Assembly (NCBI RefSeq): GCF_019603315.1
Contig: NZ_CP080649.1
Span: 2,552,176 to 2,616,175 of the forward strand
Length of the DNA: 64,000 nt
Direction of reading: 5' to 3'
From: Ruficoccus sp. ZRK36
Lineage (GTDB): Bacteria > Verrucomicrobiota > Verrucomicrobiia > Opitutales > Cerasicoccaceae
In this document: positions 1 through 64,000 of the stretch, in pieces
How the letters are laid out: each line of letters opens with the position of its first letter
Numbering within the stretch: position 1 is the first letter of the stretch
The notes under the pieces: generated by a model
What the model was told of the DNA's origin: nothing
Seen by the model: the letters and a program-made list of their open reading frames with translations, nothing else
Database searches by the model: none
Position numbers and translations under genes: made by a program

Positions 1-1007
1 CCGGTGACGACGATGAGGGTTTCGTTCGGGTGCTCGTTGTAGAAGGCGATAGCCTTGCCCACGGCGTTGTCGAAGTCGATCGTGTCGCCGATCGTGCCCA
101 TGGCGTCATTGGCGTGACAGGCCCAGTCGATCTTGCCGCCTTCGACCATCAGGAAGAAGCCGCTATTGTTATTGTCATAGAGGCAGTCGATGGCGATTTC
201 GGTCATCTCGGCGAGGGAGATGGCGTCCTCGGCGCGGTCGATTTCGTAGGGCATGGCGGAGCTGCTCTGGAGCACCGGCACCGTGCACACGACCATGTCC
301 TGCGGAGTGGTCTTGAGGGCGCGGATGGAGGCGGTGTCGTTGAGCATGGAGTAGCCGGCGACTTCAAACATTTCGTTCAGCGTGTCACCTTCCATGGCCG
401 GGAAGGCCGTGGGGTAGGCGTTGTTGGAAGCGCGCTTCCAGCCGCCACCGCCGAAGAAGTTGAAGCCGGACTGGGCAGCCTGCACAGCGACCAGTTCATA
501 CGAATTACGGGAGTCCACGTTGGCGTAGAAGGCGCCGGGAGTGGCGTGGTCGAGCGAGACGCTGGAGACGACACCGACCTTGTAGCCCTTTTCCTGGGCA
601 AGCTCGGCGACACTCTTGAAGTTGGTGCTCAGGCTGGAGTCCTTACCGATGGTGCCGACGAGGGTCTTTGATCCGGTGGCCAGAGCGGTACCGGCAGCGG
701 CGGAGTCCGTGATGAAGCGGTCCGTGGCGTAGGTGGTGTTGATCCCGGCGACGGGCAGCAGGTTCATGTTCAGGCGATTCTGCGGCTGGTCAACGTCGGT
801 AGCGATGTTGGCATCACCGCCATTGAGGGCGACGAGGTAGGCCTCGGCAGCCTGGATCTGGACGGAGGCCATGCCGTCACCGATGAGGAAGATGACATAC
901 TTGGCGCCGACGGTCTCGCGGCTGGGGCGAGCCTGCAAGCTCGTAGCGGAAAACGCGAGGGCAGCGGTCAGGCCGGCAAACGCGCAGGATTGGAAGAATT
1001 TTTTCAT
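1..1007 (-). CDS. alkaline phosphatase, C-terminus cut off by window edge
   Basis: Periplasmic phosphomonoesterase that releases phosphate from organic phosphates. I translated 335 residues from the ATG at 1005-1007; the reading frame runs off the left edge. Residues 1-26 form a signal peptide ending LQA. Metal-site motif IGDGM is at 42-46 (Asp44), and the nucleophile motif TDSAAAGTA places Ser102. EGGKIDWACHAND at 289-301 supplies Glu289, Asp294 and His298, with the same spacing as Glu322/Asp327/His331 of E. coli PhoA. The missing part would hold the last metal-binding His. No clear Shine-Dalgarno was seen. A 67-bp gap separates it from the co-oriented PEP-CTERM gene upstream. The family call is secure; whether it is phosphate-starvation regulated cannot be read here. 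Confidence 0.93.
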   Translation of the reverse strand, partial: MKKFFQSCAFAGLTAALAFSATSLQARPSRETVGAKYVIFLIGDGMASVQIQAAEAYLVALNGGDANIATDVDQPQNRLNMNLLPVAGINTTYATDRFITDSAAAGTALATGSKTLVGTIGKDSSLSTNFKSVAELAQEKGYKVGVVSSVSLDHATPGAFYANVDSRNSYELVAVQAAQSGFNFFGGGGWKRASNNAYPTAFPAMEGDTLNEMFEVAGYSMLNDTASIRALKTTPQDMVVCTVPVLQSSSAMPYEIDRAEDAISLAEMTEIAIDCLYDNNNSGFFLMVEGGKIDWACHANDAMGTIGDTIDFDNAVGKAIAFYNEHPNETLIVVT

Positions 1008-1074
1008 GATATGACTAACAGTGTTGATGGTATTCGTATGGATATAGTTCTAACAGCGAACTAAAGATGATAGC

Positions 1075-1800
1075 TTAGCGGAGGGTGCGTCGGCGGCGAT
1101 AGGCGACGAGGGCCAGCGCGGCGAGACCGGCGAGGATGCCGTAGGTCGAGGGCTCGGGGACGGCATCGTAGGAGGCGGAGTCCACCTCGATCCAGGAGAT
1201 GTAGGAGGCGTTATTAACCGACAGCCCCGGATCAGCGCCGATGTCGATAAAGATACCGTCGGCAGAGTTTTCCACCGTGAAGGTGAAGGACTCGATGATC
1301 ATGTCCGTCTCCACGTCGTAGAGGCTGCTTCTGCTGATCGCGCTGATGATGCTCGACTCGCTGCTGTCGCTGTAGTACAGCTCCAGACCTAGGTCGTAGT
1401 TCTGGCGCCACTCGGAGTCACCGAGGTCGGCGAAGTAGCAGATCTGCACGCTGAAGAGCTGGGTCTCGTAGCCGGAGATGGCCGGCATCCAGATGCTCAG
1501 GTCATAGTTGGAGGTGGTTTCGAGCCAGTTGCCGTCCGAGTCACTGTAGCGGGCGGTGTTGCCGTTGAGCGAGACGAGGTCGGGAGCGTCCATCCCGGCC
1601 ACGCCCCCGTCGACGGTGTTGCCATTATAGTCTACAACTTCGTAGACGTCGGCCTGTGCCGAATCTGACGAGTTGAAGAGGCTGTAGTAGTTGTATTCGA
1701 CGTGGACGGAGTTGTCTCCGCCGATCCAGTCGAGACCGACCTCTGCCTGCAGGGCGGAAGCAGACAGGAGGAGTCCGATGAGTAGCTGTTTAGTGTACAT
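1075..1800 (-). CDS. PEP-CTERM sorted secreted protein
   Basis: 241-residue exported protein of unknown function. A signal peptide (about 1-19, ending LQA) is followed by an acidic, Ser/Tyr/Asp-rich beta-type domain without a recognisable catalytic motif. The C-terminus is a textbook PEP-CTERM tail: VPEPSTYGIL at about 214-223, a hydrophobic helix, then the basic end YRRRRTLR. In known systems this tail is recognised by an exosortase and is often linked to exopolysaccharide export; no exosortase is visible in the window. It could be co-transcribed with the alkaline phosphatase 67 bp downstream. ATG start at 1800. Confidence 0.85.
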   Translation of the reverse strand: MYTKQLLIGLLLSASALQAEVGLDWIGGDNSVHVEYNYYSLFNSSDSAQADVYEVVDYNGNTVDGGVAGMDAPDLVSLNGNTARYSDSDGNWLETTSNYDLSIWMPAISGYETQLFSVQICYFADLGDSEWRQNYDLGLELYYSDSSESSIISAISRSSLYDVETDMIIESFTFTVENSADGIFIDIGADPGLSVNNASYISWIEVDSASYDAVPEPSTYGILAGLAALALVAYRRRRTLR

Positions 1801-2218
1801 GATTCACCAATGTGGGTTGAAGGAATGATAGGTGTTTCCTGCCGTCGCAGCCTTGCGCCAGCATGGGTGAAGTATATCCGTAACATGCTACTAATGCATT
1901 CGCTTTGCGTTAATGTTGTATGCGTTTTGCGTTAAAATATCATGGCTAACGTGTCTGTGCTGGCACGAAATCCACCCGCCCGTCATCGTTGTGACAGGAA
2001 AAACACTCCGACGTGGGGGAAAGCTCCCAAACGCACGGAAGGTGAGCCCGTAGTCAGGGCCGGGGGACGATCATGGCGTTTGTGACGTTGATACGATCGT
2101 ATCACCCGATGTATTCAATAATGGATACGGGCATGCATAGCCACTCCGCTCGCGAAAGCGCCAAGCTCAATGAGGCCTCTCAGCTATGGCCGAAGCCTCT
2201 CCAGGGGGGCAGCGACTC
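1801..2218. other. intergenic region, 418 bp
   Basis: No convincing gene. It separates the end of opgH from the start of the PEP-CTERM gene and should hold the promoter of the latter. The only clear structure is a 10-bp direct repeat at 1905-1935, listed separately. I saw no hairpin with a T-run near 2,130-2,218 that would terminate opgH. Confidence 0.5.
1905..1935 (-). promoter_or_regulatory. tandem TTTGCGTTAA repeats, possible operator
   Basis: TTTGCGTTAA occurs at 1905-1914 and again at 1926-1935, exactly 21 bp apart (two helical turns), about 105-135 bp upstream of the PEP-CTERM start. This spacing suits a pair of protein sites on one DNA face. The role is inferred; no binding family is recognised. 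Confidence 0.3.
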
Positions 2219-4363
2219 TTACTCCGTACGCTGATGGAAAAGCATGCGGTAGGTATAGCTGCGGCTGGCCTCTTGCCACCAGGGGCTCAGCTCGTGGTTG
2301 GGGCGCGACCAGACCAGCTTGTGGAGGCGGAGCGTGGACTCGTAGTCGAGCAGCAGCCGCATCTTTTCGTTATTCGTGAGGGCTTCCGCGCCCTCTTGAA
2401 GCAGCTTGTGCTCCAGCGCCTGTAGTGCCTTGCGGGCGCATGGGTCAGGCTGTGACTTCTCGCGCATGAGCAGGCCGTGCAGGGCGTTAATGTACGGGTC
2501 CAGTACGACACCGAGCAGCCCGATGTCCTCAAAGCGCTCCATCGAGGCGGGGAGGGGGGCGTCCTCCTCGCAGCGGGTGAGCAGGTCGCGGATCTCGTGC
2601 GGCGGGTCTGTCTCCTCGGGGCTGAGCAGCAGGCCGCGCTTGCGGAACCACCGTCCAGCGGTCTCCCGGCTGGTGTAGACCGATAAGGGCACGGCCAGTA
2701 GCCAACCCAGCAGGACCGGACTCATCCACCAGAAAAGAATCGGGCTGATGGTCCAGGTCAGGATGCCCCAGAGGATACCCACGACGACGTGGCCACCCTG
2801 AGCTGCGATGGCTTCGCGCCAGGGTGTGCCGTCTGCACTGTCCCGCACCTGCGTGGACCATTTTACCTTTTGCCCGAGCAGGATCGTGAGCACGAACCCA
2901 CTGTGAAAGAGCATCATCGACGGAGCGATCAGCGTGAAGAAAAAGACCTCGATGGCAACGGAGCCCGCCGCCCTGAACCAGCCCCCGAAGCGTTTTGCCT
3001 GCCGAGGTTTTGCCGCCAGCCAGATCAGGGTCATGGCCTTGGGGCCAAAGATCATCAGCCCGGTCATGCCGAGCAGGATGAGGCCCTGGTCGGAGAGGGA
3101 TTCCGGCATCCAGGAGAAGAGACTGGCGCGGGGGACGAGGGTGAGCTCGCTGCCGACCCAGCGGTAGGTGCCGAGCGTTGCGAGTCCGAGAAACAGCAGC
3201 CACAGCGGCGAGGCGATATAGCCGAGGATGCCGTTGATCATGTGAATGCGGCTGCGGTGGGGGATGCGCCCGAAGAGCACCAGCCAGGCATGCTGGAGAT
3301 TTCCCTGACACCAGCGGCGGTCGCGCTTGGCCATGTCGATGAGGGTGGGGGGCATCTCCTCGTAGCTGCCCTCCATGTCGTAGCCGAGCCATACCTCAAA
3401 CCCGGCCTTGTGCATGAGCACGGCCTCCACGAAGTCGTGGCTGAGGACGCGCCCTCCCAGCGGCTCGACGCCCGGCAGCTCCGGCAGCGTGCAGTACTTC
3501 AGAAAAGGTTTCAGGCGGATGATGGCGTTATGGCCCCAGTAGTTGCCGTAGTCCTGCTGCCAGGCATTGAGCCCGGCCCCGGAGAGCAGGCCGTGTACGC
3601 GGTTGGTGAACTGCTGGAGCCGCGCCAGGAGGGTCTTCCCGTTGAAGAGACCGGGCATGGTCTGGAGGATGCCGACCTGCTCGTTGCGCTCCATCATCTC
3701 GGTCATGCGGACAATGCAGGTGGCGCTCATCAGGCTGTCCGCATCGAAGCAGAGCATGTAGTCGTAGTTCCCGGCCCAGCGGCGGCAGAAGTCGGCCACG
3801 TTGCCGGACTTCTGGTTGATGTTGTTACGGCGGCGGCGGTAGAAAAGCTTGCCGTGGGCACCGAGGCGCAGGGCGGTTTCGTTCCAGGCGATTTCCTCGG
3901 CGATCCAGTTATCGGCGTCGGTCGAGTCGCTGAGCACAAACACGTCGTAGTGCTCGATCTGGCCAAGCTCTTTCAAGTGTTTGTAAACGGTCTCGACTCC
4001 CGCGAAGAAACGCTCCGGGTCCTCATTGTAGATGGGGAAGATCAACGCCGTGCGGCTGGTGAGCTTGATCGTCGCAGGGTCCCGGTCGAGGTCGATGGTA
4101 CGGGTGATGCGGTGAGGGTCGTCCCGGCGCAGCACCATAAACAGCCCGACCAGTGGCTGCACAAACCCGAAGGCGACATGCGCGAACAATATGACAAACA
4201 GCACCAGCATGAGAAAGCTGGTGGCGGTGAAGCCGACCCGGTTGAGCAGATCCCAGTAAATCGTGCCAGCGATCAGGGTCAGCAGAATGTGCAGGCCAAA
4301 GAGCACCTGGCGGGCGAAACCCCCACTGGGCGTCGTCGAGACGGGTTGTGCTTCGTCGCTCAT
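2219..4363 (-). CDS. opgH: glucans biosynthesis glucosyltransferase OpgH
   Basis: Inner-membrane GT2-family glucosyltransferase that makes the beta-glucan backbone of osmoregulated periplasmic glucans from UDP-glucose. 714 residues. Membrane segments lie near 20-75 and again in the C-terminal half. The cytosolic catalytic domain shows FPIYNEDPE, VFVLSDSTDADN, the metal-binding CFDADSLM, SHDFVEAVLMHKAG and KRDRRWCQGNLQH, each matching E. coli OpgH. E. coli OpgH (847 aa) carries about 130 extra N-terminal cytosolic residues that are absent here; the separate small gene upstream may take their place. The ATG at 4361-4363 overlaps the upstream stop (ATGA), so translation is probably coupled. Third gene of opgG-orf-opgH. 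Confidence 0.95.
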   Translation of the reverse strand: MSDEAQPVSTTPSGGFARQVLFGLHILLTLIAGTIYWDLLNRVGFTATSFLMLVLFVILFAHVAFGFVQPLVGLFMVLRRDDPHRITRTIDLDRDPATIKLTSRTALIFPIYNEDPERFFAGVETVYKHLKELGQIEHYDVFVLSDSTDADNWIAEEIAWNETALRLGAHGKLFYRRRRNNINQKSGNVADFCRRWAGNYDYMLCFDADSLMSATCIVRMTEMMERNEQVGILQTMPGLFNGKTLLARLQQFTNRVHGLLSGAGLNAWQQDYGNYWGHNAIIRLKPFLKYCTLPELPGVEPLGGRVLSHDFVEAVLMHKAGFEVWLGYDMEGSYEEMPPTLIDMAKRDRRWCQGNLQHAWLVLFGRIPHRSRIHMINGILGYIASPLWLLFLGLATLGTYRWVGSELTLVPRASLFSWMPESLSDQGLILLGMTGLMIFGPKAMTLIWLAAKPRQAKRFGGWFRAAGSVAIEVFFFTLIAPSMMLFHSGFVLTILLGQKVKWSTQVRDSADGTPWREAIAAQGGHVVVGILWGILTWTISPILFWWMSPVLLGWLLAVPLSVYTSRETAGRWFRKRGLLLSPEETDPPHEIRDLLTRCEEDAPLPASMERFEDIGLLGVVLDPYINALHGLLMREKSQPDPCARKALQALEHKLLQEGAEALTNNEKMRLLLDYESTLRLHKLVWSRPNHELSPWWQEASRSYTYRMLFHQRTE

Positions 4364-4923
4364 CGGGCCAGGTAAATGACGGTTACGATCCCTGCGGCCA
4401 CGATGGCGGAAAAGGTAAACATGCGCAGGAGCGAGTTCTGGAACAGGCGGCGTGTGCCCTCGGCAACGTCGCTCACCGTATCAAACTGAATCTGGGGCAC
4501 ACCGACGCTGGTGCGGTGCAGGTTGGGGACGCCGATGATGCCTGCCTCGCGCACAGCCTGAAGCAGCTCGGGCGCAAAGTCATCATGACTCAGGAAAGCC
4601 TCGGGCCAGCGAGGAATGATCCGCGCGGCCTGTACGATGGTCAACATACGGGCGGTTGAGTAGCCGTTGCGGCTGCTTTCGTCGGTGGCGTCATTGAGTC
4701 GCTTCAGCCAGATGGTGACGCGTTCGCGCAGTTTTTCCACCGCCAGAGCCTCCGGCTCCTGAGCGTCGGGGGCACCTGCTAGGGCCTCGTGCACGATGTC
4801 TCGTGCCAGCTCGTGGCGTACGTAGGCGTTCTCTACCTGGTACGCACGCAGCAGCAGCGCGACTTTACGGTAGGCGCGGTCCCAGCGGGCTAAATCTGCG
4901 GACGGATGCTCTAGGGGCGCCAT
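4360..4923 (-). CDS. small membrane-anchored protein in the opg operon, function unknown
   Basis: 187 residues from the ATG at 4923; a GTG at 4935 would add four. Not a family I recognise. The body is hydrophilic and helical (for example YRKVALLLRAYQVENAYVRHEL near the start; AVEKLRERVTIWLKRLND in the middle). It ends in one hydrophobic segment, FTFSAIVAAGIVTVIYLA, followed by Arg: a C-terminal anchor with the bulk in the cytosol. It lies between opgG (13-bp overlap) and opgH (4-bp overlap), so it is surely co-expressed. Because the opgH product here lacks the N-terminal cytosolic domain of E. coli OpgH, this protein may be a detached regulatory or assembly subunit. That is inference from position and size only. 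Confidence 0.8.
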   Translation of the reverse strand: MAPLEHPSADLARWDRAYRKVALLLRAYQVENAYVRHELARDIVHEALAGAPDAQEPEALAVEKLRERVTIWLKRLNDATDESSRNGYSTARMLTIVQAARIIPRWPEAFLSHDDFAPELLQAVREAGIIGVPNLHRTSVGVPQIQFDTVSDVAEGTRRLFQNSLLRMFTFSAIVAAGIVTVIYLAR

Positions 4924-6410
4924 TGATAGATCCACATTTCACTCAGCGGCTGGTCGCCACGCCAGAGCTGGAGCTGCAGGTCGGCCAGCTCGGTTTGCGG
5001 GAGCGCGCGCAGGTCGAAGTGTACGCGCAGGCCGGTCGTCTCCGGGTTATACATGATGTGGGGCTGTTGCACGATCTCGGCCCCGTCAGCACTCAGGCGT
5101 GCGGTCAGGTCGCGGATCTCCACGGGCTTGAATTTATCCGGTGCGCTGATGTCGAGGATGAAGGTTTCGGCATCGGCGTGGTGCCAGGAGTCGCCGATCC
5201 GGGTGGCCTCGATTTTCTGGAGCTTGGTGTCCGGGTCGGCAAACTGGAAGTTCAGCCAGTAGTTGAGCTCGTAGGGGACGCCGGGCTTAGGCTCCTCCGT
5301 GGGACGGAAGAACGCCACCATGTTATCAACGGTCTCGGTATCCTGATGGAATTCGAAGAGCACGACATCGCCCTTGGGCCATGTGCCCTGGGTCTGGACC
5401 CAGGCCGAGGGACGCTCATGATAATGCTCGCTCAGATCCTGGTAATTAGCGAAGAGCCGGTCGCGCTGGAGCAGTCCGAAGCCGTGTAGCTTCTCTGTGG
5501 GAAAGACGGTCAGGTGGTTACCGGGGTAGTTTGTGAGGGGGCGCCAGATCCAGCTCGTCCCGTCGTTGATCAGGAGGCCGTCTGAGTCGTGGACCTCCGG
5601 CCGCCAGTCGCCGATGAGCTGGTCACGGGCTTCGCCGTACCAGAACATGCTCGTGAGCGGTGCGAAGTAAATATCTCCGCGGGCATCCTGACGGCGAAAA
5701 ATACGGGCCGTGACCTCGATCTGGGTATTCTCGCCGGGCGTGAGGTAAAAGCGATAGGCACCGGTCACGCTAGGGCCCTCCAGCAGGGCAAGGATTTCCA
5801 GCGAACGGGCGTCGGGGGCGGGTTTTTTCAGCCAGAACCGGCTGAAGCGCGGGAATTCCTCGTTATCACCGCCCGTCCCGACGGCGATACCACGGGCTGA
5901 GATCCCATAGTACTGATCCCGGCCTAGGGCACGGAGGTAGGAGGCCCCCTGAAAGACAAGCACATCGTCGAAGACGTCCGGCTTGTTGAGCGGGGTGCGA
6001 ATGCGCAGCCCGGCATAGCCCTGCAGGTCCCACTCGTCGGGGTTGACCCCGGTCAGCTCGAAATTAAAAAAATCCTTCACGTAGGGGATCTGCTGGGAGT
6101 GCGTATCGCTGTACTCATTGATCTGCACGGTCTCCGGGTAGATGTACCCGTTGTGAAAGAAATCGACCTGAAAGGGCAGCCCGGCGGTTTTCCAGAGCGC
6201 CTTATCCTTGTTGAAGCGGATTTTCCGGTACTCATCGAAGTCCAGAGCGACCAGCTCCTGCGGTAAAGCATCAGAAGGGCTGGTATAGGGCTTGGCAGCC
6301 AGGTCACGGGCAATTCCCGTGACATATTCCAGATTGATTTCGCGCCTTTCAAAGGCATGGACGCTGTGCAGGGCGCAAAGACCCAGCAGGATGCTCAAGC
6401 TTAACCTCAT
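4911..6410 (-). CDS. opgG: periplasmic glucan biosynthesis protein OpgG
   Basis: Periplasmic protein required with OpgH for making and branching osmoregulated periplasmic glucans. 499 residues from the ATG at 6410; an in-frame GTG at 6428 adds six. A signal peptide (about 1-20, ending VHA) precedes the mature start FERREINLEYVTGIARDLA. Typical family segments follow: ALDFDEYRKIRFN, LWKTAGLPFQVDFFHNG, SYLRALGRDQYYGISARGIAVGT and FPRFSRFWLKKP. Length fits the MdoG family (about 500 aa). First gene of the operon, with a terminator for the preceding gene just upstream. Confidence 0.95.
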   Translation of the reverse strand: MRLSLSILLGLCALHSVHAFERREINLEYVTGIARDLAAKPYTSPSDALPQELVALDFDEYRKIRFNKDKALWKTAGLPFQVDFFHNGYIYPETVQINEYSDTHSQQIPYVKDFFNFELTGVNPDEWDLQGYAGLRIRTPLNKPDVFDDVLVFQGASYLRALGRDQYYGISARGIAVGTGGDNEEFPRFSRFWLKKPAPDARSLEILALLEGPSVTGAYRFYLTPGENTQIEVTARIFRRQDARGDIYFAPLTSMFWYGEARDQLIGDWRPEVHDSDGLLINDGTSWIWRPLTNYPGNHLTVFPTEKLHGFGLLQRDRLFANYQDLSEHYHERPSAWVQTQGTWPKGDVVLFEFHQDTETVDNMVAFFRPTEEPKPGVPYELNYWLNFQFADPDTKLQKIEATRIGDSWHHADAETFILDISAPDKFKPVEIRDLTARLSADGAEIVQQPHIMYNPETTGLRVHFDLRALPQTELADLQLQLWRGDQPLSEMWIYQWRP

Positions 6411-6457
6411 GAGGATATATAAACGCACCGGGTTGGGACCCGGTATGGCGGATTCAT

Positions 6458-6489
6458 AAAAAAAGCCGTCCGCCTGAATGGCGAGCGGG
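6458..6489 (-). terminator. rho-independent terminator after the DUF89 gene
   Basis: Read on the minus strand: a GC-rich stem (6466-6474 with 6480-6488, one mismatch and one G-T pair) around a 5-base loop, followed by seven T's (6464-6458). It separates the DUF89 gene from opgG. Confidence 0.75.
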
Positions 6490-6517
6490 GATTCTTATGC
6501 AGGAGTGATGCCAATCT

Positions 6518-7405
6518 TTAGGCGCTGTCAACTCCCGTATGCGTTATGACGATATCGCCAAGCCGCACTTTAGGGTGCCCATTTTCCACCAGAGCATGCG
6601 CGATCATCTCGCATTTGACCATAAAAAGGAGGAAGAAATCGGGCTCCTGGTCAAAGCATTCGGCGTTTGCCTGGCCCTTGGCCAGACGGATGTCGCACTG
6701 GTTGATCTGCTCCCAGACCGGGTAGCTGGCTGCGCTGGAGGGGGGCTTCCCCGGCCCCATTTGCAGGATTTCCACCCTGTCGAGCTCTTGGATGCCGACG
6801 ATATCGGCGTCGGCGGCGAGCGCATCGTTCAGAAAGGCTTCCTCACGAACGACAAAGAGAATCTTCTCCAACCCGCTCTGATCGAGCAGCTGCGTCAGCA
6901 GCAGGCGGTCGAACACGATTTCCCCGGCGTTATCGGCCAGATAGGCGAGGGTGCACGCCGTGCCGAGACGCTCGCGTAAGAGGGGTAAGTCGTTGATGGC
7001 AAAGGGCTGCTTCAGGCAGCGCTCGAGCGTGGCGCCGAGGTCAAAGGGGGCCTGCGGGCCATAGTCGATGATGTTACCGGCCACGGCGAGCCGGACGGCG
7101 TGCTCCAGCGGGTCCATTGACCCCTTCTGCTTGTGCGCGTGGAGTTTCTCAACCCAGGCCGCAGCCTGGGCATTACTGTGCTGTTTGAGCGCCCCGTAGG
7201 GGTCCGGTTGGCCCGTGATCTCGTGCACGATGCGCTGCACAGCGCGCGCCAGTGCGATCGGGGAGTCATCCGGGTCCCCGGCCAGCAGGTGGCCCATCAC
7301 TGCCCGCACGACCAGGTCCTGCTGCTTTTCGTCAGCGCCAGCCAGCCGGGAGGCATGCAGCCCCTGACGAATGAAACAGCTGAAGCAGTCGATGGTCGTT
7401 TTCAT
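6518..7405 (-). CDS. DUF89 / ARMT1-like damage-control phosphatase
   Basis: 295-residue cytosolic protein of the DUF89 family (subfamily I, short bacterial/archaeal type), metal-dependent phosphatases proposed to hydrolyse harmful phosphometabolites. Visible motifs: CFSC (Cys7/Cys10), GNIID (110-114), LADNAGEIVFD (156-166, containing the metal-binding Asp/Asn) and KGQANAECF near the C-terminus. Length matches the subfamily (about 290 aa). The exact substrate is unknown. Single gene with its own downstream terminator; ATG at 7405. Confidence 0.9.
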   Translation of the reverse strand: MKTTIDCFSCFIRQGLHASRLAGADEKQQDLVVRAVMGHLLAGDPDDSPIALARAVQRIVHEITGQPDPYGALKQHSNAQAAAWVEKLHAHKQKGSMDPLEHAVRLAVAGNIIDYGPQAPFDLGATLERCLKQPFAINDLPLLRERLGTACTLAYLADNAGEIVFDRLLLTQLLDQSGLEKILFVVREEAFLNDALAADADIVGIQELDRVEILQMGPGKPPSSAASYPVWEQINQCDIRLAKGQANAECFDQEPDFFLLFMVKCEMIAHALVENGHPKVRLGDIVITHTGVDSA

Positions 7406-7535
7406 GCCAGTTCAAAGGTAACGCTGCGGCCCGCGTAGGCTTCGGCGCAGCGGGCTGGGAGGTTTATCCAAAACCCCATGATGGCGCGGATGTCGGGCAT
7501 GGCAGAGAGCGAAGGGGAAACCGTGGGGAAGGGGA

Positions 7536-7913
7536 TCAGTGGCAGTGGTCGCTGCCCTCGTCGTGGTGGCCATGGCACAGGCCATCCTCGCCCATATGGG
7601 CCAGCTCGCGGGCGTTGAAGGCGGCCAAGGCCTCATCAACGGTCTCGCACGCGGTCTGAAAGACCTCGACGCCCAGCTCGCGCAGGCGGAAGAACGCCCC
7701 GCGTCCGAGCCCCTGGCAGACGACCGCCTGGATATTGTGCTGGCTGATCACATCAACCGGCGTGCACTCGCCGTGCTCGCAGCTCGACTTTTCGCAGAAT
7801 TGGATGATGTCACCGGCGTCGCTGACGACGAGGTGGGCGGGAGCCTGACCAAAGTGCGGCGAAACCGTGCTGAGCAGACCGTTGTTTTCGAGGACCGGCA
7901 AACAGATGTTCAT
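7536..7913 (-). CDS. NifX/NifB-type dinitrogenase iron-molybdenum cofactor domain protein
   Basis: 125 residues from MNICLPVLENNGLLS at 7913; the ORF can be extended 16 codons upstream, but the family begins at this Met. One Fe-Mo-co-binding domain (RNase H-like fold) spans about 1-105: SPHFGQAPAHLVVSD is the classic N-terminal segment, and CQGLGRGAFFRLRELGVEVFQT the C-terminal one. The tail is rich in His, Cys and acidic residues (CHGHHDEGSDHCH), which suggests metal binding. Such proteins occur widely outside nitrogen fixation, often beside DUF134 proteins as here. Precise role unknown. Confidence 0.88.
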   Translation of the reverse strand: MNICLPVLENNGLLSTVSPHFGQAPAHLVVSDAGDIIQFCEKSSCEHGECTPVDVISQHNIQAVVCQGLGRGAFFRLRELGVEVFQTACETVDEALAAFNARELAHMGEDGLCHGHHDEGSDHCH

Positions 7914-8023
7914 GGCTTTAAACTTGCTAGTTGTGGGTATATGCTCATAACTGCGCCCCATGCTCCCGTCAAGCGATTAACTTATGCTTGCGGTGATTTT
8001 CATCAGTCGATCTTTTCCCAGCC

Positions 8024-8317
8024 ATGCGCCCGAAGAAACAACGCTGCATCCGCTGCGAGCTCACGGCTACGGTCTTCAAGCCGCGCGGCGTGCCCACCTG
8101 CGAGCTGCAGATGGTCGTGCTGGAGCCGGATGAGCTGGAGGCGCTGCGGCTGGCAGATGTCGAGCGGCTCCACCACGAGGAGGCGGGTGCCCGCATGGGG
8201 ATTTCGCGCGCGACGTTTGGCCGCATCCTTGAGCGCGCCCGTGGTAAGACCGCCCTTGCGCTGATCGAGGGGCACGCCATCCAGACCAGCGAAGCCCCGG
8301 CCGAGCACAGCTCTTAA
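8024..8317 (+). CDS. DUF134 (UPF0251) DNA-binding protein
   Basis: 97 residues. The N-terminal MRPKKQRCIRCELTATVFKP carries two Cys. A sigma-factor-like helix-turn-helix follows (VVLEPDELEALRLADVERLHHEEAGARMGISRATFGRILERAR). DUF134 proteins are presumed DNA-binding and are commonly found next to NifX-like proteins. Here it is divergent from one across 110 bp, so it may regulate that gene and itself (inference). ATG at 8024. Convergent with hemY, only 29 bp away, without an obvious terminator. Confidence 0.9.
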   Translation: MRPKKQRCIRCELTATVFKPRGVPTCELQMVVLEPDELEALRLADVERLHHEEAGARMGISRATFGRILERARGKTALALIEGHAIQTSEAPAEHSS

Positions 8318-8346
8318 CCCTTGCCCGTCGCCCTGAACGCGGTGGC

Positions 8347-9702
8347 TTACTGACCCTTGGCAATGTCTTGCCCCAGCTTGAGGCCGTTGGCGAGGCATTG
8401 ACCGACCGCGATGCCGCCCCGGTAGTTCCCGCACAGGTGCAGGCCAGGGTTTTCGGCTTCGGCCTTTTCGATCATGGCCAGAAAGTCTCCGTGCCCGACA
8501 TTGTACTGCGGGATGGCCTTGCGCCAGAGGGTGCGCTGGACGAAGGCCGGATCCCCGCTGGCCCCGATCAGGGTCGCCAGGTCGGCCTTGGCGATCTCCA
8601 GGTGCTCCTCCTCGCTCAGCGTGGCCAGCGCAGGCTGGCGCATACCACCGATAAAGGCCGTCAGCAGCACATGCCCCTCGGGAGCGCGGTCGGCATACAT
8701 GGACGAGGGGAAGAGCACGCCAAGCAGCTTGCGGCCCTCTACGCCGGGGACGAGCGCCCCGAAGCCGTCCAGCGGGTGCTGGACCTGCTCGCGGCGGTAG
8801 CCCAGCGAGAGCGAGGCCAGAGGCGGGTAGGGGATCTCGTGCAGGTCGTAAAGGGTCTCGCGCAAAGGCTCCGGCAGGGGCAGGTCGCGAACGGCGTAGG
8901 CGGGCACGGCGATGATGAGGGCATCCGCCCCCGTACTGTGTTGCTCGCCGTTGACCTCCCAGCTGACTTCCCAGCGGTCCTGCCGGGCGATCCCTGTCAC
9001 CGTGGCATTGAGGGTGAGCCCCTCGCCGAGTTGGGCAGCCAGCTTGTCGGTCAGGCTCTGCATCCCGTTGCGAAAAGTGCCCATAATCGGACGAAAGCTT
9101 CCCGCGGGCTTGTTCTTCATGGCCTTAAAAGCTCCTTTGATCAGCGAGCCATACTGGTGCTCTATTTCGTGAATCTTCGGAAAGGCGTGCTTCGCGGAGA
9201 GGCGCTTTGGGTCGCCCGCGTAGATACCGGACACCATCGGCTCGGCCACAAAGTCCAGGACCTCCGGGCCAAGGCGACGCTGGACGAAGCTGGCCAGCGA
9301 CTCCTCGGTCAGGTTGGCAGGCTTCTTCACAAAGGGTTCCTTCAGGACGCGGAGCTTGGCACCGGCCGAGAGCAGAGGGGTCTTGATGGCCTTCATGGGG
9401 CCGGCAGGGGCGGGGACCAGTTCGCCGTCTTTGCAGATGTAGCGGTTCTTCGCAGCGTTACCGGGCAGCATCAGCTCATCGGCCAGCCCGATCTCACCCA
9501 TAAACATCGCGGTCTGGATATCCTTGACCATGATTGAGTTCGGGCCGGTCTCGACCAGGTAGCCGTCTTTGCGGACCGTGTGGACACATCCACCGGTATG
9601 GTCGTTTTTCTCCAGCACGCGCACGTCGTATCCGGCTTTCTTCAGACTGACGGCGGCGGAGAGGCCGGTGATCCCGGCTCCGATGACAACGGCTGACTTC
9701 AT
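8347..9702 (-). CDS. hemY: protoporphyrinogen oxidase, HemY/HemG type
   Basis: Flavoprotein that oxidises protoporphyrinogen IX (or coproporphyrinogen III) in the penultimate part of heme synthesis, usually membrane-associated. 451 residues. The FAD-binding dinucleotide fold is at the N-terminus (VVIGAGITGLSAAVSLKKAG, then E31 in RVLEKN), followed by GGCVHTVRKDGYLVETGPNS and the PPOX core (FVAEPMVSGIYAGDP, PLDGFGALVP). The C-terminal FAD motif is LHLCGNYRGGIAVGQCLANG. Last gene of hemF-hemE-hemN-hemY, 72 bp after hemN. The choice between PPOX and coproporphyrinogen oxidase activity cannot be made from motifs alone; co-occurrence with HemF and HemN favours PPOX. Confidence 0.92.
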   Translation of the reverse strand: MKSAVVIGAGITGLSAAVSLKKAGYDVRVLEKNDHTGGCVHTVRKDGYLVETGPNSIMVKDIQTAMFMGEIGLADELMLPGNAAKNRYICKDGELVPAPAGPMKAIKTPLLSAGAKLRVLKEPFVKKPANLTEESLASFVQRRLGPEVLDFVAEPMVSGIYAGDPKRLSAKHAFPKIHEIEHQYGSLIKGAFKAMKNKPAGSFRPIMGTFRNGMQSLTDKLAAQLGEGLTLNATVTGIARQDRWEVSWEVNGEQHSTGADALIIAVPAYAVRDLPLPEPLRETLYDLHEIPYPPLASLSLGYRREQVQHPLDGFGALVPGVEGRKLLGVLFPSSMYADRAPEGHVLLTAFIGGMRQPALATLSEEEHLEIAKADLATLIGASGDPAFVQRTLWRKAIPQYNVGHGDFLAMIEKAEAENPGLHLCGNYRGGIAVGQCLANGLKLGQDIAKGQ

Positions 9703-9774
9703 AGGCGCAGAACTTTAGTCAAAGTTCCGCCCGATGGGAAGCCTCGCCTTACGCCGATCAGCGGAAATGCTCTG

Positions 9775-11139
9775 CTAGACGGTTTTTGAGTAGCGGTTCT
9801 CGTTGCTCTGGATTGCCGGGTCAAAGCACATGGCGAGGTTACGGATAAAGAAGCGGCCTGTATCGGTCACGCGCAGGCCCGTGGGCTGAAGCTCCACGAG
9901 TCCGTCTGCAGCCATCGTGTCCAGCTCGCGCAGGGCGGGAGCAAACTTCTCCCGAAAGTCGATACCGTGGCGTTCACTGATGGCGGTGAAGTCCAGGGCC
10001 ATGTCGCACATCAGGCGGGTGATGACCTCGCGGCGCAGTTTGTCCTCACCGGTCAGGATGTAGCCGCGCTCCAGCGGCAGTTTCCCCTCGGCCAGATGTG
10101 CCCGGTAGTCGTCGAGGGCTTTGACGTTCTGGCGGTAGCTGTCGGCGGTCTGCGAAATAGATGAGATGCCAAACCCGCAGATGTCCAGTCCGGCCCGTGT
10201 GCTGTAGCCCTGGAAGTTCCGCTGAAGTGTGCCCGCACGCTGGGCCACGGCCAGCTCGTCGTCAGCGCGGGCGAAGTGGTCCATGCCGATGTAAACGTAA
10301 CCGGCCTCGGTCAGCGTCTCCACGATCAGGCGCAGCAGGGCGAGCTTGGTCTGCGGTGTGGGTAGCCCGGCCTTTTCGAGGATCTTCTGGGCGGGCTTGA
10401 TCCAGGGCACGTGCGCGTAGTTAAAGATCGCGAAGCGCTCCGGCTCCAGTGCGAGCACCTCGTCGAGGGTCTTTTTAAAGGAATCGGGACTCTGGCGCGG
10501 CAGGCCATAGACGAGGTCGATGTTGAGCGAGGTAAACCCCGTCTCGCGCAGAAAGGCGACGCACTGGCGGTTCGTCTCCGGGGACTGGATGCGGTGGATC
10601 GCCTCCTGCACCTGCGGGTCGCAGTCCTGCACGCCAAAGGAGGCTCGACGCACGCCCATACGCGCGAATGCCTCGACGTGCTCGCGGGTGAGACGGCGCG
10701 GGTCCAGCTCTACGCTGCACTCGGCCTGCTCCTCAAAGGTGAAATGCTGCCTCAGCAGCGTGCCGAGCCGGTCAAGCTGCGCGGGGGTGAAAAAGTTTGG
10801 CGTGCCGCCGCCGAAGTGTAGCTGTGCGGCCCGGCGGCCGGGCTTGAGCAGGGGTGTGAAGAGCGCGATCTCCTTTTCCAGCTCGTCAATATAGGCGTCG
10901 GCGCGATCATGATTCGTCGTGGTGATCGTGTGGCAGCCACAGAACCAGCACAGGCTCTCGCAGAAAGGCAGATGCAGGTAGAGCGAGAGCGGGCCCTCCC
11001 CGGCGCGGACTTCCTCCAGCAGGCTCTCCTGTGGCACCTCCGCCGAGAAATGTGTGGCGGGCGGGTAGGAGGTATAGCGCGGGCCTGGCCGGTTGTATTT
11101 GGCGATCAGGTCGTCGGCGGGAAAAGCGGTTGGATTCAT
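9775..11139 (-). CDS. hemN: oxygen-independent coproporphyrinogen III oxidase
   Basis: Radical-SAM enzyme converting coproporphyrinogen III to protoporphyrinogen IX without oxygen. 454 residues. The cluster motif is C60-x3-C64-x2-C67-x-C69 (PFCESLCWFCGCHT); the second Cys after the CxxxCxxC triad is the true HemN signature and argues against HemW. Other family segments: YNRPGPRYTSYPPATHF at the N-terminus and LHFGGGTPNFF. The ATG at 11139 overlaps the hemE stop (ATGA), indicating coupling. It provides the anoxic alternative to HemF encoded two genes upstream. Confidence 0.95.
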   Translation of the reverse strand: MNPTAFPADDLIAKYNRPGPRYTSYPPATHFSAEVPQESLLEEVRAGEGPLSLYLHLPFCESLCWFCGCHTITTTNHDRADAYIDELEKEIALFTPLLKPGRRAAQLHFGGGTPNFFTPAQLDRLGTLLRQHFTFEEQAECSVELDPRRLTREHVEAFARMGVRRASFGVQDCDPQVQEAIHRIQSPETNRQCVAFLRETGFTSLNIDLVYGLPRQSPDSFKKTLDEVLALEPERFAIFNYAHVPWIKPAQKILEKAGLPTPQTKLALLRLIVETLTEAGYVYIGMDHFARADDELAVAQRAGTLQRNFQGYSTRAGLDICGFGISSISQTADSYRQNVKALDDYRAHLAEGKLPLERGYILTGEDKLRREVITRLMCDMALDFTAISERHGIDFREKFAPALRELDTMAADGLVELQPTGLRVTDTGRFFIRNLAMCFDPAIQSNENRYSKTV

Positions 11140-12161
11140 GAGAAGTTCTTAACAGTCTCGACCAGTGCGGCCACGTTTTCAACCTTTGCCTGCGGGTGGA
11201 TGCCGTGTCCGAGATTAAATATGTAGCCACCCTGGTCGCGCATGGATGTAAGCAGCTCGGTGACGGCGTCCACGGTCGCCTCAGGTGTGGTGTCGAGGAT
11301 GGCCGGATCGAGGTTGCCCTGGAGGGCGGGAGGACTCTGCAAGCCCTCGCGGTAGCGCGGCAGGTCCACGGTCCAGTCCAGACTCAGCACGCGTGCGCCG
11401 CTGGAGAGCAGCGCCTCGCGCTCGTGCGCGCGGCCCTTGGCGTAGAGGACGACGGGGAAGTCCTTAGGCAGGCTTTCGATCAGGCGTCGTATCCATTTTA
11501 TCGATACGTCCTCGTAGCTGTCCTCGGGCGCGATGGCAGCCCAGCTGTCAAAGATCTGAATGGCGTCAACTCCTGCCTCGATCTGCATGCGGAAGTACTC
11601 ACCGAGGGCGGCGCAGAGCTTTTTCATCAGCAGCGCGAACAGCGCAGGCTCTTCCTTTAAAAATGCCAGCAGGCGCGGGAAGCCCTCGGCAGAGCCGCCC
11701 TGAACCATGTACGCGGCGAGTGTCCACGGCGAGCCCCCGAAGCCCAGCAGCGCGTGCTGCTCGCCCAGCTCTCGCCGGGTGAGGCGAAGGGCCTGAGGGA
11801 CGTAGTCCAGGTGCTCGCGCACGGCCTCGGGGGTGAGGGCCTCGATCTGCGCGGCGGTCTCCAGTGCGTAGTCCATGCCGATGCCGCCCTGATCACGAAA
11901 GTGGTAGGGCTGGCCCATGGCCTCGGGGATGACGAGGATGTCCGAGAAAATAATGGCCGCGTCAAAGCCGTAGCGCCGGATCGGCTGGAGCGTGACCTCC
12001 GTGGCCAGCTCGGGGGTCTTGGCCAGGGTGAGAAAGTCGTGCTTCTCCTTCAGGGCGCGGTACTCGGGCAGGTAGCGCCCGGCCTGGCGCATCAGCCACA
12101 TCGGCGGGCGATCAAGGACATCACCACGCACGGCGGCTAGAAATCTTTCACGGGAAGTCAT
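11136..12161 (-). CDS. hemE: uroporphyrinogen decarboxylase
   Basis: Decarboxylates the four acetate side chains of uroporphyrinogen III to give coproporphyrinogen III; cytosolic. 341 residues, normal for the family. The signature MWLMRQAGRYLPEYR at 21-35 includes the substrate-binding Arg25 and Arg29; FSDILVIPEAMG holds the catalytic Asp. The C-terminal FNLGHGIHP motif is present. ATG at 12161. It overlaps hemN by 4 bp. A 180-bp gap with an inverted repeat separates it from hemF, so it may have its own promoter. Confidence 0.96.
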   Translation of the reverse strand: MTSRERFLAAVRGDVLDRPPMWLMRQAGRYLPEYRALKEKHDFLTLAKTPELATEVTLQPIRRYGFDAAIIFSDILVIPEAMGQPYHFRDQGGIGMDYALETAAQIEALTPEAVREHLDYVPQALRLTRRELGEQHALLGFGGSPWTLAAYMVQGGSAEGFPRLLAFLKEEPALFALLMKKLCAALGEYFRMQIEAGVDAIQIFDSWAAIAPEDSYEDVSIKWIRRLIESLPKDFPVVLYAKGRAHEREALLSSGARVLSLDWTVDLPRYREGLQSPPALQGNLDPAILDTTPEATVDAVTELLTSMRDQGGYIFNLGHGIHPQAKVENVAALVETVKNFS

Positions 12162-12200
12162 GTTTATCGGGGAAAAGAATACAATAGGGATATAAATATT

Positions 12201-12291
12201 TTAACCGCTAAGAGCGCTAAGAACGCAAAGAAAACTGTGTAGCTATTCGACTGCAGTAACCCTTTGCGCTCTTTGCGTCCTTTGTGGTTAA
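12201..12291. repeat. intergenic inverted repeat of the TTAACC...GCAAAG type
   Basis: The left arm begins TTAACCGCTAAGAGCGC at 12201; the right arm ends TTTGTGGTTAA at 12291. The arms are internally repetitive (GCGCTAAGAACGCAAAG; CTTTGCGCTCTTTGCG) and pair imperfectly around about 30 bases. Similar word-like repeats recur at 27,791-27,913. Probably a dispersed non-coding repeat; a role as hairpin between hemF and hemE is possible. Confidence 0.6.
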
Positions 12292-12338
12292 AAGCATAAA
12301 ATCATGTGTGCTTTTGTTTGAGAAGACAGAGAGGTCTT

Positions 12339-13298
<960 letters not shown>

Positions 13299-13326
13299 TC
13301 AGGTCTTTAAAGCGTAGCCGGTGCAA

Positions 13327-14109
13327 TCACGGGTGGTGGTGCGGGACGCCCTGGTACTCCTCGATCTTCGTACGGATTTCGGCCCGGTCCAGACTCAGGT
13401 CGGCCTGGTAAAAGGCGGGCTCACGCGGCAGAATGACATCGAAGCCCATGAGCTCCATCACAGAGACGTTGATCGTGCCAATCTTAAAATCCAGCACGTG
13501 GCCACCGCGGGTTTTATCCTTGGACAGAAAATGCATATGCCAGCCACTGACGTTGATGCCCTCGATGTACTTGGGGCACCAGAAGCCGATCATCGTCCCC
13601 TCAACATTATCCCAGGTAAACATCGACTGAGTCTCAGTGATCTCACTGATCGAAGCGGAGGGATCGCTCAGCTTACGCGGGACACGGGCCTTGAGCTCGG
13701 CGAAGGTGCCCTCGATCTTGATCGCGTAGATGGTGTTCTTGATCTTAAACATCCGGTCCTCAATCATTTTGCGGACCGCCTCGCCCTCGGAGGGGCCTTC
13801 CAGCTTGGCAGACTTTCCAGAGTCGAAGTTACACACCGCGACAAAGGGAATCTTCATGTCGTCGGTTGCGGGCACGGGGTTACCGAGGGCGCGGATGTGC
13901 GTGACCTCCCCGTCGAGCATGAACAGCTCGCCATCGACCTGGTTAAATGTACCCAGCCCGAAGTCGCCCATCTTCTTCAGTTCGCCGACCGTCAGCTCGC
14001 CGTTGTAGGTGCCCGCGAGAAAGGCGTCGATGGTCGAGTACTGCGTCATCCGCGACTCATCGAGCGGAGAGAAGTTTACCAAGAGGGCCAGTGCGAGCAG
14101 AGCTTTCAT
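13327..14109 (-). CDS. acetolactate decarboxylase
   Basis: Converts acetolactate to acetoin (butanediol branch of pyruvate overflow). 260 residues. Family landmarks: QYSTIDAFLAGTYNGELTVGELKKMGDFGLGTF, FWCPKYIEGINVSGWHMHFLSKDKTRGGHV with the zinc-binding His residues, and the C-terminal INVSVMELMGFDV. The N-terminus MKALLALALLVNFSP is hydrophobic and could be a short export signal, as in some secreted Bacillus enzymes, but charge and cleavage site are weak. No acetolactate synthase or butanediol dehydrogenase is adjacent. ATG at 14109, 102 bp after mutS. Confidence 0.92.
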   Translation of the reverse strand: MKALLALALLVNFSPLDESRMTQYSTIDAFLAGTYNGELTVGELKKMGDFGLGTFNQVDGELFMLDGEVTHIRALGNPVPATDDMKIPFVAVCNFDSGKSAKLEGPSEGEAVRKMIEDRMFKIKNTIYAIKIEGTFAELKARVPRKLSDPSASISEITETQSMFTWDNVEGTMIGFWCPKYIEGINVSGWHMHFLSKDKTRGGHVLDFKIGTINVSVMELMGFDVILPREPAFYQADLSLDRAEIRTKIEEYQGVPHHHP

Positions 14110-14211
14110 AAGTTGCGACTAATAAGGTGTTTTCACTTATATGCAAGCACGGGCGACTGGTGCTGATGGGTGCTGCGCAGTTCCTGCCACCGCGCATCAC
14201 TCCCGAAAAAC

Positions 14212-16806
14212 CTAGAACAGGTCGAGCTGTCCGCCACCGGGTTCATCCGTTTCGGGTGGGGGAGACTTGCGGCGGGCTTTGGGGCTTTTGCTGGGCTTGG
14301 GCGGTGAGCTCGGCTCACGCAGGGACTGCTGGAGGGTGTTACCCTCGGCCTCCAGCTCGGAGAGGATGGTGCGGGCGCGTCCGATGACCTTGTCCGGCAG
14401 TCCGGCCAGCCGGGCGACCTGGATGCCGTAGCTGCGGTCGGCTGCGCCCTCGACCACGGTATGCAGGAAGCGGATCTCGTCGGCCCACTCCTTGACCGAG
14501 ACCGAGTAGTTGCGCAGGCGGGGCAGGGTGCGCTCCAGCTGCGTGATCTCGTGGTAGTGCGTGGCAAAAAGCGTGCGCGGGCCTTCCTCGCCCTCGCCGT
14601 GGAGGAACTCGATCACGGCCCAGGCAATGCTGAGCCCGTCATAGGTGCTGGTGCCGCGGCCGATCTCGTCCAGGATGATCAGGCTGCGGGCGGTAGCGTT
14701 ATTGAGGATGTTGGCCGTCTCGTTCATCTCGACCATGAAGGTCGAGTTGCCGCGGGCCAGCTCGTCACTGGCGCCGACGCGGGAAAACACGCGGTCCACC
14801 AGCCCCAGCTTGCAGGAGGCAGCGGGCACCCATGAGCCGACCTGCGCCATGAGTGCGATGAGCGAGACCTGGCGAATAAAGGTGGACTTACCGGCCATAT
14901 TGGGGCCGGTGATGAGGCCGATCTGCTCCTCGGAGGCGGAGAGGCGGGTATCGTTGGGGACAAAGCTCTGGGTCGTGGCAAAGCCGCGCAGGTCGGCCTT
15001 GAGCATCTGCTCGACGACGGGGTGGCGTCCCTGCTTGATGTCCAGCAGGTCGCCCTCGTCCAGCTCGGGACGGCAGTAGTCCCACTCGCGCGCGAGCTGC
15101 GCCCAGCCGACGAACAGGTCGATCTCGGCCAGGGCGAGGCCGGTGGCGGCCAGCGCGTCGGACTCCTCCAGGATGCGCTCAACGACTTCCTTGAAAAGCT
15201 CCTCCTCGCGGGCGAGTGCCTTCTCCTCGGCGTGGACGATTTCTTTCTCCTTCTGGCGCAGCTCCTCGGTCACAAAGCGCTCGGCGTTGACCATCGTCTG
15301 CCGGCGGATATAGTGCTCGGGCACGTTGCCGAGGTTGGACTTGGTCACCTCGATGAAGTACCCGAAAGCGCCGTTGTACTTGACCTTGAGGTTCTTGATC
15401 CCGGTCTTTTCCTGCTCGCCGCGTTCGAGGTCGCTGATCCAGGTCTTGTTGTCGGTGGTCAGGCCGCGCAGGCGGTCCAGCTCGGCATCGAAGCCATTGC
15501 GGACAATGCCGCCGTCGGAGAGGTTACCGGGTAGCTCGTCGTTGAGGGAAACTGAAAGAAAGCTGCGCAGCTCGTCAAAGGAGCCGACGGCCTCACGCAG
15601 GGCGGCAGCGGGGGAGTCCGCGTCGAGCTTGGAAAGATACTCGCGGATGGAGGGGAGCTGATCCAGCGTATCGCGGACGCCACCCAGCTCGCGCGGGTTG
15701 CGGAGGCGGTTCTGGAGGCGGCCGAGGATGCGGGCAATGTCGCGCACCTGCTTGAGGCTTTCCTGGAGCTGGGCGGCTACGCCGGGGGCCTCCATAAAGG
15801 CCTGTACGCTTAACTGGCGGCGCGAAAGTTCCTCCAGATCAAGAATGGGGGCGGCCAGCCACTGCTCCAGCAGGCGGGCTCCAGCGGCGGTCACGGTGCG
15901 GTCCATCGCGCCCAGCAGCGAGCCCTTGCGGGTGCCCTGGGCGGATTTGAAGACCTCCAGATTGCGCATCGTAGCCGGGTCGAGCAGCAGCGTGCCACCG
16001 CTGCGGTACTCGCGGATGCGGCGCAGGTTCTGCGGCGTCGAGCAGAGATTGTCCGTAGCGTAGGTGACGAGTGCCCCTGCCGCGCCAAGCGCCGGGTGGC
16101 TCTTATCCAGCCCGAAGCCAGCGAGATTGTGCACGCCGAGAGTCTGGATGACGACGCGCGCGCCGTCTTCGCCCTCAAACTGGTAGTCGGGCACGTAGGT
16201 GACGGGGTGTTCCAGACAGAAACGGTCGAACTGCTCGTGCCAGTCCTGCAAGTCCTCGCGGTGCGCCCAGCCGGGTGAAATCGTTTCCGGCAGGACAATC
16301 TCGCGCGGGTCTATCGCGTTGAAAATCGGGAGCAGACGGCGCGGGTCCTCGTCACTGGCGAGCTGAAAGTCACCCGTCGAAAGGTCGAGCCATGCGGCGT
16401 GAAAGCCCTTCTTCGTCGAGGTGAGCGCGAGCAGGTAGTGGTTCTTGTGGGCGTCGAGCTGGTTTTCCTCCAGCAGCGTGCCGGGAGTGAGAATCTGCGT
16501 CAGGGCGCGCTTGACGAGCTTACCGGGCTGGGGCGTCTCGATCTGGTCGACGATGGCGACCTTCTTGCCCGCGGCCAGCAGCTTGGGCAGGTACGAGTCC
16601 TTGGCGTGGTAGGGGATGCCGGCCATCGGGTAGTTGCTGCGCTTGGTCAGGGTGATACCCAGCAGGCGTGCGCCCTCCTCGGCGTCGCCATGGAACATCT
16701 CATAAAAATCCCCCAGCCGAAACAGTAGCAGCGCATCCTCGGGAATCTCCTCCCGGTAGCGCCAGTACTGCTGCATCATCGGGGTCTCTTTCGCAGCTTT
16801 GGCCAT
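14212..16806 (-). CDS. mutS: DNA mismatch repair protein MutS
   Basis: ATPase that recognises mismatches and starts repair. 864 residues, full length for MutS1. The mismatch-binding domain has the F-x-E motif in RLGDFYEMF near 36. Connector, core and clamp domains follow (KVKYNGAFGYFIEVTKSN). The ATPase shows Walker A GPNMAGKSTF (about 632), ST motif NSTFMVEMNETANIL and Walker B LIILDEIGRGTSTYDG (about 712). The extreme C-terminus is a low-complexity Pro/Lys/Ser tail ending GGGQLDLF, the end typical of MutS. No MutL gene is nearby. Confidence 0.97.
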   Translation of the reverse strand: MAKAAKETPMMQQYWRYREEIPEDALLLFRLGDFYEMFHGDAEEGARLLGITLTKRSNYPMAGIPYHAKDSYLPKLLAAGKKVAIVDQIETPQPGKLVKRALTQILTPGTLLEENQLDAHKNHYLLALTSTKKGFHAAWLDLSTGDFQLASDEDPRRLLPIFNAIDPREIVLPETISPGWAHREDLQDWHEQFDRFCLEHPVTYVPDYQFEGEDGARVVIQTLGVHNLAGFGLDKSHPALGAAGALVTYATDNLCSTPQNLRRIREYRSGGTLLLDPATMRNLEVFKSAQGTRKGSLLGAMDRTVTAAGARLLEQWLAAPILDLEELSRRQLSVQAFMEAPGVAAQLQESLKQVRDIARILGRLQNRLRNPRELGGVRDTLDQLPSIREYLSKLDADSPAAALREAVGSFDELRSFLSVSLNDELPGNLSDGGIVRNGFDAELDRLRGLTTDNKTWISDLERGEQEKTGIKNLKVKYNGAFGYFIEVTKSNLGNVPEHYIRRQTMVNAERFVTEELRQKEKEIVHAEEKALAREEELFKEVVERILEESDALAATGLALAEIDLFVGWAQLAREWDYCRPELDEGDLLDIKQGRHPVVEQMLKADLRGFATTQSFVPNDTRLSASEEQIGLITGPNMAGKSTFIRQVSLIALMAQVGSWVPAASCKLGLVDRVFSRVGASDELARGNSTFMVEMNETANILNNATARSLIILDEIGRGTSTYDGLSIAWAVIEFLHGEGEEGPRTLFATHYHEITQLERTLPRLRNYSVSVKEWADEIRFLHTVVEGAADRSYGIQVARLAGLPDKVIGRARTILSELEAEGNTLQQSLREPSSPPKPSKSPKARRKSPPPETDEPGGGQLDLF

Positions 16807-16875
16807 AGTCGATTAAAAGCCCGCGAGTATCGGCCAGCCCCCGCACCCCTGCCAACAAAAAATTTGCCGCGCGTG

Positions 16876-17001
16876 CCGGGTTGCACTTTCGATGCTGCGC
16901 ATCGTGTCAGCGATCACGTGTCCAAGGCCAATGCCCCGTCGGGGCAGCGAACGCAGTGAGCGATGGGGCAGGGCCCCATCATTGCCAGCGGGTGCAACCC
17001 G
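16876..17001. repeat. hairpin-mosaic repeat with 10-bp terminal inverted repeats
   Basis: Ends pair as CGGGTTGCAC (16877-16886) with GTGCAACCCG (16992-17001). Inside are further perfect hairpins with 3-base loops: CGATGC-TGC-GCATCG, GCCCC-GTC-GGGGC and GATGGGGC-AGG-GCCCCATC. The block GCGAACGCAGTGAGCG recurs at about 18,909 and 22,065. It lies between convergently and co-oriented genes mutS and the CE2 esterase and contains no ORF. Related copies are at 18,796-18,970 and 22,057-22,280. Confidence 0.8.
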
Positions 17002-17008
17002 CCCGCCG

Positions 17009-18103
17009 TTACCAGCCGGTTTGCTGGCGGATGTGGTCGGTGAGGATCTCCGCGTTACGGTGGTGGTGCTTGACGCGCGGGTGCTTGCTGAAGCCATCGA
17101 AGGGGAAGAAGCAGACCGAGACGTTTTTATCCCCGGCGGCATTCATCTGGGCCACCGCCTCCTCGATGTAGCCGGGCCAGGGGCTACCCTCGCGGGTGGC
17201 ATCCATCGAGCCCAGCGCGCAGACGATGTGGGCCTGCGGGTACTCCTTGCGAATGGAGCCGACGAAGTCCTTGTACGCCTGGACAATGGCCTCGGGGCCG
17301 GGGGCTGTGCCCGGCTCCATGCGGGCGAGCAGCCAGCTGTCGTTCTGGAAAAGGTTGATCACGACGACGTCGGGGGTCCACTGGGTGAAGTCCCAGCGGC
17401 TGGACGGGTCGTTCGGGTCGAGCCGGTTGTAGAGCTCGGGCATGACGAGCGGGTACCAGCTCTTGATGATGCCAATGCCGCTGCGGGAAATACAGCGGTA
17501 GTCGGCGTCAAGATTACGGGCTGTCATGGCCCCGTAGGCCAGGTAGTTGTCCTTCTCATCGATATTACCGTCCTTGGCATTATCGGGGGCGAGGTTACCC
17601 ATGCCGCAGGTGATGGAGTCGCCAAAGAACTCGATGCGCCGGGAGGGGGCCGGGGCAGGGGGTAGCATCTTGGCGCCTTCGGGCAGGTCGATGCCCTCAA
17701 AGAGGGTCGTGCCCTGCGTGTACTCGGTGCGCTTAAAGACCGTGACGCGGCTGGTGGTAGTCGGGAGGTTGACCTCGTAGCTGTGCTTGCCTTTGACGCA
17801 GTCGATGACCTGCATGTTCGCTTCGTCGCCGTTGACGATGACGTCGAAGTAATTCTGCCCCTTGCTGTCGTCGAGGATCAGCCTCAGCGAGGAGGCGTCC
17901 TCTACGCCAAACTCCACATAGGTGCCCGACCACATGATGGCGGGGGCCTGCGGGTCACCGGCGTCCACGCGGCCATAGTAGGTGAAGCCCGGATCGTTGG
18001 CGGGGATGACCTCGGCGAAGAGTGCCGGAGAGGCCAGAGCGATAAAGAGGCCGACCAGGCAGGTTTTAAAGGCAGTGCGGGTGGTGGATGCGCGTGCGAA
18101 CAT
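17009..18103 (-). CDS. secreted CE2-type SGNH esterase (acetyl-xylan esterase-like)
   Basis: 364 residues from the ATG at 18103; the ORF extends upstream to 18160, but the signal peptide (TAFKTCLVGLFIALASPALFA) fits this start. The two-domain layout is typical of carbohydrate esterase family 2: an N-terminal beta-sandwich (about 30-150, FTYYGRVD...IMWSGTYVEF) and a C-terminal SGNH hydrolase. The nucleophile Ser is in EFFGDSITCGMG (about 161), and the catalytic His is in SKHPRVKHH (about 340). NLFQNDSW corresponds to the conserved block III Asn region. It likely removes acetyl groups from plant or algal polysaccharides in the periplasm or outside. No polysaccharide locus flanks it. Confidence 0.88.
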   Translation of the reverse strand: MFARASTTRTAFKTCLVGLFIALASPALFAEVIPANDPGFTYYGRVDAGDPQAPAIMWSGTYVEFGVEDASSLRLILDDSKGQNYFDVIVNGDEANMQVIDCVKGKHSYEVNLPTTTSRVTVFKRTEYTQGTTLFEGIDLPEGAKMLPPAPAPSRRIEFFGDSITCGMGNLAPDNAKDGNIDEKDNYLAYGAMTARNLDADYRCISRSGIGIIKSWYPLVMPELYNRLDPNDPSSRWDFTQWTPDVVVINLFQNDSWLLARMEPGTAPGPEAIVQAYKDFVGSIRKEYPQAHIVCALGSMDATREGSPWPGYIEEAVAQMNAAGDKNVSVCFFPFDGFSKHPRVKHHHRNAEILTDHIRQQTGW

Positions 18104-18284
18104 AGCGTTAATTGGGTAAGTATCCATCCAGCCTGAGGGCCTGCGTCGAAGCAAGGTCAAAGGCCAAAAACTCGTTCAGTAGCGGCATTGAAAGACTGCT
18201 CTTCGGGGGTCGGGTGTGCTGCTGGGCAGCAGGCGGGCTGACAGCATGCCTTTTTGCTGGAAGTTTGCGCGGGGATGGGTGAGC

Positions 18285-20240
18285 ATGCGCGTTTTTATCC
18301 CCTTGAAAAAGTTTATCCGCAAATTCGCCGACGAAGCCTTCCTGAAACGCTGGGCCTGGCTGCTGTTACTCGTCATCGCCGCACTGACCCTGACCGGGGG
18401 CACGGCCACCCTCCCGCTGATTGACCGCGACGAGCCACGCTTTGCCGAGGCTACGATCGAGATGATGCAGACCGACCAGTGGGTGATCCCGTATTTCAAC
18501 GGCGAGTACCGCTTCGACAAGCCGCCGCTGACCTACTGGTGGATGCGCGTCAACTACTGGATCTTCGGGACGACCGAGTTTGCCGCCCGTCTGCACTCCA
18601 TGCTCGCGGGCTACCTGTGCGCACTGGCGATCTTTGGCTTCGGGACGCGCCTCTATGATGCCCGCGCGGGGCTGCTGGCCGGGCTCGGCTGGCTGACCTG
18701 CTTGCAGGTCATGATCCACTCGCGCATGTCCGTCGCGGACATGCCCATGGTGCTCGCGGTTATCCTCGTCCAGTGGGCTGCCTGGGAACTTTTGATGAGG
18801 GGCTCCGCCCCTATGGAGCCAAAAGGCTCCTACCCCCGGAAGGTCACGGACATAGAGAAGAAAGAGGGGGCGACCCCGGATGCGAGCGAAAGCATCAAAG
18901 AGGGGGCAGCGAACGCAGTGAGCGATGGGGGAGCCGTCCCCCATCAATGCCAGCGAAGGCACTTCGCCGCCGGGTGGTTTTGGATGCTGTGGCTGGGGAT
19001 GGCGATGGGCTTTCTAGCCAAGGGGCCGATCGTGTTCTTTGTGCCACTGCTGGCCTGGCTGCTGTGGCGCTGGGTGTTCTGGCGTGGCCACAAACAAAAG
19101 TGGGGGCGCCTGCACTACGTGACCGGATCGCTGATTTTTCTCGTCGTCATCGGCCTGTGGGGGATTCCCGCGCTGATGGAGACGCATGGCCTGTTTTGGG
19201 ACAAGGGCATGGGCGAGCACGTCGTCGAGCGGGGCTTCAAATCCTTTAACGACCGCCTCACATTGCCTTTTTATTACCCGCTGACCGCCTTTATCAGCCT
19301 GATGCCGTGGGTGGCCTTTGCCTGGTGGGGCGTGGTCAAGGTCCGTCGTAACTGGGACGGACGGGCGGCCTACCTGCTGAGCTGGCTTGTCGCGCCCTTT
19401 ATCATCTTCACTTTTTATGCCACGCAGTTGCCGCACTACACGATGCCGGGCTTCGCGGCGTTTTTCCTGCTGCTCTTCAGCCCGGCGCAAAATGCCTTCA
19501 AGACCGGCCGTGGGGAGAAAATCTTCTACTGGTGCGTAAACGGTATCTGGCTGATCGTACTGGCAGCCATCGCCTACGTGCTGTTTTCCCAGAAATTTTT
19601 CGGCCCCGCTGCTCCGCTGCGGCTGGTGCTGGCAGGGGCAGCCGTCGTCTGGCTGGGTCTGCTGGGGATCGGTTTCAGCTTCCGCAAGCCCAGTATCGGA
19701 CAGATGGTCTTCGCGCTCTTCGCAATCTGGATTGGTACGCACGCCATGGCCATCGGGCTGCGGGCGGCGGCACCGGCACCGGGCTTGACTCAGGTCTTTG
19801 CCCAAGCCCCGGCGGACACCCAGTGGCGCGCCGTCATCTATCAGGAGCCGAGCCTCGTCTTTTATAGCGGGGAAAGTTATCTCAACGACAAGATCGTACC
19901 GGTAGATGACGATACGAAACCGCCTGCCGCCCTGAAACGCTGGAAAGAGTACGGCAGCGTTGACCAAATCCTGACCGAGGAGGCGTTCCGCGAAGAGGCC
20001 ATGCAGCCCACCGGGACGATCGGACTTGTCCGCGAATGGCGTCTGGAGGACTTTGCCAAGACCCTGATCGGGCAGCCATTGGTCGCCGGTAAGGACTACG
20101 AAGCCGACTGGGACAAGCTTGGGTTCGCTCCCGAGGATGCCCTCTATATGCGCGGGATCAACTTCGCGCGCATGTCCTGGATCGAGCTGATCATCCTGCG
20201 TCCGGAGGCTAAGGCAAGCACCTCTTCGGAGACGGAGTAA
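18285..20240 (+). CDS. ArnT-family membrane glycosyltransferase with an in-frame repeat insertion
   Basis: About 651 residues from the ATG at 18285; upstream starts at 18216 and 18246 are possible. A polytopic GT-C enzyme that transfers sugars from polyprenyl-phosphate carriers (ArnT/PMT family). LIDRDEPRFAEATIEMMQ near 44-61 is the classic first-loop motif with the catalytic Asp; YRFDKPPLTYWW follows. Multiple TM helices cover 20-500, then a soluble C-terminal domain. Residues about 171-228 are Gly/Ala/Ser/Pro-rich and charged, unlike the family, and are encoded by a hairpin-mosaic repeat (18,796-18,970). Without it the flanks join smoothly (QWAAWELL...WFWMLWLGMAMGFLAKGP). The acceptor is unknown; lipid A modification is one possibility. 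Confidence 0.88.
   Translation: MRVFIPLKKFIRKFADEAFLKRWAWLLLLVIAALTLTGGTATLPLIDRDEPRFAEATIEMMQTDQWVIPYFNGEYRFDKPPLTYWWMRVNYWIFGTTEFAARLHSMLAGYLCALAIFGFGTRLYDARAGLLAGLGWLTCLQVMIHSRMSVADMPMVLAVILVQWAAWELLMRGSAPMEPKGSYPRKVTDIEKKEGATPDASESIKEGAANAVSDGGAVPHQCQRRHFAAGWFWMLWLGMAMGFLAKGPIVFFVPLLAWLLWRWVFWRGHKQKWGRLHYVTGSLIFLVVIGLWGIPALMETHGLFWDKGMGEHVVERGFKSFNDRLTLPFYYPLTAFISLMPWVAFAWWGVVKVRRNWDGRAAYLLSWLVAPFIIFTFYATQLPHYTMPGFAAFFLLLFSPAQNAFKTGRGEKIFYWCVNGIWLIVLAAIAYVLFSQKFFGPAAPLRLVLAGAAVVWLGLLGIGFSFRKPSIGQMVFALFAIWIGTHAMAIGLRAAAPAPGLTQVFAQAPADTQWRAVIYQEPSLVFYSGESYLNDKIVPVDDDTKPPAALKRWKEYGSVDQILTEEAFREEAMQPTGTIGLVREWRLEDFAKTLIGQPLVAGKDYEADWDKLGFAPEDALYMRGINFARMSWIELIILRPEAKASTSSETE
18796..18970. repeat. 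hairpin-mosaic repeat inside a coding sequence
   Basis: Five perfect hairpins in about 175 bp: AGGGGC-TCC-GCCCCT (18798-18812), GGAGCC-AAAA-GGCTCC (18815-18830), GATGC...GCATC (18879-18896), ATGGGGGA-GCCG-TCCCCCAT (18925-18944) and GCGAAG-GCA-CTTCGC (18953-18967). It shares GCGAACGCAGTGAGCG and a downstream CATCAATGCCAGCG-type block with the copies at 16,876 and 22,057. No stop codon arises in the ArnT-type reading frame. Confidence 0.8.
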
Positions 20241-20312
20241 ACCGTTCGCTGCCGCGCAACGATTACCCACCGCTGCACGCAGTGTGTGTCGAGCGCTTCT
20301 GTGGCTGAGGGC

Positions 20313-21011
20313 TTACGACTTCGTCTTGCGTGTCTTGCGGTAGGCTGCCCCGAAGACCACTCCGAAGGCTACACCCAGGCCGATACCGCCTACGATGTCG
20401 GCGGGGTGGTGACGGTTGAGCTGCATGCGTGACCATGAGATGCCACCGGCTACCGGGTAGGCGATCAGCCCCGCCGGTGGGCAGACAAAGGTGACCGCGG
20501 TCGCACTGGCAAAGGCCGTTGTCGTGTGCCCGGAGGGGAAGCTGTGGTACCCGTGCTTGAACTCCAGCAGGTACATGCCGTCGGGCACGTTTTCACTCGG
20601 GCGGGGGCGTCCGAAGGCCGGACGCAGGACGTTGACGGCGATGCCGCCCCACAGGGCCGCGAAGAAGACAACGAGCATGATGCGTTGCCAGCGTTTGCTT
20701 TTAAAGATGATCGCCAGCGGCAGGCCGATCACGAAGACGATGACGTTGATCTTGAAAAAATCGCCCCAGTAGCTGAGCGCGCGTGCCACCTTCTGGATGG
20801 GGGTAAAGGTCCACGGATCGGTCGTGGTAATGTACTCGGGCTGGCGGATGTCGCTCAGCCAGGCTTTGTCGTGGGGCAGGATCAGCGCGACTGCGCCCAG
20901 GGTGACAACGAGCCCGACCAGAAACCACGGCCAGCGGCGCTTGAAGGTGCGCCAGGCTCCGGTGTGAAGTTCACGCGTGAGCACCCACAGCTGTTTGAAA
21001 ATGGCTTTCAT
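20313..21011 (-). CDS. PAP2 superfamily membrane phosphatase
   Basis: 232 residues, five or six TM helices. The phosphatidic acid phosphatase type 2 signature is complete: RPAFGRPRP (130-138), PSGH (159-162) and SRMQLNRHHPAD (194-205), giving the catalytic His-Asp pair and phosphate-binding Arg. Likely substrates are lipid phosphates such as undecaprenyl pyrophosphate or phosphatidylglycerol phosphate; motifs do not decide. The ATG at 21011 overlaps the stop of the CPBP gene (ATGA), so the two are probably one operon. Confidence 0.9.
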   Translation of the reverse strand: MKAIFKQLWVLTRELHTGAWRTFKRRWPWFLVGLVVTLGAVALILPHDKAWLSDIRQPEYITTTDPWTFTPIQKVARALSYWGDFFKINVIVFVIGLPLAIIFKSKRWQRIMLVVFFAALWGGIAVNVLRPAFGRPRPSENVPDGMYLLEFKHGYHSFPSGHTTTAFASATAVTFVCPPAGLIAYPVAGGISWSRMQLNRHHPADIVGGIGLGVAFGVVFGAAYRKTRKTKS

Positions 21012-21979
21012 GATTCAGGGAGAGAGGATTTACGGGGGGCAAGTATCGCCCATGCACACAGCGCGGCCAGCGGCAGCAGGGGCAGCAGCCCGTCGAGCAT
21101 GGTCTGTGAGCCCCACAGCCACTTGGCTTCCCCGACGGGAATCTCGATGAACTTCGTGTACACGGCCCGGAAGCAGACCCATCCCGCGTGGACGCCGACG
21201 CAGGGCCACAGCGTCCCGCTGCGCAGAAACAGCAGGTTCAGAAAGGCTCCGGCTGCGAAGAGGTTGGCGAACTTCCACCAGTCCGGCTCCAGAATAAACC
21301 CGACAGCGACCTGCCAGCAGACCTCGAAGCCGCTCCACCAGTGCACGCCCTGACCCTCCGGCCAGGAGACATGCTTGAAGTGGACGTAGGCGAAAAACAG
21401 CGCCGCCAGCGCAACGGCAGGGCCGGGCCGCAGGGCAGTATAAAAGAGCCGGAAAATCAACCCGCGAAAGAGCATCTCCTCCAGCAGGGCGACGACCAGT
21501 CCCGCCACCAGCCCGAGGGCGAGCTTCTCCAGCAGATAGCCGGTGCTAAACTGGTCGCTGACGCGAGCACCGACCACGGCCCACTGCACGAGGGCGACCG
21601 CACCGAGCATCAGCATGCCAGCCAGCCACCACGTGGCCAGCGGCAGCAGCCCCCGCTTTGGCTCGGTGTAGCCCAGCCGCCGAAAAGAAAACAGACCCGT
21701 CCACCGAAACAGCCACGGCAGCAGCAGCACGACGGGCAGCCAGCGTACGCGGTCAAAGTACCGCGGGAAATCCTCCGGAGCCATCCGGGAGGAGAGCCAT
21801 CCGGGGATAGTGTCGGGAGAGGAGGTCGCCCAGGCCTTGACCGCAAAGTAGATCAGCGGGCTCACCACAGCGGCAAAGACCATCGCCCCGAAAAAGATCA
21901 GGGCCAGCGCCGCCACGCCTTTCCAACTGGTGCGGTCTTCGCTCAGGCCGAAGAGGATGAAGGGGCGTTCGCGTTGCAT
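21008..21979 (-). CDS. CPBP-family intramembrane metalloprotease
   Basis: 323 residues from the ATG at 21979 (MQRERPFILFGLSEDRTSWKG). A longer reading frame to 22090 is open, but its extra N-terminus (SCRSLRSLPL...) is the translation of the hairpin repeat and is rejected. About eight TM helices. The CPBP (Abi/Rce1) signature is present: EEMLFRG at about 165-171 with the catalytic glutamates, then FAYVHFKH with the metal-binding His near 200. Such proteases process membrane or prenylated proteins; the substrate is unknown. Coupled to the PAP2 gene by a 4-bp overlap. Confidence 0.88.
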   Translation of the reverse strand: MQRERPFILFGLSEDRTSWKGVAALALIFFGAMVFAAVVSPLIYFAVKAWATSSPDTIPGWLSSRMAPEDFPRYFDRVRWLPVVLLLPWLFRWTGLFSFRRLGYTEPKRGLLPLATWWLAGMLMLGAVALVQWAVVGARVSDQFSTGYLLEKLALGLVAGLVVALLEEMLFRGLIFRLFYTALRPGPAVALAALFFAYVHFKHVSWPEGQGVHWWSGFEVCWQVAVGFILEPDWWKFANLFAAGAFLNLLFLRSGTLWPCVGVHAGWVCFRAVYTKFIEIPVGEAKWLWGSQTMLDGLLPLLPLAALCAWAILAPRKSSLPES

Positions 21980-22337
21980 GTCGGTCGTTAGGGGGCGCTT
22001 ACGGTGAAAGCGATCATGCTGCCGTTTCACCCGGCGAGTGCAAGGACTGAAAATATAAAGGGGCAGCGAACGCAGTGAGCGGCAGGACATGGTCCTGCGC
22101 CTGTGGTGCTCCGCACCACCGATGCCGCCGCCAACGCGGCGGCATGGGCAACGGCGTTTGACGCCAACTCAAACGAACTCTGTTCGCCGCACATAGGCTG
22201 ACGGCGAACTCTGTAGGCAAATTGGAATTGACTGCGAGCGATGGGGCAGAGCCCCATCAATGCCAACGGGGCGCAACCCGTGGTCACGCACCTGATTGAC
22301 ATCCTGCGTTTGCACAACTATTGTCGGCTTTCCACAC
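21980..22337. other. intergenic region between divergent CPBP and hydrolase genes
   Basis: 358 bp with no gene, largely filled by the hairpin-mosaic repeat at 22,057-22,280. Short ORFs crossing it are translations of the repeat. It must also carry promoters for both divergent genes, probably at its two edges. Confidence 0.6.
22057..22280. repeat. largest hairpin-mosaic repeat copy
   Basis: A chain of perfect hairpins, mostly with 3-base loops: GCAGGAC-ATG-GTCCTGC (22082-22098), GTGGTGC-TCC-GCACCAC (22103-22119), ATGCCGCCGC with GCGGCGGCAT (22122-22145), GGCGT-TTG-ACGCC (22153-22165), CGAAC-TCT-GTTCG (22174-22186) and ATGGGGC-AGA-GCCCCAT (22241-22257). It begins with GCAGCGAACGCAGTGAGCG (about 22,064) and ends GCGCAACCCG, like the copy at 16,876. 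Confidence 0.8.
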
Positions 22338-23135
22338 ATGAAACTCGCATACCGTTACTTTGGGGGGGAGGGGAATGCGCCGCTTATTATACTGCACGGC
22401 TTGCTCGGTTCCTCCCGCAATTGGATCACCATCGGCAAGGCTCTGGCCTCCCAATACGAAGTCTTTGCGCTGGACCTGCGCAACCACGGGGACTCGCCGC
22501 ACGACAGCCAGAGCGGCTTTGACGACATGGCGGCCGATGTGGAGGACTTTCTGGAGCAGCAAGGGCTGAAAAGCGCCCACATCCTCGGGCATAGCCTGGG
22601 TGGAAAGGTCGCCATGCACCTGGCTGTGGCTGACCCCGCCCGCGTTGATAGCCTGACGGTGGTAGACATCGCCCCGAAAAGCTATCCGCCGTACCATATC
22701 GATGACTTCGAGGGCATGCGCGCGCTCGATCTCGATGCGCTCACCACCCGCAAGGAGGCGGACACCTTTCTGAAAGGTCCGGTGCCGGACTTTGGCCAGC
22801 GGCAGTTTCTGCTGACTAATCTCAAGCGTGACGGGGACGGTAAGTTTAAATGGGGCGTCAATCTGGAGGTCCTGTATCAAAACCTCGATACACTTCGACA
22901 GAACTCCCTGCCCGACGGCGAGACCTACACGGGTCCGACGCTGTTTGTCCTCGGCGAGCATTCGAAGTTCGTGCGTACGACCGACCATGAAGCCATTCGC
23001 CGATTTTTTCCGAAGGCGCAGATACGGACGGTCGCTGACTCCGGGCACAACCCCCACACCGAGCAGCCCCAGGCCTTTCTCGCCATCATGGAGGATTTCT
23101 TCAGCAGCTTGGTCAAGGACAAGGTCCTGCCTTAG
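22338..23135 (+). CDS. alpha/beta hydrolase (YbfF/ABHD11-type esterase)
   Basis: 265 residues from the ATG at 22338 (MKLAYRYFGGEG); an earlier GTG/ATG-type start at 22296 is less likely. Alpha/beta-hydrolase fold: oxyanion motif LHGLLGSSRNW near the N-terminus, nucleophile elbow GHSLGG (Ser86) and a C-terminal catalytic His in SGHNPHTE. DLRNHGDSPH and VDIAPKSY are characteristic of the YbfF/ABHD11 group, esterases with preference for short acyl esters. The physiological substrate is unknown. Monocistronic by appearance; 91 bp to the next gene. Confidence 0.88.
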   Translation: MKLAYRYFGGEGNAPLIILHGLLGSSRNWITIGKALASQYEVFALDLRNHGDSPHDSQSGFDDMAADVEDFLEQQGLKSAHILGHSLGGKVAMHLAVADPARVDSLTVVDIAPKSYPPYHIDDFEGMRALDLDALTTRKEADTFLKGPVPDFGQRQFLLTNLKRDGDGKFKWGVNLEVLYQNLDTLRQNSLPDGETYTGPTLFVLGEHSKFVRTTDHEAIRRFFPKAQIRTVADSGHNPHTEQPQAFLAIMEDFFSSLVKDKVLP

Positions 23136-23226
23136 AGCACTTGGCCACGCCCTGTGACATCGCGGATCGTCTGTGCGATTCGGGGTCGCTTTTTCGCGTC
23201 GGAGGCTTTTGCATGGTCCTTTGCGT

Positions 23227-24132
23227 ATGATGGAACTTTTACATCCCGCCGGTTGGCGCGATTATGAACTGCTCGACTCCGGAGCCGGCGAGAAGCTGGA
23301 GCGCTTCGGCCAGTACGTGCTGATCCGCCCCGAGCCGCAGGCGATCTGGCAGAAAACCCTCGACGAGCACGAGTGGCGTAAGCGCGCCGACAACCGCTTC
23401 TCGCGCGAGCAAAAGGACAAGTACCGCTTTCAGAGCGACGTGAACGGCGGCTGGGACAAAAACTCGACCATGCCCGAGAGCTGGCAGATCCGCTATGAGA
23501 ACGCCGGGCTCTCTCTCAACCTGCGACTGGCGTTGACGAGCTTCGGCCACGTCGGGCTCTTCCCCGAGCAGGCCAGTAACTGGGACTTTATTTTCGAGAC
23601 CGTCAGCGGTTGGAAAAAACAGCGCTCCGGCGAGGCGCCGCGCGTGCTTAATCTGTTCGCCTACACCGGGGCGGCCTCGGTCGTGGCGCGGGCGGCAGGG
23701 GCGGATGTCACGCACGTGGACGCCTCCCGGCCCGGCCTGAACTGGGCCAACCAGAACATGCAGCTCAACGGCCTGAGCGACATCCGCTGGGTCTATGAGG
23801 ACGCGCTGAAATTCGTCAAACGCGAGGTCAAGCGCGGCAACCGCTACAACGGGATCATCATGGACCCGCCCCCCTACGGACGCGGTCCGAGCGGGGAGAA
23901 GTGGACCCTCCAGGAGAAGCTGGACGAGCTGGTCGGCCAGGCCGCACAGCTCCTGCACCCTCAGCCCGCATTTCTCGTCATGAGCACCTACGCCGCCGGT
24001 CTCTCCGCCATGGTCAGCGAAAACATCGCCCGCGCGCATTTCCCGAGCGCCGAGCTGCACTGCGGTGAGTTTTTCCTCAAGGGCCCCAACCACGCCCTGC
24101 CCATGGGTGCCTTTTTGCGCTTTAGAGCGTGA
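23227..24132 (+). CDS. RlmI-like SAM-dependent methyltransferase
   Basis: 301 residues from the ATG at 23227 (a second ATG follows directly); the ORF can be read from 23173. Class I Rossmann methyltransferase: SAM motif I VLNLFAYTGAASVVA (about 140), VDASRPGLNWANQN as the motif II acidic loop, and motif IV MDPPPYGRGPSGEKW (about 212). It belongs with the SAM_MT/RlmI-RlmK group (PF10672), which methylates 23S rRNA, but it lacks an N-terminal PUA domain, so the target is uncertain. Confidence 0.85.
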   Translation: MMELLHPAGWRDYELLDSGAGEKLERFGQYVLIRPEPQAIWQKTLDEHEWRKRADNRFSREQKDKYRFQSDVNGGWDKNSTMPESWQIRYENAGLSLNLRLALTSFGHVGLFPEQASNWDFIFETVSGWKKQRSGEAPRVLNLFAYTGAASVVARAAGADVTHVDASRPGLNWANQNMQLNGLSDIRWVYEDALKFVKREVKRGNRYNGIIMDPPPYGRGPSGEKWTLQEKLDELVGQAAQLLHPQPAFLVMSTYAAGLSAMVSENIARAHFPSAELHCGEFFLKGPNHALPMGAFLRFRA

Positions 24133-24160
24133 AAAAGTAGCGGCGCCCTGTGTCCTCCTT

Positions 24161-24200
24161 TGCGGGGCGCGCAGCCCCCATAATCCCCGTGCTGCGGCAC
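24161..24200. repeat. short hairpin pair, possible fragment of the mosaic repeat
   Basis: GGGGC-GCGCA-GCCCC (24164-24178) followed by GTGC-TGCG-GCAC (24189-24200). The stem words resemble the mosaic repeats upstream, but the block GCGAACGCAGTGAGCG is absent. It lies just after the methyltransferase gene; it might act as a weak terminator, though there is no T-run. Confidence 0.35.
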
Positions 24201-24254
24201 TGAACCTCTCCGGGCGGTTGACTAAACGCAGGGGCGGCGTTAGCTGGCGTGCAT

Positions 24255-24857
24255 ATGGAACTGGATTTCGATTTGCCGGAGCTCGCGGGGCGGGCTTACC
24301 CGATTTTGGCCAGCCTGGTCACGCCGCGCCCGATCGCGCTGGTCACGACCATCGACGCCGAGGGCCGCGTCAACGCCGCTCCCTTCAGCTTTTTCAACCT
24401 GCTGGGCGCGCAGCCGCCGATCTGCGCCTTTGCCCCCGGTGACCGCCCCGAGGGCATCCCCAAGGACACCGCACTCAACATCCGCGCCACCGGGCAGTTT
24501 GTGGTCAATCTCGTGGACGAGCCGCTGGCCGAGGCGATGAACCTGACCGCTGCCGCGTTGCCCTTTGGGCAGAGTGAGCTGGAGCACGCCGGGCTGACTC
24601 CCGCAGCCTCCACGGCCATCCGTGCGCCCCGTATCGCAGAGGCCCCGGCAGCGCTGGAGTGCGAAGAGTGGGGGACGCTGCGTATCGGCAAAAACCGCGT
24701 CGTGGTCGGGCTGATCAAGCGCGTCCATGTGCGCGACGAAATTTACGACGCCGAGGCGAAACGCATCAACTCGGACAAGCTCTCCACTATCGGGCGAATG
24801 GCCTCGCCACACTGGTATTGCCGCACCGGCGACCGCTTCGAGATGATCCGCCCGTAG
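24255..24857 (+). CDS. flavin reductase-like FMN-binding domain protein
   Basis: 200 residues from the ATG at 24255 (a GTG at 24249 adds two). The split-barrel flavin reductase domain covers almost the whole protein: LVTPRPIALVTTIDAEGRVNAAPFSFFN is the standard N-terminal flavin-binding block, with FVVNLVDEPLAEAMN after it. These proteins bind FMN and reduce it, or act as flavin-dependent reductases for partner oxygenases. No partner gene is adjacent and the substrate is unknown. Confidence 0.9.
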   Translation: MELDFDLPELAGRAYPILASLVTPRPIALVTTIDAEGRVNAAPFSFFNLLGAQPPICAFAPGDRPEGIPKDTALNIRATGQFVVNLVDEPLAEAMNLTAAALPFGQSELEHAGLTPAASTAIRAPRIAEAPAALECEEWGTLRIGKNRVVVGLIKRVHVRDEIYDAEAKRINSDKLSTIGRMASPHWYCRTGDRFEMIRP

Positions 24858-24869
24858 CTGCTACACGGG

Positions 24870-25802
24870 TCACGCACCCCTGGACCAGAGGCGCAGGGAT
24901 TGCAGGAGAAAGGCTTCCATGGCGGCGGCCTCGTTGAAGTTCAGCTCCAGCAGCCCGGCGGATTTCTCCAGCGCGGCGACGGCTTGGGCGAGCTTGGTCG
25001 AGGGGATGTCGTCAGAGCGCTTGACCGCGTAGTGGCGGGTCTGGGTCTCGATTTCCGCCAGCAGGCGGGCGCGCAGGCCCTTGAAGTAGCCGCTTTCGAG
25101 CGCGGTGACCTGCTCGTCGGTCAGCCCCTCGGGCAGGCTGGTTTTGTATTCCTTCCAGGCCTCTGAGGACATGGTCTGTAGAATCCCGCTGAAGCGCGTG
25201 ACCAGCCCGTAGGCGGCCATGACACACTCGGCGGCCCCGCCACGGGCGGCGTGCCCGGCGTGGAGCATTTCCAGCCACTCAGTGTAGTCGGAGAGCCACT
25301 GCTGCCAGTCCGGCTCGCTCACGCGGTCCAGCTCCAGCGGCAGGCGCAGGTTGACGCAGCGGCTGCGGATGGTCGGTAGCAGATCGTAGGGGCGGGTCGA
25401 GATGAGAAAGATCGTGGTGTCGGCAGGCGGCTCCTCCAGCGTCTTCAGAAAGGCGTTGGCAGCGGCGGTGTTCATCCGGTCGGCCTCGTAAATGGCGGCC
25501 ACCTTGCGCCCCCCTTGATTCGAGGAGTGCTGGATGTCGCGGATCATCGCACGAGTACCCTCGGCGTTGATCTGGCGCATCTTGTTAGCCGGGCGGATGC
25601 TGAAAAAGTCCGGGTGTCGCTGCGGATTGTCGCTTTTTAAAAGCTCACCGGAAAAGGCCAGGCAGATCGCCTCCAGCCCCTCCAGCGAAGCCCCCTGCAG
25701 CAGAATGGCGTGGGGCAGGCGTCCCCGCTCCAGCGACTGTCGAAGAACCGTGGCCGGGCGGCTCCGGGCCAGTTCGGGCGGCAGTTCTGCGAGGGTGCTC
25801 AT
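24870..25802 (-). CDS. holB: DNA polymerase III subunit delta'
   Basis: Stator of the clamp loader. 310 residues. The AAA+-like N-terminal region has the degenerate ILLQGASLEGLEA in place of a P-loop, as expected for delta', and KVAAIYEADRMNTAAANAFLKTLEEPPADTTIFLIS, the highly conserved sensor region. LLPTIRSRCVNLRL contains the SRC motif. No zinc-binding Cys cluster is visible. The ATG at 25802 overlaps the tmk stop (ATGA). The order tmk-holB is common in bacteria. Last gene of pfkB-tmk-holB. Confidence 0.92.
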   Translation of the reverse strand: MSTLAELPPELARSRPATVLRQSLERGRLPHAILLQGASLEGLEAICLAFSGELLKSDNPQRHPDFFSIRPANKMRQINAEGTRAMIRDIQHSSNQGGRKVAAIYEADRMNTAAANAFLKTLEEPPADTTIFLISTRPYDLLPTIRSRCVNLRLPLELDRVSEPDWQQWLSDYTEWLEMLHAGHAARGGAAECVMAAYGLVTRFSGILQTMSSEAWKEYKTSLPEGLTDEQVTALESGYFKGLRARLLAEIETQTRHYAVKRSDDIPSTKLAQAVAALEKSAGLLELNFNEAAAMEAFLLQSLRLWSRGA

Positions 25803-26431
25803 GTGGAGAATTTCTGACTGAGTGCGGTGTCGATAGCGGCGGAGACGGCGTCGATTTTCAGGGTGCCGTCGATGACGGCGAAGCGCTCAGGCTCGGCTGC
25901 CGCCAGATCGAGAAAACCCTGCCGGACGGCCTGGTAGAAGGCAAGCTCCTCCTGCTCCATGCGGTCGGGGGCCTCGCAGGTACGCTTCCAGGCGCGCTGC
26001 AGGCCGACCTCGGCGGGGATATCCAGGACAAAGGTCATATCTGGCAGGCAGCCCTCCACCGCAAAGGCGTTGAGCGCGGCCACCTGATCGGCGGGGAGCT
26101 TGCGAGCCGCCCCTTGATAGACCGTGGTCGAGTCCAGAAAACGGTCGCACAGCACGGTCTTGCCCGCCGCGAGGGCAGGGCGGATAACGGCGCGCACATG
26201 CTGGGCCCGGCTGGCGGCAAAGAGCAGGACCTCGGCCTCCGGGCACATGCCCTGGCCGGAGTCGGCATGCTTGAGCAGGTGCCGGATGTCCTCGCCCAGC
26301 GGAGTGCCGCCGGGCTCACGGGTCACCACCACCTCGGCACCGTCAGCGCGGAGGCGCTTGGCGAGGCGGGCGAGCTGGGTGGATTTACCGCAGCCCTCCG
26401 TGCCTTCGAAGGTGATGAATCGGCCTTTCAC
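25799..26431 (-). CDS. tmk: thymidylate kinase
   Basis: Phosphorylates dTMP to dTDP. 210 residues from a GTG at 26431. P-loop FEGTEGCGKST (8-18), substrate motif TREPGGTPLGEDIRHLL, and DRFLDSTTVYQGAARKL (the DRY/F segment). All landmarks and the length are normal. It starts 3 bp after the kinase gene stop and overlaps holB by 4 bp. Confidence 0.96.
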   Translation of the reverse strand: MKGRFITFEGTEGCGKSTQLARLAKRLRADGAEVVVTREPGGTPLGEDIRHLLKHADSGQGMCPEAEVLLFAASRAQHVRAVIRPALAAGKTVLCDRFLDSTTVYQGAARKLPADQVAALNAFAVEGCLPDMTFVLDIPAEVGLQRAWKRTCEAPDRMEQEELAFYQAVRQGFLDLAAAEPERFAVIDGTLKIDAVSAAIDTALSQKFST

Positions 26432-26434
26432 GCC

Positions 26435-27556
26435 TTATTCGTGACTGTCCCAGCCGTGGATGAAGGTGGAAATATCGCCGAGGCTCGGGCTCTTGGCGGT
26501 GCGGACGTAGGAGCCGGAGAAACTGACCGCGACGGTCAGGCAGGCTTCCGGCGAGAGGCCGAGCACCTGGCCGACGCTGAAGCCGGCGTTGAAGTGGTCG
26601 CCCGCGCCAGTCGTGATCTTCGGGTGCTCGCAGTACGGACCCTCGACGAAGAAGACCCCGTCCTTGGTCGCACAGGCGGCGCAGCGGGTGGGGTGGACGA
26701 CGACGCAGGAAATCTCCAGGTCCTGGCGGATGGTGTTGGCCATCTGCTTGAGATCCTTTTCGTCGGTGCCGACCTTGGAGTGGCCGAGGACCTTAAATAT
26801 CTGCTGGGCTTCGCTCAGGTTCAGGCCGAGGGTGACGGCCCCAAAGGCCTGATAGCGGCTGATGATCTTCAGCACGGTGCGGATGTCGCCCTCAGAGCGC
26901 TTGGCCGGGTCGGCCAGGTCAAAGAAGAAGCGGCGGTTCTCATGCGGCGGCAGGTTCGGGAAAACCTTGTCCAGCATGTCGTTAAAGGCCTGTGTCAGGT
27001 ACGGCAGCATGGTCCAGTTGACCATGGCGATGAGGTCGGCACGGGCCAGCATGTCGAGCAGTTGGCCTTCGCCCATGGCCTCGACCATGGCCGGGTAGGT
27101 GACCTCTTCGAGGGCGGCCATGTTACCGAGCATGATCTTGCCGTCCTTGAACTCGGCAGCGGTGGTCACGCCGGGATCGGTGATGGAAATGGCGTTGGTC
27201 TTGTCCGCAAATTCCTGGAAGACCGGGTGGATGGCGAGCTTACCGAGGGCGCCGATGTAGCGGGTGTTAAACCCGGCGGAGAGAACAGCGTTGGCCATGA
27301 TGGGGCCATTACCGCCGAGCTTTTCCATCTCCTGGTACATCTCGATATTGGCGCTCTTACCGGCAGCGGCAGAGATGCGGCTGCCAAACTCGGCAATGGT
27401 CTCGATCGCCTGATAGTCGTCGCCGGGGCCGAAGCGCTGATCGACCGGGTGAACAATCTTGTCCACGAAACCGTCGAAGCCGACGACGGCATTGCGTGAA
27501 GAAGCGGAAGCTGCCGTGTTGGCCAGCTCTTTCAGGGTCTTTTCGAGGTAATCCAT
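26435..27556 (-). CDS. PfkB/ribokinase-family sugar kinase
   Basis: 373 residues from the ATG at 27556 (MDYLEKTLKEL); an upstream in-frame extension to 27601 is unlikely. PfkB fold: N-terminal VVGFDGFVDKIVHPV, a middle GNGPIMANAVLSAGFNTRYIGALG segment, and the C-terminal ATP/anion-hole motif TTGAGDHFNAGFSVGQVLGL with the catalytic Asp. It phosphorylates a sugar or nucleoside; the residues do not let me name the substrate. Operon with tmk (3-bp gap). A 7-bp stem inverted repeat (CTCAGCG-CC-CGCTGAG, 27605-27620) lies about 50 bp upstream and could be an operator. Confidence 0.88.
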   Translation of the reverse strand: MDYLEKTLKELANTAASASSRNAVVGFDGFVDKIVHPVDQRFGPGDDYQAIETIAEFGSRISAAAGKSANIEMYQEMEKLGGNGPIMANAVLSAGFNTRYIGALGKLAIHPVFQEFADKTNAISITDPGVTTAAEFKDGKIMLGNMAALEEVTYPAMVEAMGEGQLLDMLARADLIAMVNWTMLPYLTQAFNDMLDKVFPNLPPHENRRFFFDLADPAKRSEGDIRTVLKIISRYQAFGAVTLGLNLSEAQQIFKVLGHSKVGTDEKDLKQMANTIRQDLEISCVVVHPTRCAACATKDGVFFVEGPYCEHPKITTGAGDHFNAGFSVGQVLGLSPEACLTVAVSFSGSYVRTAKSPSLGDISTFIHGWDSHE

Positions 27557-28007
27557 AGTCGTATGCGCTGCGAAATTGGGACACACACCCGCCGATGGCA
27601 AGCTCTCAGCGCCCGCTGAGTAAAATCTTTAGCGCTTCTAACTGCCCCATGTCGGGTCGCTAAGGGCCCGATCAGAGATGGGGGACACTGAGCAGAGAAA
27701 TGATCAATCGGAGTCCAGGTGGTCGCTTCCTTTTACCCGCCATACCTTCGTGCTCCCTGTGTACTTTGTGTCAGACCGGATTCGACGATTAACCACGGAT
27801 TTCGCGGATGACACGGATACCGGGGTTTTCCATCAGTGCTATCCGTGTCATCCGTGGTTGCTTCTTGTTCTTCGTGTCTTCGTTGCCTGTTTGGCGGTCT
27901 TTGTGGCCCTATTTTTTGATAAATGATAGGTTTGCTTGAAACCGAAGCCGTTTTCGCTTTTTCCTAGAGACAGCGGAGGCGCGTGCGTCCGTTTTCTCTC
28001 AAAAACC
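27557..28007. other. intergenic region with dispersed repeats, 451 bp
   Basis: No gene supported. It holds the inverted repeat CTCAGCG-CC-CGCTGAG (27605-27620) near the kinase promoter, the AACCACGGAT inverted repeat at 27,791-27,859, and flanking word repeats such as CTTCTTGTTCTTCGTGTC and GGCGGTCTTTGTGG (27,861-27,907). The exbB promoter probably lies in the last 80 bp. Confidence 0.55.
27791..27859. repeat. inverted repeat AACCACGGAT...ATCCGTGGTT
   Basis: The right arm (27841-27859) is ATCCGTGTCATCCGTGGTT. The left arm (27791-27818) is its complement, interrupted by a 9-base internal duplication. The loop is about 22 bases. From general knowledge, words of this kind are frequent intergenic repeats in Verrucomicrobiota and Planctomycetota; their function is not established. 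Confidence 0.7.
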
Positions 28008-28748
28008 ATGAATTTACCCAGTACATGGCTCTTTTTGGCTCAGGCCGCCGAGGAGCCCAATATCTTTACCTATTTCGGCGAGTCCAATATCGCGGGCAAG
28101 GCCATCGTGGTGGCCCTGCTGGTGTTCAGCCTGTTGGCGTGGACGATCATGATCGGCAAGTATCTGGACCTCTCGCGCCTGCGCTCGCTCAACCTGAACT
28201 TCGAGTCGCGCCTGGCCCAGCAGCGCGGCCTGCTCAAGCTCAACCTCGGCCGCAAGGCTTCCTCCCTCGGCCCCTACGCGGCGCTGGTCGAGGAGGCAGT
28301 GGACGCCTTTCACCGCTACGAGGGTGCGGGCTCCGAGCGCAGCCTGCGGGTCCGTATGGGCCACGTCGAGAACGCCCTCCAGCGCGGCGTCGCCCAGCAC
28401 TCCATCAAGTACGAGTCCAAGATGATCCTGCTCGGTTCGATCGTGACGGGGGCTCCCTTTCTCGGGCTGCTCGGTACGGTCTGGGGCGTGATGGACGCCT
28501 TTGGGTCGATGGCCCTGCAGGCCAGCGCCACTCTCCAGAATCTCGCTCCCGGTGTTTCCGGCGCGCTGCTCACCACTGTGGCCGGCCTGCTCGTGGCTAT
28601 CCCCTCGGTCTTCGGGTACAACTTCCTGCTCAGCCAGTCGAAGCTCCTCGTCACCGAGCTGGAGAACTTTGCCAGCTCCCTGGCGGACCGCATTGAGCTT
28701 GAGGTCGAGATCGCGCTGGAGGAAGGCACCGGCGACGAGCAAGAGTAG
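28008..28748 (+). CDS. exbB: ExbB/TolQ-type proton channel subunit
   Basis: Inner-membrane proton channel powering TonB. 246 residues from the ATG at 28008 (MNLPSTWLFLAQAAEE); a longer frame from 27936 is disfavoured. Three TM helices: about 30-50 (IVVALLVFSLLAWTIMI), about 142-165 (ILLGSIVTGAPFLGLLGTVWG) and about 180-205 (GALLTTVAGLLVAIPSVFGYN). The conserved APFLGLLGTVWGVMDAF and TTVAGLLVAIP blocks place it in MotA/TolQ/ExbB. The following exbD and tonB genes favour ExbB over TolQ. Confidence 0.92.
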   Translation: MNLPSTWLFLAQAAEEPNIFTYFGESNIAGKAIVVALLVFSLLAWTIMIGKYLDLSRLRSLNLNFESRLAQQRGLLKLNLGRKASSLGPYAALVEEAVDAFHRYEGAGSERSLRVRMGHVENALQRGVAQHSIKYESKMILLGSIVTGAPFLGLLGTVWGVMDAFGSMALQASATLQNLAPGVSGALLTTVAGLLVAIPSVFGYNFLLSQSKLLVTELENFASSLADRIELEVEIALEEGTGDEQE

Positions 28749-28817
28749 GGCGCTATCAGCTCTTTAGACTTTTTTAAACGGGTACGGCAGACGCGCGAAC
28801 GCTTCACAGAATAACAT

Positions 28818-29234
28818 ATGGCACGGACTTTCAGGCGTAAAAAGAGCATGACGGCGGTCTCGGAGATCAATGTGACTCCGCTGATCGACCTCGCCTTTTC
28901 GCTGCTGATCATCTTCATGATCACCACGCCGCTGCTGGAGCAGACCATCCCGCTGGAGCTGCCCGTCGAGTCGCAGCGCCCGCAGGTTTCCCGCGAGGAG
29001 GTGGAGTTTCAGGTCATCTCCATTGACCGCGCGGGGCAGGTGTTTTGGGGCAAGGACCCGGTCAGCCTCTCCAAGCTCGACGACTTGCTCGGTGGGCTGG
29101 AGGCCCAGTCTAACCCGCCCGTCATCAGCCTGCGTGCAGACCGCACCCTGCGCTACCAGAAGGTGATCGAGATCATTGATATGATCAAGGCACACAAACT
29201 CTCCCGGCTGAATCTCGATACGCAGGTACAATGA
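28818..29234 (+). CDS. exbD: ExbD/TolR-type biopolymer transport protein
   Basis: 138 residues: a short cytosolic N-terminus, one TM helix (about 20-40) and a periplasmic domain. SEINVTPLIDLAFSLLIIF contains the essential membrane Asp24 at the position of Asp23/25 in TolR/ExbD. It forms the proton-motive-force motor with ExbB and passes energy to TonB. 69 bp after exbB; its stop overlaps the tonB start by 4 bp. Confidence 0.93.
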   Translation: MARTFRRKKSMTAVSEINVTPLIDLAFSLLIIFMITTPLLEQTIPLELPVESQRPQVSREEVEFQVISIDRAGQVFWGKDPVSLSKLDDLLGGLEAQSNPPVISLRADRTLRYQKVIEIIDMIKAHKLSRLNLDTQVQ

Positions 29235-30040
29235 GCAAGCGGACGACCACACGTGGCTTTTGGGTCTCGATCACGGTCCACGTCCTGTTCTTCGGGGCGA
29301 TCCTGCTCATGATTGCCTGGAAGCGTATGCACAAGCCCGAGGTGCCGGTGATCTTTGAGCTGGTCGAGCCGCCGAGCGAACAGCAGATGGAGACGCCTTC
29401 CGAGCCCGTTACCGAGCCGGAGCCACAGCCCGAGGAGCCCCTCATTGACGCCCCGAAGATCGCTCCCTCCGAGCCGGTCGATATCCCGGACCTTAACATC
29501 CCTGAGCCTGAGCCGGAACCTGAGCCAACCCCTCCGCCTCCCGAGCCCAAGCCGACTCCGACCCCCAAACCGAAGTCCGAGCCCAAGCCCACTCCCAAGC
29601 CGACAACGCCCACGATGACGGCGGCTGAGTTTAACAAAAAGTTTGGCAAGCCCTCACAGGCCAAACCGAAACCGGTGAAGCCAGCCGCGACGCCGACGCT
29701 CCGCGTCTCGCAGCCGGTGGTGCGCTCGAACACCAGCGCCGGGTCTTCCAATCCGGCGGACCAGCGCGCGCTTGAGTCCTTTATCGCACGGCTGCGCCGT
29801 CAGATCGAGCTGGCCTGGGACAAGCCCGAATCGCTCGAAGGTACCGAGGTCTACGCGGTGGTCAACGTCACCGTACAGCCTAACGGCTCGCTCAACCCGG
29901 TGGTGCTCATCACCCCCAGCGGGAGCCAGATTTTTGACCGCTCGATCCTGACCGCTGTGCGCCGCGCCCGTAATATCGGAGGTGCGCCCTCCGGCCAGGC
30001 CGTTACAGTGAGCTACACCTTCCGCATGATCGAGCGCTAG
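29231..30040 (+). CDS. TonB-type energy transducer
   Basis: 269 residues. One N-terminal TM helix (about 10-28, GFWVSITVHVLFFGAILLMIAW). A long Pro/Glu then Pro/Lys linker (about 45-130) spans the periplasm. The C-terminal TonB/TolA-like domain (about 170-269) includes ALESFIARLRRQIELAWDKPE and VNVTVQPNGSLNPVVLITPSG, ending SYTFRMIER. The layout and operon with exbB-exbD make a TonB-like role in outer-membrane transport likely. The FDRSILTAVRRA segment is also seen in TolA-type proteins, so TolA is the alternative. Confidence 0.85.
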   Translation: MSKRTTTRGFWVSITVHVLFFGAILLMIAWKRMHKPEVPVIFELVEPPSEQQMETPSEPVTEPEPQPEEPLIDAPKIAPSEPVDIPDLNIPEPEPEPEPTPPPPEPKPTPTPKPKSEPKPTPKPTTPTMTAAEFNKKFGKPSQAKPKPVKPAATPTLRVSQPVVRSNTSAGSSNPADQRALESFIARLRRQIELAWDKPESLEGTEVYAVVNVTVQPNGSLNPVVLITPSGSQIFDRSILTAVRRARNIGGAPSGQAVTVSYTFRMIER

Positions 30041-30328
30041 GCAGGGGTGGTGCGTGACCGCACGGGACACTGAGGGGCTCTGCCCCAATGCGACAAGAAA
30101 GGCCGCTACCATTTTCTTTTCACGCCTTTAAAAAAAAGACGAAGCCGCGCGGGGATCCGCGCGGCTTCGCTTAGGGTTGTGGCTTCCGGAGTTGTATCGG
30201 AGTGGGGTGGGTCCGGCTCCGGCTTGCCATTGGGCATGGAGTTCCTTGGGCCTGCTCGGGTGGAGCGCCTGTGGCGGGGAAGACCGAAGCCTCCCCCGCC
30301 CGTGGGCTTCTCACCTTCGCGTGTGTCC
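30041..30328. other. convergent intergenic region tonB / glpD
   Basis: 288 bp without a gene. It contains GGGGC-TCT-GCCCC (30074-30086), whose complement reads TTGGGGCAGAGCCCC and matches a stem of the mosaic repeats, and the strong glpD terminator (30,127-30,169). No separate terminator for tonB was seen. Confidence 0.5.
30127..30169 (-). terminator. strong rho-independent terminator of the glp operon
   Basis: A perfect 13-bp stem (30140-30152 with 30157-30169; CGAAGCCGCGCGG) with a GGAT loop. On the minus strand it is followed by TC and seven T's (30137-30131). It ends glpF-glpK-glpD transcription 160 bp after the glpD stop. Confidence 0.9.
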
Positions 30329-31885
30329 TTAGAAAATATAGCCTTCCGCCAGTTTCGTGTATTCTGCCACCTGGGCGCTTTTCCAGGCCTCGTCCTGCCC
30401 CAGCTCGGCGGCCAGCAGGTCGGCCACGACGGGCGCGGCCTCGATAGAGGCGCGGGCGTTGAGGAGCATGGCACGGGTGCGCCGGGCCAGTACGTCCTCG
30501 ACGGTGCGGGCCATTTCCTCGCGTGCGTGCCAGACGGCTTCGGCCTTCTGATAGGGCAGGGCGGGGTGAATGGGCTCGCCGAGGGAGGCGTCCTGTTTGA
30601 TCAAGGCGTCGATCTTGAGACCTTCGCAGCCGTAGGGGGCGAGGTTCTGGCGCGCAGGCTCGGCATGCGTCCAGCCGTGGATCTGCATCTCCTCGGTGCG
30701 GCAACGCCGCTCGGAGAGGCCGCCGAGTGTCTGGGCCTGGTCGATCACGTCCTCAGCCATCTTGCGGTAGGTCGTCCATTTACCACCCGTGAGGGTGATC
30801 AGGCCGCTGCCGCTGACGATGATGCTGTGGTCGCGTGAAAGCGCGGCTGTGTCGCTGCCATCGCCATGCTTCACCAGCGGGCGCAGCCCGGCGAAGATAC
30901 TGAGCACGTCGTCGGCGCTCGGATCGTCCGTGAGGTACTTGCAGGCGTGGGTGAGCACAAACTCCCGCTCTTCGGGCAGGGCGCGCGGCTCAAGGCTGTG
31001 GGTGGGTAAAGGTGTGTCGGTGGTGCCGACCACGACATGGTCGTGCCACGGTACCGCGAAGAGCACGCGACCATCCGCCGTTTTCGGGATCATGATGGCG
31101 GAGGAGCCGGGCAGGAAGCGCTTCGGGAGCACGATGTGGATGCCCTGGCTGACCGCGATGATGTTCTTGGCTGCCGGCTCGTCCATGCGGCGCATGTCGT
31201 CGGCGAAGACCCCGGTCGCGTTGATGACCGTCTTGGCGCGCACGGTGAACTGGCCGCCGCCTTCGAGGTCTTCGATCTCGACCCCGGCGACCACGCCGTT
31301 TTCCTTGATCAGGCCGACGCAGCGGCAGTAGTTCAGCACGGCTGCACCGAGCTTCTCGGCGGTCTGGGCGAGGTTCACGGCCAGACGGGAGTCGTCAAAC
31401 TGCCCGTCGTGGTAAATCACGCCGCCGACGAGGTTTTCGGTCTCGACGGTGGGGATTTCCTTAATGGTCTCCTCGCGACTAAGGTGGTGCGAGGGGGCGA
31501 GCCCGAGCTTACCGGCGAGCTGGTCGTAGACCTTCATGCCGATGCCGTAGAAGGGGCCTTCCCACCAGGAGTAGTTCGGGATGACAAAGGCCTGCGAATG
31601 CACCAGGTGCGGGGCGTTATGGGTCAGGCGACCGCGTTCGCGCAGAGCCTCCAGCACGAGCGAGACATTGCCCTGCTGCAGGTAGCGCACACCGCCGTGC
31701 ACGAGCTTGGTCGAGCGGCTTGAGGTGCCCTTGGCGAAGTCGGCCTGCTCGAAGAGTGCGACGGAGTGCCCGCGGGAGGCCGCATCAACGGCAGCTCCCA
31801 GCCCGGATGCACCGCCGCCGACGATGACGACGTCAAAGGGCTTGTCGGCATTCTTGGCCCGGTCGAGTGAAGTTTCTCGTTTCAT
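30329..31885 (-). CDS. glpD: aerobic glycerol-3-phosphate dehydrogenase
   Basis: FAD enzyme oxidising glycerol-3-phosphate to dihydroxyacetone phosphate and passing electrons to quinone; peripheral membrane. 518 residues. N-terminal FAD fold DVVIVGGGASGLGAAVDAASRGHSVAL; FAKGTSSRSTKLVHGGVRYLQ is the family signature. The C-terminal DAO_C domain starts near 390 (EEMQIHGWTHAEPA). Length and motifs are normal. Third gene of glpF-glpK-glpD; it closes the pathway for glycerol entry into glycolysis. Confidence 0.96.
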   Translation of the reverse strand: MKRETSLDRAKNADKPFDVVIVGGGASGLGAAVDAASRGHSVALFEQADFAKGTSSRSTKLVHGGVRYLQQGNVSLVLEALRERGRLTHNAPHLVHSQAFVIPNYSWWEGPFYGIGMKVYDQLAGKLGLAPSHHLSREETIKEIPTVETENLVGGVIYHDGQFDDSRLAVNLAQTAEKLGAAVLNYCRCVGLIKENGVVAGVEIEDLEGGGQFTVRAKTVINATGVFADDMRRMDEPAAKNIIAVSQGIHIVLPKRFLPGSSAIMIPKTADGRVLFAVPWHDHVVVGTTDTPLPTHSLEPRALPEEREFVLTHACKYLTDDPSADDVLSIFAGLRPLVKHGDGSDTAALSRDHSIIVSGSGLITLTGGKWTTYRKMAEDVIDQAQTLGGLSERRCRTEEMQIHGWTHAEPARQNLAPYGCEGLKIDALIKQDASLGEPIHPALPYQKAEAVWHAREEMARTVEDVLARRTRAMLLNARASIEAAPVVADLLAAELGQDEAWKSAQVAEYTKLAEGYIF

Positions 31886-31939
31886 CGTGGAATATCCTTT
31901 CGGTTAAAAACGTTGGTTGATGGTGGCGGTTTTGTGAAA

Positions 31940-33457
31940 TTACGATTCGGCCTCGTCGGAGGCTTCCTCCCAGTTCTTGGCGCGCTGGAGGGCCTTGTCC
32001 CAGCCCTTGCGCAGGGGTTCCATCGCCTCGGCGCCGCGCTTGGGCTCGTAGGTGCGGTCCTTCTCCCAGTACTTGCTGATGTCCTCACGGCTTTCCCAGA
32101 AGCCCACGGCGAGCCCGGCCAGATAAGCCGCGCCCAGAGCGGTGGTTTCGATGCACTTGGGCCGCAGGACGGAGCACTGGAGCAGGTCTGCCTGGAACTG
32201 TAGTAGCGGGTCACTACGGCTGGCGCCGCCATCCACGCGCAGTTCCTTGAGCTTCAGGCCGCTGTCTTTTTCCATGGCCGAGATCAGGTCTGCACTCTGG
32301 AAGGCGATGGACTCCAGCGCGGCGCGGCAGATGTGGGAGCGGTTCGTGCCACGGGTGATGCCGAGAGCGGCACCGCGTGCGTACGGGTCCCAGTGGGGGG
32401 CACCCAGCCCGGCAAAGGCCGGTACGAGGTACATGCCGCCGGCGTCATCGACGATGGAGGCGAGCCAGTCCAGCTCCTGCGCAGTACGTACGAGCTGAAG
32501 CTCGTCGCGAATCCACTGCACAACCGCCCCGCCGATGAAGACCGAGCCCTCCAGCGCGTACTCGGTCTTGTCGCCGATGCGCCAGGCCACCGTGGTGAGC
32601 AGGTTGTTCTTTGAGCGCACGGGCTTTTCGCCCATGTTCATGAGCAGGAAGCAGCCGGTGCCGTAAGTGTTCTTGGCCATGCCGGGGGAGAAGCAGGCCT
32701 GCCCGAAGAGCGCGGCGTGCTGGTCACCGGCAATACCCGCGATGGGAGCACCGCCGGGATAGAGGTTGCGCTCGACAGTACCATACACCTCGGAGCACGA
32801 CTTGATCTCGGGCAGCATGCTGCGCGGGATGTTAAAGAGCTTGAGCATGTCGTCGTCCCAGTCGTCCTTCTCCAGGTTATAGAGCAGGGTACGGGAGGCG
32901 TTGGTCACGTCGGTGACGTGGACCTTGCGACCGGTGAACTGCCAGATCAGCCAGCTGTCAACGGTACCGAAGAGCAGCTTGCCGTCTTCGGCCTTTTGGC
33001 GGGCGCCATCAACGTTCTCAAGGATCCAGCGGATCTTCGTCCCGGAGAAGTACGGGTCGAGACGCAGGCCGGTTTTTTCGGTCACCATTTCCTCCAGGCC
33101 CTCCTCCTTGAGCTTGCGGCAATAGTCGGCGGTGCGGCGGTCTTGCCAGACGATGGCGTTGTAGACGGGCCGCCCGGAGTCCTTGTCCCAGACGATGGTG
33201 GTTTCGCGTTGGTTAGTCACGCCGACAGCGGCGATGACGTCCGTCGTCAGGTCGGCCCGTGAAATGGCTTCAGCTGCGGTCGAACTCTGACTGGACCAGA
33301 TTTCCATCGGGTCGTGCTCGACCCAGCCGGGCTTGGGGTAAATCTGGCGAAACTCTTTCTGCGCCACAGCGGCGACGTGCCCGTCGTGGTCGAAGACGAT
33401 GGTGCGGGAGCTGGTGGTTCCCTGGTCTAAGGCGAGGATATATTTTTTGGAGGACAT
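31940..33457 (-). CDS. glpK: glycerol kinase
   Basis: Phosphorylates glycerol with ATP. 505 residues, FGGY family. The N-terminal phosphate-1 motif [18 protein letters not shown] is intact. [28 protein letters not shown] matches the canonical glycerol kinase block, and [20 protein letters not shown] and [18 protein letters not shown] match the C-terminal ATPase domain. [18 protein letters not shown] matches the family but has Ser where many enzymes have Asn (DGGAxxN). 54 bp upstream of glpD. Confidence 0.97.
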
Positions 33458-33517
33458 GTTCTACGAAGGGTTGGAGTGAGGTTTGGGCGTTGGTGGTGAG
33501 ATAGGTTTTTGAGAGTG

Positions 33518-34264
33518 CTAAAGATTGAGCAGGACAAAGAGCTGCGCGCCGGTTATTCCGCCCAGGATCGGGGCGACGATCGGCACCCAGGCGTAGGCCC
33601 AGTCAGAGGTGCCTTTACCAGGGATCGGTAGGAAGGCGTGTGCGATGCGCGGGCCCAGGTCACGGGCAGGGTTGATGGCGTAGCCGGTAGGACCACCCAG
33701 GGACATACCGATGGCGACGATCAACAGACCGACCAGCATCGGGCCGAACCATGTGCCGATGGCACTGCTCCAGGCTGCGGCGTCACTGTCGGCTCCGAGA
33801 GCGACTTTACCCAGCGCGAGGATGACAAAGAGCAGGATAGCCGTACCGATGAACTCAGTGATAAAGGCCGGGCCAAACTTACGGATGGCCGGGGCAGTGC
33901 AGTGGCAGGCGAGCTTGCCGGCGGGGTCGTCCGTCTGCCCCCAGTGGGCGTAGTAGGTGAGGAAGACCAGCGTCTGGCCAATGATCGCACCCACCATCTG
34001 TGAGCCGATGTAGCCGGGCACCTGCGCCCAGTCAAAAGCTCCGATCGAGGCGAGACCGAGCGTGACTGCCGGGTTGATGTGTGCGCCGGATATCCGCCCG
34101 ACCGCATAGACGGCGAGCATGACAGCCAGGCCCCACGCGATGGTAATAACGACCCAGCCGCCGTCTTTACCTTTGGATTTGGCTAGAACTACGTTGGCGA
34201 CGACTCCGTTGCCGAACAGAATAAGTAATGCAGTGCCTACGCACTCGGCTAGATATGGACTCAT
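33518..34264 (-). CDS. glpF: glycerol uptake facilitator (aquaglyceroporin)
   Basis: Major intrinsic protein channel for glycerol diffusion. 248 residues from the ATG at 34264 (MSPYLAECVGTALL); a 20-codon upstream extension is not family-like. Six TM helices and two half-helices: GAHINPAV and GYAINPARD. The Asp after the second NPAR is the mark of glycerol-conducting members rather than water-only aquaporins. First gene of the operon, 60 bp before glpK and divergent from the DeoR regulator. Confidence 0.94.
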   Translation of the reverse strand: MSPYLAECVGTALLILFGNGVVANVVLAKSKGKDGGWVVITIAWGLAVMLAVYAVGRISGAHINPAVTLGLASIGAFDWAQVPGYIGSQMVGAIIGQTLVFLTYYAHWGQTDDPAGKLACHCTAPAIRKFGPAFITEFIGTAILLFVILALGKVALGADSDAAAWSSAIGTWFGPMLVGLLIVAIGMSLGGPTGYAINPARDLGPRIAHAFLPIPGKGTSDWAYAWVPIVAPILGGITGAQLFVLLNL

Positions 34265-34390
34265 GGGGGGTATGGGGGTTGAGTTAAGAACGAGGGTGGG
34301 ACACTGTCCCGCTGGGGATACCACTAATTAAAATCAGCTTCTACGTTTGTTCAAGTCATTAGTGCGTATTGACTTACGTATTGTTCCGTG

Positions 34391-34477
34391 CCTTGCGCTT
34401 CGCAAGGTTTTGCGTGATAAGCCTGCTGGACTTTTGATTCCTGTGGGGAACAAGGGTTGCAGACTTGCGTTCGCAAG
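34391..34477. promoter_or_regulatory. two related palindromes upstream of the regulator, candidate operators
   Basis: CCTTGCG-CTT-CGCAAGG at 34391-34407 and CTTGCG-TT-CGCAAG at 34464-34477, both in the 284-bp divergent region between glpF and the DeoR-type gene; a half site CCTTGCG follows near 34495. Shared stem words make them candidate binding sites of the regulator. The first has a 3-base loop like the mosaic hairpins, so it may instead be repeat-derived. Confidence 0.35.
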
Positions 34478-34548
34478 AAATCGAAGGTCTTATCCTTGCG
34501 TTTTCCAAGTTGTGGGCTAGTGTAGCCCTGTCACTTTTTTTGAAAAAA

Positions 34549-35331
34549 ATGCTCCCAGCCCAACGTCAGGAAGTCATTTTGCGTCGGATCGAGGCCGAAG
34601 GTTCGGTCAAGAGCGGGCAGCTTGCGCGTGATTTCGGAGTGACCAATGAGACGATCCGCAAGGATCTCGAAGCGCTCGAAGACGCACGCCGGGTGATTCG
34701 GATCCATGGTGGGGCTACGCGCCTGTCGGACTCCCGGCATGACCTGCCGCTGCCCGCGCGCCAGACCGTCAACCGCTTTGAGAAAACGGTGGTCGCAAAG
34801 GCCGCCGCATCGCTCGTGGGCGCGAGAGACACGCTCTTTCTGGATGCCAGCTCGACCGTGCTGGCGATGACGGACTACCTGCCGCAGGAGCCGCTCACCA
34901 TCCTGACCAATGCGCACCATGTGATCGTCGCGCTTGGCGGACGGCCCGGTTACGATTTGATCTGTACGGGCGGCAGCTACGAGGAGCGTTCGCGCTCCTA
35001 CGTGGGAGTGGTGGCAGAGGATTCCCTGCGGCGCTTTCTGATTAAATGGCTCTTTGTCGGCGTGGATGGCCTGCACCACGAGATCGGTGCCTCCGAGGTC
35101 AACCCCGGTCAGGCTGCCCTCAAGGAGCGGCTCATCCCTCGGGCCGAGCGCGTCTGTGTCGTCTGCGACTCAAGCAAGCTGGAGACGAAAAGCCCCTTCA
35201 TCTTTGCCCAGCCCCAGCAGGTGAATGTATTGGTGACGGATGACGGCGCTGATCCCGCTATACTCGGGCTCTATGAGCGGCAGGGGATTCGTGTGATCGC
35301 CGCGCCGCTGGCCGGTGACGCCCGTTTCTGA
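34549..35331 (+). CDS. glpR: DeoR-family transcriptional regulator, probable GlpR
   Basis: 260 residues from the ATG at 34549 (MLPAQRQEVILRRI); a longer frame from 34465 is open but atypical. DeoR N-terminal HTH (about 5-60): GSVKSGQLARDFGVTNETIRKDLEALEDARRVIRIHGGAT is the standard signature. The C-terminal sugar-phosphate sensor domain shows DTLFLDASSTVLAM and LFVGVDGLHHEIGASEVN. It most likely represses the divergent glpFKD operon in response to glycerol-3-phosphate. The name rests on context. Confidence 0.87.
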   Translation: MLPAQRQEVILRRIEAEGSVKSGQLARDFGVTNETIRKDLEALEDARRVIRIHGGATRLSDSRHDLPLPARQTVNRFEKTVVAKAAASLVGARDTLFLDASSTVLAMTDYLPQEPLTILTNAHHVIVALGGRPGYDLICTGGSYEERSRSYVGVVAEDSLRRFLIKWLFVGVDGLHHEIGASEVNPGQAALKERLIPRAERVCVVCDSSKLETKSPFIFAQPQQVNVLVTDDGADPAILGLYERQGIRVIAAPLAGDARF

Positions 35332-35420
35332 CCGAGGGCATTTTGCCTGTGTTTCGGATAAATCCATTCAATCAGCTACAGACTTGTCTTTTGTGATGAG
35401 TAAATTTACATTTGGCCCCG

Positions 35421-36563
35421 ATGCGTACGATTGCCTTCTACGATGACAATCCCGATTTTGGCGGACATCAGATTATGGCAATGCGGGGGATTGCCGCCGT
35501 GGCAAAAAGCCCGGAGTGCCGGGTCATCTTTTATGTGAATCCTGCCAACGCGCGACTGCGGGAGCATGCGGCAATCTGTCAGGAGGAGGGGGGACAGCTG
35601 GAGCTGCGCGATGCCCCGACCTTGACCCGTAAGTTTCAGGCCCTGAGGAATCGCTTCGCCAGCGCCGAGATCAATGCACTCGCTCAGGAACTGGCCGGGC
35701 AGCAGCTGGACGGCTTCGTCGCCATCCAGGGGGAGATCGAGGATAGCTCGCTGGCGCTGCTGGCAGCGCGTCAGGCGGGCCTGCGCGTGATCAGCTACAT
35801 CCCGCTGGCCCACACGCTTGCCCAGATGGGCGCCAAGCTCGGGCATGTGCGCGACCTTACGACGAAGTATTTGTTTACCGTGCCCGATGCCTGGCTGACC
35901 ATCACGGAGAGTGTCGCCAAGCAGTTGCGCTCTCGCGGGGCACACGAGCCCATCTATATCGTAAACAACGGCATCGACACCGAGCGATTTCAGCCTGCGA
36001 GCAAGGCTCATGTCCGCGCTCATGAGGGCTTACCGGAGGGCACGCTTTTCGGCCTGTTCGGGCGGGTGGAGTTCAAGCAGAAGCAGCAGGACTTTCTCGT
36101 CCATGCGTTGGCTTCATTTAAGGGACAGCTTGAGCGTGCCCGTTTGCTGGTGGTCGGGGATGGGCCGGACCATGAGCGCCTGACGGAGTTGGTGATCGGT
36201 TCGGGGTTGTCCGACCGGGTGATTTTTCGCCGCTGGCATAAACACACCGAGCAGCTTTATCCGGCGCTCGATTGCTTGATCATCCCATCGCGCTTCGAGG
36301 GCTTTCCGCTGGTCATGCTGGAGGCTGCGGCCTGTCAGGTGCCGGTGGTCGGCAGTGACCGCGACGGCATGCACGACTTTCTGCCGCCGGGCTGCCGGTT
36401 CCACTTCGGTGATGTCGATGGCCTGGAGGGTGCCCTCATACATGCCCTCAAAAAAGATGAAGACGAGCTGACCGCCGTGCGCCAGCATGTGCTCGATGAA
36501 TACAGCCTGAAGGCCTTTGAACACAATTTCACCGAAACCCTTAATCGAGCATTGAGTGACTGA
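35421..36563 (+). CDS. family 4 glycosyltransferase
   Basis: 380 residues from the ATG at 35421 (MRTIAFYDDNPDFGGHQ); a TTG at 35412 adds three. GT-B fold: the N-terminal GGHQ block is typical of acceptor-side Rossmann domains. The C-terminal GT1 domain has GLFGRVEFKQKQQDFLVHAL, LLVVGDGPDHERL and SRFEGFPLVMLEAAACQVPVV with the donor-binding E-x7-E. It transfers a sugar from a nucleotide donor to an unknown acceptor, probably in surface polysaccharide or lipid glycosylation. It stands alone. Confidence 0.88.
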   Translation: MRTIAFYDDNPDFGGHQIMAMRGIAAVAKSPECRVIFYVNPANARLREHAAICQEEGGQLELRDAPTLTRKFQALRNRFASAEINALAQELAGQQLDGFVAIQGEIEDSSLALLAARQAGLRVISYIPLAHTLAQMGAKLGHVRDLTTKYLFTVPDAWLTITESVAKQLRSRGAHEPIYIVNNGIDTERFQPASKAHVRAHEGLPEGTLFGLFGRVEFKQKQQDFLVHALASFKGQLERARLLVVGDGPDHERLTELVIGSGLSDRVIFRRWHKHTEQLYPALDCLIIPSRFEGFPLVMLEAAACQVPVVGSDRDGMHDFLPPGCRFHFGDVDGLEGALIHALKKDEDELTAVRQHVLDEYSLKAFEHNFTETLNRALSD

Positions 36564-36744
36564 TTAGGTGGAATCTTCAGTCTCCAACTTTGGCCTATCT
36601 AGCCCGCGTAGTTCTTTGTAGTTTTGGTTCAATACAAGCCAGGCAAATCTGTGTGCTTACGCCGACTACGACATCGAGACGATTTCACGGCAGATCGAGG
36701 CGGCTTTGCAGCGGACTGTCCAAAAGGAGTCCGCCCCGGCGGGC

Positions 36745-37590
36745 TCATGACGATTTCTTCCGGCCACGGCAGATCCACAGCGCCGCCGCCAGAAAGACGC
36801 AGCCTGCGAGCAGACGCGGCCACTGCTCCACACGACCGCCCCAAAAGGCGACATTGACCAGGATACCTGCCGGGATGAGCATGTTATTCATGACGGCGAG
36901 CTGCTGAGCACTGACCTTGATCGAGCCATAGCTCCAGCCCAGGTACCCGAGCCCGGAGGTGACGATGCCCAGCCAGAGCAGCACGCCCTGCTGGGTGGGC
37001 GTATCCGGCGGCTTGCTCCAGTCCGCCAGAAAGGCCATCGCTGTGCCTGTAACCAAAAACGCCCCGAGGAAAAACCATGAGAATCGCCTGCGGTGGGGCA
37101 GGGGGTTCCCCGAGTCCTGGTGGCGATACCAGACTTGCCCGAAGGCGAAGCAGGCGTTGGCGGCCTGGATGTACGCGAAGCCTTTCCAGTAGTCGCCATC
37201 GAGATCCGTCCAGCGGATGACAGCCGCCCCGGCGACAGCCAGCAGTGCCGGTGCCCAGAACTGCCGCGGCCAGCGCCGTGCGAACAGATCCGAGAACAGG
37301 CTGACATACAGCGGTGTAAAAATGGTGAAGAGCAGCAGCTCGGGTACGCTCAGGTAGTGGTAGCTGTGGTATAGAAAGAGATAGGTGAGCCCGATCTCAA
37401 TCGCACCCGTAGCCATCATGACCAGCGCGCGTCGCCACGGGACGGGCCTCCAGAACGGGAGAAAGACCAGCAGCGCCAGCAGCATGCGCGTGGTCACGGC
37501 TATATAATCGTCCACCTGCCCAGAGATATAGGCGCCGATCAGCGAAAACGAAAAAGCCCACAGGGCGGTGACTATCCACAGTAAGGTCAT
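36745..37590 (-). CDS. EamA/DMT-family transporter
   Basis: 281 residues, ten predicted TM helices in two EamA repeats (about 1-135 and 150-275). It opens with TLLWIVTALWAFSFSLIGAYISGQVDD and includes LLFTIFTPLYVSLFSDLFARRW at the end of the first repeat. It ends with a short basic tail RGRKKSS. Drug/metabolite transporter superfamily; the substrate is not predictable. It is convergent with the glycosyltransferase gene across a 181-bp gap containing an inverted repeat (GCGGACT...AGTCCGC) without a T-run. Confidence 0.87.
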   Translation of the reverse strand: MTLLWIVTALWAFSFSLIGAYISGQVDDYIAVTTRMLLALLVFLPFWRPVPWRRALVMMATGAIEIGLTYLFLYHSYHYLSVPELLLFTIFTPLYVSLFSDLFARRWPRQFWAPALLAVAGAAVIRWTDLDGDYWKGFAYIQAANACFAFGQVWYRHQDSGNPLPHRRRFSWFFLGAFLVTGTAMAFLADWSKPPDTPTQQGVLLWLGIVTSGLGYLGWSYGSIKVSAQQLAVMNNMLIPAGILVNVAFWGGRVEQWPRLLAGCVFLAAALWICRGRKKSS

Positions 37591-37717
37591 CGGTCAGATA
37601 TTGCGATACCTTCAGCTCTCACGGCTCTTCGCCCAGGGCAAGGCTGGAATCTGAGAGGTTGTCACCTCTGGGATGAGGAGTATCACGCGATGGGGCGCGA
37701 GAAATAGATGCTCGATA

Positions 37718-38380
37718 TCAGTTTTCCCCCCAGGGGAATGGGGTACCCTCATAGGCAGATATCTTACCATCCGCATGAATCATCCGCCCCGCGTACACAG
37801 GAGCATTCGCATCTCTTTCGACATCGAATTCGATTACTCTGACCTCGTTGTCAGGAGAAAAATACTCAAGGGAACGCAACGATCCCTCATCGGAGTAGGT
37901 GTATTCGATTCTGCTTTTCTGCCCGGTTGGCAGGTCGAGTTGGCGCCAGACAAGGAGTTGCTGAGAGCTGCCGTAAGTAAAATGCTCCTGGCGAATGCAC
38001 TCCCCGTGCTCATCCAAGGTGATGCGCTCATAGGGATTTCCGCGGACATCATTGACGGTTTGCTGCGTAATTTTCGCTGCAGATACAGGCGAAGCTGTTG
38101 CGTTTGACTGGGTAGCGGCAGCCATCGATTGCGGTGATGTATCTGCTGGAGTCGGTTCGGCGGGCAGCTTTAGCACAGGAGCCACCTGTGCTTCCAATGT
38201 TTGCGGTGCCTCCTGGGCGTGTGCCGTCGGGGCATCCTCTTGGGGTGGGGCCTTGCTACAAGCTCCAAACATCAAGAGGCACCCTCCGCACAGATACGTA
38301 AGGGCGTGTTTGGCTCTGCGGTGTGCGGCCCGTGGTAACGACGGGCATTCACGCATGCATGAGTTTCGTTCGCTTTGCAT
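37718..38380 (-). CDS. putative lipoprotein of unknown function
   Basis: About 220 residues from an ATG at 38380; a second ATG at 38356 (MRECPSLPRA) is equally good. The frame stays open further upstream but overlaps the large gene. The N-terminal basic stretch and hydrophobic run end in LMFGAC, a lipobox-like site with the Cys as possible lipid anchor, followed by a low-complexity Pro/Ala/Thr linker. The C-terminal half contains repeated short beta motifs (YERITLDEHGECIRQEHF, IEYTYSDEGSLRSLEYF, VIEFDVERD), resembling YD/RHS-like or MORN-like antigens. It starts 12 bp after the giant gene stops, so both probably form one unit. Function unknown. Confidence 0.7.
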   Translation of the reverse strand: MQSERNSCMRECPSLPRAAHRRAKHALTYLCGGCLLMFGACSKAPPQEDAPTAHAQEAPQTLEAQVAPVLKLPAEPTPADTSPQSMAAATQSNATASPVSAAKITQQTVNDVRGNPYERITLDEHGECIRQEHFTYGSSQQLLVWRQLDLPTGQKSRIEYTYSDEGSLRSLEYFSPDNEVRVIEFDVERDANAPVYAGRMIHADGKISAYEGTPFPWGEN

Positions 38381-38391
38381 GTCAGTGTAAA

Positions 38392-41300
38392 TCACTGTTG
38401 ACTGTCGTTGATCTCTACACGGGCAAAGCGATTTTGCCCGTTTGTGAGGGGGACGGTATCGCGAATGACAACGCGCTCCCAGTCCGCATCGATCGGTGTC
38501 GTGGATATGAGCACGCCCGTTTCGTCCCATTGCTGGAAATTGGATGAGAACTTGCATGCGTAAGTCACACCTAGGCCTGATTTATCAGTCCGGCGAATAA
38601 ACTCCATATGAAGGTAGCCGTTTTCCTGGAAGGTGCGTGGCATGCCCTCAGTACCTTCATCAGGGACCGTCGAGGGTGCTCCTGTGGCTGCCAGGTTAAA
38701 GGCGTAGCGCAGCATGGGGTGGGCCTCCTCCGCATCTTTCGGATTGATCTGATCGATGTTCGTGGTGCCGTAATTGTCCAGCATCCACTGTACGTAGTAC
38801 GAGCGGGTCTCTTCGACAACCGTGTAAGAAGGCTGCGAATCAAGGCCAGAGTAGCGGGCTATGATCTGATAGACGTAAATAGTCGACGGCGTAAGCCCGG
38901 TATCATTGTAAAAGGTCTGGGTAGCAGGTAAGACTGCGATTTCTTCCCAGTCAGTATCGTATGATCGCCGCTCAATCACGTACTGGGCTGGCTGATCTCC
39001 GGCAGAGGATGCGATCCAATAGATGCCGATATGTGTTGGGGAAATTCCACTGCTTATCACGAAATCGGGCGGTTGCAGGTTCGGCAGTGCCGTATCAATA
39101 AACAAGTCGTCGATCGCCCAATTATCGAAGTCGCTTCCACTGTTTATGGGTTGGGTCCAGCGCAGTTGGACATTTGTAGTCCTCGCCTCCTCAGGCACCG
39201 TGATCTTGATTTGTGTCCACCTGCTGAGCAGGGGATACTCAGTGTCGATAACCAGCATGTTACGCCAGATGCCATCGCCGGTGGTGTATTGAAGTTGTAC
39301 GGACTCTCCAGACTCGGAGTTGTCCCAGTAAATGCTCCCATCATTCAGTTGATTACCAGCACGCATCATGAAATTGATGCTGTTGGCGTTTGTCAGGTCG
39401 AGTGGGACGGTTGTAGCGACACGCAGGGAGGATTGGCCAAACCAGAGGGCATTACCGCTGTTGAAACCTCTCCCATTTTGCACACTCGCTCCTACAAGAG
39501 ATTCCCAGAGGACATCCTGCAAGATGGGGTCGAAGTCGTCCTCAAGCAGGACAACAATAGTGACCGGTGCTGCACTGACGGTGCCTGATGCCGCAGACTC
39601 GCCGACAGTGTTTGCTGCGATCACCCGGTATTCATACTGGGTGCCTTCTACCAAGCCTGAATCTGTATACGAGGTGATGCCGGACTCAAGCTCTGCCAGC
39701 ACAACCCAATCTCCGGAGCCGGTACGGCGTTCGATTCGGTATCCATCTTCATCGGCCACATCCACCCACGTAATTTGCAGTTCGCTGTTGCTGATGACTT
39801 TGACGTTAACTTGTGCCGGAGTGGCGGGCTGCGTGCGGACCGGCACCGTTACGCTCCTTATGTTGGAATAGTTGGAGGCCACATTCTTATTAAGGGCCTT
39901 AACGCGATACTGGTAGCTCTCTCCCTGCACGACACTGGTGTCCGTATAGGTTGTGTCGTTCGCGGTAGGCGTTGCGATCTCAGTCCAGGCGTCAGAGCCG
40001 GAGAGGGCGCGCTCGAGGACGAAGCCGGTCTCGCCGTTGACGGATGACCAGATCAGGACGACTTCATTCCAGTGAGCAGTGGCGTTGAGTAGGCTGGGGG
40101 TGCCGGGGGGCGTGGCAGTGGTGGTGACTGGCTGTACATTACTCCAGTCCGAACTGCAAGACGGCGCACTTGCCCGGATGCGGAATTCATACTCCGTGGA
40201 CTCGGTCAGACCGGTTACCTGATAGGTGGTTTGGTTGGCGGAAACGGTTGCCATGTCTGTCCAAGTATCCGCCCCGAGTTCCCGCTGTTGGATGTTGAAT
40301 TGGGTTTCCAGTGACTTGTCGCTCCAAGTCAGTGTGACGGTGGTGTGCCCGGGAGCGTCAGCGCTAAGTTCCGGAGTTGGGAGGGAGAGGGGAGTCGTCA
40401 GCGGGTAGAACGCGATCTCATCGCCGACCTGGGTTATCAGCTTGCTCGTGGTCGTGTTAAATCCGCTGACCCGGGTATTTGTCGGCATGGCGAGTACCTG
40501 GCGGCGCAGGTTAATGTCATAGATTTCCGTATCGGCAAAGGCATAACGGCCATCACCAGTTGTGGAGTAGATGATGTCAGTCGTTTTCCATTCTGTGTTC
40601 AAATCGGAGTCCAGGGCAACCCCGGCCCAGAAGACTCGACTGCCGTCCTCTGAAACAACCACCGTACGGGAGCCATAGTAGGAGCTGATCTCCGCTGGAC
40701 GTATCTCCCGGAGCAGGGTAAAGGCATCGCCGGTCATATCGTATTTGATGATGGCGGCGCCGGAAGAATTATTCTCCCCATGGTAATAGTAACGCCCGTC
40801 CGGGCCAAAAGCTCCACCGCCCTCGCGGACATGGTCACTGTCGAGGACGTGCTTGTTATTTGTATCATACAGGTTAATGTCGATCCACTGGTCCTCCTCT
40901 TCGACGACAATACGGCCGCTGACTCCCGCGGCGACCCGGTACACGTCTCCCTCGGAATAACCTGTGGCTCCCGCAGGCTTGAACGAGATGCTTTTTTCGA
41001 TTTTGAACTCCGTCCGGTCAATGACCAGAAGCTGTCCGCTTTTCCAGTTGGCGACCAGCAGTTGCTGGTCCGGATAGCTGATGGTGAAATCGGTTACGGA
41101 GGAGCCCACTGGCAAGACACGCTCGATCTCTTCGGTGTCTGCGTTGATTTCCAGCAAATAGGCTTTGGAGATGGTGGCGGAGGTGTCCTCGCTGATAGCA
41201 TATACGATCTCACTATTGCGGTCAGATCGGAAGTGCGTGAGTGCGAGTGGCTGGATCTTTAGCTTCAGGGGGATCGTCAGCTCGCCGGAGGGCAGTGTCA

Positions 41301-43110
41301 GCCGGATCGTTGACTCGTGAAAGCCAACATCCAAACCGGAGGCATCAATGTCAATGGATACGGAGTGAGGTGTTGTGCCGGAGGTTTCCGGGAAGCTTAT
41401 CCATGCGTCGTCGGCGGCCACAGCCCAAGGCTTTGAGGTGTCGGAGCCCAACTCCAGAGACGTCTGGAAATGATCATAGCCCGCGACGACCTCGACCTCG
41501 ATCTGCTGTGTGCTCAGGGCGACGTCCGTTACCGTGAAGGAATAGATCGGCCCCTCATAGGTGGCGTATGGGCTGACAGCGTCCACTCGCCAGTAGTAGG
41601 TCTTTCCCGCCGGCAGAGGACTCGTGAAGTCGTAGTCGGTACCGACTACCTGACCCAGGTACTGCGGCGAGGATGTGTCGGCATCACGAACTGCTTCCAG
41701 AGAGTCGCCCAGGTACACGTCGTACTGGTCCATGCCGGTGGTGCTGGTCCAGGTCAATTTCTCCGGAGGGATGACTGCGACCCCATTCGCCGGGGATATG
41801 TGACGGTTTACCTGACTGGCGCTGATGACGTCGGTCAGATTAATGCTGTTTAGCTGGCGTGTGGCCGGATTGAAATAGACGAAAAACTGGTAGTCAGAGG
41901 TGAATGCCTGGGCGAATCGGTAAGTATAGCCGCTTCCATTCCCGGTCATGCCGGGAATGGTATAGAGCTGCGTGCCCGACTCGTAGTCGTAGAGTTTCGT
42001 CGTGGTGGCTACGATGCTGCCATCCTGAGTCATGGACCAGATTGCCGTTGGAAATGACTGCTTCTGGATATCTGTGTCAGAGGGGTCGGCGGAGATGGTT
42101 TTCAGAATCGCGATCTTGTCGTCATCACGCATCAGTACCGGCGCTTCGAACGGTTCACGGTCGATGTCGCTTACTGCGGACTGCTTGACAAAAGTGACCT
42201 TGCCGTTGCTGGCGATGGTGTAGTGACCGATGATGCGCGAGTGCGCGCCTGCCGACCAGCCGTACTGGGGCATGGCAATCATCTCGGTCTTGTCGCTGGT
42301 CACCGCGAAGTCCATGAATCCCGTGCTATTGGAGGGCGCGGAGCCATTCCACTGCATGGACTGAATCACCGATCCTGTGGAACGGTCGAAGACGTGAAGC
42401 GTCGGCCCCCAGGAGCCATCCAGATAGTATATGATGTCACCAGGCCCCAAGTCTATATTTGCAGTAGTGTCATCAAGATCACCCCACGCACCGTACACGG
42501 GGAGGCTAATCTTTTCTTTTAACGTAAAGGTCGTCAGGTCGATGACGTCGATGGTTTTGGCAGCGCTGCATATGACGAGTAGCTCGGAGTAATCGTCACT
42601 AATGACGAAGTCGGTCGGGCGTTCATCGACAGTCACGCAGGCGAGGGGAGTCTGGGTAACGGGATCATAGGCCACAATGCAGCCTTTATTAATGCCATTG
42701 AGCTGGATGCCGTAGGTGATCGGGCGTAGTGGGTCGTCCTCCAGCCGGTAGATGTTCAGGGGCGATACGGTTGCAGTTAAGAATAGCTGCGTGTCATTGG
42801 TTCCATCGTTGACGGTGATCGTAGCTGTATATGTCGCCAGCAGGTCTCGCGTGGAGAAGGTAATGTCGATGGTATTGTCCGCTTTGTTGAGCTTGGGCGT
42901 GGCCCAGGAAACATCAGCTGTTACCGATAGCGTTGACTCATCAATGGTTCCCGAGGTGAGAGTATAGGGGATCGAGACTGGAACATGGTCATACCCTGGT
43001 GCGACGACTACCTCGAATTGGTTATTCGAAAATGACACACCTGCATGGAGGTAGCCGGTTAGCGTTGCTGATAGGAATGATAATACTAGGTATAAGCTTA
43101 TGTTTTTCAT
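38392..43110 (-). CDS. giant secreted protein with Fn3, Reelin-like and beta-propeller-like parts
   Basis: 1,572 residues. Signal peptide about 1-23 (ending LHA). Two BACON/Ig-like modules (about 25-115 and 540-640) both contain VV-AGYDH-type starts. Each is followed by propeller-like repeats with LLVICSAAKTIDVIDLTTF or LLVANWKSGQLLVIDRTEF. Three Fn3 domains follow (about 985-1260: LTWSDKSLETQFNIQQRE, LIWSSVNGETGFVLER, ITWVDVADEDGYRIERR). A Reelin-repeat-like segment lies at about 1265-1410 (SGNALWFGQSSLRVATTVPLDL, WAIDDLFID), then a fourth Fn3. The C-terminal domain (QENGYLHMEFIRRTD, SSNFQQWDETGV) is one I associate with Verrucomicrobiota exported proteins. Likely a cell-surface or extracellular binding protein; no enzyme motif seen. 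Confidence 0.85.
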   Translation of the reverse strand: MKNISLYLVLSFLSATLTGYLHAGVSFSNNQFEVVVAPGYDHVPVSIPYTLTSGTIDESTLSVTADVSWATPKLNKADNTIDITFSTRDLLATYTATITVNDGTNDTQLFLTATVSPLNIYRLEDDPLRPITYGIQLNGINKGCIVAYDPVTQTPLACVTVDERPTDFVISDDYSELLVICSAAKTIDVIDLTTFTLKEKISLPVYGAWGDLDDTTANIDLGPGDIIYYLDGSWGPTLHVFDRSTGSVIQSMQWNGSAPSNSTGFMDFAVTSDKTEMIAMPQYGWSAGAHSRIIGHYTIASNGKVTFVKQSAVSDIDREPFEAPVLMRDDDKIAILKTISADPSDTDIQKQSFPTAIWSMTQDGSIVATTTKLYDYESGTQLYTIPGMTGNGSGYTYRFAQAFTSDYQFFVYFNPATRQLNSINLTDVISASQVNRHISPANGVAVIPPEKLTWTSTTGMDQYDVYLGDSLEAVRDADTSSPQYLGQVVGTDYDFTSPLPAGKTYYWRVDAVSPYATYEGPIYSFTVTDVALSTQQIEVEVVAGYDHFQTSLELGSDTSKPWAVAADDAWISFPETSGTTPHSVSIDIDASGLDVGFHESTIRLTLPSGELTIPLKLKIQPLALTHFRSDRNSEIVYAISEDTSATISKAYLLEINADTEEIERVLPVGSSVTDFTISYPDQQLLVANWKSGQLLVIDRTEFKIEKSISFKPAGATGYSEGDVYRVAAGVSGRIVVEEEDQWIDINLYDTNNKHVLDSDHVREGGGAFGPDGRYYYHGENNSSGAAIIKYDMTGDAFTLLREIRPAEISSYYGSRTVVVSEDGSRVFWAGVALDSDLNTEWKTTDIIYSTTGDGRYAFADTEIYDINLRRQVLAMPTNTRVSGFNTTTSKLITQVGDEIAFYPLTTPLSLPTPELSADAPGHTTVTLTWSDKSLETQFNIQQRELGADTWTDMATVSANQTTYQVTGLTESTEYEFRIRASAPSCSSDWSNVQPVTTTATPPGTPSLLNATAHWNEVVLIWSSVNGETGFVLERALSGSDAWTEIATPTANDTTYTDTSVVQGESYQYRVKALNKNVASNYSNIRSVTVPVRTQPATPAQVNVKVISNSELQITWVDVADEDGYRIERRTGSGDWVVLAELESGITSYTDSGLVEGTQYEYRVIAANTVGESAASGTVSAAPVTIVVLLEDDFDPILQDVLWESLVGASVQNGRGFNSGNALWFGQSSLRVATTVPLDLTNANSINFMMRAGNQLNDGSIYWDNSESGESVQLQYTTGDGIWRNMLVIDTEYPLLSRWTQIKITVPEEARTTNVQLRWTQPINSGSDFDNWAIDDLFIDTALPNLQPPDFVISSGISPTHIGIYWIASSAGDQPAQYVIERRSYDTDWEEIAVLPATQTFYNDTGLTPSTIYVYQIIARYSGLDSQPSYTVVEETRSYYVQWMLDNYGTTNIDQINPKDAEEAHPMLRYAFNLAATGAPSTVPDEGTEGMPRTFQENGYLHMEFIRRTDKSGLGVTYACKFSSNFQQWDETGVLISTTPIDADWERVVIRDTVPLTNGQNRFARVEINDSQQ

Positions 43111-43634
43111 TGCTACGTAGAGAGTGCGGGTAATTACGGCAATTTCATCTGTACTGATAATGTTTAGTTATATCAATACTATATCATGGTTAAATTGTCA
43201 TCGGAATGAATAGGCGTATCTGGATGTTGTATTTGTGATCGGGTATCACGATTATGAACTGACTACGGCCGGGTATTTCCGAATCGAAGCGGTCAGTTCA
43301 TGCGGCTATGGGGCTTTTTCCCTCGATTGCGTTGCGGTGTTTGAATGCCATTTGATGGACCGATAAGTCATGAATGTATCACGGTCGCTATAATCGAATG
43401 CAGCCCAACCGTACCTCGGCCACAAGACACGCGATATGGCCGAACGCTACACGATCAAGTCAGCCATCGATTTAAAAGAAGAGCTTGAGAAGCTGGAACC
43501 GGTTTTTCCCTCGGAAACGTGGACCGATATAGAGACCAGTTTTGCAGACCAAGGGGTCTTTTATGGTCGCAAACTACGACGAATAATCACGAAATTGAAA
43601 AATCTCAAGTCGTTGCTTCTGGCGCGGTTAGTCA
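43111..43634. other. AT-rich flank between the giant gene and the integrated element
   Basis: About 520 bp. The part next to 43,110 should hold the promoter of the giant gene. A 91-codon ORF (43436-43711, plus strand) runs through the old tRNA terminator and into the attachment site; I do not consider it a real gene, although its first 50 codons are not obviously junk. No other structure was seen. Confidence 0.4.
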
Positions 43635-43663
43635 CAAAAAAGCCCCTTCTGACACGAAGAGGC
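43635..43663 (-). terminator. terminator originally belonging to tRNA-Tyr
   Basis: On the minus strand: GCCTCTTC-GTGTCA-GAAGGGGC (8-bp stem with one G-T) then TTTTTTG. It lies just outside the left end of the element, 8 bp from the tRNA 3' fragment. It is therefore the native tRNA-Tyr terminator, now 7.4 kb from the intact tRNA gene. Confidence 0.8.
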
Positions 43664-43670
43664 GGAAAAG

Positions 43671-43701
43671 AAAAATGGTGGTGGGAACTGGATTCGAACC
43701 A
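43671..43701. repeat. attL, left copy of the 31-bp direct repeat
   Basis: Identical to 51047-51077. It starts AAAAATGGTGGTGGGAACTG and ends GATTCGAACCA, which is the complement of the T-arm/acceptor end of tRNA-Tyr with encoded CCA. It is a truncated tRNA fragment; the D-arm and anticodon parts are absent here. Confidence 0.93.
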
Positions 43702-44033
43702 TGTCGCATAACTCCGCAACCCATTGCGGCGTAGATGGTAGCGAGTCCGAAGGGGACGAGGACACTCCCGTATGCACTCCCGAGGCTCTGGACGCGGGCG
43801 AATTCTTCGCTGAACTGGCAGAGGTTTTAGAGGCGTGGGGCGAGCTTCCCGCGCACATCCGGCAGTCAATACTGGCGTTGGTCAAGGTTGGCCGCTCCGA
43901 GGGCGAGCCGCCCCGCGCTGAGCAAGAAAGCGCGCCCAAAGGCTCGCTTGCGACTGCGCGGAAAGAGGCGGCGGGACTGGCTCTAGGCCCAGCCAAGAAG
44001 CGTAACCGGTCAACCGGAGAGGGCGCACGATGA
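43701..44033 (+). CDS. small element-encoded protein ahead of Rep, unknown function
   Basis: 110 residues. The start ATG uses the last base of attL. It is acidic and Ser-rich at first (SESEGDEDTPVCTPE), then a helical segment AGEFFAELAEVLEAWGELPAHIRQSILALVKVGR, then a basic tail. The helical block resembles C-terminal tails I associate with integrases of related bacteria. In the excised circle the integrase frame would read straight into this ORF (see findings), so it may really be the C-terminal part of the integrase in the circular state. Its stop overlaps the rep ATG (ATGA), supporting translation. Confidence 0.55.
   Translation: MSHNSATHCGVDGSESEGDEDTPVCTPEALDAGEFFAELAEVLEAWGELPAHIRQSILALVKVGRSEGEPPRAEQESAPKGSLATARKEAAGLALGPAKKRNRSTGEGAR
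43760..43784 (+). promoter_or_regulatory. 25-bp repeat near attL, candidate integrase arm-type site
   Basis: Contains the tandem CACTCCCG-TATG-CACTCCCG. An identical 25-bp copy in the same orientation lies at 50893-50917 near attR. Both are inside the element, 58 and 129 bp from the cores, as expected for the two arms of an attP site bound by the N-terminal domain of a lambda-type integrase. Both copies are also coding (DTPVCTPE in the same phase). Confidence 0.5.
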
Positions 44034-44977
44034 GCGAGCTTGAAAACTTCTACGGGGTGCAGGTGCGCGGCTATCACGGTCCCAACTGGATCACGGAGCG
44101 CGGAGTTTACCTCAAGCGCAAGGAAATCGAGCGTAAGGGGCTTCCTGTGCTCAAGCGGTGCAAGTTCCTCACGCTGACCACGGACGGACACGGCCTTATG
44201 CCTCCGCAGGAGGTTTACGAGCTGGGGAGCGCACGCATGCGGCGTTTCTTGGCCAAGGTCCGCAAGGTGATTGGGAAATTTGGCTGGGCGTGGAAACTCG
44301 AGTTTCACGAAGACGGGTATCCGCATTGGCATCTCATAATCGATTACCGCAAGAAGATACCGCCCGACTTTCTGGACATGTTCACGAAGTGGTGGGGCCT
44401 CGGTCGGGTCAACGTCCAAGGTATCCGGGAAAAGCGTTTCCGCTATCTGTTTAAGTACGTCTCGAAGATGGCGAGCGGCGACTGTGACGAGGAAACCGGC
44501 CTCGATCTGCCGGGCTGGGTGCTTGACTACCGCAAGCGGCGCAAGGATGGGCGACTAACGGCGGGCATTCGTTTCTGGCAGACCGGCGGCGGCTTTTACA
44601 CCAAGCCCGCTAAGGCCGACGACGAAGAGGGCGACGAGCCCAAAGGGAAGAAGCCGCAACAGACTTCCCGCGTGCCGTATACGCTGCGCCAACGCTGGGG
44701 CATGTGGATGCGCAAGGGCACGGTCTACGTCAAAGGGTGGGGCGGTAAGTACCTCCGTTCCCAACAGGTTTACTTTCAGCGGCCTTATCACGAGGTCGCG
44801 CAAACAGTCATCAACGCATTTGTGGGCGGCAAGGCTGCACCTGTCTCAAATGCTCTTGGATTCATGTGCGGCCTAGAACTCATCAATAAGGAAATACAAC
44901 TATGGAAACGAAAACAAATCAACCGACTGGCAACCTACTATTCAAGGACGGGGACGGTCTTTTTCTCCGTGGATTAG
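44030..44977 (+). CDS. HUH-superfamily replication initiation protein
   Basis: 315 residues. Rolling-circle initiator that nicks one DNA strand. The HUH metal motif is PHWHLIIDY (His99, His101), preceded by the conserved CKFLTLTTD block (44-52, motif I). The catalytic motif is Y139-x3-Y143-x2-K146 in RYLFKYVSK; two Tyr four apart recall the phiX174 gpA/microvirus type rather than single-Tyr plasmid Reps. The C-terminal half (KAD-DEEGDEPKGKK linker, then a Trp-rich segment) is unassigned. Coupled to the preceding ORF by ATGA; the following small gene overlaps its end by 76 bp. Confidence 0.85.
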   Translation: MSELENFYGVQVRGYHGPNWITERGVYLKRKEIERKGLPVLKRCKFLTLTTDGHGLMPPQEVYELGSARMRRFLAKVRKVIGKFGWAWKLEFHEDGYPHWHLIIDYRKKIPPDFLDMFTKWWGLGRVNVQGIREKRFRYLFKYVSKMASGDCDEETGLDLPGWVLDYRKRRKDGRLTAGIRFWQTGGGFYTKPAKADDEEGDEPKGKKPQQTSRVPYTLRQRWGMWMRKGTVYVKGWGGKYLRSQQVYFQRPYHEVAQTVINAFVGGKAAPVSNALGFMCGLELINKEIQLWKRKQINRLATYYSRTGTVFFSVD

Positions 44978-45201
44978 TGGTTAGCGTCGATGTGGCGGAA
45001 AAGACCTGGGAGGGCCTGAGCTATAAGCAGGTCAAAGCGGCCATCAGCAGCGGGAAGCAGTCGTATTACTTCCTCGCCTCCGATAAAAAGGAGCCGCTAC
45101 CGGAAGTGCAGATCGGGCGGCGTGCCTGTATCGAGGCCGAGCGTGTCCATCAGGAAAAGGGGATCACGACCGTTTACGGCAAGTTTGGGTATGAAAACTA
45201 G
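44902..45201 (+). CDS. small protein after Rep, possible ssDNA-binding protein
   Basis: 99 residues, soluble, predicted mostly beta (GLFLRGLVVSVDVAEKTWEG, YYFLASDKKEPLPEVQIG, TTVYGKFGYEN). I do not recognise the family. The position directly after an HUH Rep, the size (about 100 aa) and beta-rich character are like gene V-type ssDNA-binding proteins of filamentous phages and their plasmids. That role is an inference only. It overlaps the rep 3' end in another frame. About 110 bp of non-coding sequence follows, with a GC-rich stretch at 45,203-45,236. Confidence 0.65.
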   Translation: METKTNQPTGNLLFKDGDGLFLRGLVVSVDVAEKTWEGLSYKQVKAAISSGKQSYYFLASDKKEPLPEVQIGRRACIEAERVHQEKGITTVYGKFGYEN

Positions 45202-45311
45202 CCGCAGGGCCGGGGTAGTGCAGTGCTGCCCCGGCTTTTTGTCTATGTTTCACAGAAGAATATGTTCGCTTGACAAATATATCCAAAAAGCTAACCTAAA
45301 ACCATCGAAAC

Positions 45312-45593
45312 ATGATAAAGTCATTCGCCTGTAAGCACACCGAAGCGCTCTTCGGCAACCAGCGCCATCGGAGGCTTCCCGCGAACTTGCAGGCATCCGC
45401 TCTGCGCAAGCTGCGCCTCATCGACGCGGCTGACTGCGTGGAAGACTTGCAACTGCCGCCCGGCAACCGCCTCGAAAAACTCAGCGGCGACCGCAGCGGG
45501 CAACATTCGATCCGTATCAACCAGCAATACCGCATCTGTTTCCGCTTCGAGGGCCAGCACGCCCACGCGGTCGAGATTGTGGACTACCATTGA
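45312..45593 (+). CDS. higB: HigB-type toxin (RelE/HigB superfamily)
   Basis: 93 residues, ribosome-dependent mRNA interferase family. It shows the standard blocks MIKSFACKHTEALF, LQASALRKLRLIDAADCVEDLQLPPGNRLEKLSGD and HSIRINQQYRICFRF, ending VEIVDYH with the conserved C-terminal His. Toxin gene first, antitoxin second, which is the HigBA order. It probably stabilises the element in the host. ATG at 45312. Confidence 0.93.
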   Translation: MIKSFACKHTEALFGNQRHRRLPANLQASALRKLRLIDAADCVEDLQLPPGNRLEKLSGDRSGQHSIRINQQYRICFRFEGQHAHAVEIVDYH

Positions 45594-45603
45594 GGAAACA
45601 ACC

Positions 45604-45918
45604 ATGAGCAAGCATCCGAAAATGATTCCCGAGCCACACCCCGGTGAAATCCTGCTGGAAGAGTTTATCAAGCCCGCAGGCATCACCCCGTACCGTGTCG
45701 CCAAGGACTCCGGTATCTCGCAGTCAACCATGACGCAGATCGTCAACGGCAAGCGCGGTATCTCCATCGAAACCGCCCTGCGCCTCGCGACGTACTTCAA
45801 GACCACCCCGGCCCTCTGGCTCAATCTGCAACGCAACTACGAACTCCGCATGGCCGAACAGGAAATCCTGCCCGCAATCCGTAAGCAGGTAAAGCCGCTG
45901 GAACTGGCCAGCGCATAA
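45604..45918 (+). CDS. higA: HigA-type antitoxin, HTH_XRE family
   Basis: 104 residues from the ATG at 45604 (MSKHPKMIPEPHPGEILLEEF); an ORF extension to 45577 would overlap higB. The XRE/HigA helix-turn-helix YRVAKDSGISQSTMTQIVNGKRGIS is followed by the VapI-like ETALRLATYFKTTPALWLNLQRNYELR block. It neutralises HigB and should repress the higBA promoter. 10 bp after higB. Confidence 0.94.
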   Translation: MSKHPKMIPEPHPGEILLEEFIKPAGITPYRVAKDSGISQSTMTQIVNGKRGISIETALRLATYFKTTPALWLNLQRNYELRMAEQEILPAIRKQVKPLELASA

Positions 45919-46003
45919 AAACCGCTCTCCTGTGAATTAACGATGCAGACTTCATGTCATACTGGTCGGCTTAAGTGATGTGTAAAATATAAATGATTGT
46001 ACC

Positions 46004-46993
46004 ATGGGATCTTATCATAACACCGCAATTGTACTGGGTAATCTCAAAGAGGCGTTACTATATTATGACTTCGTTATCCCAATGAATTTCGCAGGCCAGT
46101 TTATGGGCCTAAGGGCAAATAGTAGTAGTAATGGTGTGGAGATTGAGAAGTTTAAAGAAATAAGCGAGAATAGCATTCACGAATTAGATGAGGCTTTTGG
46201 AGGAGGAGATGGTGTCGTTGATTTGTATCCACCGCATCTGAGAACACGTCCTGGGTTTCGTCAGCTTATACAGTTTTTTGATAATCTCTTGTTTTTGTAC
46301 ATGGTGAAGCAGGGGCATGGTGACGAGATGTTTAAAGCGTTTATTGTAAAACTATCGGAAATGAAGGGGGGAGGAACAAATGAGGCTGGACGCTTCCCAT
46401 GTCCATCTTTGCGTGACGTAACGGATCTTTTTGACATTATCGTCGAAGATTTTGAGTTGGCCGATATGGTTGTTGACTGCTCTGGATTTTCGCATGCCGC
46501 ATTAAATGATGATGACGTCACAAACTGCATCTCAATCCCGGGTGTTGCTTTCATTGATACTGAAAAGCTTACAATACCTGAAATTATGGAATTTCGGAGG
46601 GATAAAGCTGTTATGGATAAAATGAGAAGTTTTCGACTTTTTGCCTATGAGCAGTACGGTGGAAAAGAAAGGGCATTTATTGAAGATGATATTCAGAGAA
46701 GATTAGATGAATATCGAGAATGCGTTAAGTCGCTTGGGTTTGAAACAACAATCAAAACTCTTACATTCCTTTGTGATTCAAAAATTTTGGCTGGGGCATT
46801 GGTTACGTCGGCTGTGTCCATGCTCATGGGGAATAGTCAGCTCGCGATCGAAGCATTTAGTGCAGGAGCTGTTTTAGAGTTGGGGAAACTTACTTTGGAG
46901 TACTCTAGACAAAAGAATTCGCTGGCTAGGCTCACTAGGCGAAATCCCATTTCATACATTGATGATGTATTTAATTTACATGAGAAGCCGTAA
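46004..46993 (+). CDS. AT-rich cargo protein of unknown function
   Basis: 329 residues; no family I can name with confidence. It begins TAIVLGNLKEALLYYDFVIPMNF. A middle segment is rich in acidic residues, and a helical stretch follows: FRRDKAVMDKMRSFRLFAYEQY then IEDDIQRRLDEYRECVKSLGFE. Near 265-285 a hydrophobic stretch (ILAGALVTSAVSMLMG) could be a membrane helix or buried core. The composition differs sharply from the host chromosome. It stands alone, with an 85-bp leader and a large hairpin over its stop codon. Location next to a toxin-antitoxin pair and nuclease-like genes suggests defence or stabilisation cargo, unproven. Confidence 0.75.
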   Translation: MGSYHNTAIVLGNLKEALLYYDFVIPMNFAGQFMGLRANSSSNGVEIEKFKEISENSIHELDEAFGGGDGVVDLYPPHLRTRPGFRQLIQFFDNLLFLYMVKQGHGDEMFKAFIVKLSEMKGGGTNEAGRFPCPSLRDVTDLFDIIVEDFELADMVVDCSGFSHAALNDDDVTNCISIPGVAFIDTEKLTIPEIMEFRRDKAVMDKMRSFRLFAYEQYGGKERAFIEDDIQRRLDEYRECVKSLGFETTIKTLTFLCDSKILAGALVTSAVSMLMGNSQLAIEAFSAGAVLELGKLTLEYSRQKNSLARLTRRNPISYIDDVFNLHEKP

Positions 46994-47040
46994 ATGGGCT
47001 GGATGCAGCCGCTTTGCGGGTGCGCCAGCCCGTTTACGGC
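46987..47040. repeat. 54-bp near-perfect hairpin, candidate replication or termination structure
   Basis: Outer stem of 16 bp (46987-47002 with 47025-47040, one G-T pair; GCCGTAAATGGGCTGG), then an inner stem GCAGCCGC/GCGGGTGC with one mismatch and a TTT loop. It is GC-rich in an AT-rich setting and includes the stop codon of the preceding gene. No T-run follows on either strand. It could be a single-strand or double-strand origin for the HUH Rep, or a transcription terminator. Confidence 0.6.
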
Positions 47041-47272
47041 TCTTTCCTTGTCAAAGATCAGTATAAGTGACAGGGGAGGCTTTCTGGAATACACTGGCGG
47101 CCGGTTGAACTTATCTTCCTGAGGTATTTGCTCGCCATTATGTTTGTTTTGTCATTATTTATTACAATGAGACTGCGCTTAGCTTGAAGTGAGATTGTTA
47201 TAGATCTATGCGACAGCGAACGTCTAACTCATGTGTTTCGAAAACTACTATCCAACCTTAAATTATTTAATA

Positions 47273-47917
47273 ATGGGAAAAGCAAAACCAGTCGAACTGC
47301 CTAGCAAAACTTTTTCGACGACAGGCGAAGCTACTCAATTTTTCAAAGATATGCTTGGCCGGTATTCTAATAAACACAGAGACAGAATAAACGAAAAGGA
47401 CAGTGTATTGCTTTATGAGCTTCTCCTTAGGCACCCAGAGCAGGAACAGAAGATTGGGGCCGGTGTGGACTATTTCTATAAGGATAAAAATGAAGATTAT
47501 CCTACTCGTGGTTTTCATCTCCATCGAGTTGATGGTAGTTCGACTGATTTTTCATATCCTACGTGCATCAAGGGAGAGAAACCTTCTGTTGGGGAATATT
47601 TCTACCGTGCTTGTCGTGGTGCTGTTTCTGACTACCTGACGAGAGAGAAAAATGCACTGCTTGATGACGGAATGGGGATTTGCCCAGAGACTGGTGAGTT
47701 GCTTACTAAAGATAACTCTGAATATCGTCATACAAGCCCGACGTTTCACGAATTATTGGATTCATTCAAGAATAACGAAAATTTAGAACTGAGTTATGCG
47801 ATGTTTGTGGATGATGCAGATATGCAGTACGGTGTTAAATTTTTGGATAGTAGTATTCGTGGTCGATTTATTAATTATCATAGGGAAAATGCAAATATGG
47901 AATTGTTCAAAAAATAG
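47273..47917 (+). CDS. DUF3223 protein with HNH-like C-terminus
   Basis: 214 residues from the ATG at 47273 (MGKAKPVELPSKTF); the frame is open to 47231. Residues about 12-100 match DUF3223: FSTTGEATQFFKDML, LLRHPEQEQKIGAGVDYF and FHLHRVDGSSTDFSY. The C-terminal part (about 135-210) has the outline of an HNH-type nuclease: CPETGELL (Cys137), H153 in YRHTSPTFHELLDSF, and YHRENANMELF (His203). The usual Asp before the first His is Arg here, so catalysis is uncertain. Three bases separate its stop from the DUF3644 gene; the pair is surely co-transcribed. AT-rich. Family assignment good, function unknown. Confidence 0.75.
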   Translation: MGKAKPVELPSKTFSTTGEATQFFKDMLGRYSNKHRDRINEKDSVLLYELLLRHPEQEQKIGAGVDYFYKDKNEDYPTRGFHLHRVDGSSTDFSYPTCIKGEKPSVGEYFYRACRGAVSDYLTREKNALLDDGMGICPETGELLTKDNSEYRHTSPTFHELLDSFKNNENLELSYAMFVDDADMQYGVKFLDSSIRGRFINYHRENANMELFKK

Positions 47918-47920
47918 AAA

Positions 47921-48928
47921 ATGAATCCATACGGCTCATATCGCGCACTCTTGGGGAACTCAGTGAGTGCTATGCTCGCGGCAATCGAGATTTACAATAA
48001 GCCTCAGTTTTCGTACCGATCTGAGTGCTTTGTAATATTATTGTTAAACTCATGGGAATTGGCCTTTAAGGCCATTCTTTCAAAAAATAAAATTCGTATA
48101 TTTAAGCCCAAAGAAAGAGACCGGCCTTACATGACGCTAGGCTTATTGGAAAGCGTCGATGAGGCAAAGAGACATTTTCCTTCAGGAATTGAATTTAAAC
48201 CAGTCTCTGAGAATATTGGCAGGTTGGTTGACTACAGGAATAACGCAGTTCACTTCTACAATGAAGCAGGGTTTGAGGCACTTATATACGGATTGGCTCA
48301 AACATCTATAGTTAATTATCGTGATGTCATTTCTGCTTGTTTTGGTCGGGATATTGCAAGTGAAGTAAACATCAGTCTTCTTCCATTAAGCTTTGGAGCA
48401 ACACCGGACCCAATACAGTTTCTTGGTTCTACCGATAATAACAACCAAAAGCCAGCGGTATCAGAATTCTTGAAAATAATATCCGACACGACTGCTGAAT
48501 TGGAAAAGGGTGGATTCGATACCGGTCGATTTCTTACAGTCTTCCAGGTTAATTTACAATCTACAAAAAAGGTTCAGTCGGCGGATATCGTTGCTGGCAT
48601 TAAGGGGGATTCTTCGAATGGAGTCCTTTTGGTTTCGAAAAAAATCGACCCGAATAAAAGCCACCCACTCAATCGAAAAAAGGTATTGGATAAAATTGAT
48701 AAGGATCACAGGGGGGCAATATTTAATGAGCGAACATTTGATGCGCTTGTTTGGAAGCACAAGCTGAAAGACAAAGGAAACCTCTGTTGGAAAAATGAGA
48801 GTATTGGAACATACCAATACTCGCCAGAAATAGTCTCCGTGCTTAAAGCGTATACGAAGGAGCAGATAAATAATGCGAGGTTAGAATACAGCGATCACCA
48901 ACGGTTGAAGCGGTATGGCCCCGTTTAA
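47921..48928 (+). CDS. DUF3644 protein with HEPN-like RNase motif
   Basis: 335 residues. The N-terminal domain (about 10-150) looks like DUF3644: ECFVILLLNSWELAFKAIL, then DYRNNAVHFY. The last gives Arg106-x4-His111, the R-x4-6-H signature of HEPN ribonucleases found in many toxin and abortive-infection proteins. The C-terminal half (about 170-335) is Lys-rich and unassigned; it ends with WKHKLKDKGNLCWKNESIGTYQYSPE, which could be a DNA- or RNA-binding module. Tight two-gene unit with the DUF3223/HNH-like gene. A defence or toxin role is inferred from the HEPN-like motif and mobile context. Confidence 0.75.
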   Translation: MNPYGSYRALLGNSVSAMLAAIEIYNKPQFSYRSECFVILLLNSWELAFKAILSKNKIRIFKPKERDRPYMTLGLLESVDEAKRHFPSGIEFKPVSENIGRLVDYRNNAVHFYNEAGFEALIYGLAQTSIVNYRDVISACFGRDIASEVNISLLPLSFGATPDPIQFLGSTDNNNQKPAVSEFLKIISDTTAELEKGGFDTGRFLTVFQVNLQSTKKVQSADIVAGIKGDSSNGVLLVSKKIDPNKSHPLNRKKVLDKIDKDHRGAIFNERTFDALVWKHKLKDKGNLCWKNESIGTYQYSPEIVSVLKAYTKEQINNARLEYSDHQRLKRYGPV

Positions 48929-49045
48929 TCTCTCTGGATTACTTTTTGCTGATTATGTTTCATTGGGGGCCGGGCCACACCGCCTAAATGAAAATATTTT
49001 CAAAAATATGTTTACAAAAAACGCAAACAATGAGAGTATGCGTTT

Positions 49046-49570
49046 ATGGATAACAAAAATAAGTCATCTCGAACTGCTGACATTTCCGAATTTACGGCAG
49101 ACAACCTAGAAAAAGCGGGTGTGAAGCTTTCACGCGACAGACTCGAATCAATCGAAGCTAGTGTGAGGCGTGAGGCAGAAATTGAGGAGGCCGTGGGCTA
49201 CGAGCGTAGGCTTTTGTCTACTTGCTACGATCAGGCGTACAGTGTTGGCGGCACGATTCGGTCGCTTTTGCGGGCACAGGAGGAAGAGGAGCAGCAAAAA
49301 CAGGAAATGGAGCAGCAGACTGTTACGGTCAGCGTTCGCATCGATAAGGATATTGTTTTCCGCATCGAGGAATACGCAAAGCTGCTCAACGTCAGTAAGT
49401 CATTCCTTCTCCGCTCCTATATTGAGGCCGGCTCTTTTGAGACGTGCGTGCACCTGGCTAAAAAGGGGTATTTTGAGGAGGCAATTGGAAAACTGTTGGC
49501 TGCTGATCAAGCACATGGTCTGCGACCGCTTGCCGAGGCCCTTCGTGAGGATATGCAAGGCGATGAGTAG
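49046..49570 (+). CDS. ribbon-helix-helix DNA-binding protein
   Basis: 174 residues. The N-terminal part (1-85) is charged and helical, with a Gln/Glu-rich coiled-coil-like stretch (EEEEQQKQEMEQQ). A CopG/Arc-type RHH motif follows at about 92-135 (TVTVSVRIDKDIVFRIEEYAKLLNVSKSFLLRSYIEAG). A helical C-terminus completes it. It is followed closely by alpA and int, so it may control excision/integration or copy number. Exact role not known. Confidence 0.75.
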   Translation: MDNKNKSSRTADISEFTADNLEKAGVKLSRDRLESIEASVRREAEIEEAVGYERRLLSTCYDQAYSVGGTIRSLLRAQEEEEQQKQEMEQQTVTVSVRIDKDIVFRIEEYAKLLNVSKSFLLRSYIEAGSFETCVHLAKKGYFEEAIGKLLAADQAHGLRPLAEALREDMQGDE

Positions 49571-49598
49571 GAAAACCATAACGATGAAGGAGGCCGCT

Positions 49599-49777
49599 AT
49601 GAGTGAAGACACGATCAGGATTCAAGAGGCGGCTAAGCGAATTGGGATGTCAAAGCGTAGTCTTTACCGTTTGATCGCTGACGGAAAGTTTCCGAGGCCC
49701 TTGAAGGAACATGGTCGGGCTCGTTACCTTGAAGCTGAAATCGAAGCTTATCTTGAGCGTACCAGAAAGGTGCGGGC

Positions 49778-49781
<4 letters not shown>
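49599..49781 (+). CDS. AlpA-family excisionase/regulator
   Basis: 60 residues, MerR-like winged helix of the AlpA/Xis type: IRIQEAAKRIGMSKRSLYRLIADGKFPRPLKEHGRARYLEAEIEAYLE. The ATG at 49599 is chosen because a perfect AAGGAGG lies 5 bp upstream (49586-49592); an ATG at 49563 in the same frame, overlapping the RHH gene stop, is the alternative. Such proteins bend DNA at att sites to favour excision, or activate int. Its stop overlaps the integrase ATG (ATGA). Confidence 0.88.
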
Positions 49782-51217
<1,436 letters not shown>

Positions 51218-51269
51218 AAAAGTTGGTGGGCGGGCGCAAAGACGGGTGGAGGCCGCTGGGCGCTTGACG

Positions 51270-52640
51270 ATGGCTGGTCAGCCCGTTAAAGCCAATGGGC
51301 ATATGAGTGGGCCAGTTGAAAGCTTCCCTGAGGGGGAAATCCCGGCGAGATACAAGTTGCTGTCGGCACAGGCGTGGAAGTGCTACGGGCTGTTTATACT
51401 GGGAGCAGTCGGTATTGGCTTGGCAGCGACGGTGTTTACGCTGCTGGAGCGTTGGTCCGGGCAGTTTCTGGCCTGGTCACATGGGACATCCCGCTGGCTG
51501 ACCTTTGCCACGGCTCCGCTCGGGCTGATGGCCATTATCTTTATCCGCAACCGCTTTTTCGACGGCACTCAGGGGACGGGGATCCCGCAGACCATCGCTG
51601 CGCTCAAGATGCCAGCCGGGCCAAACCGGCGCTATCTGCTCTCTCTGCGGATTGCGATTGGCAAGTTCTTCCTTACCGCAATGGGGCTGTTTTGCGGGGC
51701 ATCCATCGGGCGCGAGGGGCCGACCGTCCAGATCGGGGCGAGTATTCTGGCAACGATCAGCCATGTGGCGCATTTCCCCCGGCAACTGGTAGAGCGCGGG
51801 CTGATCCTCGGCGGCGGCGCGGCCGGGATCGCTGCTTCCTTTAACGCGCCGGTGGCGGGGATCGTTTTTGCCTTTGAGGAGATCGGGAGATCTTTTGAAA
51901 AGCACAATGCCAGTACGATTGTGCTGACGGTGGCAATCGCCTGTCAGGTTGTGCTCTGGTGCCTGGGCGGGTTTTACCTGTTTTACGGGGATGTGGAGAC
52001 CTCGCTGGTCACAGTGACCGGCTGGCTGGCTCTCGTGCTGATTGCCGTGGTGCTGGGGGCACTGGGCGGGGCCTTTGCGAAGTGCCTGCTGCTGCTCACG
52101 GACCGGCTCGTGCGCCTCTGGCAGACGCATCCGTACCGGATGGCCGGTGGGGTAGGGCTGGTGCTGGGCGTGATCGGGCTCCTCTCCAGCGGGCTCAGCT
52201 ACGGCAGCGGTTTTGAGCATGCCAAGCAAATCCTCATTGACGGCGAGAAGCTACCTTGGTTTTATCCATTTACCCGTATGCTGGCGACTTTCGCCACGCT
52301 TCTGAGCGGGATACCGGGTGGGCTCTTTGACCCGACTCTTTCAGCCGGGGCCGGTTTCGGACAGCTCTTCAGTGAGCTTTTTCCGAGCGTGCCTGCGCAG
52401 GCTATCATTTTGCTGGCCATGGTGTCCTTTTTCTCGGGCGTGGTGCAGAGCCCGATCACATCGGCCGCGATCCTGGTGGAAATGACCAGTGCTTATGAAA
52501 TGATTTTACCGCTCTTGATCGCTGCAATTATCGCTTACGAGTTTTCGCATATGATCTGCCGCAATTCGCTATATGAAGAGATTTCAGAGGCCTTTTTAAA
52601 GGTCTTCCGTGAACGCCACGGAAAGGAGATGGCGTCATAA
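51270..52640 (+). CDS. CLC-type chloride channel/antiporter
   Basis: 456 residues from the ATG at 51270 (a later ATG at 51303 gives 445). Polytopic CLC protein without CBS domains. Selectivity-filter regions: GTQGTGIPQT, GREGPTVQIGASI with the gating Glu, and GIPGGLFDPTLSAGAG (GxFxP type). SFNAPVAGIVFAFEEI retains the Glu pair matching the proton-path Glu203 region of E. coli ClcA, so Cl-/H+ exchange is plausible. The usual GSGIP is GTGIP here, with Thr in place of Ser. Directly followed by a second CLC gene. Confidence 0.9.
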   Translation: MAGQPVKANGHMSGPVESFPEGEIPARYKLLSAQAWKCYGLFILGAVGIGLAATVFTLLERWSGQFLAWSHGTSRWLTFATAPLGLMAIIFIRNRFFDGTQGTGIPQTIAALKMPAGPNRRYLLSLRIAIGKFFLTAMGLFCGASIGREGPTVQIGASILATISHVAHFPRQLVERGLILGGGAAGIAASFNAPVAGIVFAFEEIGRSFEKHNASTIVLTVAIACQVVLWCLGGFYLFYGDVETSLVTVTGWLALVLIAVVLGALGGAFAKCLLLLTDRLVRLWQTHPYRMAGGVGLVLGVIGLLSSGLSYGSGFEHAKQILIDGEKLPWFYPFTRMLATFATLLSGIPGGLFDPTLSAGAGFGQLFSELFPSVPAQAIILLAMVSFFSGVVQSPITSAAILVEMTSAYEMILPLLIAAIIAYEFSHMICRNSLYEEISEAFLKVFRERHGKEMAS

Positions 52641-52708
52641 AAACGTTCCTAGGGCTCCATGGTTTTCCTGACTGGTTACGGCGGCGATTCTCCGACAATC
52701 AGCGTTTT

Positions 52709-54454
52709 TTGATCCTCTGCACCGTGGCCGGTGTGCTTTGCGGGCTGGCTGCGGTCGGATTCCACCTGGCGATCCACCACACGTTTCATCTGGTCTGGCA
52801 TCTCTCCGAGCTGACCGGGCCGGTGTGGTTCTGGATCGTGATGCCGCTGATGCCAGCGGTTGGCGGGCTCATCGTCGGGCTTTTCCTGTGGAAGATCGCA
52901 CCGAGCGCCTCGGGCAGCGGTATCCCGCAGACCAAGGCCGCCTACTATAACGATTTCGGACGCGTCACGCTCAAGGACGGCTTCTTCCGCTTCCTGCTGG
53001 GGACGATCTTCATCGGGATGGGGAATGCGCTGGGTCGTGAAGGCCCCACGGTGCACATGTGCGCGGCGATCTCCTCGACGCTGGGGCGCTGGGCCGGACT
53101 GGCCAAGGCCCGGATCCAGGGCATGGTGCCCGTCGGGATGGGGGCGGGGATCTCTGCCGCCTTTAATGCGCCGCTGTCGGCCATCTTTTTTGTCTTTGAA
53201 GAGCTGCTGGCGGACTTCAGCACGAAGGCCCTCGGCGGGATCGTGATCGCCGTCGTAGTGGCTGCTGCGATCTCGCGCAGCATCCTCGGGGAGGACCCTG
53301 TCCTGCAGGTGAACCTGAACCAGGACAATGTGCGGACGGCCTGGTGGATGCTGATTTCGCTGCCCCTGGGGGTGGCATCGGGCTTCATCGGCTCGGGCTT
53401 TGTAACCACGCTGCTCAAGGCCCGCCAGATCAACTCGCAGTGGAAGGGCATCCCGATATGGTTCAAGCCTGCGCTGGGTGGCCTGACCGTGGGGATCGTC
53501 GGTATGATCGGCTTTGCCTACACCGGTCTTTTCGGGGAAGCACAGACGGGGGTGTTCAGCATCGGTTATAACAGCCTGGATGTGGCCTTTGAGGGGCGTC
53601 TGGTCCTGAGTGTGCTGATCGCGCTGTTTGTTCTGAAATTTATCGCTGTCATCATCAGCTATGCGACGGGGGGCAGCGGTGGTCTGTTCTCGCCGACGCT
53701 GTTCCTGGGCGGGATGCTCGGGGGGATTTTTGGTGTCGGCCTGCTCTCGCTGCATACGCACCTGGGCTGGTTTGGCGGACTGCCGGAGCACAAAGACGTG
53801 ATCGGGGCCTGCGTGCTTCTGGGGATGGGAGCGATGTTCGCTTCGATCATCCGCTGCCCGATTACATCGCTCGTGATCATCTTTGAGATGACACGCAACT
53901 ACTCGTTTATCCTGCCGCTGATTGCGGGGAACATGATCGCGTACTTCATCTCGGCCAAGCGCCGCTCTGTGCCGCTGTACGACGCCCTGCTGATCCAGGA
54001 CGGAGTCACGCTGCGCAAGATGCCCAGCTATCAGGGCATGCGTGACTACCAGAACCTGCCGGTGAGCGCGATCATGACGCACGACATCGTCAGCGTGGAC
54101 GGTACGCTCAACAGCGAGGAAAACCTCAAACTGCTGGAGGGGCGCAAGCACCACGGCTACCCGGTGATCAATGCCGAGGGGAGCCTGTGCGGGATGATCA
54201 CGCACCACGAGATGCTAGAGCATGTCGAGCATGAGCTAACCGATCCGCTGGCCAAGCTCGTGCTGGAGCAGCGTCTGGTCACCGTCTCGCCGGACACATC
54301 GATTCGCGCTGTGGCCGCCCAGTTGATCAAGGAAGACGTGCTCCAAGTCCCAGTCGTAAGCCAGAAGGACAACACCAAGCTGCTCGGGATTGTGACCCTG
54401 CACGACATCGCCCGCCAGCAGAACGCGGTGACGGAGCAGTTCGGCCGCGAATAG
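52709..54454 (+). CDS. CLC-type channel with C-terminal CBS domain pair
   Basis: 581 residues from the first conventional start, TTG at 52709. The same frame is open further upstream and encodes LGLHGFPDWLRRRFSDNQRF, which fits the N-terminus of this family, so the true start is probably about 24 codons earlier at a non-standard codon (see findings). CLC core: GSGIPQTKAAY, GREGPTVHMCAAI, AAFNAPLSAIFFVFEEL and GGSGGLFSPTLFLGG. Two CBS domains (about 445-575: VSAIMTHDIVSVDG, LVTVSPDTSIRAVAAQLIKEDVLQVPVV) likely sense nucleotides. Tandem CLC genes suggest a heteromeric or paired function. Confidence 0.9.
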   Translation: MILCTVAGVLCGLAAVGFHLAIHHTFHLVWHLSELTGPVWFWIVMPLMPAVGGLIVGLFLWKIAPSASGSGIPQTKAAYYNDFGRVTLKDGFFRFLLGTIFIGMGNALGREGPTVHMCAAISSTLGRWAGLAKARIQGMVPVGMGAGISAAFNAPLSAIFFVFEELLADFSTKALGGIVIAVVVAAAISRSILGEDPVLQVNLNQDNVRTAWWMLISLPLGVASGFIGSGFVTTLLKARQINSQWKGIPIWFKPALGGLTVGIVGMIGFAYTGLFGEAQTGVFSIGYNSLDVAFEGRLVLSVLIALFVLKFIAVIISYATGGSGGLFSPTLFLGGMLGGIFGVGLLSLHTHLGWFGGLPEHKDVIGACVLLGMGAMFASIIRCPITSLVIIFEMTRNYSFILPLIAGNMIAYFISAKRRSVPLYDALLIQDGVTLRKMPSYQGMRDYQNLPVSAIMTHDIVSVDGTLNSEENLKLLEGRKHHGYPVINAEGSLCGMITHHEMLEHVEHELTDPLAKLVLEQRLVTVSPDTSIRAVAAQLIKEDVLQVPVVSQKDNTKLLGIVTLHDIARQQNAVTEQFGRE

Positions 54455-54526
54455 GCGAGGGGATTGTTTTCAGAAATAGGCTTGCACGGACCCGCCCCGG
54501 CCGTTTGATTACCCGTTTTTCAGCGG

Positions 54527-54602
54527 GCCATCCTAGCTCAGTTGGTAGAGCAGCTCACTCGTAATGAGCAGGTCGTCGGTTCGAATCCGATGGATGGCTC
54601 CA
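54527..54602 (+). tRNA. tRNA-Thr (anticodon CGU)
   Basis: 76 nt with encoded CCA. Acceptor GCCATCC/GGATGGC, D-arm GCTCAGTTGGTAGAGC, anticodon stem GCTCA/TGAGC with loop CTCGTAA (anticodon CGT) and T-arm GTCGG-TTCGAAT-CCGAT. Sits 72 bp after the CLC gene. Confidence 0.95.
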
Positions 54603-54633
54603 TTTTTATTTTCATCGCGCATCATCTACTAAA

Positions 54634-54668
54634 AATCCCGCCCGGTCCTATGCCTGGCGGGATTTTTT
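54634..54668. terminator. bidirectional rho-independent terminator
   Basis: Stem AATCCCGCC (54634-54642) with GGCGGGATT (54656-54664), 13-base loop, TTTTTTT after it on the plus strand and a five-base A-run before it. It serves tRNA-Thr on the plus strand and tspO on the minus strand. Confidence 0.92.
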
Positions 54669-54686
54669 TGTGCGGATCAAAAGTCC

Positions 54687-55139
54687 CTAGTTCAGGTGGA
54701 CGATGGACGCGTTCAGCACGGTGGCAAAGCCGTTCCAGAGGGCGTAGGGGACAAAGAGCCAGGCTGCTACGCGATCCCGGCGCCAGCACAGGGCGATAAA
54801 GAGGACAATACCAGCGGTCATCAGGCCTGCGATGACAAGGGCGGCTCCCATCCAGTGCAGGCCGAAAAAGACGGGCGTCCACAGGAAATTGAGCACAAGG
54901 AGGGCAGCCCAGAGCATGCGTACTCCTGGGTGGATAGCCTGCGTGAAGACTCGAGCTCCAGCGATGCCGATGCACACATAGAGCAGGGTCCAAACCGGGG
55001 CAAAGAGCCAGCCGGGCGGGGTGAATGAGGGTTTGTTAAGATAATTGTACCAGGTGGCCCCCTCGAAGGCAAAACCCACGATAAGTCCTCCGCCAAGAGT
55101 TAGCAGAATAAAGGCGAGTGTTGTGATCGGGTTCTTCAT
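54687..55139 (-). CDS. tspO: TspO/MBR-family tryptophan-rich sensory protein
   Basis: 150 residues, five TM helices, filling the usual length of bacterial TspO. The signature WYNYLNKPSFTPPGWLFAPVWTLLYVCIGIA (about 30-60) and NFLWTPVFFGLHW, AALCWRRD-type loops and PYALWNGFATVLN at the C-terminus are all present. TspO proteins bind porphyrins and cholesterol-like ligands and modulate tetrapyrrole metabolism or stress; here it is not linked to the heme cluster. Terminated by the shared hairpin at 54,634. Confidence 0.94.
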   Translation of the reverse strand: MKNPITTLAFILLTLGGGLIVGFAFEGATWYNYLNKPSFTPPGWLFAPVWTLLYVCIGIAGARVFTQAIHPGVRMLWAALLVLNFLWTPVFFGLHWMGAALVIAGLMTAGIVLFIALCWRRDRVAAWLFVPYALWNGFATVLNASIVHLN

Positions 55140-55279
55140 GAGTGCGTGGTTGTGGTGCTATCGGCGTAGCGTACCGAGCATAGGCGAGTTTTATTCAGTG
55201 CGTTCACACCGCCTCTAGTGTCTCAAGTGTATCTTTCCTTACACGCTTTTTACGGCGGAAATAAAGGATATCTGTGACC

Positions 55280-57631
55280 TCACTGGGCGGGTGTCGCAGC
55301 CAGCCATTCACTGAGCTGAGCGTCGCTGTTGATCGTCGCTTCGGGGATAAAGACCGGGTCGAGCAGGCGCTGGTACGAGGTGTCGGCAAAACGACGGCAG
55401 TGCAGCAGGACGCGTGCATGCTGGCCGGGGCCACGCACGAGCCGCCCGAGGGCCTGGTTGATCTTGCGCATGGCTGGGAGCTGGTAGACGCGCCGAAAGG
55501 CTTCTGGACGGCCCAGATGCTCCAGGCGCTCCAGACGGGCTTTTTGCTCGGCGTTGACCTCGGGCAGGGCGGGGCCGACCACCATGGCCTGCCCGATACG
55601 CCCGCCCAGCTCGTCAATGCCCTCACTAAACCCGCTCCCCAGGACGAAGAAGACAGCATGCGCGCACAGAAGGCTTTCCTCGATGAAGTGGAGCTGGCCG
55701 TTGAGGTCGATGCCGCGCGGCTGCATGGCCACTACGAGCTGAGGGCTCGTCTGGGCCAGATAGGTGCGAACGGTTTCGGCGTACTGGTAGCTGGGGAAAA
55801 AGACAGCGGTGGGGCGGTCGTCGGCGGCGCAGAGGGCCTCTACGGTGGCGGCCGTGGTGGTGTAGTACCGGGGGCGGGCGTTGAGGCGGGTGTCCACCCG
55901 GGCGTCCACGGCGACGGTGTAGGCTTGGTCTCGCCAAGGGGCTCCGGCCTGCACGGCGTTGACGGCGGCAGGCTCGAGGCCTGTCTCGGCGCAAAAGTCC
56001 TCCAGCGGGCTGAGCGTGGCAGACATCAGCAGACTCTGGCCAAAGCTCTCCAGTCGTGCGGCGATTTCACCCGCAGCATTGAGGCAGGAGACGCGCAGCT
56101 CACCCCGGTTCGGGCTCCAGCAGAGCCGGTCCAGCCCCTCGCTGGCCATGATCGCGTAGAGGCGCGGCAGGCGATGGAGGGCCTCGGTGGTGGCGGGGGC
56201 GAGATCGTCCCAGGGGAGGCGCTCGGCGTAAACACTCTTGGCCAGGCGCTCCAGCAGCTCGGTGATCTCATACTCGGCGCTCATGCTGAGGCTGTCTCGC
56301 GGGCGGAGGCTGTCGAGCAGGTCGGCCCACTCCTCCAGCAGTGCGATAAATTTCGCCGAGGCATCCTCAAAGCGCAGGCCCCCGAGCAGATAATGAGCCC
56401 CGGCAGCGGTTTCACCAAAAGAGTAGAGGGCGGCCACGCGGGAGGCGAGGTTGTGAGCCTCGTCCACGACGAGCAGCGTGCGTGTCGGGTCAAAGCCCGC
56501 GCTTTCCAGAAACACCTGCTGGTGCCAGGGGGAAAAGACGTAGTTGTAGTCGCCGACCCATACATCGGCGTGGGGGAGCAGGCTCTTGGAGATTTCGTAG
56601 GGGCATACGCCGGTGCGCGCGCCCAGCAGGCGGACGCGCTCCAGGTCGGGCTGGTCCTCCTGCCAGAGCTCCCAGGGGACGATGCCGCTCTTGGCCCAGG
56701 CCTCCTCGATGTTCTCAGTGCAGGAGCCACCTGTGGCGTCACAGGAATGCAGGGCGGTGGCGATGGCGTGCTCGGCCCGGTTACGGAAAACAAGCGTGCG
56801 CAGAGCCTCGGGGCTGTCACTCATGCGGCGTAGTTGCCGGTCCACCTGAATCTGGCCCGTGGACTTGCCAGTGCAGTAAATGAGCCGGTCGTACATCCCG
56901 TCGCGGAGCTGTCCGAGCGCGTATTGCAGGACGAGTCCGGTCTTACCGAAGCCGGTCGGTGCCTCCAGCAAGAGGGTGCGCGCGGAGGCCGCCCGCGCGG
57001 CGAGATCATCCAGGGCACGGGTTTGCTCGGGGCGAAAGGTTTCGAAAGCCGGCTTGAAGACAAGGCCTGAACGGCGAGTGGCGGCCTGACGACGCTCGTT
57101 GAGAAAGGCGCAGACCGTCTCCGCCTGTCGATCGAAGATCGCCTCATCGGCCTCGGTTAATGTCAAGGTCTGGCGGAGGCCTTCGCTGATCTCGACGAAG
57201 ACCAGCTCACCGCTGACGGGCAGGCCCCGGAACTCCGGCAGCACGCGGGCGAGCTTTACGTAGGCGGCCAGCTGGCATAAATACGGGGGGTAGGCCGCGC
57301 GCAGGTCGGCCTCGGGGCGGGGGAGGCGCTGCTCCAGGGTTTTTATCTCGCGCAGGGTCCAGCCCTGGAGGGTCTCCTCGACCTGGTCAATGCGTCCGTG
57401 CAGGTGGAGGGTCCAGCCCTCGTGCTGCCAAAGTCCGGAGATGGCGACCTCGGAGCTGACGCCAGGCCGCGCGGCCTCGTCCTCCTGCTGGATCTGCTGG
57501 TGCCAGGCTACGCCGGTACGCATGCGCCAGAGGCCACCGGCCCCGGCACGCCCGCCACGCGGGCCAAGCTGGAACTGCGCGAACTCGGTGATCGAGAGGC
57601 TCGCGCGGCGTTCTTCCTCATGCACCATCAT
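55280..57631 (-). CDS. XPD/DinG-family helicase with RecB-like nuclease domain
   Basis: 783 residues. The N-terminal part (about 60-140) carries a PD-(D/E)xK nuclease outline: GRIDQVEE (Asp82), LREIKTLE (Glu95-x-Lys97) and YLCQLAAY. The superfamily 2 helicase core follows: Walker A LLEAPTGFGKTGLVLQYAL (about 228), DEAH-type LLVVDEAHNLASR (about 390), SATLSPLEDF (motif III), and motifs V-VI near SGFSEGIDELGG and QALGRLVRGPGQHARVLL. Cys residues in SCDATGGSC and GVCPYEISK between motifs Ia and II suggest the XPD-type iron-sulfur domain, but I see only three clear ligands. It probably acts in DNA repair. Last gene of its cluster, ATG at 57631. Confidence 0.88.
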   Translation of the reverse strand: MMVHEEERRASLSITEFAQFQLGPRGGRAGAGGLWRMRTGVAWHQQIQQEDEAARPGVSSEVAISGLWQHEGWTLHLHGRIDQVEETLQGWTLREIKTLEQRLPRPEADLRAAYPPYLCQLAAYVKLARVLPEFRGLPVSGELVFVEISEGLRQTLTLTEADEAIFDRQAETVCAFLNERRQAATRRSGLVFKPAFETFRPEQTRALDDLAARAASARTLLLEAPTGFGKTGLVLQYALGQLRDGMYDRLIYCTGKSTGQIQVDRQLRRMSDSPEALRTLVFRNRAEHAIATALHSCDATGGSCTENIEEAWAKSGIVPWELWQEDQPDLERVRLLGARTGVCPYEISKSLLPHADVWVGDYNYVFSPWHQQVFLESAGFDPTRTLLVVDEAHNLASRVAALYSFGETAAGAHYLLGGLRFEDASAKFIALLEEWADLLDSLRPRDSLSMSAEYEITELLERLAKSVYAERLPWDDLAPATTEALHRLPRLYAIMASEGLDRLCWSPNRGELRVSCLNAAGEIAARLESFGQSLLMSATLSPLEDFCAETGLEPAAVNAVQAGAPWRDQAYTVAVDARVDTRLNARPRYYTTTAATVEALCAADDRPTAVFFPSYQYAETVRTYLAQTSPQLVVAMQPRGIDLNGQLHFIEESLLCAHAVFFVLGSGFSEGIDELGGRIGQAMVVGPALPEVNAEQKARLERLEHLGRPEAFRRVYQLPAMRKINQALGRLVRGPGQHARVLLHCRRFADTSYQRLLDPVFIPEATINSDAQLSEWLAATPAQ

Positions 57632-57668
57632 GAGCGGTGTACCCCCGGTGTATCTACGAGCACAGGCG

Positions 57669-58520
57669 TCATCGCTGGCGCAGCCAGATTTCCTGAACCT
57701 GCGGCATGCTGAACAAGCCGGGCTCCAGTTGGGGGTTAACCTCGATCAGCTTGACGGCACTGTGGCCGTAAACTTCGTCCTCCATGCGCTTCTCCACCGC
57801 AGTTGGGAACCACACGCCCTGGACCTTCTCGTAGCTGGTAAAGTAGTCGTCCATGTCGACGATGGTCCGTTTGATGAGGGTTTCGCGGCCGATGCGGGTG
57901 ATGAGCAGGGTCTTGGCGTCAAAGTACAGGAAGCGCGTGTGGCCGGAGGGGAGGAAAAGCTTGAGCAGGTAGTGCTTGCGGCCGGTGGACTTGACCTCAC
58001 CCATATAGGCGAAGGTGTAGCCATTGGCTTCCCAGTTCAGGCACGGGTCGAGGAAGTAGCCTTCCTGTGCCGCTGCGAGTTCCTTGCCGCTGATCGTTTG
58101 GGGCAGGGCGCGTTTATCGCTGGTTTCCTGAGTCCAGAGTGTCTCACCGTCAAAACCGGTGACCAGCACCTCGTCCGTGCCCAGGTGGGTCGTGGTTATC
58201 TGCTGGTAGAAACGCTTAGGGCGGGCTTGGATGAGGACCTCTTCAAACTCAGTCTTACCCTCGCGCTGCTGGCTCGTGACGCGTACCGCCTGGATACGGA
58301 CCAGAGCCTCGGGGCCGCCCAGAGCTCGCAGGTGCGTTTCGATGATCTTCCGGGAGGCCGTATCGGTGCTTGCTGGGATGGACTCGACGAGGAGCAGCTC
58401 GGGCGAGTCTTCATCGTCGTCCTTGGCCAAAGTAGCGGGCGTCCCTGCCACCATCAGGCAGAGGACAGCCGCGATGAACGGCAGCCGTGACGGCGAAAGA
58501 CGATGAAGCGTGGGCATCAT
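57669..58520 (-). CDS. exported LolA-like outer-membrane lipoprotein-sorting family protein
   Basis: 283 residues. Signal peptide about 1-32 (LPFIAAVLCLMVAGTPATLAK). The mature part has the concave-barrel pattern of LolA/LppX-like proteins: IIETHLRALGGPEALVRIQAVRVTSQQREGKTEFEEVLI near the start, KHYLLKLFLPSGHTRFLYFDAKTLLITRIGRET in the middle, and DDYFTSYEKVQGVWFPTAVEKRM. A role in lipoprotein or lipid handling in the periplasm is assumed from the family only. It lies between recO and the helicase gene. Confidence 0.78.
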   Translation of the reverse strand: MMPTLHRLSPSRLPFIAAVLCLMVAGTPATLAKDDDEDSPELLLVESIPASTDTASRKIIETHLRALGGPEALVRIQAVRVTSQQREGKTEFEEVLIQARPKRFYQQITTTHLGTDEVLVTGFDGETLWTQETSDKRALPQTISGKELAAAQEGYFLDPCLNWEANGYTFAYMGEVKSTGRKHYLLKLFLPSGHTRFLYFDAKTLLITRIGRETLIKRTIVDMDDYFTSYEKVQGVWFPTAVEKRMEDEVYGHSAVKLIEVNPQLEPGLFSMPQVQEIWLRQR

Positions 58521-58590
58521 GAGCTCACACTAGGGCCTGCCCGCGAAAAGACAATCCCCGGCGCAAAGAACTTGGCCGGCGGTACACGTT

Positions 58591-59199
58591 CTACAGCGTG
58601 ACCTCGTCGTGGGTGGAGAGCCAGTGCTTGAGGGAGCGAGAGAGGAGGCGAGCGGTTTCAGGGGTGGTGGTCAGCTCGTCGAGCGGGGTATTCAGGATGT
58701 GGGCGGCCTCATCGGCCTGAGTCGCGGAGAGATTGCGCAGCCAGTGCTCCCGCACGGGCCAGCCCTCCTGCCGCGCGAACAGGAAGAAACCCTTGAGCAG
58801 GGCGGCCTCGGGCTGCTCGGCACTGGCCAGAGCGACGAAGGTTTTTTGGGCGATGCTGAAGACCGTTTCCGGTGCCTGGCAGTGGACGGCGTTGGCGCGC
58901 AGAAACAGGGCCCACTCGGCGGCGGCCTGAAAGGTGGCGTAGCGACGGCCAATATCGGTCAGCCGCTGCAGCAGGCGAAACTCCCGCACGAACCATGCGT
59001 TACCGTTTTTGGCGGCCTCAAGGCGAAAAGCTCCCCGGTCAAAGAGATCGGGTGGGGTGCCTTTGTCGGCCTTGGTCTGGCGGTAAAAGACCTCGCGGCG
59101 GCCTGCTTCTGGATCGAGCAGGGACAGGCGCAGGTGGCTCTCACCGGTTGTTTCACGGCTGAGCACAAGGGCTTCCAGCTCGACGGTCTCAGCCGGCAT
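58591..59199 (-). CDS. recO: RecO-like recombination mediator
   Basis: 202 residues from the ATG at 59199 (MPAETVELEALVLSRE); the extended frame to 59298 overlaps the neighbour too far. The N-terminal OB fold VELEALVLSRETTGESHLRLSLLD is RecO-like. The helical C-terminal domain lacks the Cys4 zinc finger of some RecO proteins, and the total length is below the 230-250 aa common for RecO. RecO helps RecA load on SSB-coated DNA. It overlaps the DUF502 gene by 11 bp. The name is likely but rests on the N-terminus and locus (ybeY-recO neighbourhood). Confidence 0.72.
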   Translation of the reverse strand: MPAETVELEALVLSRETTGESHLRLSLLDPEAGRREVFYRQTKADKGTPPDLFDRGAFRLEAAKNGNAWFVREFRLLQRLTDIGRRYATFQAAAEWALFLRANAVHCQAPETVFSIAQKTFVALASAEQPEAALLKGFFLFARQEGWPVREHWLRNLSATQADEAAHILNTPLDELTTTPETARLLSRSLKHWLSTHDEVTL

Positions 59200-59896
59200 G
59201 GTTGGACGGACCGGGCAGATTGCGCGGGGCGCGGTGGCGGACCTTTGTCGGCCTGGGCTCAGGTGCGGGTGGTGGCGGATACGGGGGGCTGACCGCACCG
59301 CCCGAGACGATGAGCTTCATGCCATCGGCGATAGTCATGTCCATCTCGATGACCTCATCGACGGGCACCATGAGCAGAAAGCCGCTGGTGGGGTTCGGGG
59401 TGGTGGGGACGAAGACGTTGACGACCTCCGCGCCGGTCTTTTCCTGCACCTCGCCCTTGGCGGCGCTGGTGAGGAAGCCCAGCACGTACACGCCCTTGCG
59501 GGGGTACTCGGTGAGCACAACCTTTTGAAAGACCGCCTTCTGCTGCTTGCTGAAGGTCTCGACGATCTGCTTGACCGTGCGGTAAACGGTGTTGATGAAC
59601 GGCACCCGGTCGATGACCCGCTCGGTGCCGATGATCATGACCTTGCCCAAAAAGTAATTGGAGAAGAAACCGAGCAGAGTGATGGCCAGCACGACAATGA
59701 GCACCGCGGCCATATCCAGCCCAAACTCTACGATGGGCAGCCGACGGATGTCCGGCGGGAGCACGTTCTGCGGGATCATCGCAGTCACGCGTGAGCCGAT
59801 CTTCGTGCGCAGAAAATCAATGACGAAGTAGGTGACTCCGAGAGGTGCGAGCAGGACGAGCCCGGCTATAAAGGCGTTACGTAAGCGGCGATACAT
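59189..59896 (-). CDS. DUF502 family membrane protein
   Basis: 235 residues from the ATG at 59896 (MYRRLRNAFIAGLVLLAPLGVTYFVI); the longer frame to 60163 is only an overlap with ybeY. Two N-terminal TM helices (about 9-28 and 58-82), then a soluble domain with GTERVIDRVPFINTVYRTVKQIVETFS and VVLTEYPRKGVYVLGFLTS, both diagnostic of DUF502. The C-terminus is Pro/Arg-rich. Function unknown; widespread in bacteria and plants (COV-like). Between ybeY and recO. Confidence 0.9.
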   Translation of the reverse strand: MYRRLRNAFIAGLVLLAPLGVTYFVIDFLRTKIGSRVTAMIPQNVLPPDIRRLPIVEFGLDMAAVLIVVLAITLLGFFSNYFLGKVMIIGTERVIDRVPFINTVYRTVKQIVETFSKQQKAVFQKVVLTEYPRKGVYVLGFLTSAAKGEVQEKTGAEVVNVFVPTTPNPTSGFLLMVPVDEVIEMDMTIADGMKLIVSGGAVSPPYPPPPAPEPRPTKVRHRAPRNLPGPSNHAG

Positions 59897-59909
59897 GGAA
59901 TAAGATTGG

Positions 59910-60374
59910 TCAGCGGGCAGGCGTGAACTGTGGTAGCCCGCCGGAATCCTCCAAGTAAGCCAGTGCCTGCTTTTCTGCAAGCCGCATCTGCGCAATGTCT
60001 TCCTCGGCATGGTCATCCAGCCCGGCCAGGTGCAGCCAGCCGTGGACCAGATAAAGCGAAATCTCCTGCGAGAGGGTGTTGCCGTGCTCGGGGCCGGTCT
60101 CCATCGCCTGCTCGGCGCCGACGCAGATCTCACCCGCGAAGTCCATCTCCGGGTCGCCGTCAAAGGTGATCACGTCGGTCGGCGTATCATCCTCCAGAAA
60201 CTGCCCGTGCACCTCCGCCATGGCGGCATGCTCCAGAAAGGCGACGGAAATCTCGCCGTCAGGGATCTGGTGGGTCGGCCACTGGTCCAGGCGGTGAAAG
60301 AGACCGGCAACGGCCTGCTCGTCATAGGTAAGCAGCTCAGACGAAGGCTGACTTAGCTGGATCACTCTTTGCAT
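59910..60374 (-). CDS. ybeY: endoribonuclease YbeY
   Basis: Metal-dependent RNase for 16S rRNA 3'-end maturation and ribosome quality control. 154 residues from the ATG at 60374 (MQRVIQLSQPSSEL). Hallmarks: TDVITFDGDPE, and the zinc motif LVHGWLHLAGLDDH (HGxLHLxGxDH) with three His. The start lies 38 bp inside the end of the upstream HD-domain gene. The phoH-pgpH-ybeY order is a common one. Confidence 0.93.
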   Translation of the reverse strand: MQRVIQLSQPSSELLTYDEQAVAGLFHRLDQWPTHQIPDGEISVAFLEHAAMAEVHGQFLEDDTPTDVITFDGDPEMDFAGEICVGAEQAMETGPEHGNTLSQEISLYLVHGWLHLAGLDDHAEEDIAQMRLAEKQALAYLEDSGGLPQFTPAR

Positions 60375-62772
60375 CGCTCTGTGGAATGGGAGAATTTGTC
60401 TGGGATGTCTCACGCCGCTGGCCGTCTTTGTCCTTTTTGGCCATTTTCGGGTACTCAACGCGGCTGTGGAGCATATTCAGAATGGTGAAGACAAAACTGT
60501 CCCGGATGAGTCGGATCTCCTGCATGGTCATGGGAGACTCGTCGAGCTGCCCGTCCTCGATGCGGTCGGAGATGATACCGTCCACGAGGTCCTCGACGTT
60601 TTGCGGGGTGACCTTTTTCAGGCTGCGTGAGGCGGCTTCGATCGAGTCGGCCAGAAAGATGATGGCGGCTTCCTTCGTGCGAGGGCGCGGGCCATCGTAG
60701 CGGAAGCTGCTCTCGTCGATCTCGCCGGGGGAGGGCGCGGGCTGGCTGGCGCTGCCACCCAGCGGCAGGCTCGGCTGCTGTTTCTGGTTGAGCGCCTTGT
60801 TATAGAAATACTTGATCAGCGTCGTGCCGTGGTGCTGACGGATGACATCCAGGAAGACCGTGGGCAGCTTCGCATCACGAGCCATGTCGGCGCCTTCTTT
60901 GACGTGGTTCTTGATGATGAGCGCGGACATGGTGGGGTTGCGCTCGTCGTGGGGGTTGTGGCCGTCGTGCTGGTTCTCCGTGAAATACTCGGGCTTGGTC
61001 ATCTTGCCGATGTCATGGAACAGGCAAGTCGCGCGGCACAGGAGCGGGTTTGCACCGATCTCCAGCGCGGCGCGCTCGGAGAGATTGGCGACCATCAGGC
61101 TGTGGTGGTAGGTGCCGGGGGCCTCGATCTGGAGCTTGCGCAGAAGCGGGTGGTTGAAGTCTGTCAGCTCCAGCAGGGTAATGTCCGTGGTGAACTTAAA
61201 GATATGCTCCAAGAGCGGAAGGACACCGATGGCAAGCATGCCGGTGAGGACGCCGACCACGCAGGCCGTGACAAACTGCTGGATCATGGTGCGGGTGTCC
61301 ATGTCGTCGAGCAGTCCGAAGAACAGCGCGCAGATGGCAACCGCGAGGCCAGCCATGGCCCCGGCCTTCACGACCTTGGCGCGCAGGCGGATATCCCGGC
61401 AGTAATGAATCCCGGTCAGTGAGGAGACGAGCGAGATCAGGAAGATCTCCATCGAGTTACCCTCCATCATCCCGAACAGGGTGGAGATGAGCAGCGAAAT
61501 CATGACGGCCGCGCGCTCCCCGATAAGCATGGAGATGACAATCCCTCCAAACGCCACGGGAGCCAGGAAGGTCACGGTGGCCTGAAGGGTGGGGCTGCGG
61601 CTGAGAAAGTCCAGCGAGCCGATCTGGTCCACGACACGGATAAGGATCAGGTTGACCAGCAGGATCAGGGCGGCGAGCAGGATGCGCCGGTTGGAGCGGC
61701 GGAAGGTCGGCATGGCCACCTGGATGTAGATCATCGTGGCCAGAATCAGGATAAAGGTCAGCACGGTCTGCTGCGCCAGGGTGGCATTAAAGCCCCAGAT
61801 CATGCGCTCGCTCTTGCTCAGGGCCTGCCGGTAGGCCGAGAGTGTCTCGACCTGGTCAGGGGTCAGGCGGGTGCCCGGCTCGGTCAGGACGTCTCCGGTT
61901 TCGATCGTTACCTGGACGGGTTTGACCTTGGCTACGGCAGTTTGGATGCGCTCCTCGGTACGCTTGGCGTCGTACTCGAGGTTGGGCTTGATGCCCTTAC
62001 GGAAGATGCGGAAAAGCGCGCGGGAGAGGCCGGTGTCGGCATCGAGGCCGGCGAGGTTAATACGCAGCAGGCGGACGGCGTCCTCCTCGGATTGGAGGCG
62101 TGTGCCCTGTGCGCGCCCGAAGACCTCGTAGGAGGAGATTGTTTCCCCGTCGACGGCGGGCGGCTCAAGCTGGTTGGCCTGAAAGATGCCTTCGCGCAGG
62201 ATGTCCTTGAGGATGAGGCGGCCCTCGTTGAGGTAGCGCGTGAGCTGCTCGGGAGTGCAACGCTCGACCAGCAGCGAGAGGTCTTCGCTGTTAATACCGG
62301 TGCCGGTGAGCTGGTTAAACTGCTGGGCAAAGGTGTCGATGGCGATCTTGCGGTCCTCGGCAGGCAGATCGGTCAACTCCGGGAGGAGGTCGTCATTGAT
62401 CCCGGTTTCGAGCTGCTCGATTTTGTCGTTAAAGCCCTGGTAAACGCCTGGGTTGATCCGGTAGTAGGGGCCGATCTGGCGCTTGCGCTGCTCGATCAGG
62501 CGGTTGGTCTGCGTCTGGCTCTCGTAGGAGAAGGGTATCTCCGCGGTGACGCGGATGCGCGCGGTCTGCCCCGGCAGTACGCGCGGCCCCGCCGGAGAGC
62601 GACCCACAAAACAGATCAGCACGATGGCGAGCGTGAGCCCGAGCATAAGCCCGGTGGCAAGCCATTGGTTAGTGTCGATGGCTTCTCGTACGCTGGACGG
62701 GCGTCCCTCGTCCCGGCGTTTACGCCGAGCTTCGACAATCTGCTCCTTCTTACTCTTTTTCTTAAATACCAT
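60337..62772 (-). CDS. pgpH: 7TM-HD phosphodiesterase (PgpH type)
   Basis: 811 residues from the ATG at 62772 (MVFKKKSKKEQIVEARRK). Basic cytosolic start, TM helix about 40-58, a large extracytoplasmic 7TMR-HDED domain (about 65-340), seven TM helices (about 345-560) and a cytosolic HD domain: CRATCLFHDIGKMTKPEYF with the HD dyad, NHVKEGADMARD and IRQHHGTTLIKYFY. PgpH enzymes hydrolyse c-di-AMP; the Lys/Arg tail and Ser/Thr end are unassigned. It overlaps ybeY by 38 bp and follows phoH by 51 bp. Substrate assigned by family. Confidence 0.9.
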   Translation of the reverse strand: MVFKKKSKKEQIVEARRKRRDEGRPSSVREAIDTNQWLATGLMLGLTLAIVLICFVGRSPAGPRVLPGQTARIRVTAEIPFSYESQTQTNRLIEQRKRQIGPYYRINPGVYQGFNDKIEQLETGINDDLLPELTDLPAEDRKIAIDTFAQQFNQLTGTGINSEDLSLLVERCTPEQLTRYLNEGRLILKDILREGIFQANQLEPPAVDGETISSYEVFGRAQGTRLQSEEDAVRLLRINLAGLDADTGLSRALFRIFRKGIKPNLEYDAKRTEERIQTAVAKVKPVQVTIETGDVLTEPGTRLTPDQVETLSAYRQALSKSERMIWGFNATLAQQTVLTFILILATMIYIQVAMPTFRRSNRRILLAALILLVNLILIRVVDQIGSLDFLSRSPTLQATVTFLAPVAFGGIVISMLIGERAAVMISLLISTLFGMMEGNSMEIFLISLVSSLTGIHYCRDIRLRAKVVKAGAMAGLAVAICALFFGLLDDMDTRTMIQQFVTACVVGVLTGMLAIGVLPLLEHIFKFTTDITLLELTDFNHPLLRKLQIEAPGTYHHSLMVANLSERAALEIGANPLLCRATCLFHDIGKMTKPEYFTENQHDGHNPHDERNPTMSALIIKNHVKEGADMARDAKLPTVFLDVIRQHHGTTLIKYFYNKALNQKQQPSLPLGGSASQPAPSPGEIDESSFRYDGPRPRTKEAAIIFLADSIEAASRSLKKVTPQNVEDLVDGIISDRIEDGQLDESPMTMQEIRLIRDSFVFTILNMLHSRVEYPKMAKKDKDGQRRETSQTNSPIPQSDAKSDPAKSAFV

Positions 62773-62823
62773 AATCAATCGAGCGATGCCGCCGTTGTAA
62801 GGCGGCGCAGTCACTTGGGGTCC

Positions 62824-63798
62824 TTATTTGGACTTCTTGGACCGGCTGTCGCTGAGGTGGTTTTCGTAGGCGTGGATGATACGGCTCACCAGCGGGTGGC
62901 GCACCACGTCGGCGTGGTCGAAGTAAAACAGCTTGATCCCCTCGATATGGGCGAGGATCTCGACGGCCTGCTTGAGGCCGGACTGCTGTGCTCGGGGCAG
63001 GTCCACCTGGGTGATGTCACCGGTGATGATCATCCGGCTGCTATCGCCCAGACGCGTGAGGAACATCATCATCTGCTCGGGAGAGGTATTCTGGGCCTCG
63101 TCGAGGATGACGTAAGCATTGGAAAGGGTACGGCCACGCATGTAGGCCAGTGGGGCGATCTCGATCAGCCCCTTTTCGGTCATGCGCTCGGTTTCCTCCG
63201 GGCCGACCATTTCATTGAGGGCATCGTAAATAGGGCGCAGGTAGGGCAGGAGCTTTTCCTTCAGGTCGCCGGGCAGGAAGCCCAGGGCCTCACCGGCCTC
63301 AACGGCGGGACGGGTGATGATGAGCTTCTGGACCTTTTTCTCCTGCAGGGCCTGAATGGCGGCAGCCATGGCCAGGTAGGTCTTACCGGTACCAGCCGGG
63401 CCGATCCCGAAGACGATGTCGTTCTTGCCGATGAACTGCAGGTAGCGCTTCTGGTTGATCGTTTTGGGGACGATGCTCTTTTTGCGCAGTTGGATGACGA
63501 GCGGGTTGTTAAAGACCTCGCGCATCTCGTCGGCCTCACCGCGGGCGATAGAGGCGAGCATGTTGTCAAAGTCGGAGCGGCCGATCTGGATACCCTGGCC
63601 GCGGAGCTTGTCCAGGAGCCCGAAAAGCTCGGTGGCGGCGGCTACAGCGTCCTCCTCACCGTCAATCTTGATCCAGTCGTCGCGTGAGACGAGGGTCACG
63701 TCCAGGGCTTGTTCAGCCTTGGCGAGGTTTTCGTCGTTGGAGCAGTAGAGCTGGGCCAGGTGGCGGGGGCTCGGGAAGGTGAGGGTCTCAGAGGCCAT
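62824..63798 (-). CDS. phoH: PhoH-like ATPase
   Basis: 324 residues, RNA-linked P-loop ATPase of the PhoH/PhoL family. N-terminal KH-like region (1-100), then Walker [15 protein letters not shown] (about 132), [18 protein letters not shown], Walker [25 protein letters not shown] and the C-terminal [15 protein letters not shown]. Usually precedes ybeY, as here with one gene between. Role in RNA processing with YbeY is assumed. Confidence 0.95.
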
Positions 63799-63870
63799 AC
63801 AGTGAAATGCGGGCGCGCGTATCTCTCGGGTTAAGTAGCAGGGCGGATGCCGGGTTCATACACGCGGCTA

Positions 63871-64000
63871 TTATTCCTCCACGAATTGCTTCAGTCGCTG
63901 CCACATGGCGTCGAGCGATTCCGGTAAAACCTTGGTTTCTCCCAGGACGGGCATGAAGTTGGTGTCGCCGTCCCAGCGGGGGACGATATGGCAGTGCAGA
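63871..64000 (-). CDS. HIT-family hydrolase, C-terminal fragment
   Basis: Only the last 42 codons are in the window; stop at 63871-63873. The visible peptide has H-C-H-I-V-P-R-W (the end of the H-x-H-x-H histidine triad, LHCHIVPRWDGDTNFMPVLG) followed by a helical end. This matches HIT proteins of the Ap4A-phosphorylase/HINT-type group found upstream of phoH. Nucleotide hydrolase or transferase; substrate unknown. 72 bp upstream of phoH. Confidence 0.85.
   Translation of the reverse strand, partial: LHCHIVPRWDGDTNFMPVLGETKVLPESLDAMWQRLKQFVEE

Follow-up and report, generated by a model that had tools for sequence, protein, structure and literature searches.

A 175-nt segment (18796-18970) of the window, the 64,000-nt stretch of DNA analysed here (positions 2552176-2616175 in the 3.76 Mb genome of Ruficoccus sp. 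ZRK36), is very probably a stack of REP-like extragenic palindromes (Table 1). They would have entered one loop of an ArnT-type membrane glycosyltransferase stepwise, each time in frame. The initial annotation had proposed that a mobile or expanding repeat invaded the gene at a tolerated loop. This proposal is supported by the identity of the repeats, by the layers seen among orthologues and by an orthologue that carries no repeat. The invasion of a tolerated loop stands, and it comprised at least two events, probably three.

Table 1. Coordinates in the window of the host gene, the segment and the related repeats
Feature	Position	Strand	Remarks
ArnT/PMT_2-type membrane glycosyltransferase gene	18285..20240	+	651 aa, ATG at 18285
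Segment	18796-18970		residues 171-229; example peptide EGAANAVSDGGAVPHQCQR
Module A	18798..18836	-	GTAG-tagged double hairpin; encodes RGSAPMEPKGSYP
Perfect hairpin	18798-18812		stem at least 6 bp
Perfect hairpin	18815-18830		stem at least 6 bp
Probable ancestral-loop remnant (RKVTDIEKKEG)	18837..18871	+	resembles the G007/G008 loop
11-nt direct repeat, left copy (AAAGAGGGGGC)	18861..18871	+
36-nt (12-codon) stretch	18872..18907	+	absent from the three other orthologues; ends in the right copy of the 11-nt repeat
Hairpin GATGC-GAGCGAAA-GCATC	18879-18896		5-bp stem, 8-nt loop; direct reading
Module B	18900..18967	+	GGGGCAG-[GCGA AC GCA GT GAGC]-GATGGGGGA...TCCCCCATC-AATGCCA-[GCGAAG GCA CTTCGC]; encodes EGAANAVSDGGAVPHQCQRRHFA
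GCGAACGCAGTGAGC	18909-18923		pairing includes a tandem G.A mismatch; read directly
Perfect hairpin	18924-18945		stem 9 bp
Perfect hairpin	18953-18967		stem at least 6 bp
Intergenic core copy of module B	16943..16966	+	downstream of the stop of a - strand GDSL esterase-type gene
Partial core copy	22062..22085	+	3 mismatches; just upstream of a - strand gene called 21008-22030

The host gene and the segment

The product of the host gene matches the PMT_2 domain (PF13231, Pfam, E 3e-11). When a profile of four orthologues was compared with the PDB, ArnT (4-amino-4-deoxy-L-arabinose transferase; 5ezm/5f15) was the sole match at E <= 0.001. The alignment with ArnT (5ezm) is significant over the first helices (E 5.3e-11 across profile positions 21-153), whereas from profile position 217 on it is not significant alone (i-Evalue 160), and after the loop about 24 residues of ArnT stand opposite about 75 here. 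Orthologues were found in all three other genomes of the genus (G007, G008 and G009), with amino-acid identities outside the segment of 84.6%, 70.9% and 84.8%, respectively, and the gene is also present in the record of Verrucomicrobiota bacterium JB024 (contig JAUTCS010000042.1). There is no internal stop, and the identity of 84.6-84.8% to two relatives is kept even though only 63% of the codons at unchanged residues are identical. Judged by these features of its sequence, we conclude that the gene is intact and is not a pseudogene.

Hydrophobicity and the alignment of the relatives place the segment between two membrane helices. ArnT has its N terminus inside and its catalytic loop outside. 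Counting from ArnT, the segment falls in the loop that joins helices 4 and 5, probably on the cytoplasmic side, an assignment drawn from homology and GT-C topology. Structure prediction from two sequences gave a pLDDT of 36. The same enzyme has a second length-variable stretch (19872-19940, about residues 530-552), which is present here and, with another sequence, in G009, and is missing in G007 and G008.

As first described, the segment lies in frame inside the ArnT-type gene, and sequence and translation agree on its place; the translated residues are 171-229. The description of five perfect hairpins proved slightly generous, since four have stems of at least 6 bp and the fifth stem is just 5 bp. 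The block shared with two intergenic repeats, reported as 16 bp, is in fact longer: a 24-nt core (GGCAGCGAACGCAGTGAGCGATGG) recurs exactly at 16943-16966 and with 3/24 mismatches at 22062, and it had no match in 100 shuffles. RNA folding of the 175 nt gave z = -3.5, with 1 of 200 shuffles equally stable.

Stems of at least 6 bp cover 68/175 nt of the segment, the top value, though a tied one, among 350 genes called in 464 kb; these calls, which also supply the intergenic or in-gene status of every copy below, come from a small codon-usage script and not from a published gene finder. An RpoD-like gene (L075) likewise reaches 68/175 nt from ordinary coding sequence, and therefore membership of a repeat family, not hairpin density, distinguishes the segment. 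Chance hairpins in a GC-rich gene were ruled out by repeat identity and not by hairpin density. The maximum for the ArnT-type gene itself is 70, for a placement taking in two hairpins upstream of the segment. Six other hairpin-rich coding stretches (RpoD-like, BioA-like and others, named by eye) encode ordinary-looking proteins. Two more perfect hairpins, at 18694-18711 and 18724-18744 (7 and 9 bp), lie in conserved coding sequence and by eye bear no resemblance to the family.

Rfam gave no match at E up to 1 in 18600-19100 and, at gathering scores, only two tRNAs in the window; a distant blastn search of PLSDB found no plasmid relatives of the segment. Elsewhere, the window holds a probable integrative element (43671-51137). 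A - strand tRNA gene (51055-51137) shares its 3' end with a 31-nt repeat (43671-43701 and 51047-51077), and a phage-type integrase (PF00589) is encoded at 49862-51217.

Modules A and B and their genomic copies

Read on the - strand, module A is GGGGTA-GGAGCC TTTT GGCTCC-ATAG-GGGC GGA GCCCCT, which follows the scheme GGGGTA-stem1-ATAGGGGC-GGA-GCCCCT. The pattern GGGGTA N11-22 GTAGGGGC, which misses the ArnT copy itself, was found 24 times here, 19 times in G007, 21 times in G008 and 31 times in G009, and the reversed-pattern controls gave 1, 1, 3 and 2 matches in the same genomes. Among 62 genomes of the order, the pattern is abundant only in the three genus members sampled; six other sampled genomes have 1-2 matches each, close to what the reversed control gives. 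Of the 95 family copies, 84 have a paired stem 1, which means 5 bp or more or, in a G.A sub-type, pairing of the inner 2 bp, and the stem sequence varies (GGAGCC, GCCGCC, GCGGCC, GGCAC, GGCGC). The G.A sub-type reads GCGA-NN-loop-NN-GAGC, with CT/AG, CC/GG or AT/AT inside. Context was obtained for 70/95 copies, 69 of which are intergenic, and an opposite-strand gene comes next in 50/69. One intergenic copy in G009 (L171) matches module A, in reverse, across its first hairpin and the two tags (27 nt, one base different), and the sequence that comes next there is unlike module A. Inside the ArnT-type gene, the tag of module A is GTAG here and GTGG in G007 and G009. A 175-aa ORF in G007 (L135:1281-1808) also carries a GTAG element in frame (SPYGTSCLPQ); because the ORF has no Pfam match, it is only a possible second intragenic case.

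Module B is a GCAG-tagged double hairpin with a third hairpin and is related to module A. Counted genome-wide, as the initial annotation had suggested, its core is present at 44 places, 22 of them exact, with no match for the reversed-pattern control. By the codon-usage gene calls, 43 places are intergenic and one, in the ArnT-type gene, is within a gene. An opposite-strand gene comes next after 35/43 intergenic copies at a median distance of 43 nt (29/35 within 100 nt), and therefore the element normally sits shortly behind a stop codon. The tags over the 44 copies are GCAG in 37, GTAG in 2 and other sequences in 5; at L055, one of the two GTAG copies, both tags have an intermediate form. Most copies of module B lack the GTAG tag by which the GTAG-REP superfamily is recognised, and we file module B as a relative of A and not as a GTAG-REP. 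Its GCGA-AC-GCA-GT-GAGC stem is the same sub-type as the G.A members of the A family, and in our reading A and B are variants of a single double-hairpin family.

Small hairpin words surround the copies. GATGCGAAGCATC occurs 12 times in 464 kb, intergenic and near copies (e.g. L001-L030, L043-L056), and TGCGCAGCATCGAAAGTG nine times in the same intergenic mosaics; neither was found inside called genes of the 464 kb. Some small hairpin words around copies have GNA-type triloops. In a small G007 sample, long hairpins were not enriched between genes (0.30 compared with 0.29 per kb, from only 3 hairpins).

Amplification was counted with a 25-nt core form, allowing up to 3 mismatches, in 273 genomes of the order. 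This genome gave 37 matches and G007 none; G008 had a single intergenic match, G163 a weak one, and G009 one, which lies inside its ArnT-type gene. With 37 core matches here against one each in G008 and G009, we conclude that module B multiplied in the lineage leading to the present genome. As far as the 25-nt pattern reaches, module B is known in G009 only as coding sequence.

A search for Y1 transposases (PF01797, E <= 0.001) found none in this genome, G007 or G008. In G009 there are four PF01797 matches (L094-L097), three of them over the cut-off, and their loci contain no double-hairpin pattern. An associated RAYT (Y1) gene, a usual feature of the GTAG-REP superfamily, was thus not found for the module A family; in the account of Di Nocera et al. 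(PMC3733652), RAYTs are missing in some GTAG-REP species. The family may have lost its mover or may spread by another route. Mobility could be due to a REP transposase (RAYT) that has been lost or is external, or to hairpin-templated strand switching.

Layers of the loop across orthologues

The loop of G008 contains no repeat. In G007 the loop holds module A alone and then ends like that of G008 (KFSKWF), in G009 it holds A and B, and in this genome it holds A, a probable remnant of the ancestral loop, the 36-nt extra stretch and B. All loop versions in the four orthologues keep the frame. Loop length differs in every species of the genus compared, and the distant orthologues G001, G005 and G006 (24-33% identity in matched stretches) have a loop of a few residues. 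The initial annotation had reasoned that the same segment, conserved as protein sequence in distant orthologues, would speak against an insertion, and these three orthologues are without it. It had also suggested looking for strains without the segment; the congener G008 has none of it, and presence or absence and stepwise growth are visible among the orthologues of the genus. The clean edges that it anticipated were not seen, because part of the ancestral loop has been lost or rewritten.

Insertion would have been tolerated at this place because the loop, whose length already varied, joins two membrane helices and probably lies on the cytoplasmic side, remote from the catalytic loop. Selection would have removed insertions that were out of frame or brought in stops.

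A six-gene quartet tree hardly resolves this genome, G007 and G009 (246, 227 and 162 supporting sites), and therefore module B may have arrived a single time, in an ancestor shared with G009, or twice, or it may have been lost in G007. Loss in G007 is also part of an explanation that we consider unlikely, in which a single tail-to-tail REP dimer brought in both modules. With A reversed and B forward, their tags point inward like those of published TT dimers (PMC3733652), and the predicted fold pairs their inner ends (CCCCC/GGGGG); however, at the place of B, G007 has an ancestral-looking loop end, RPRKFSKWF (RGKFSKWF in G008), which fits G007 never having had B. We prefer the entry of REP-like elements in separate steps.

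Pairing kept inside the coding sequence

Module A differs at 3/39 positions among three orthologues, all of them unpaired (P 0.05 if random). Codons of unchanged residues in module A are identical in 11/11, 10/11 and 12/13 cases, and the corresponding fractions outside it are 0.63, 0.63 and 0.71. By resampling, P is 0.005, 0.055 and 0.050 (the three comparisons overlap and are not independent), a modest signal of conserved third positions.

For hairpin 3 we compared 14/17 sequences, chosen by eye for this type and leaving out three identical and other-type copies. In these 14 sequences, which include both in-gene copies, 100% of cells are paired with G-U allowed, compared with 40-45% in slid controls, and 6/6 pairs have changed on both sides; one of five measures of covariation, that of further pair types, was not above shuffles (196/500). 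Between this genome and G009, a CGA/CGG arginine codon and a TTC/TCC (F/S) codon differ together, and pairing is kept. The covariation of hairpin 3 and the location of the module A changes in unpaired sites point to a hairpin maintained as nucleic acid, whether selection or some form of copying is responsible, although with few sites this is suggestive only. The pairing of in-gene stems would then reflect upkeep or correction of the element as a hairpin of nucleic acid, and not any importance of its peptide.

It is improbable, in our judgement, that the translated stems stay hairpins because mutations are copied to the other arm, by hairpin-templated correction or an equivalent, with pairing driving amino-acid changes and the coding copy serving as a refuge. 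The basis for a refuge is that the pattern used finds module B in G009 only within the ArnT-type gene and in G008 at just one intergenic place. If this were true, a family that has grown to about 44 copies in the present genome may have survived in relatives as translated sequence.

Also improbable is a selected protein function of the segment peptide, for example as a partner-binding loop, with the hairpins as by-products. Such a function would suit the module A peptide RGSAP(M/T)EPKGS(Y/H)P, which hardly varies among three species in a loop that otherwise aligns poorly, but it is at odds with module A codons that tend to exceed the gene-average conservation, with the unpaired position of 3/3 module A changes, with the pairing kept through the F/S and CGA/CGG changes of hairpin 3, and with the absence of the segment from G008 and the distant orthologues.

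We give almost no credence to growth of the loop from GC-rich low-complexity sequence that slipped or was duplicated locally, with the intergenic likeness as convergence: the 11-nt direct repeat and 36-nt period that resemble local duplication, the different loop length in every species and the like hairpin density reached by chance in one other gene would agree with it, but for A and B it is already contradicted by the 24-nt exact intergenic match (0/100 shuffles), by the core at 44 genomic places and by a tag-stem-tag-stem order that is the same as in the intergenic family. Local duplication may account for the 36-nt extra stretch.

Known repeat systems and meaning

The reading of the segment as stacked REP-like palindromes invites comparison with the GTAG-tagged REPs described by Di Nocera et al. 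2013 (PMC3733652), in which HT/TT dimers and a location at gene 3' ends are reported. As in the GTAG-REP superfamily, the tags of module A (GGGGTAG and GTAGGGGC) are unpaired beside a short stem-loop, and its family is high in copy number, mostly intergenic and near gene 3' ends. The present repeats differ in having two hairpins in a fixed head-to-tail order with these two tags, in having one sub-type with a tandem G.A mismatch, in the mostly GCAG tags of module B, in that a Y1 transposase was not detected in this genome, and in the stacking of two elements in one loop with layers visible across four species.

Protein-coding palindromes had been called rare outside Rickettsia. They are not confined to that genus, since they are also reported in O. 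terrae (Verrucomicrobia) and several other bacteria (PMC3733652); among the in-frame intragenic REPs described there, the most numerous are those of O. terrae (GTAG) and R. conorii (CGTC). Small bacterial repeats are described from both intergenic and intragenic regions (PMC2229807). In a search of the full-text literature on Verrucomicrobia palindromic repeats or intragenic GTAG REP elements, PMC3733652 was the sole match, and its main text does not contain glycosyl-, mannosyl- or membrane as words.

Rickettsia palindromic elements (RPE) lie in frame within ORFs likely to encode functional proteins (as cited in PMC3733652). Like RPE, the repeat described here is palindromic and lies in frame within what is, by its sequence, a likely functional protein gene. 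Unlike RPE, it belongs to a different phylum, its likeness to them rests on the mode of insertion and not on RPE sequence, and the intragenic place is rare, with 1/44 B copies and 1/70 A copies with context in a called ORF.

REP repeats inside genes are already known, and what is new here is a well-resolved layered case, not a new type of system. Four congeneric orthologues give the order of arrival, whereas intragenic REPs are otherwise catalogued genome by genome. Because the order of arrival is visible, doubts about a misannotated ORF or an old protein sequence are much reduced. Changes at paired stems within the translated segment offer a place to ask whether selection or a copying mechanism keeps the hairpins, because the reading frame serves as an independent clock. 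The segment would also represent a route by which REP-type repeats add charged loops to membrane enzymes.
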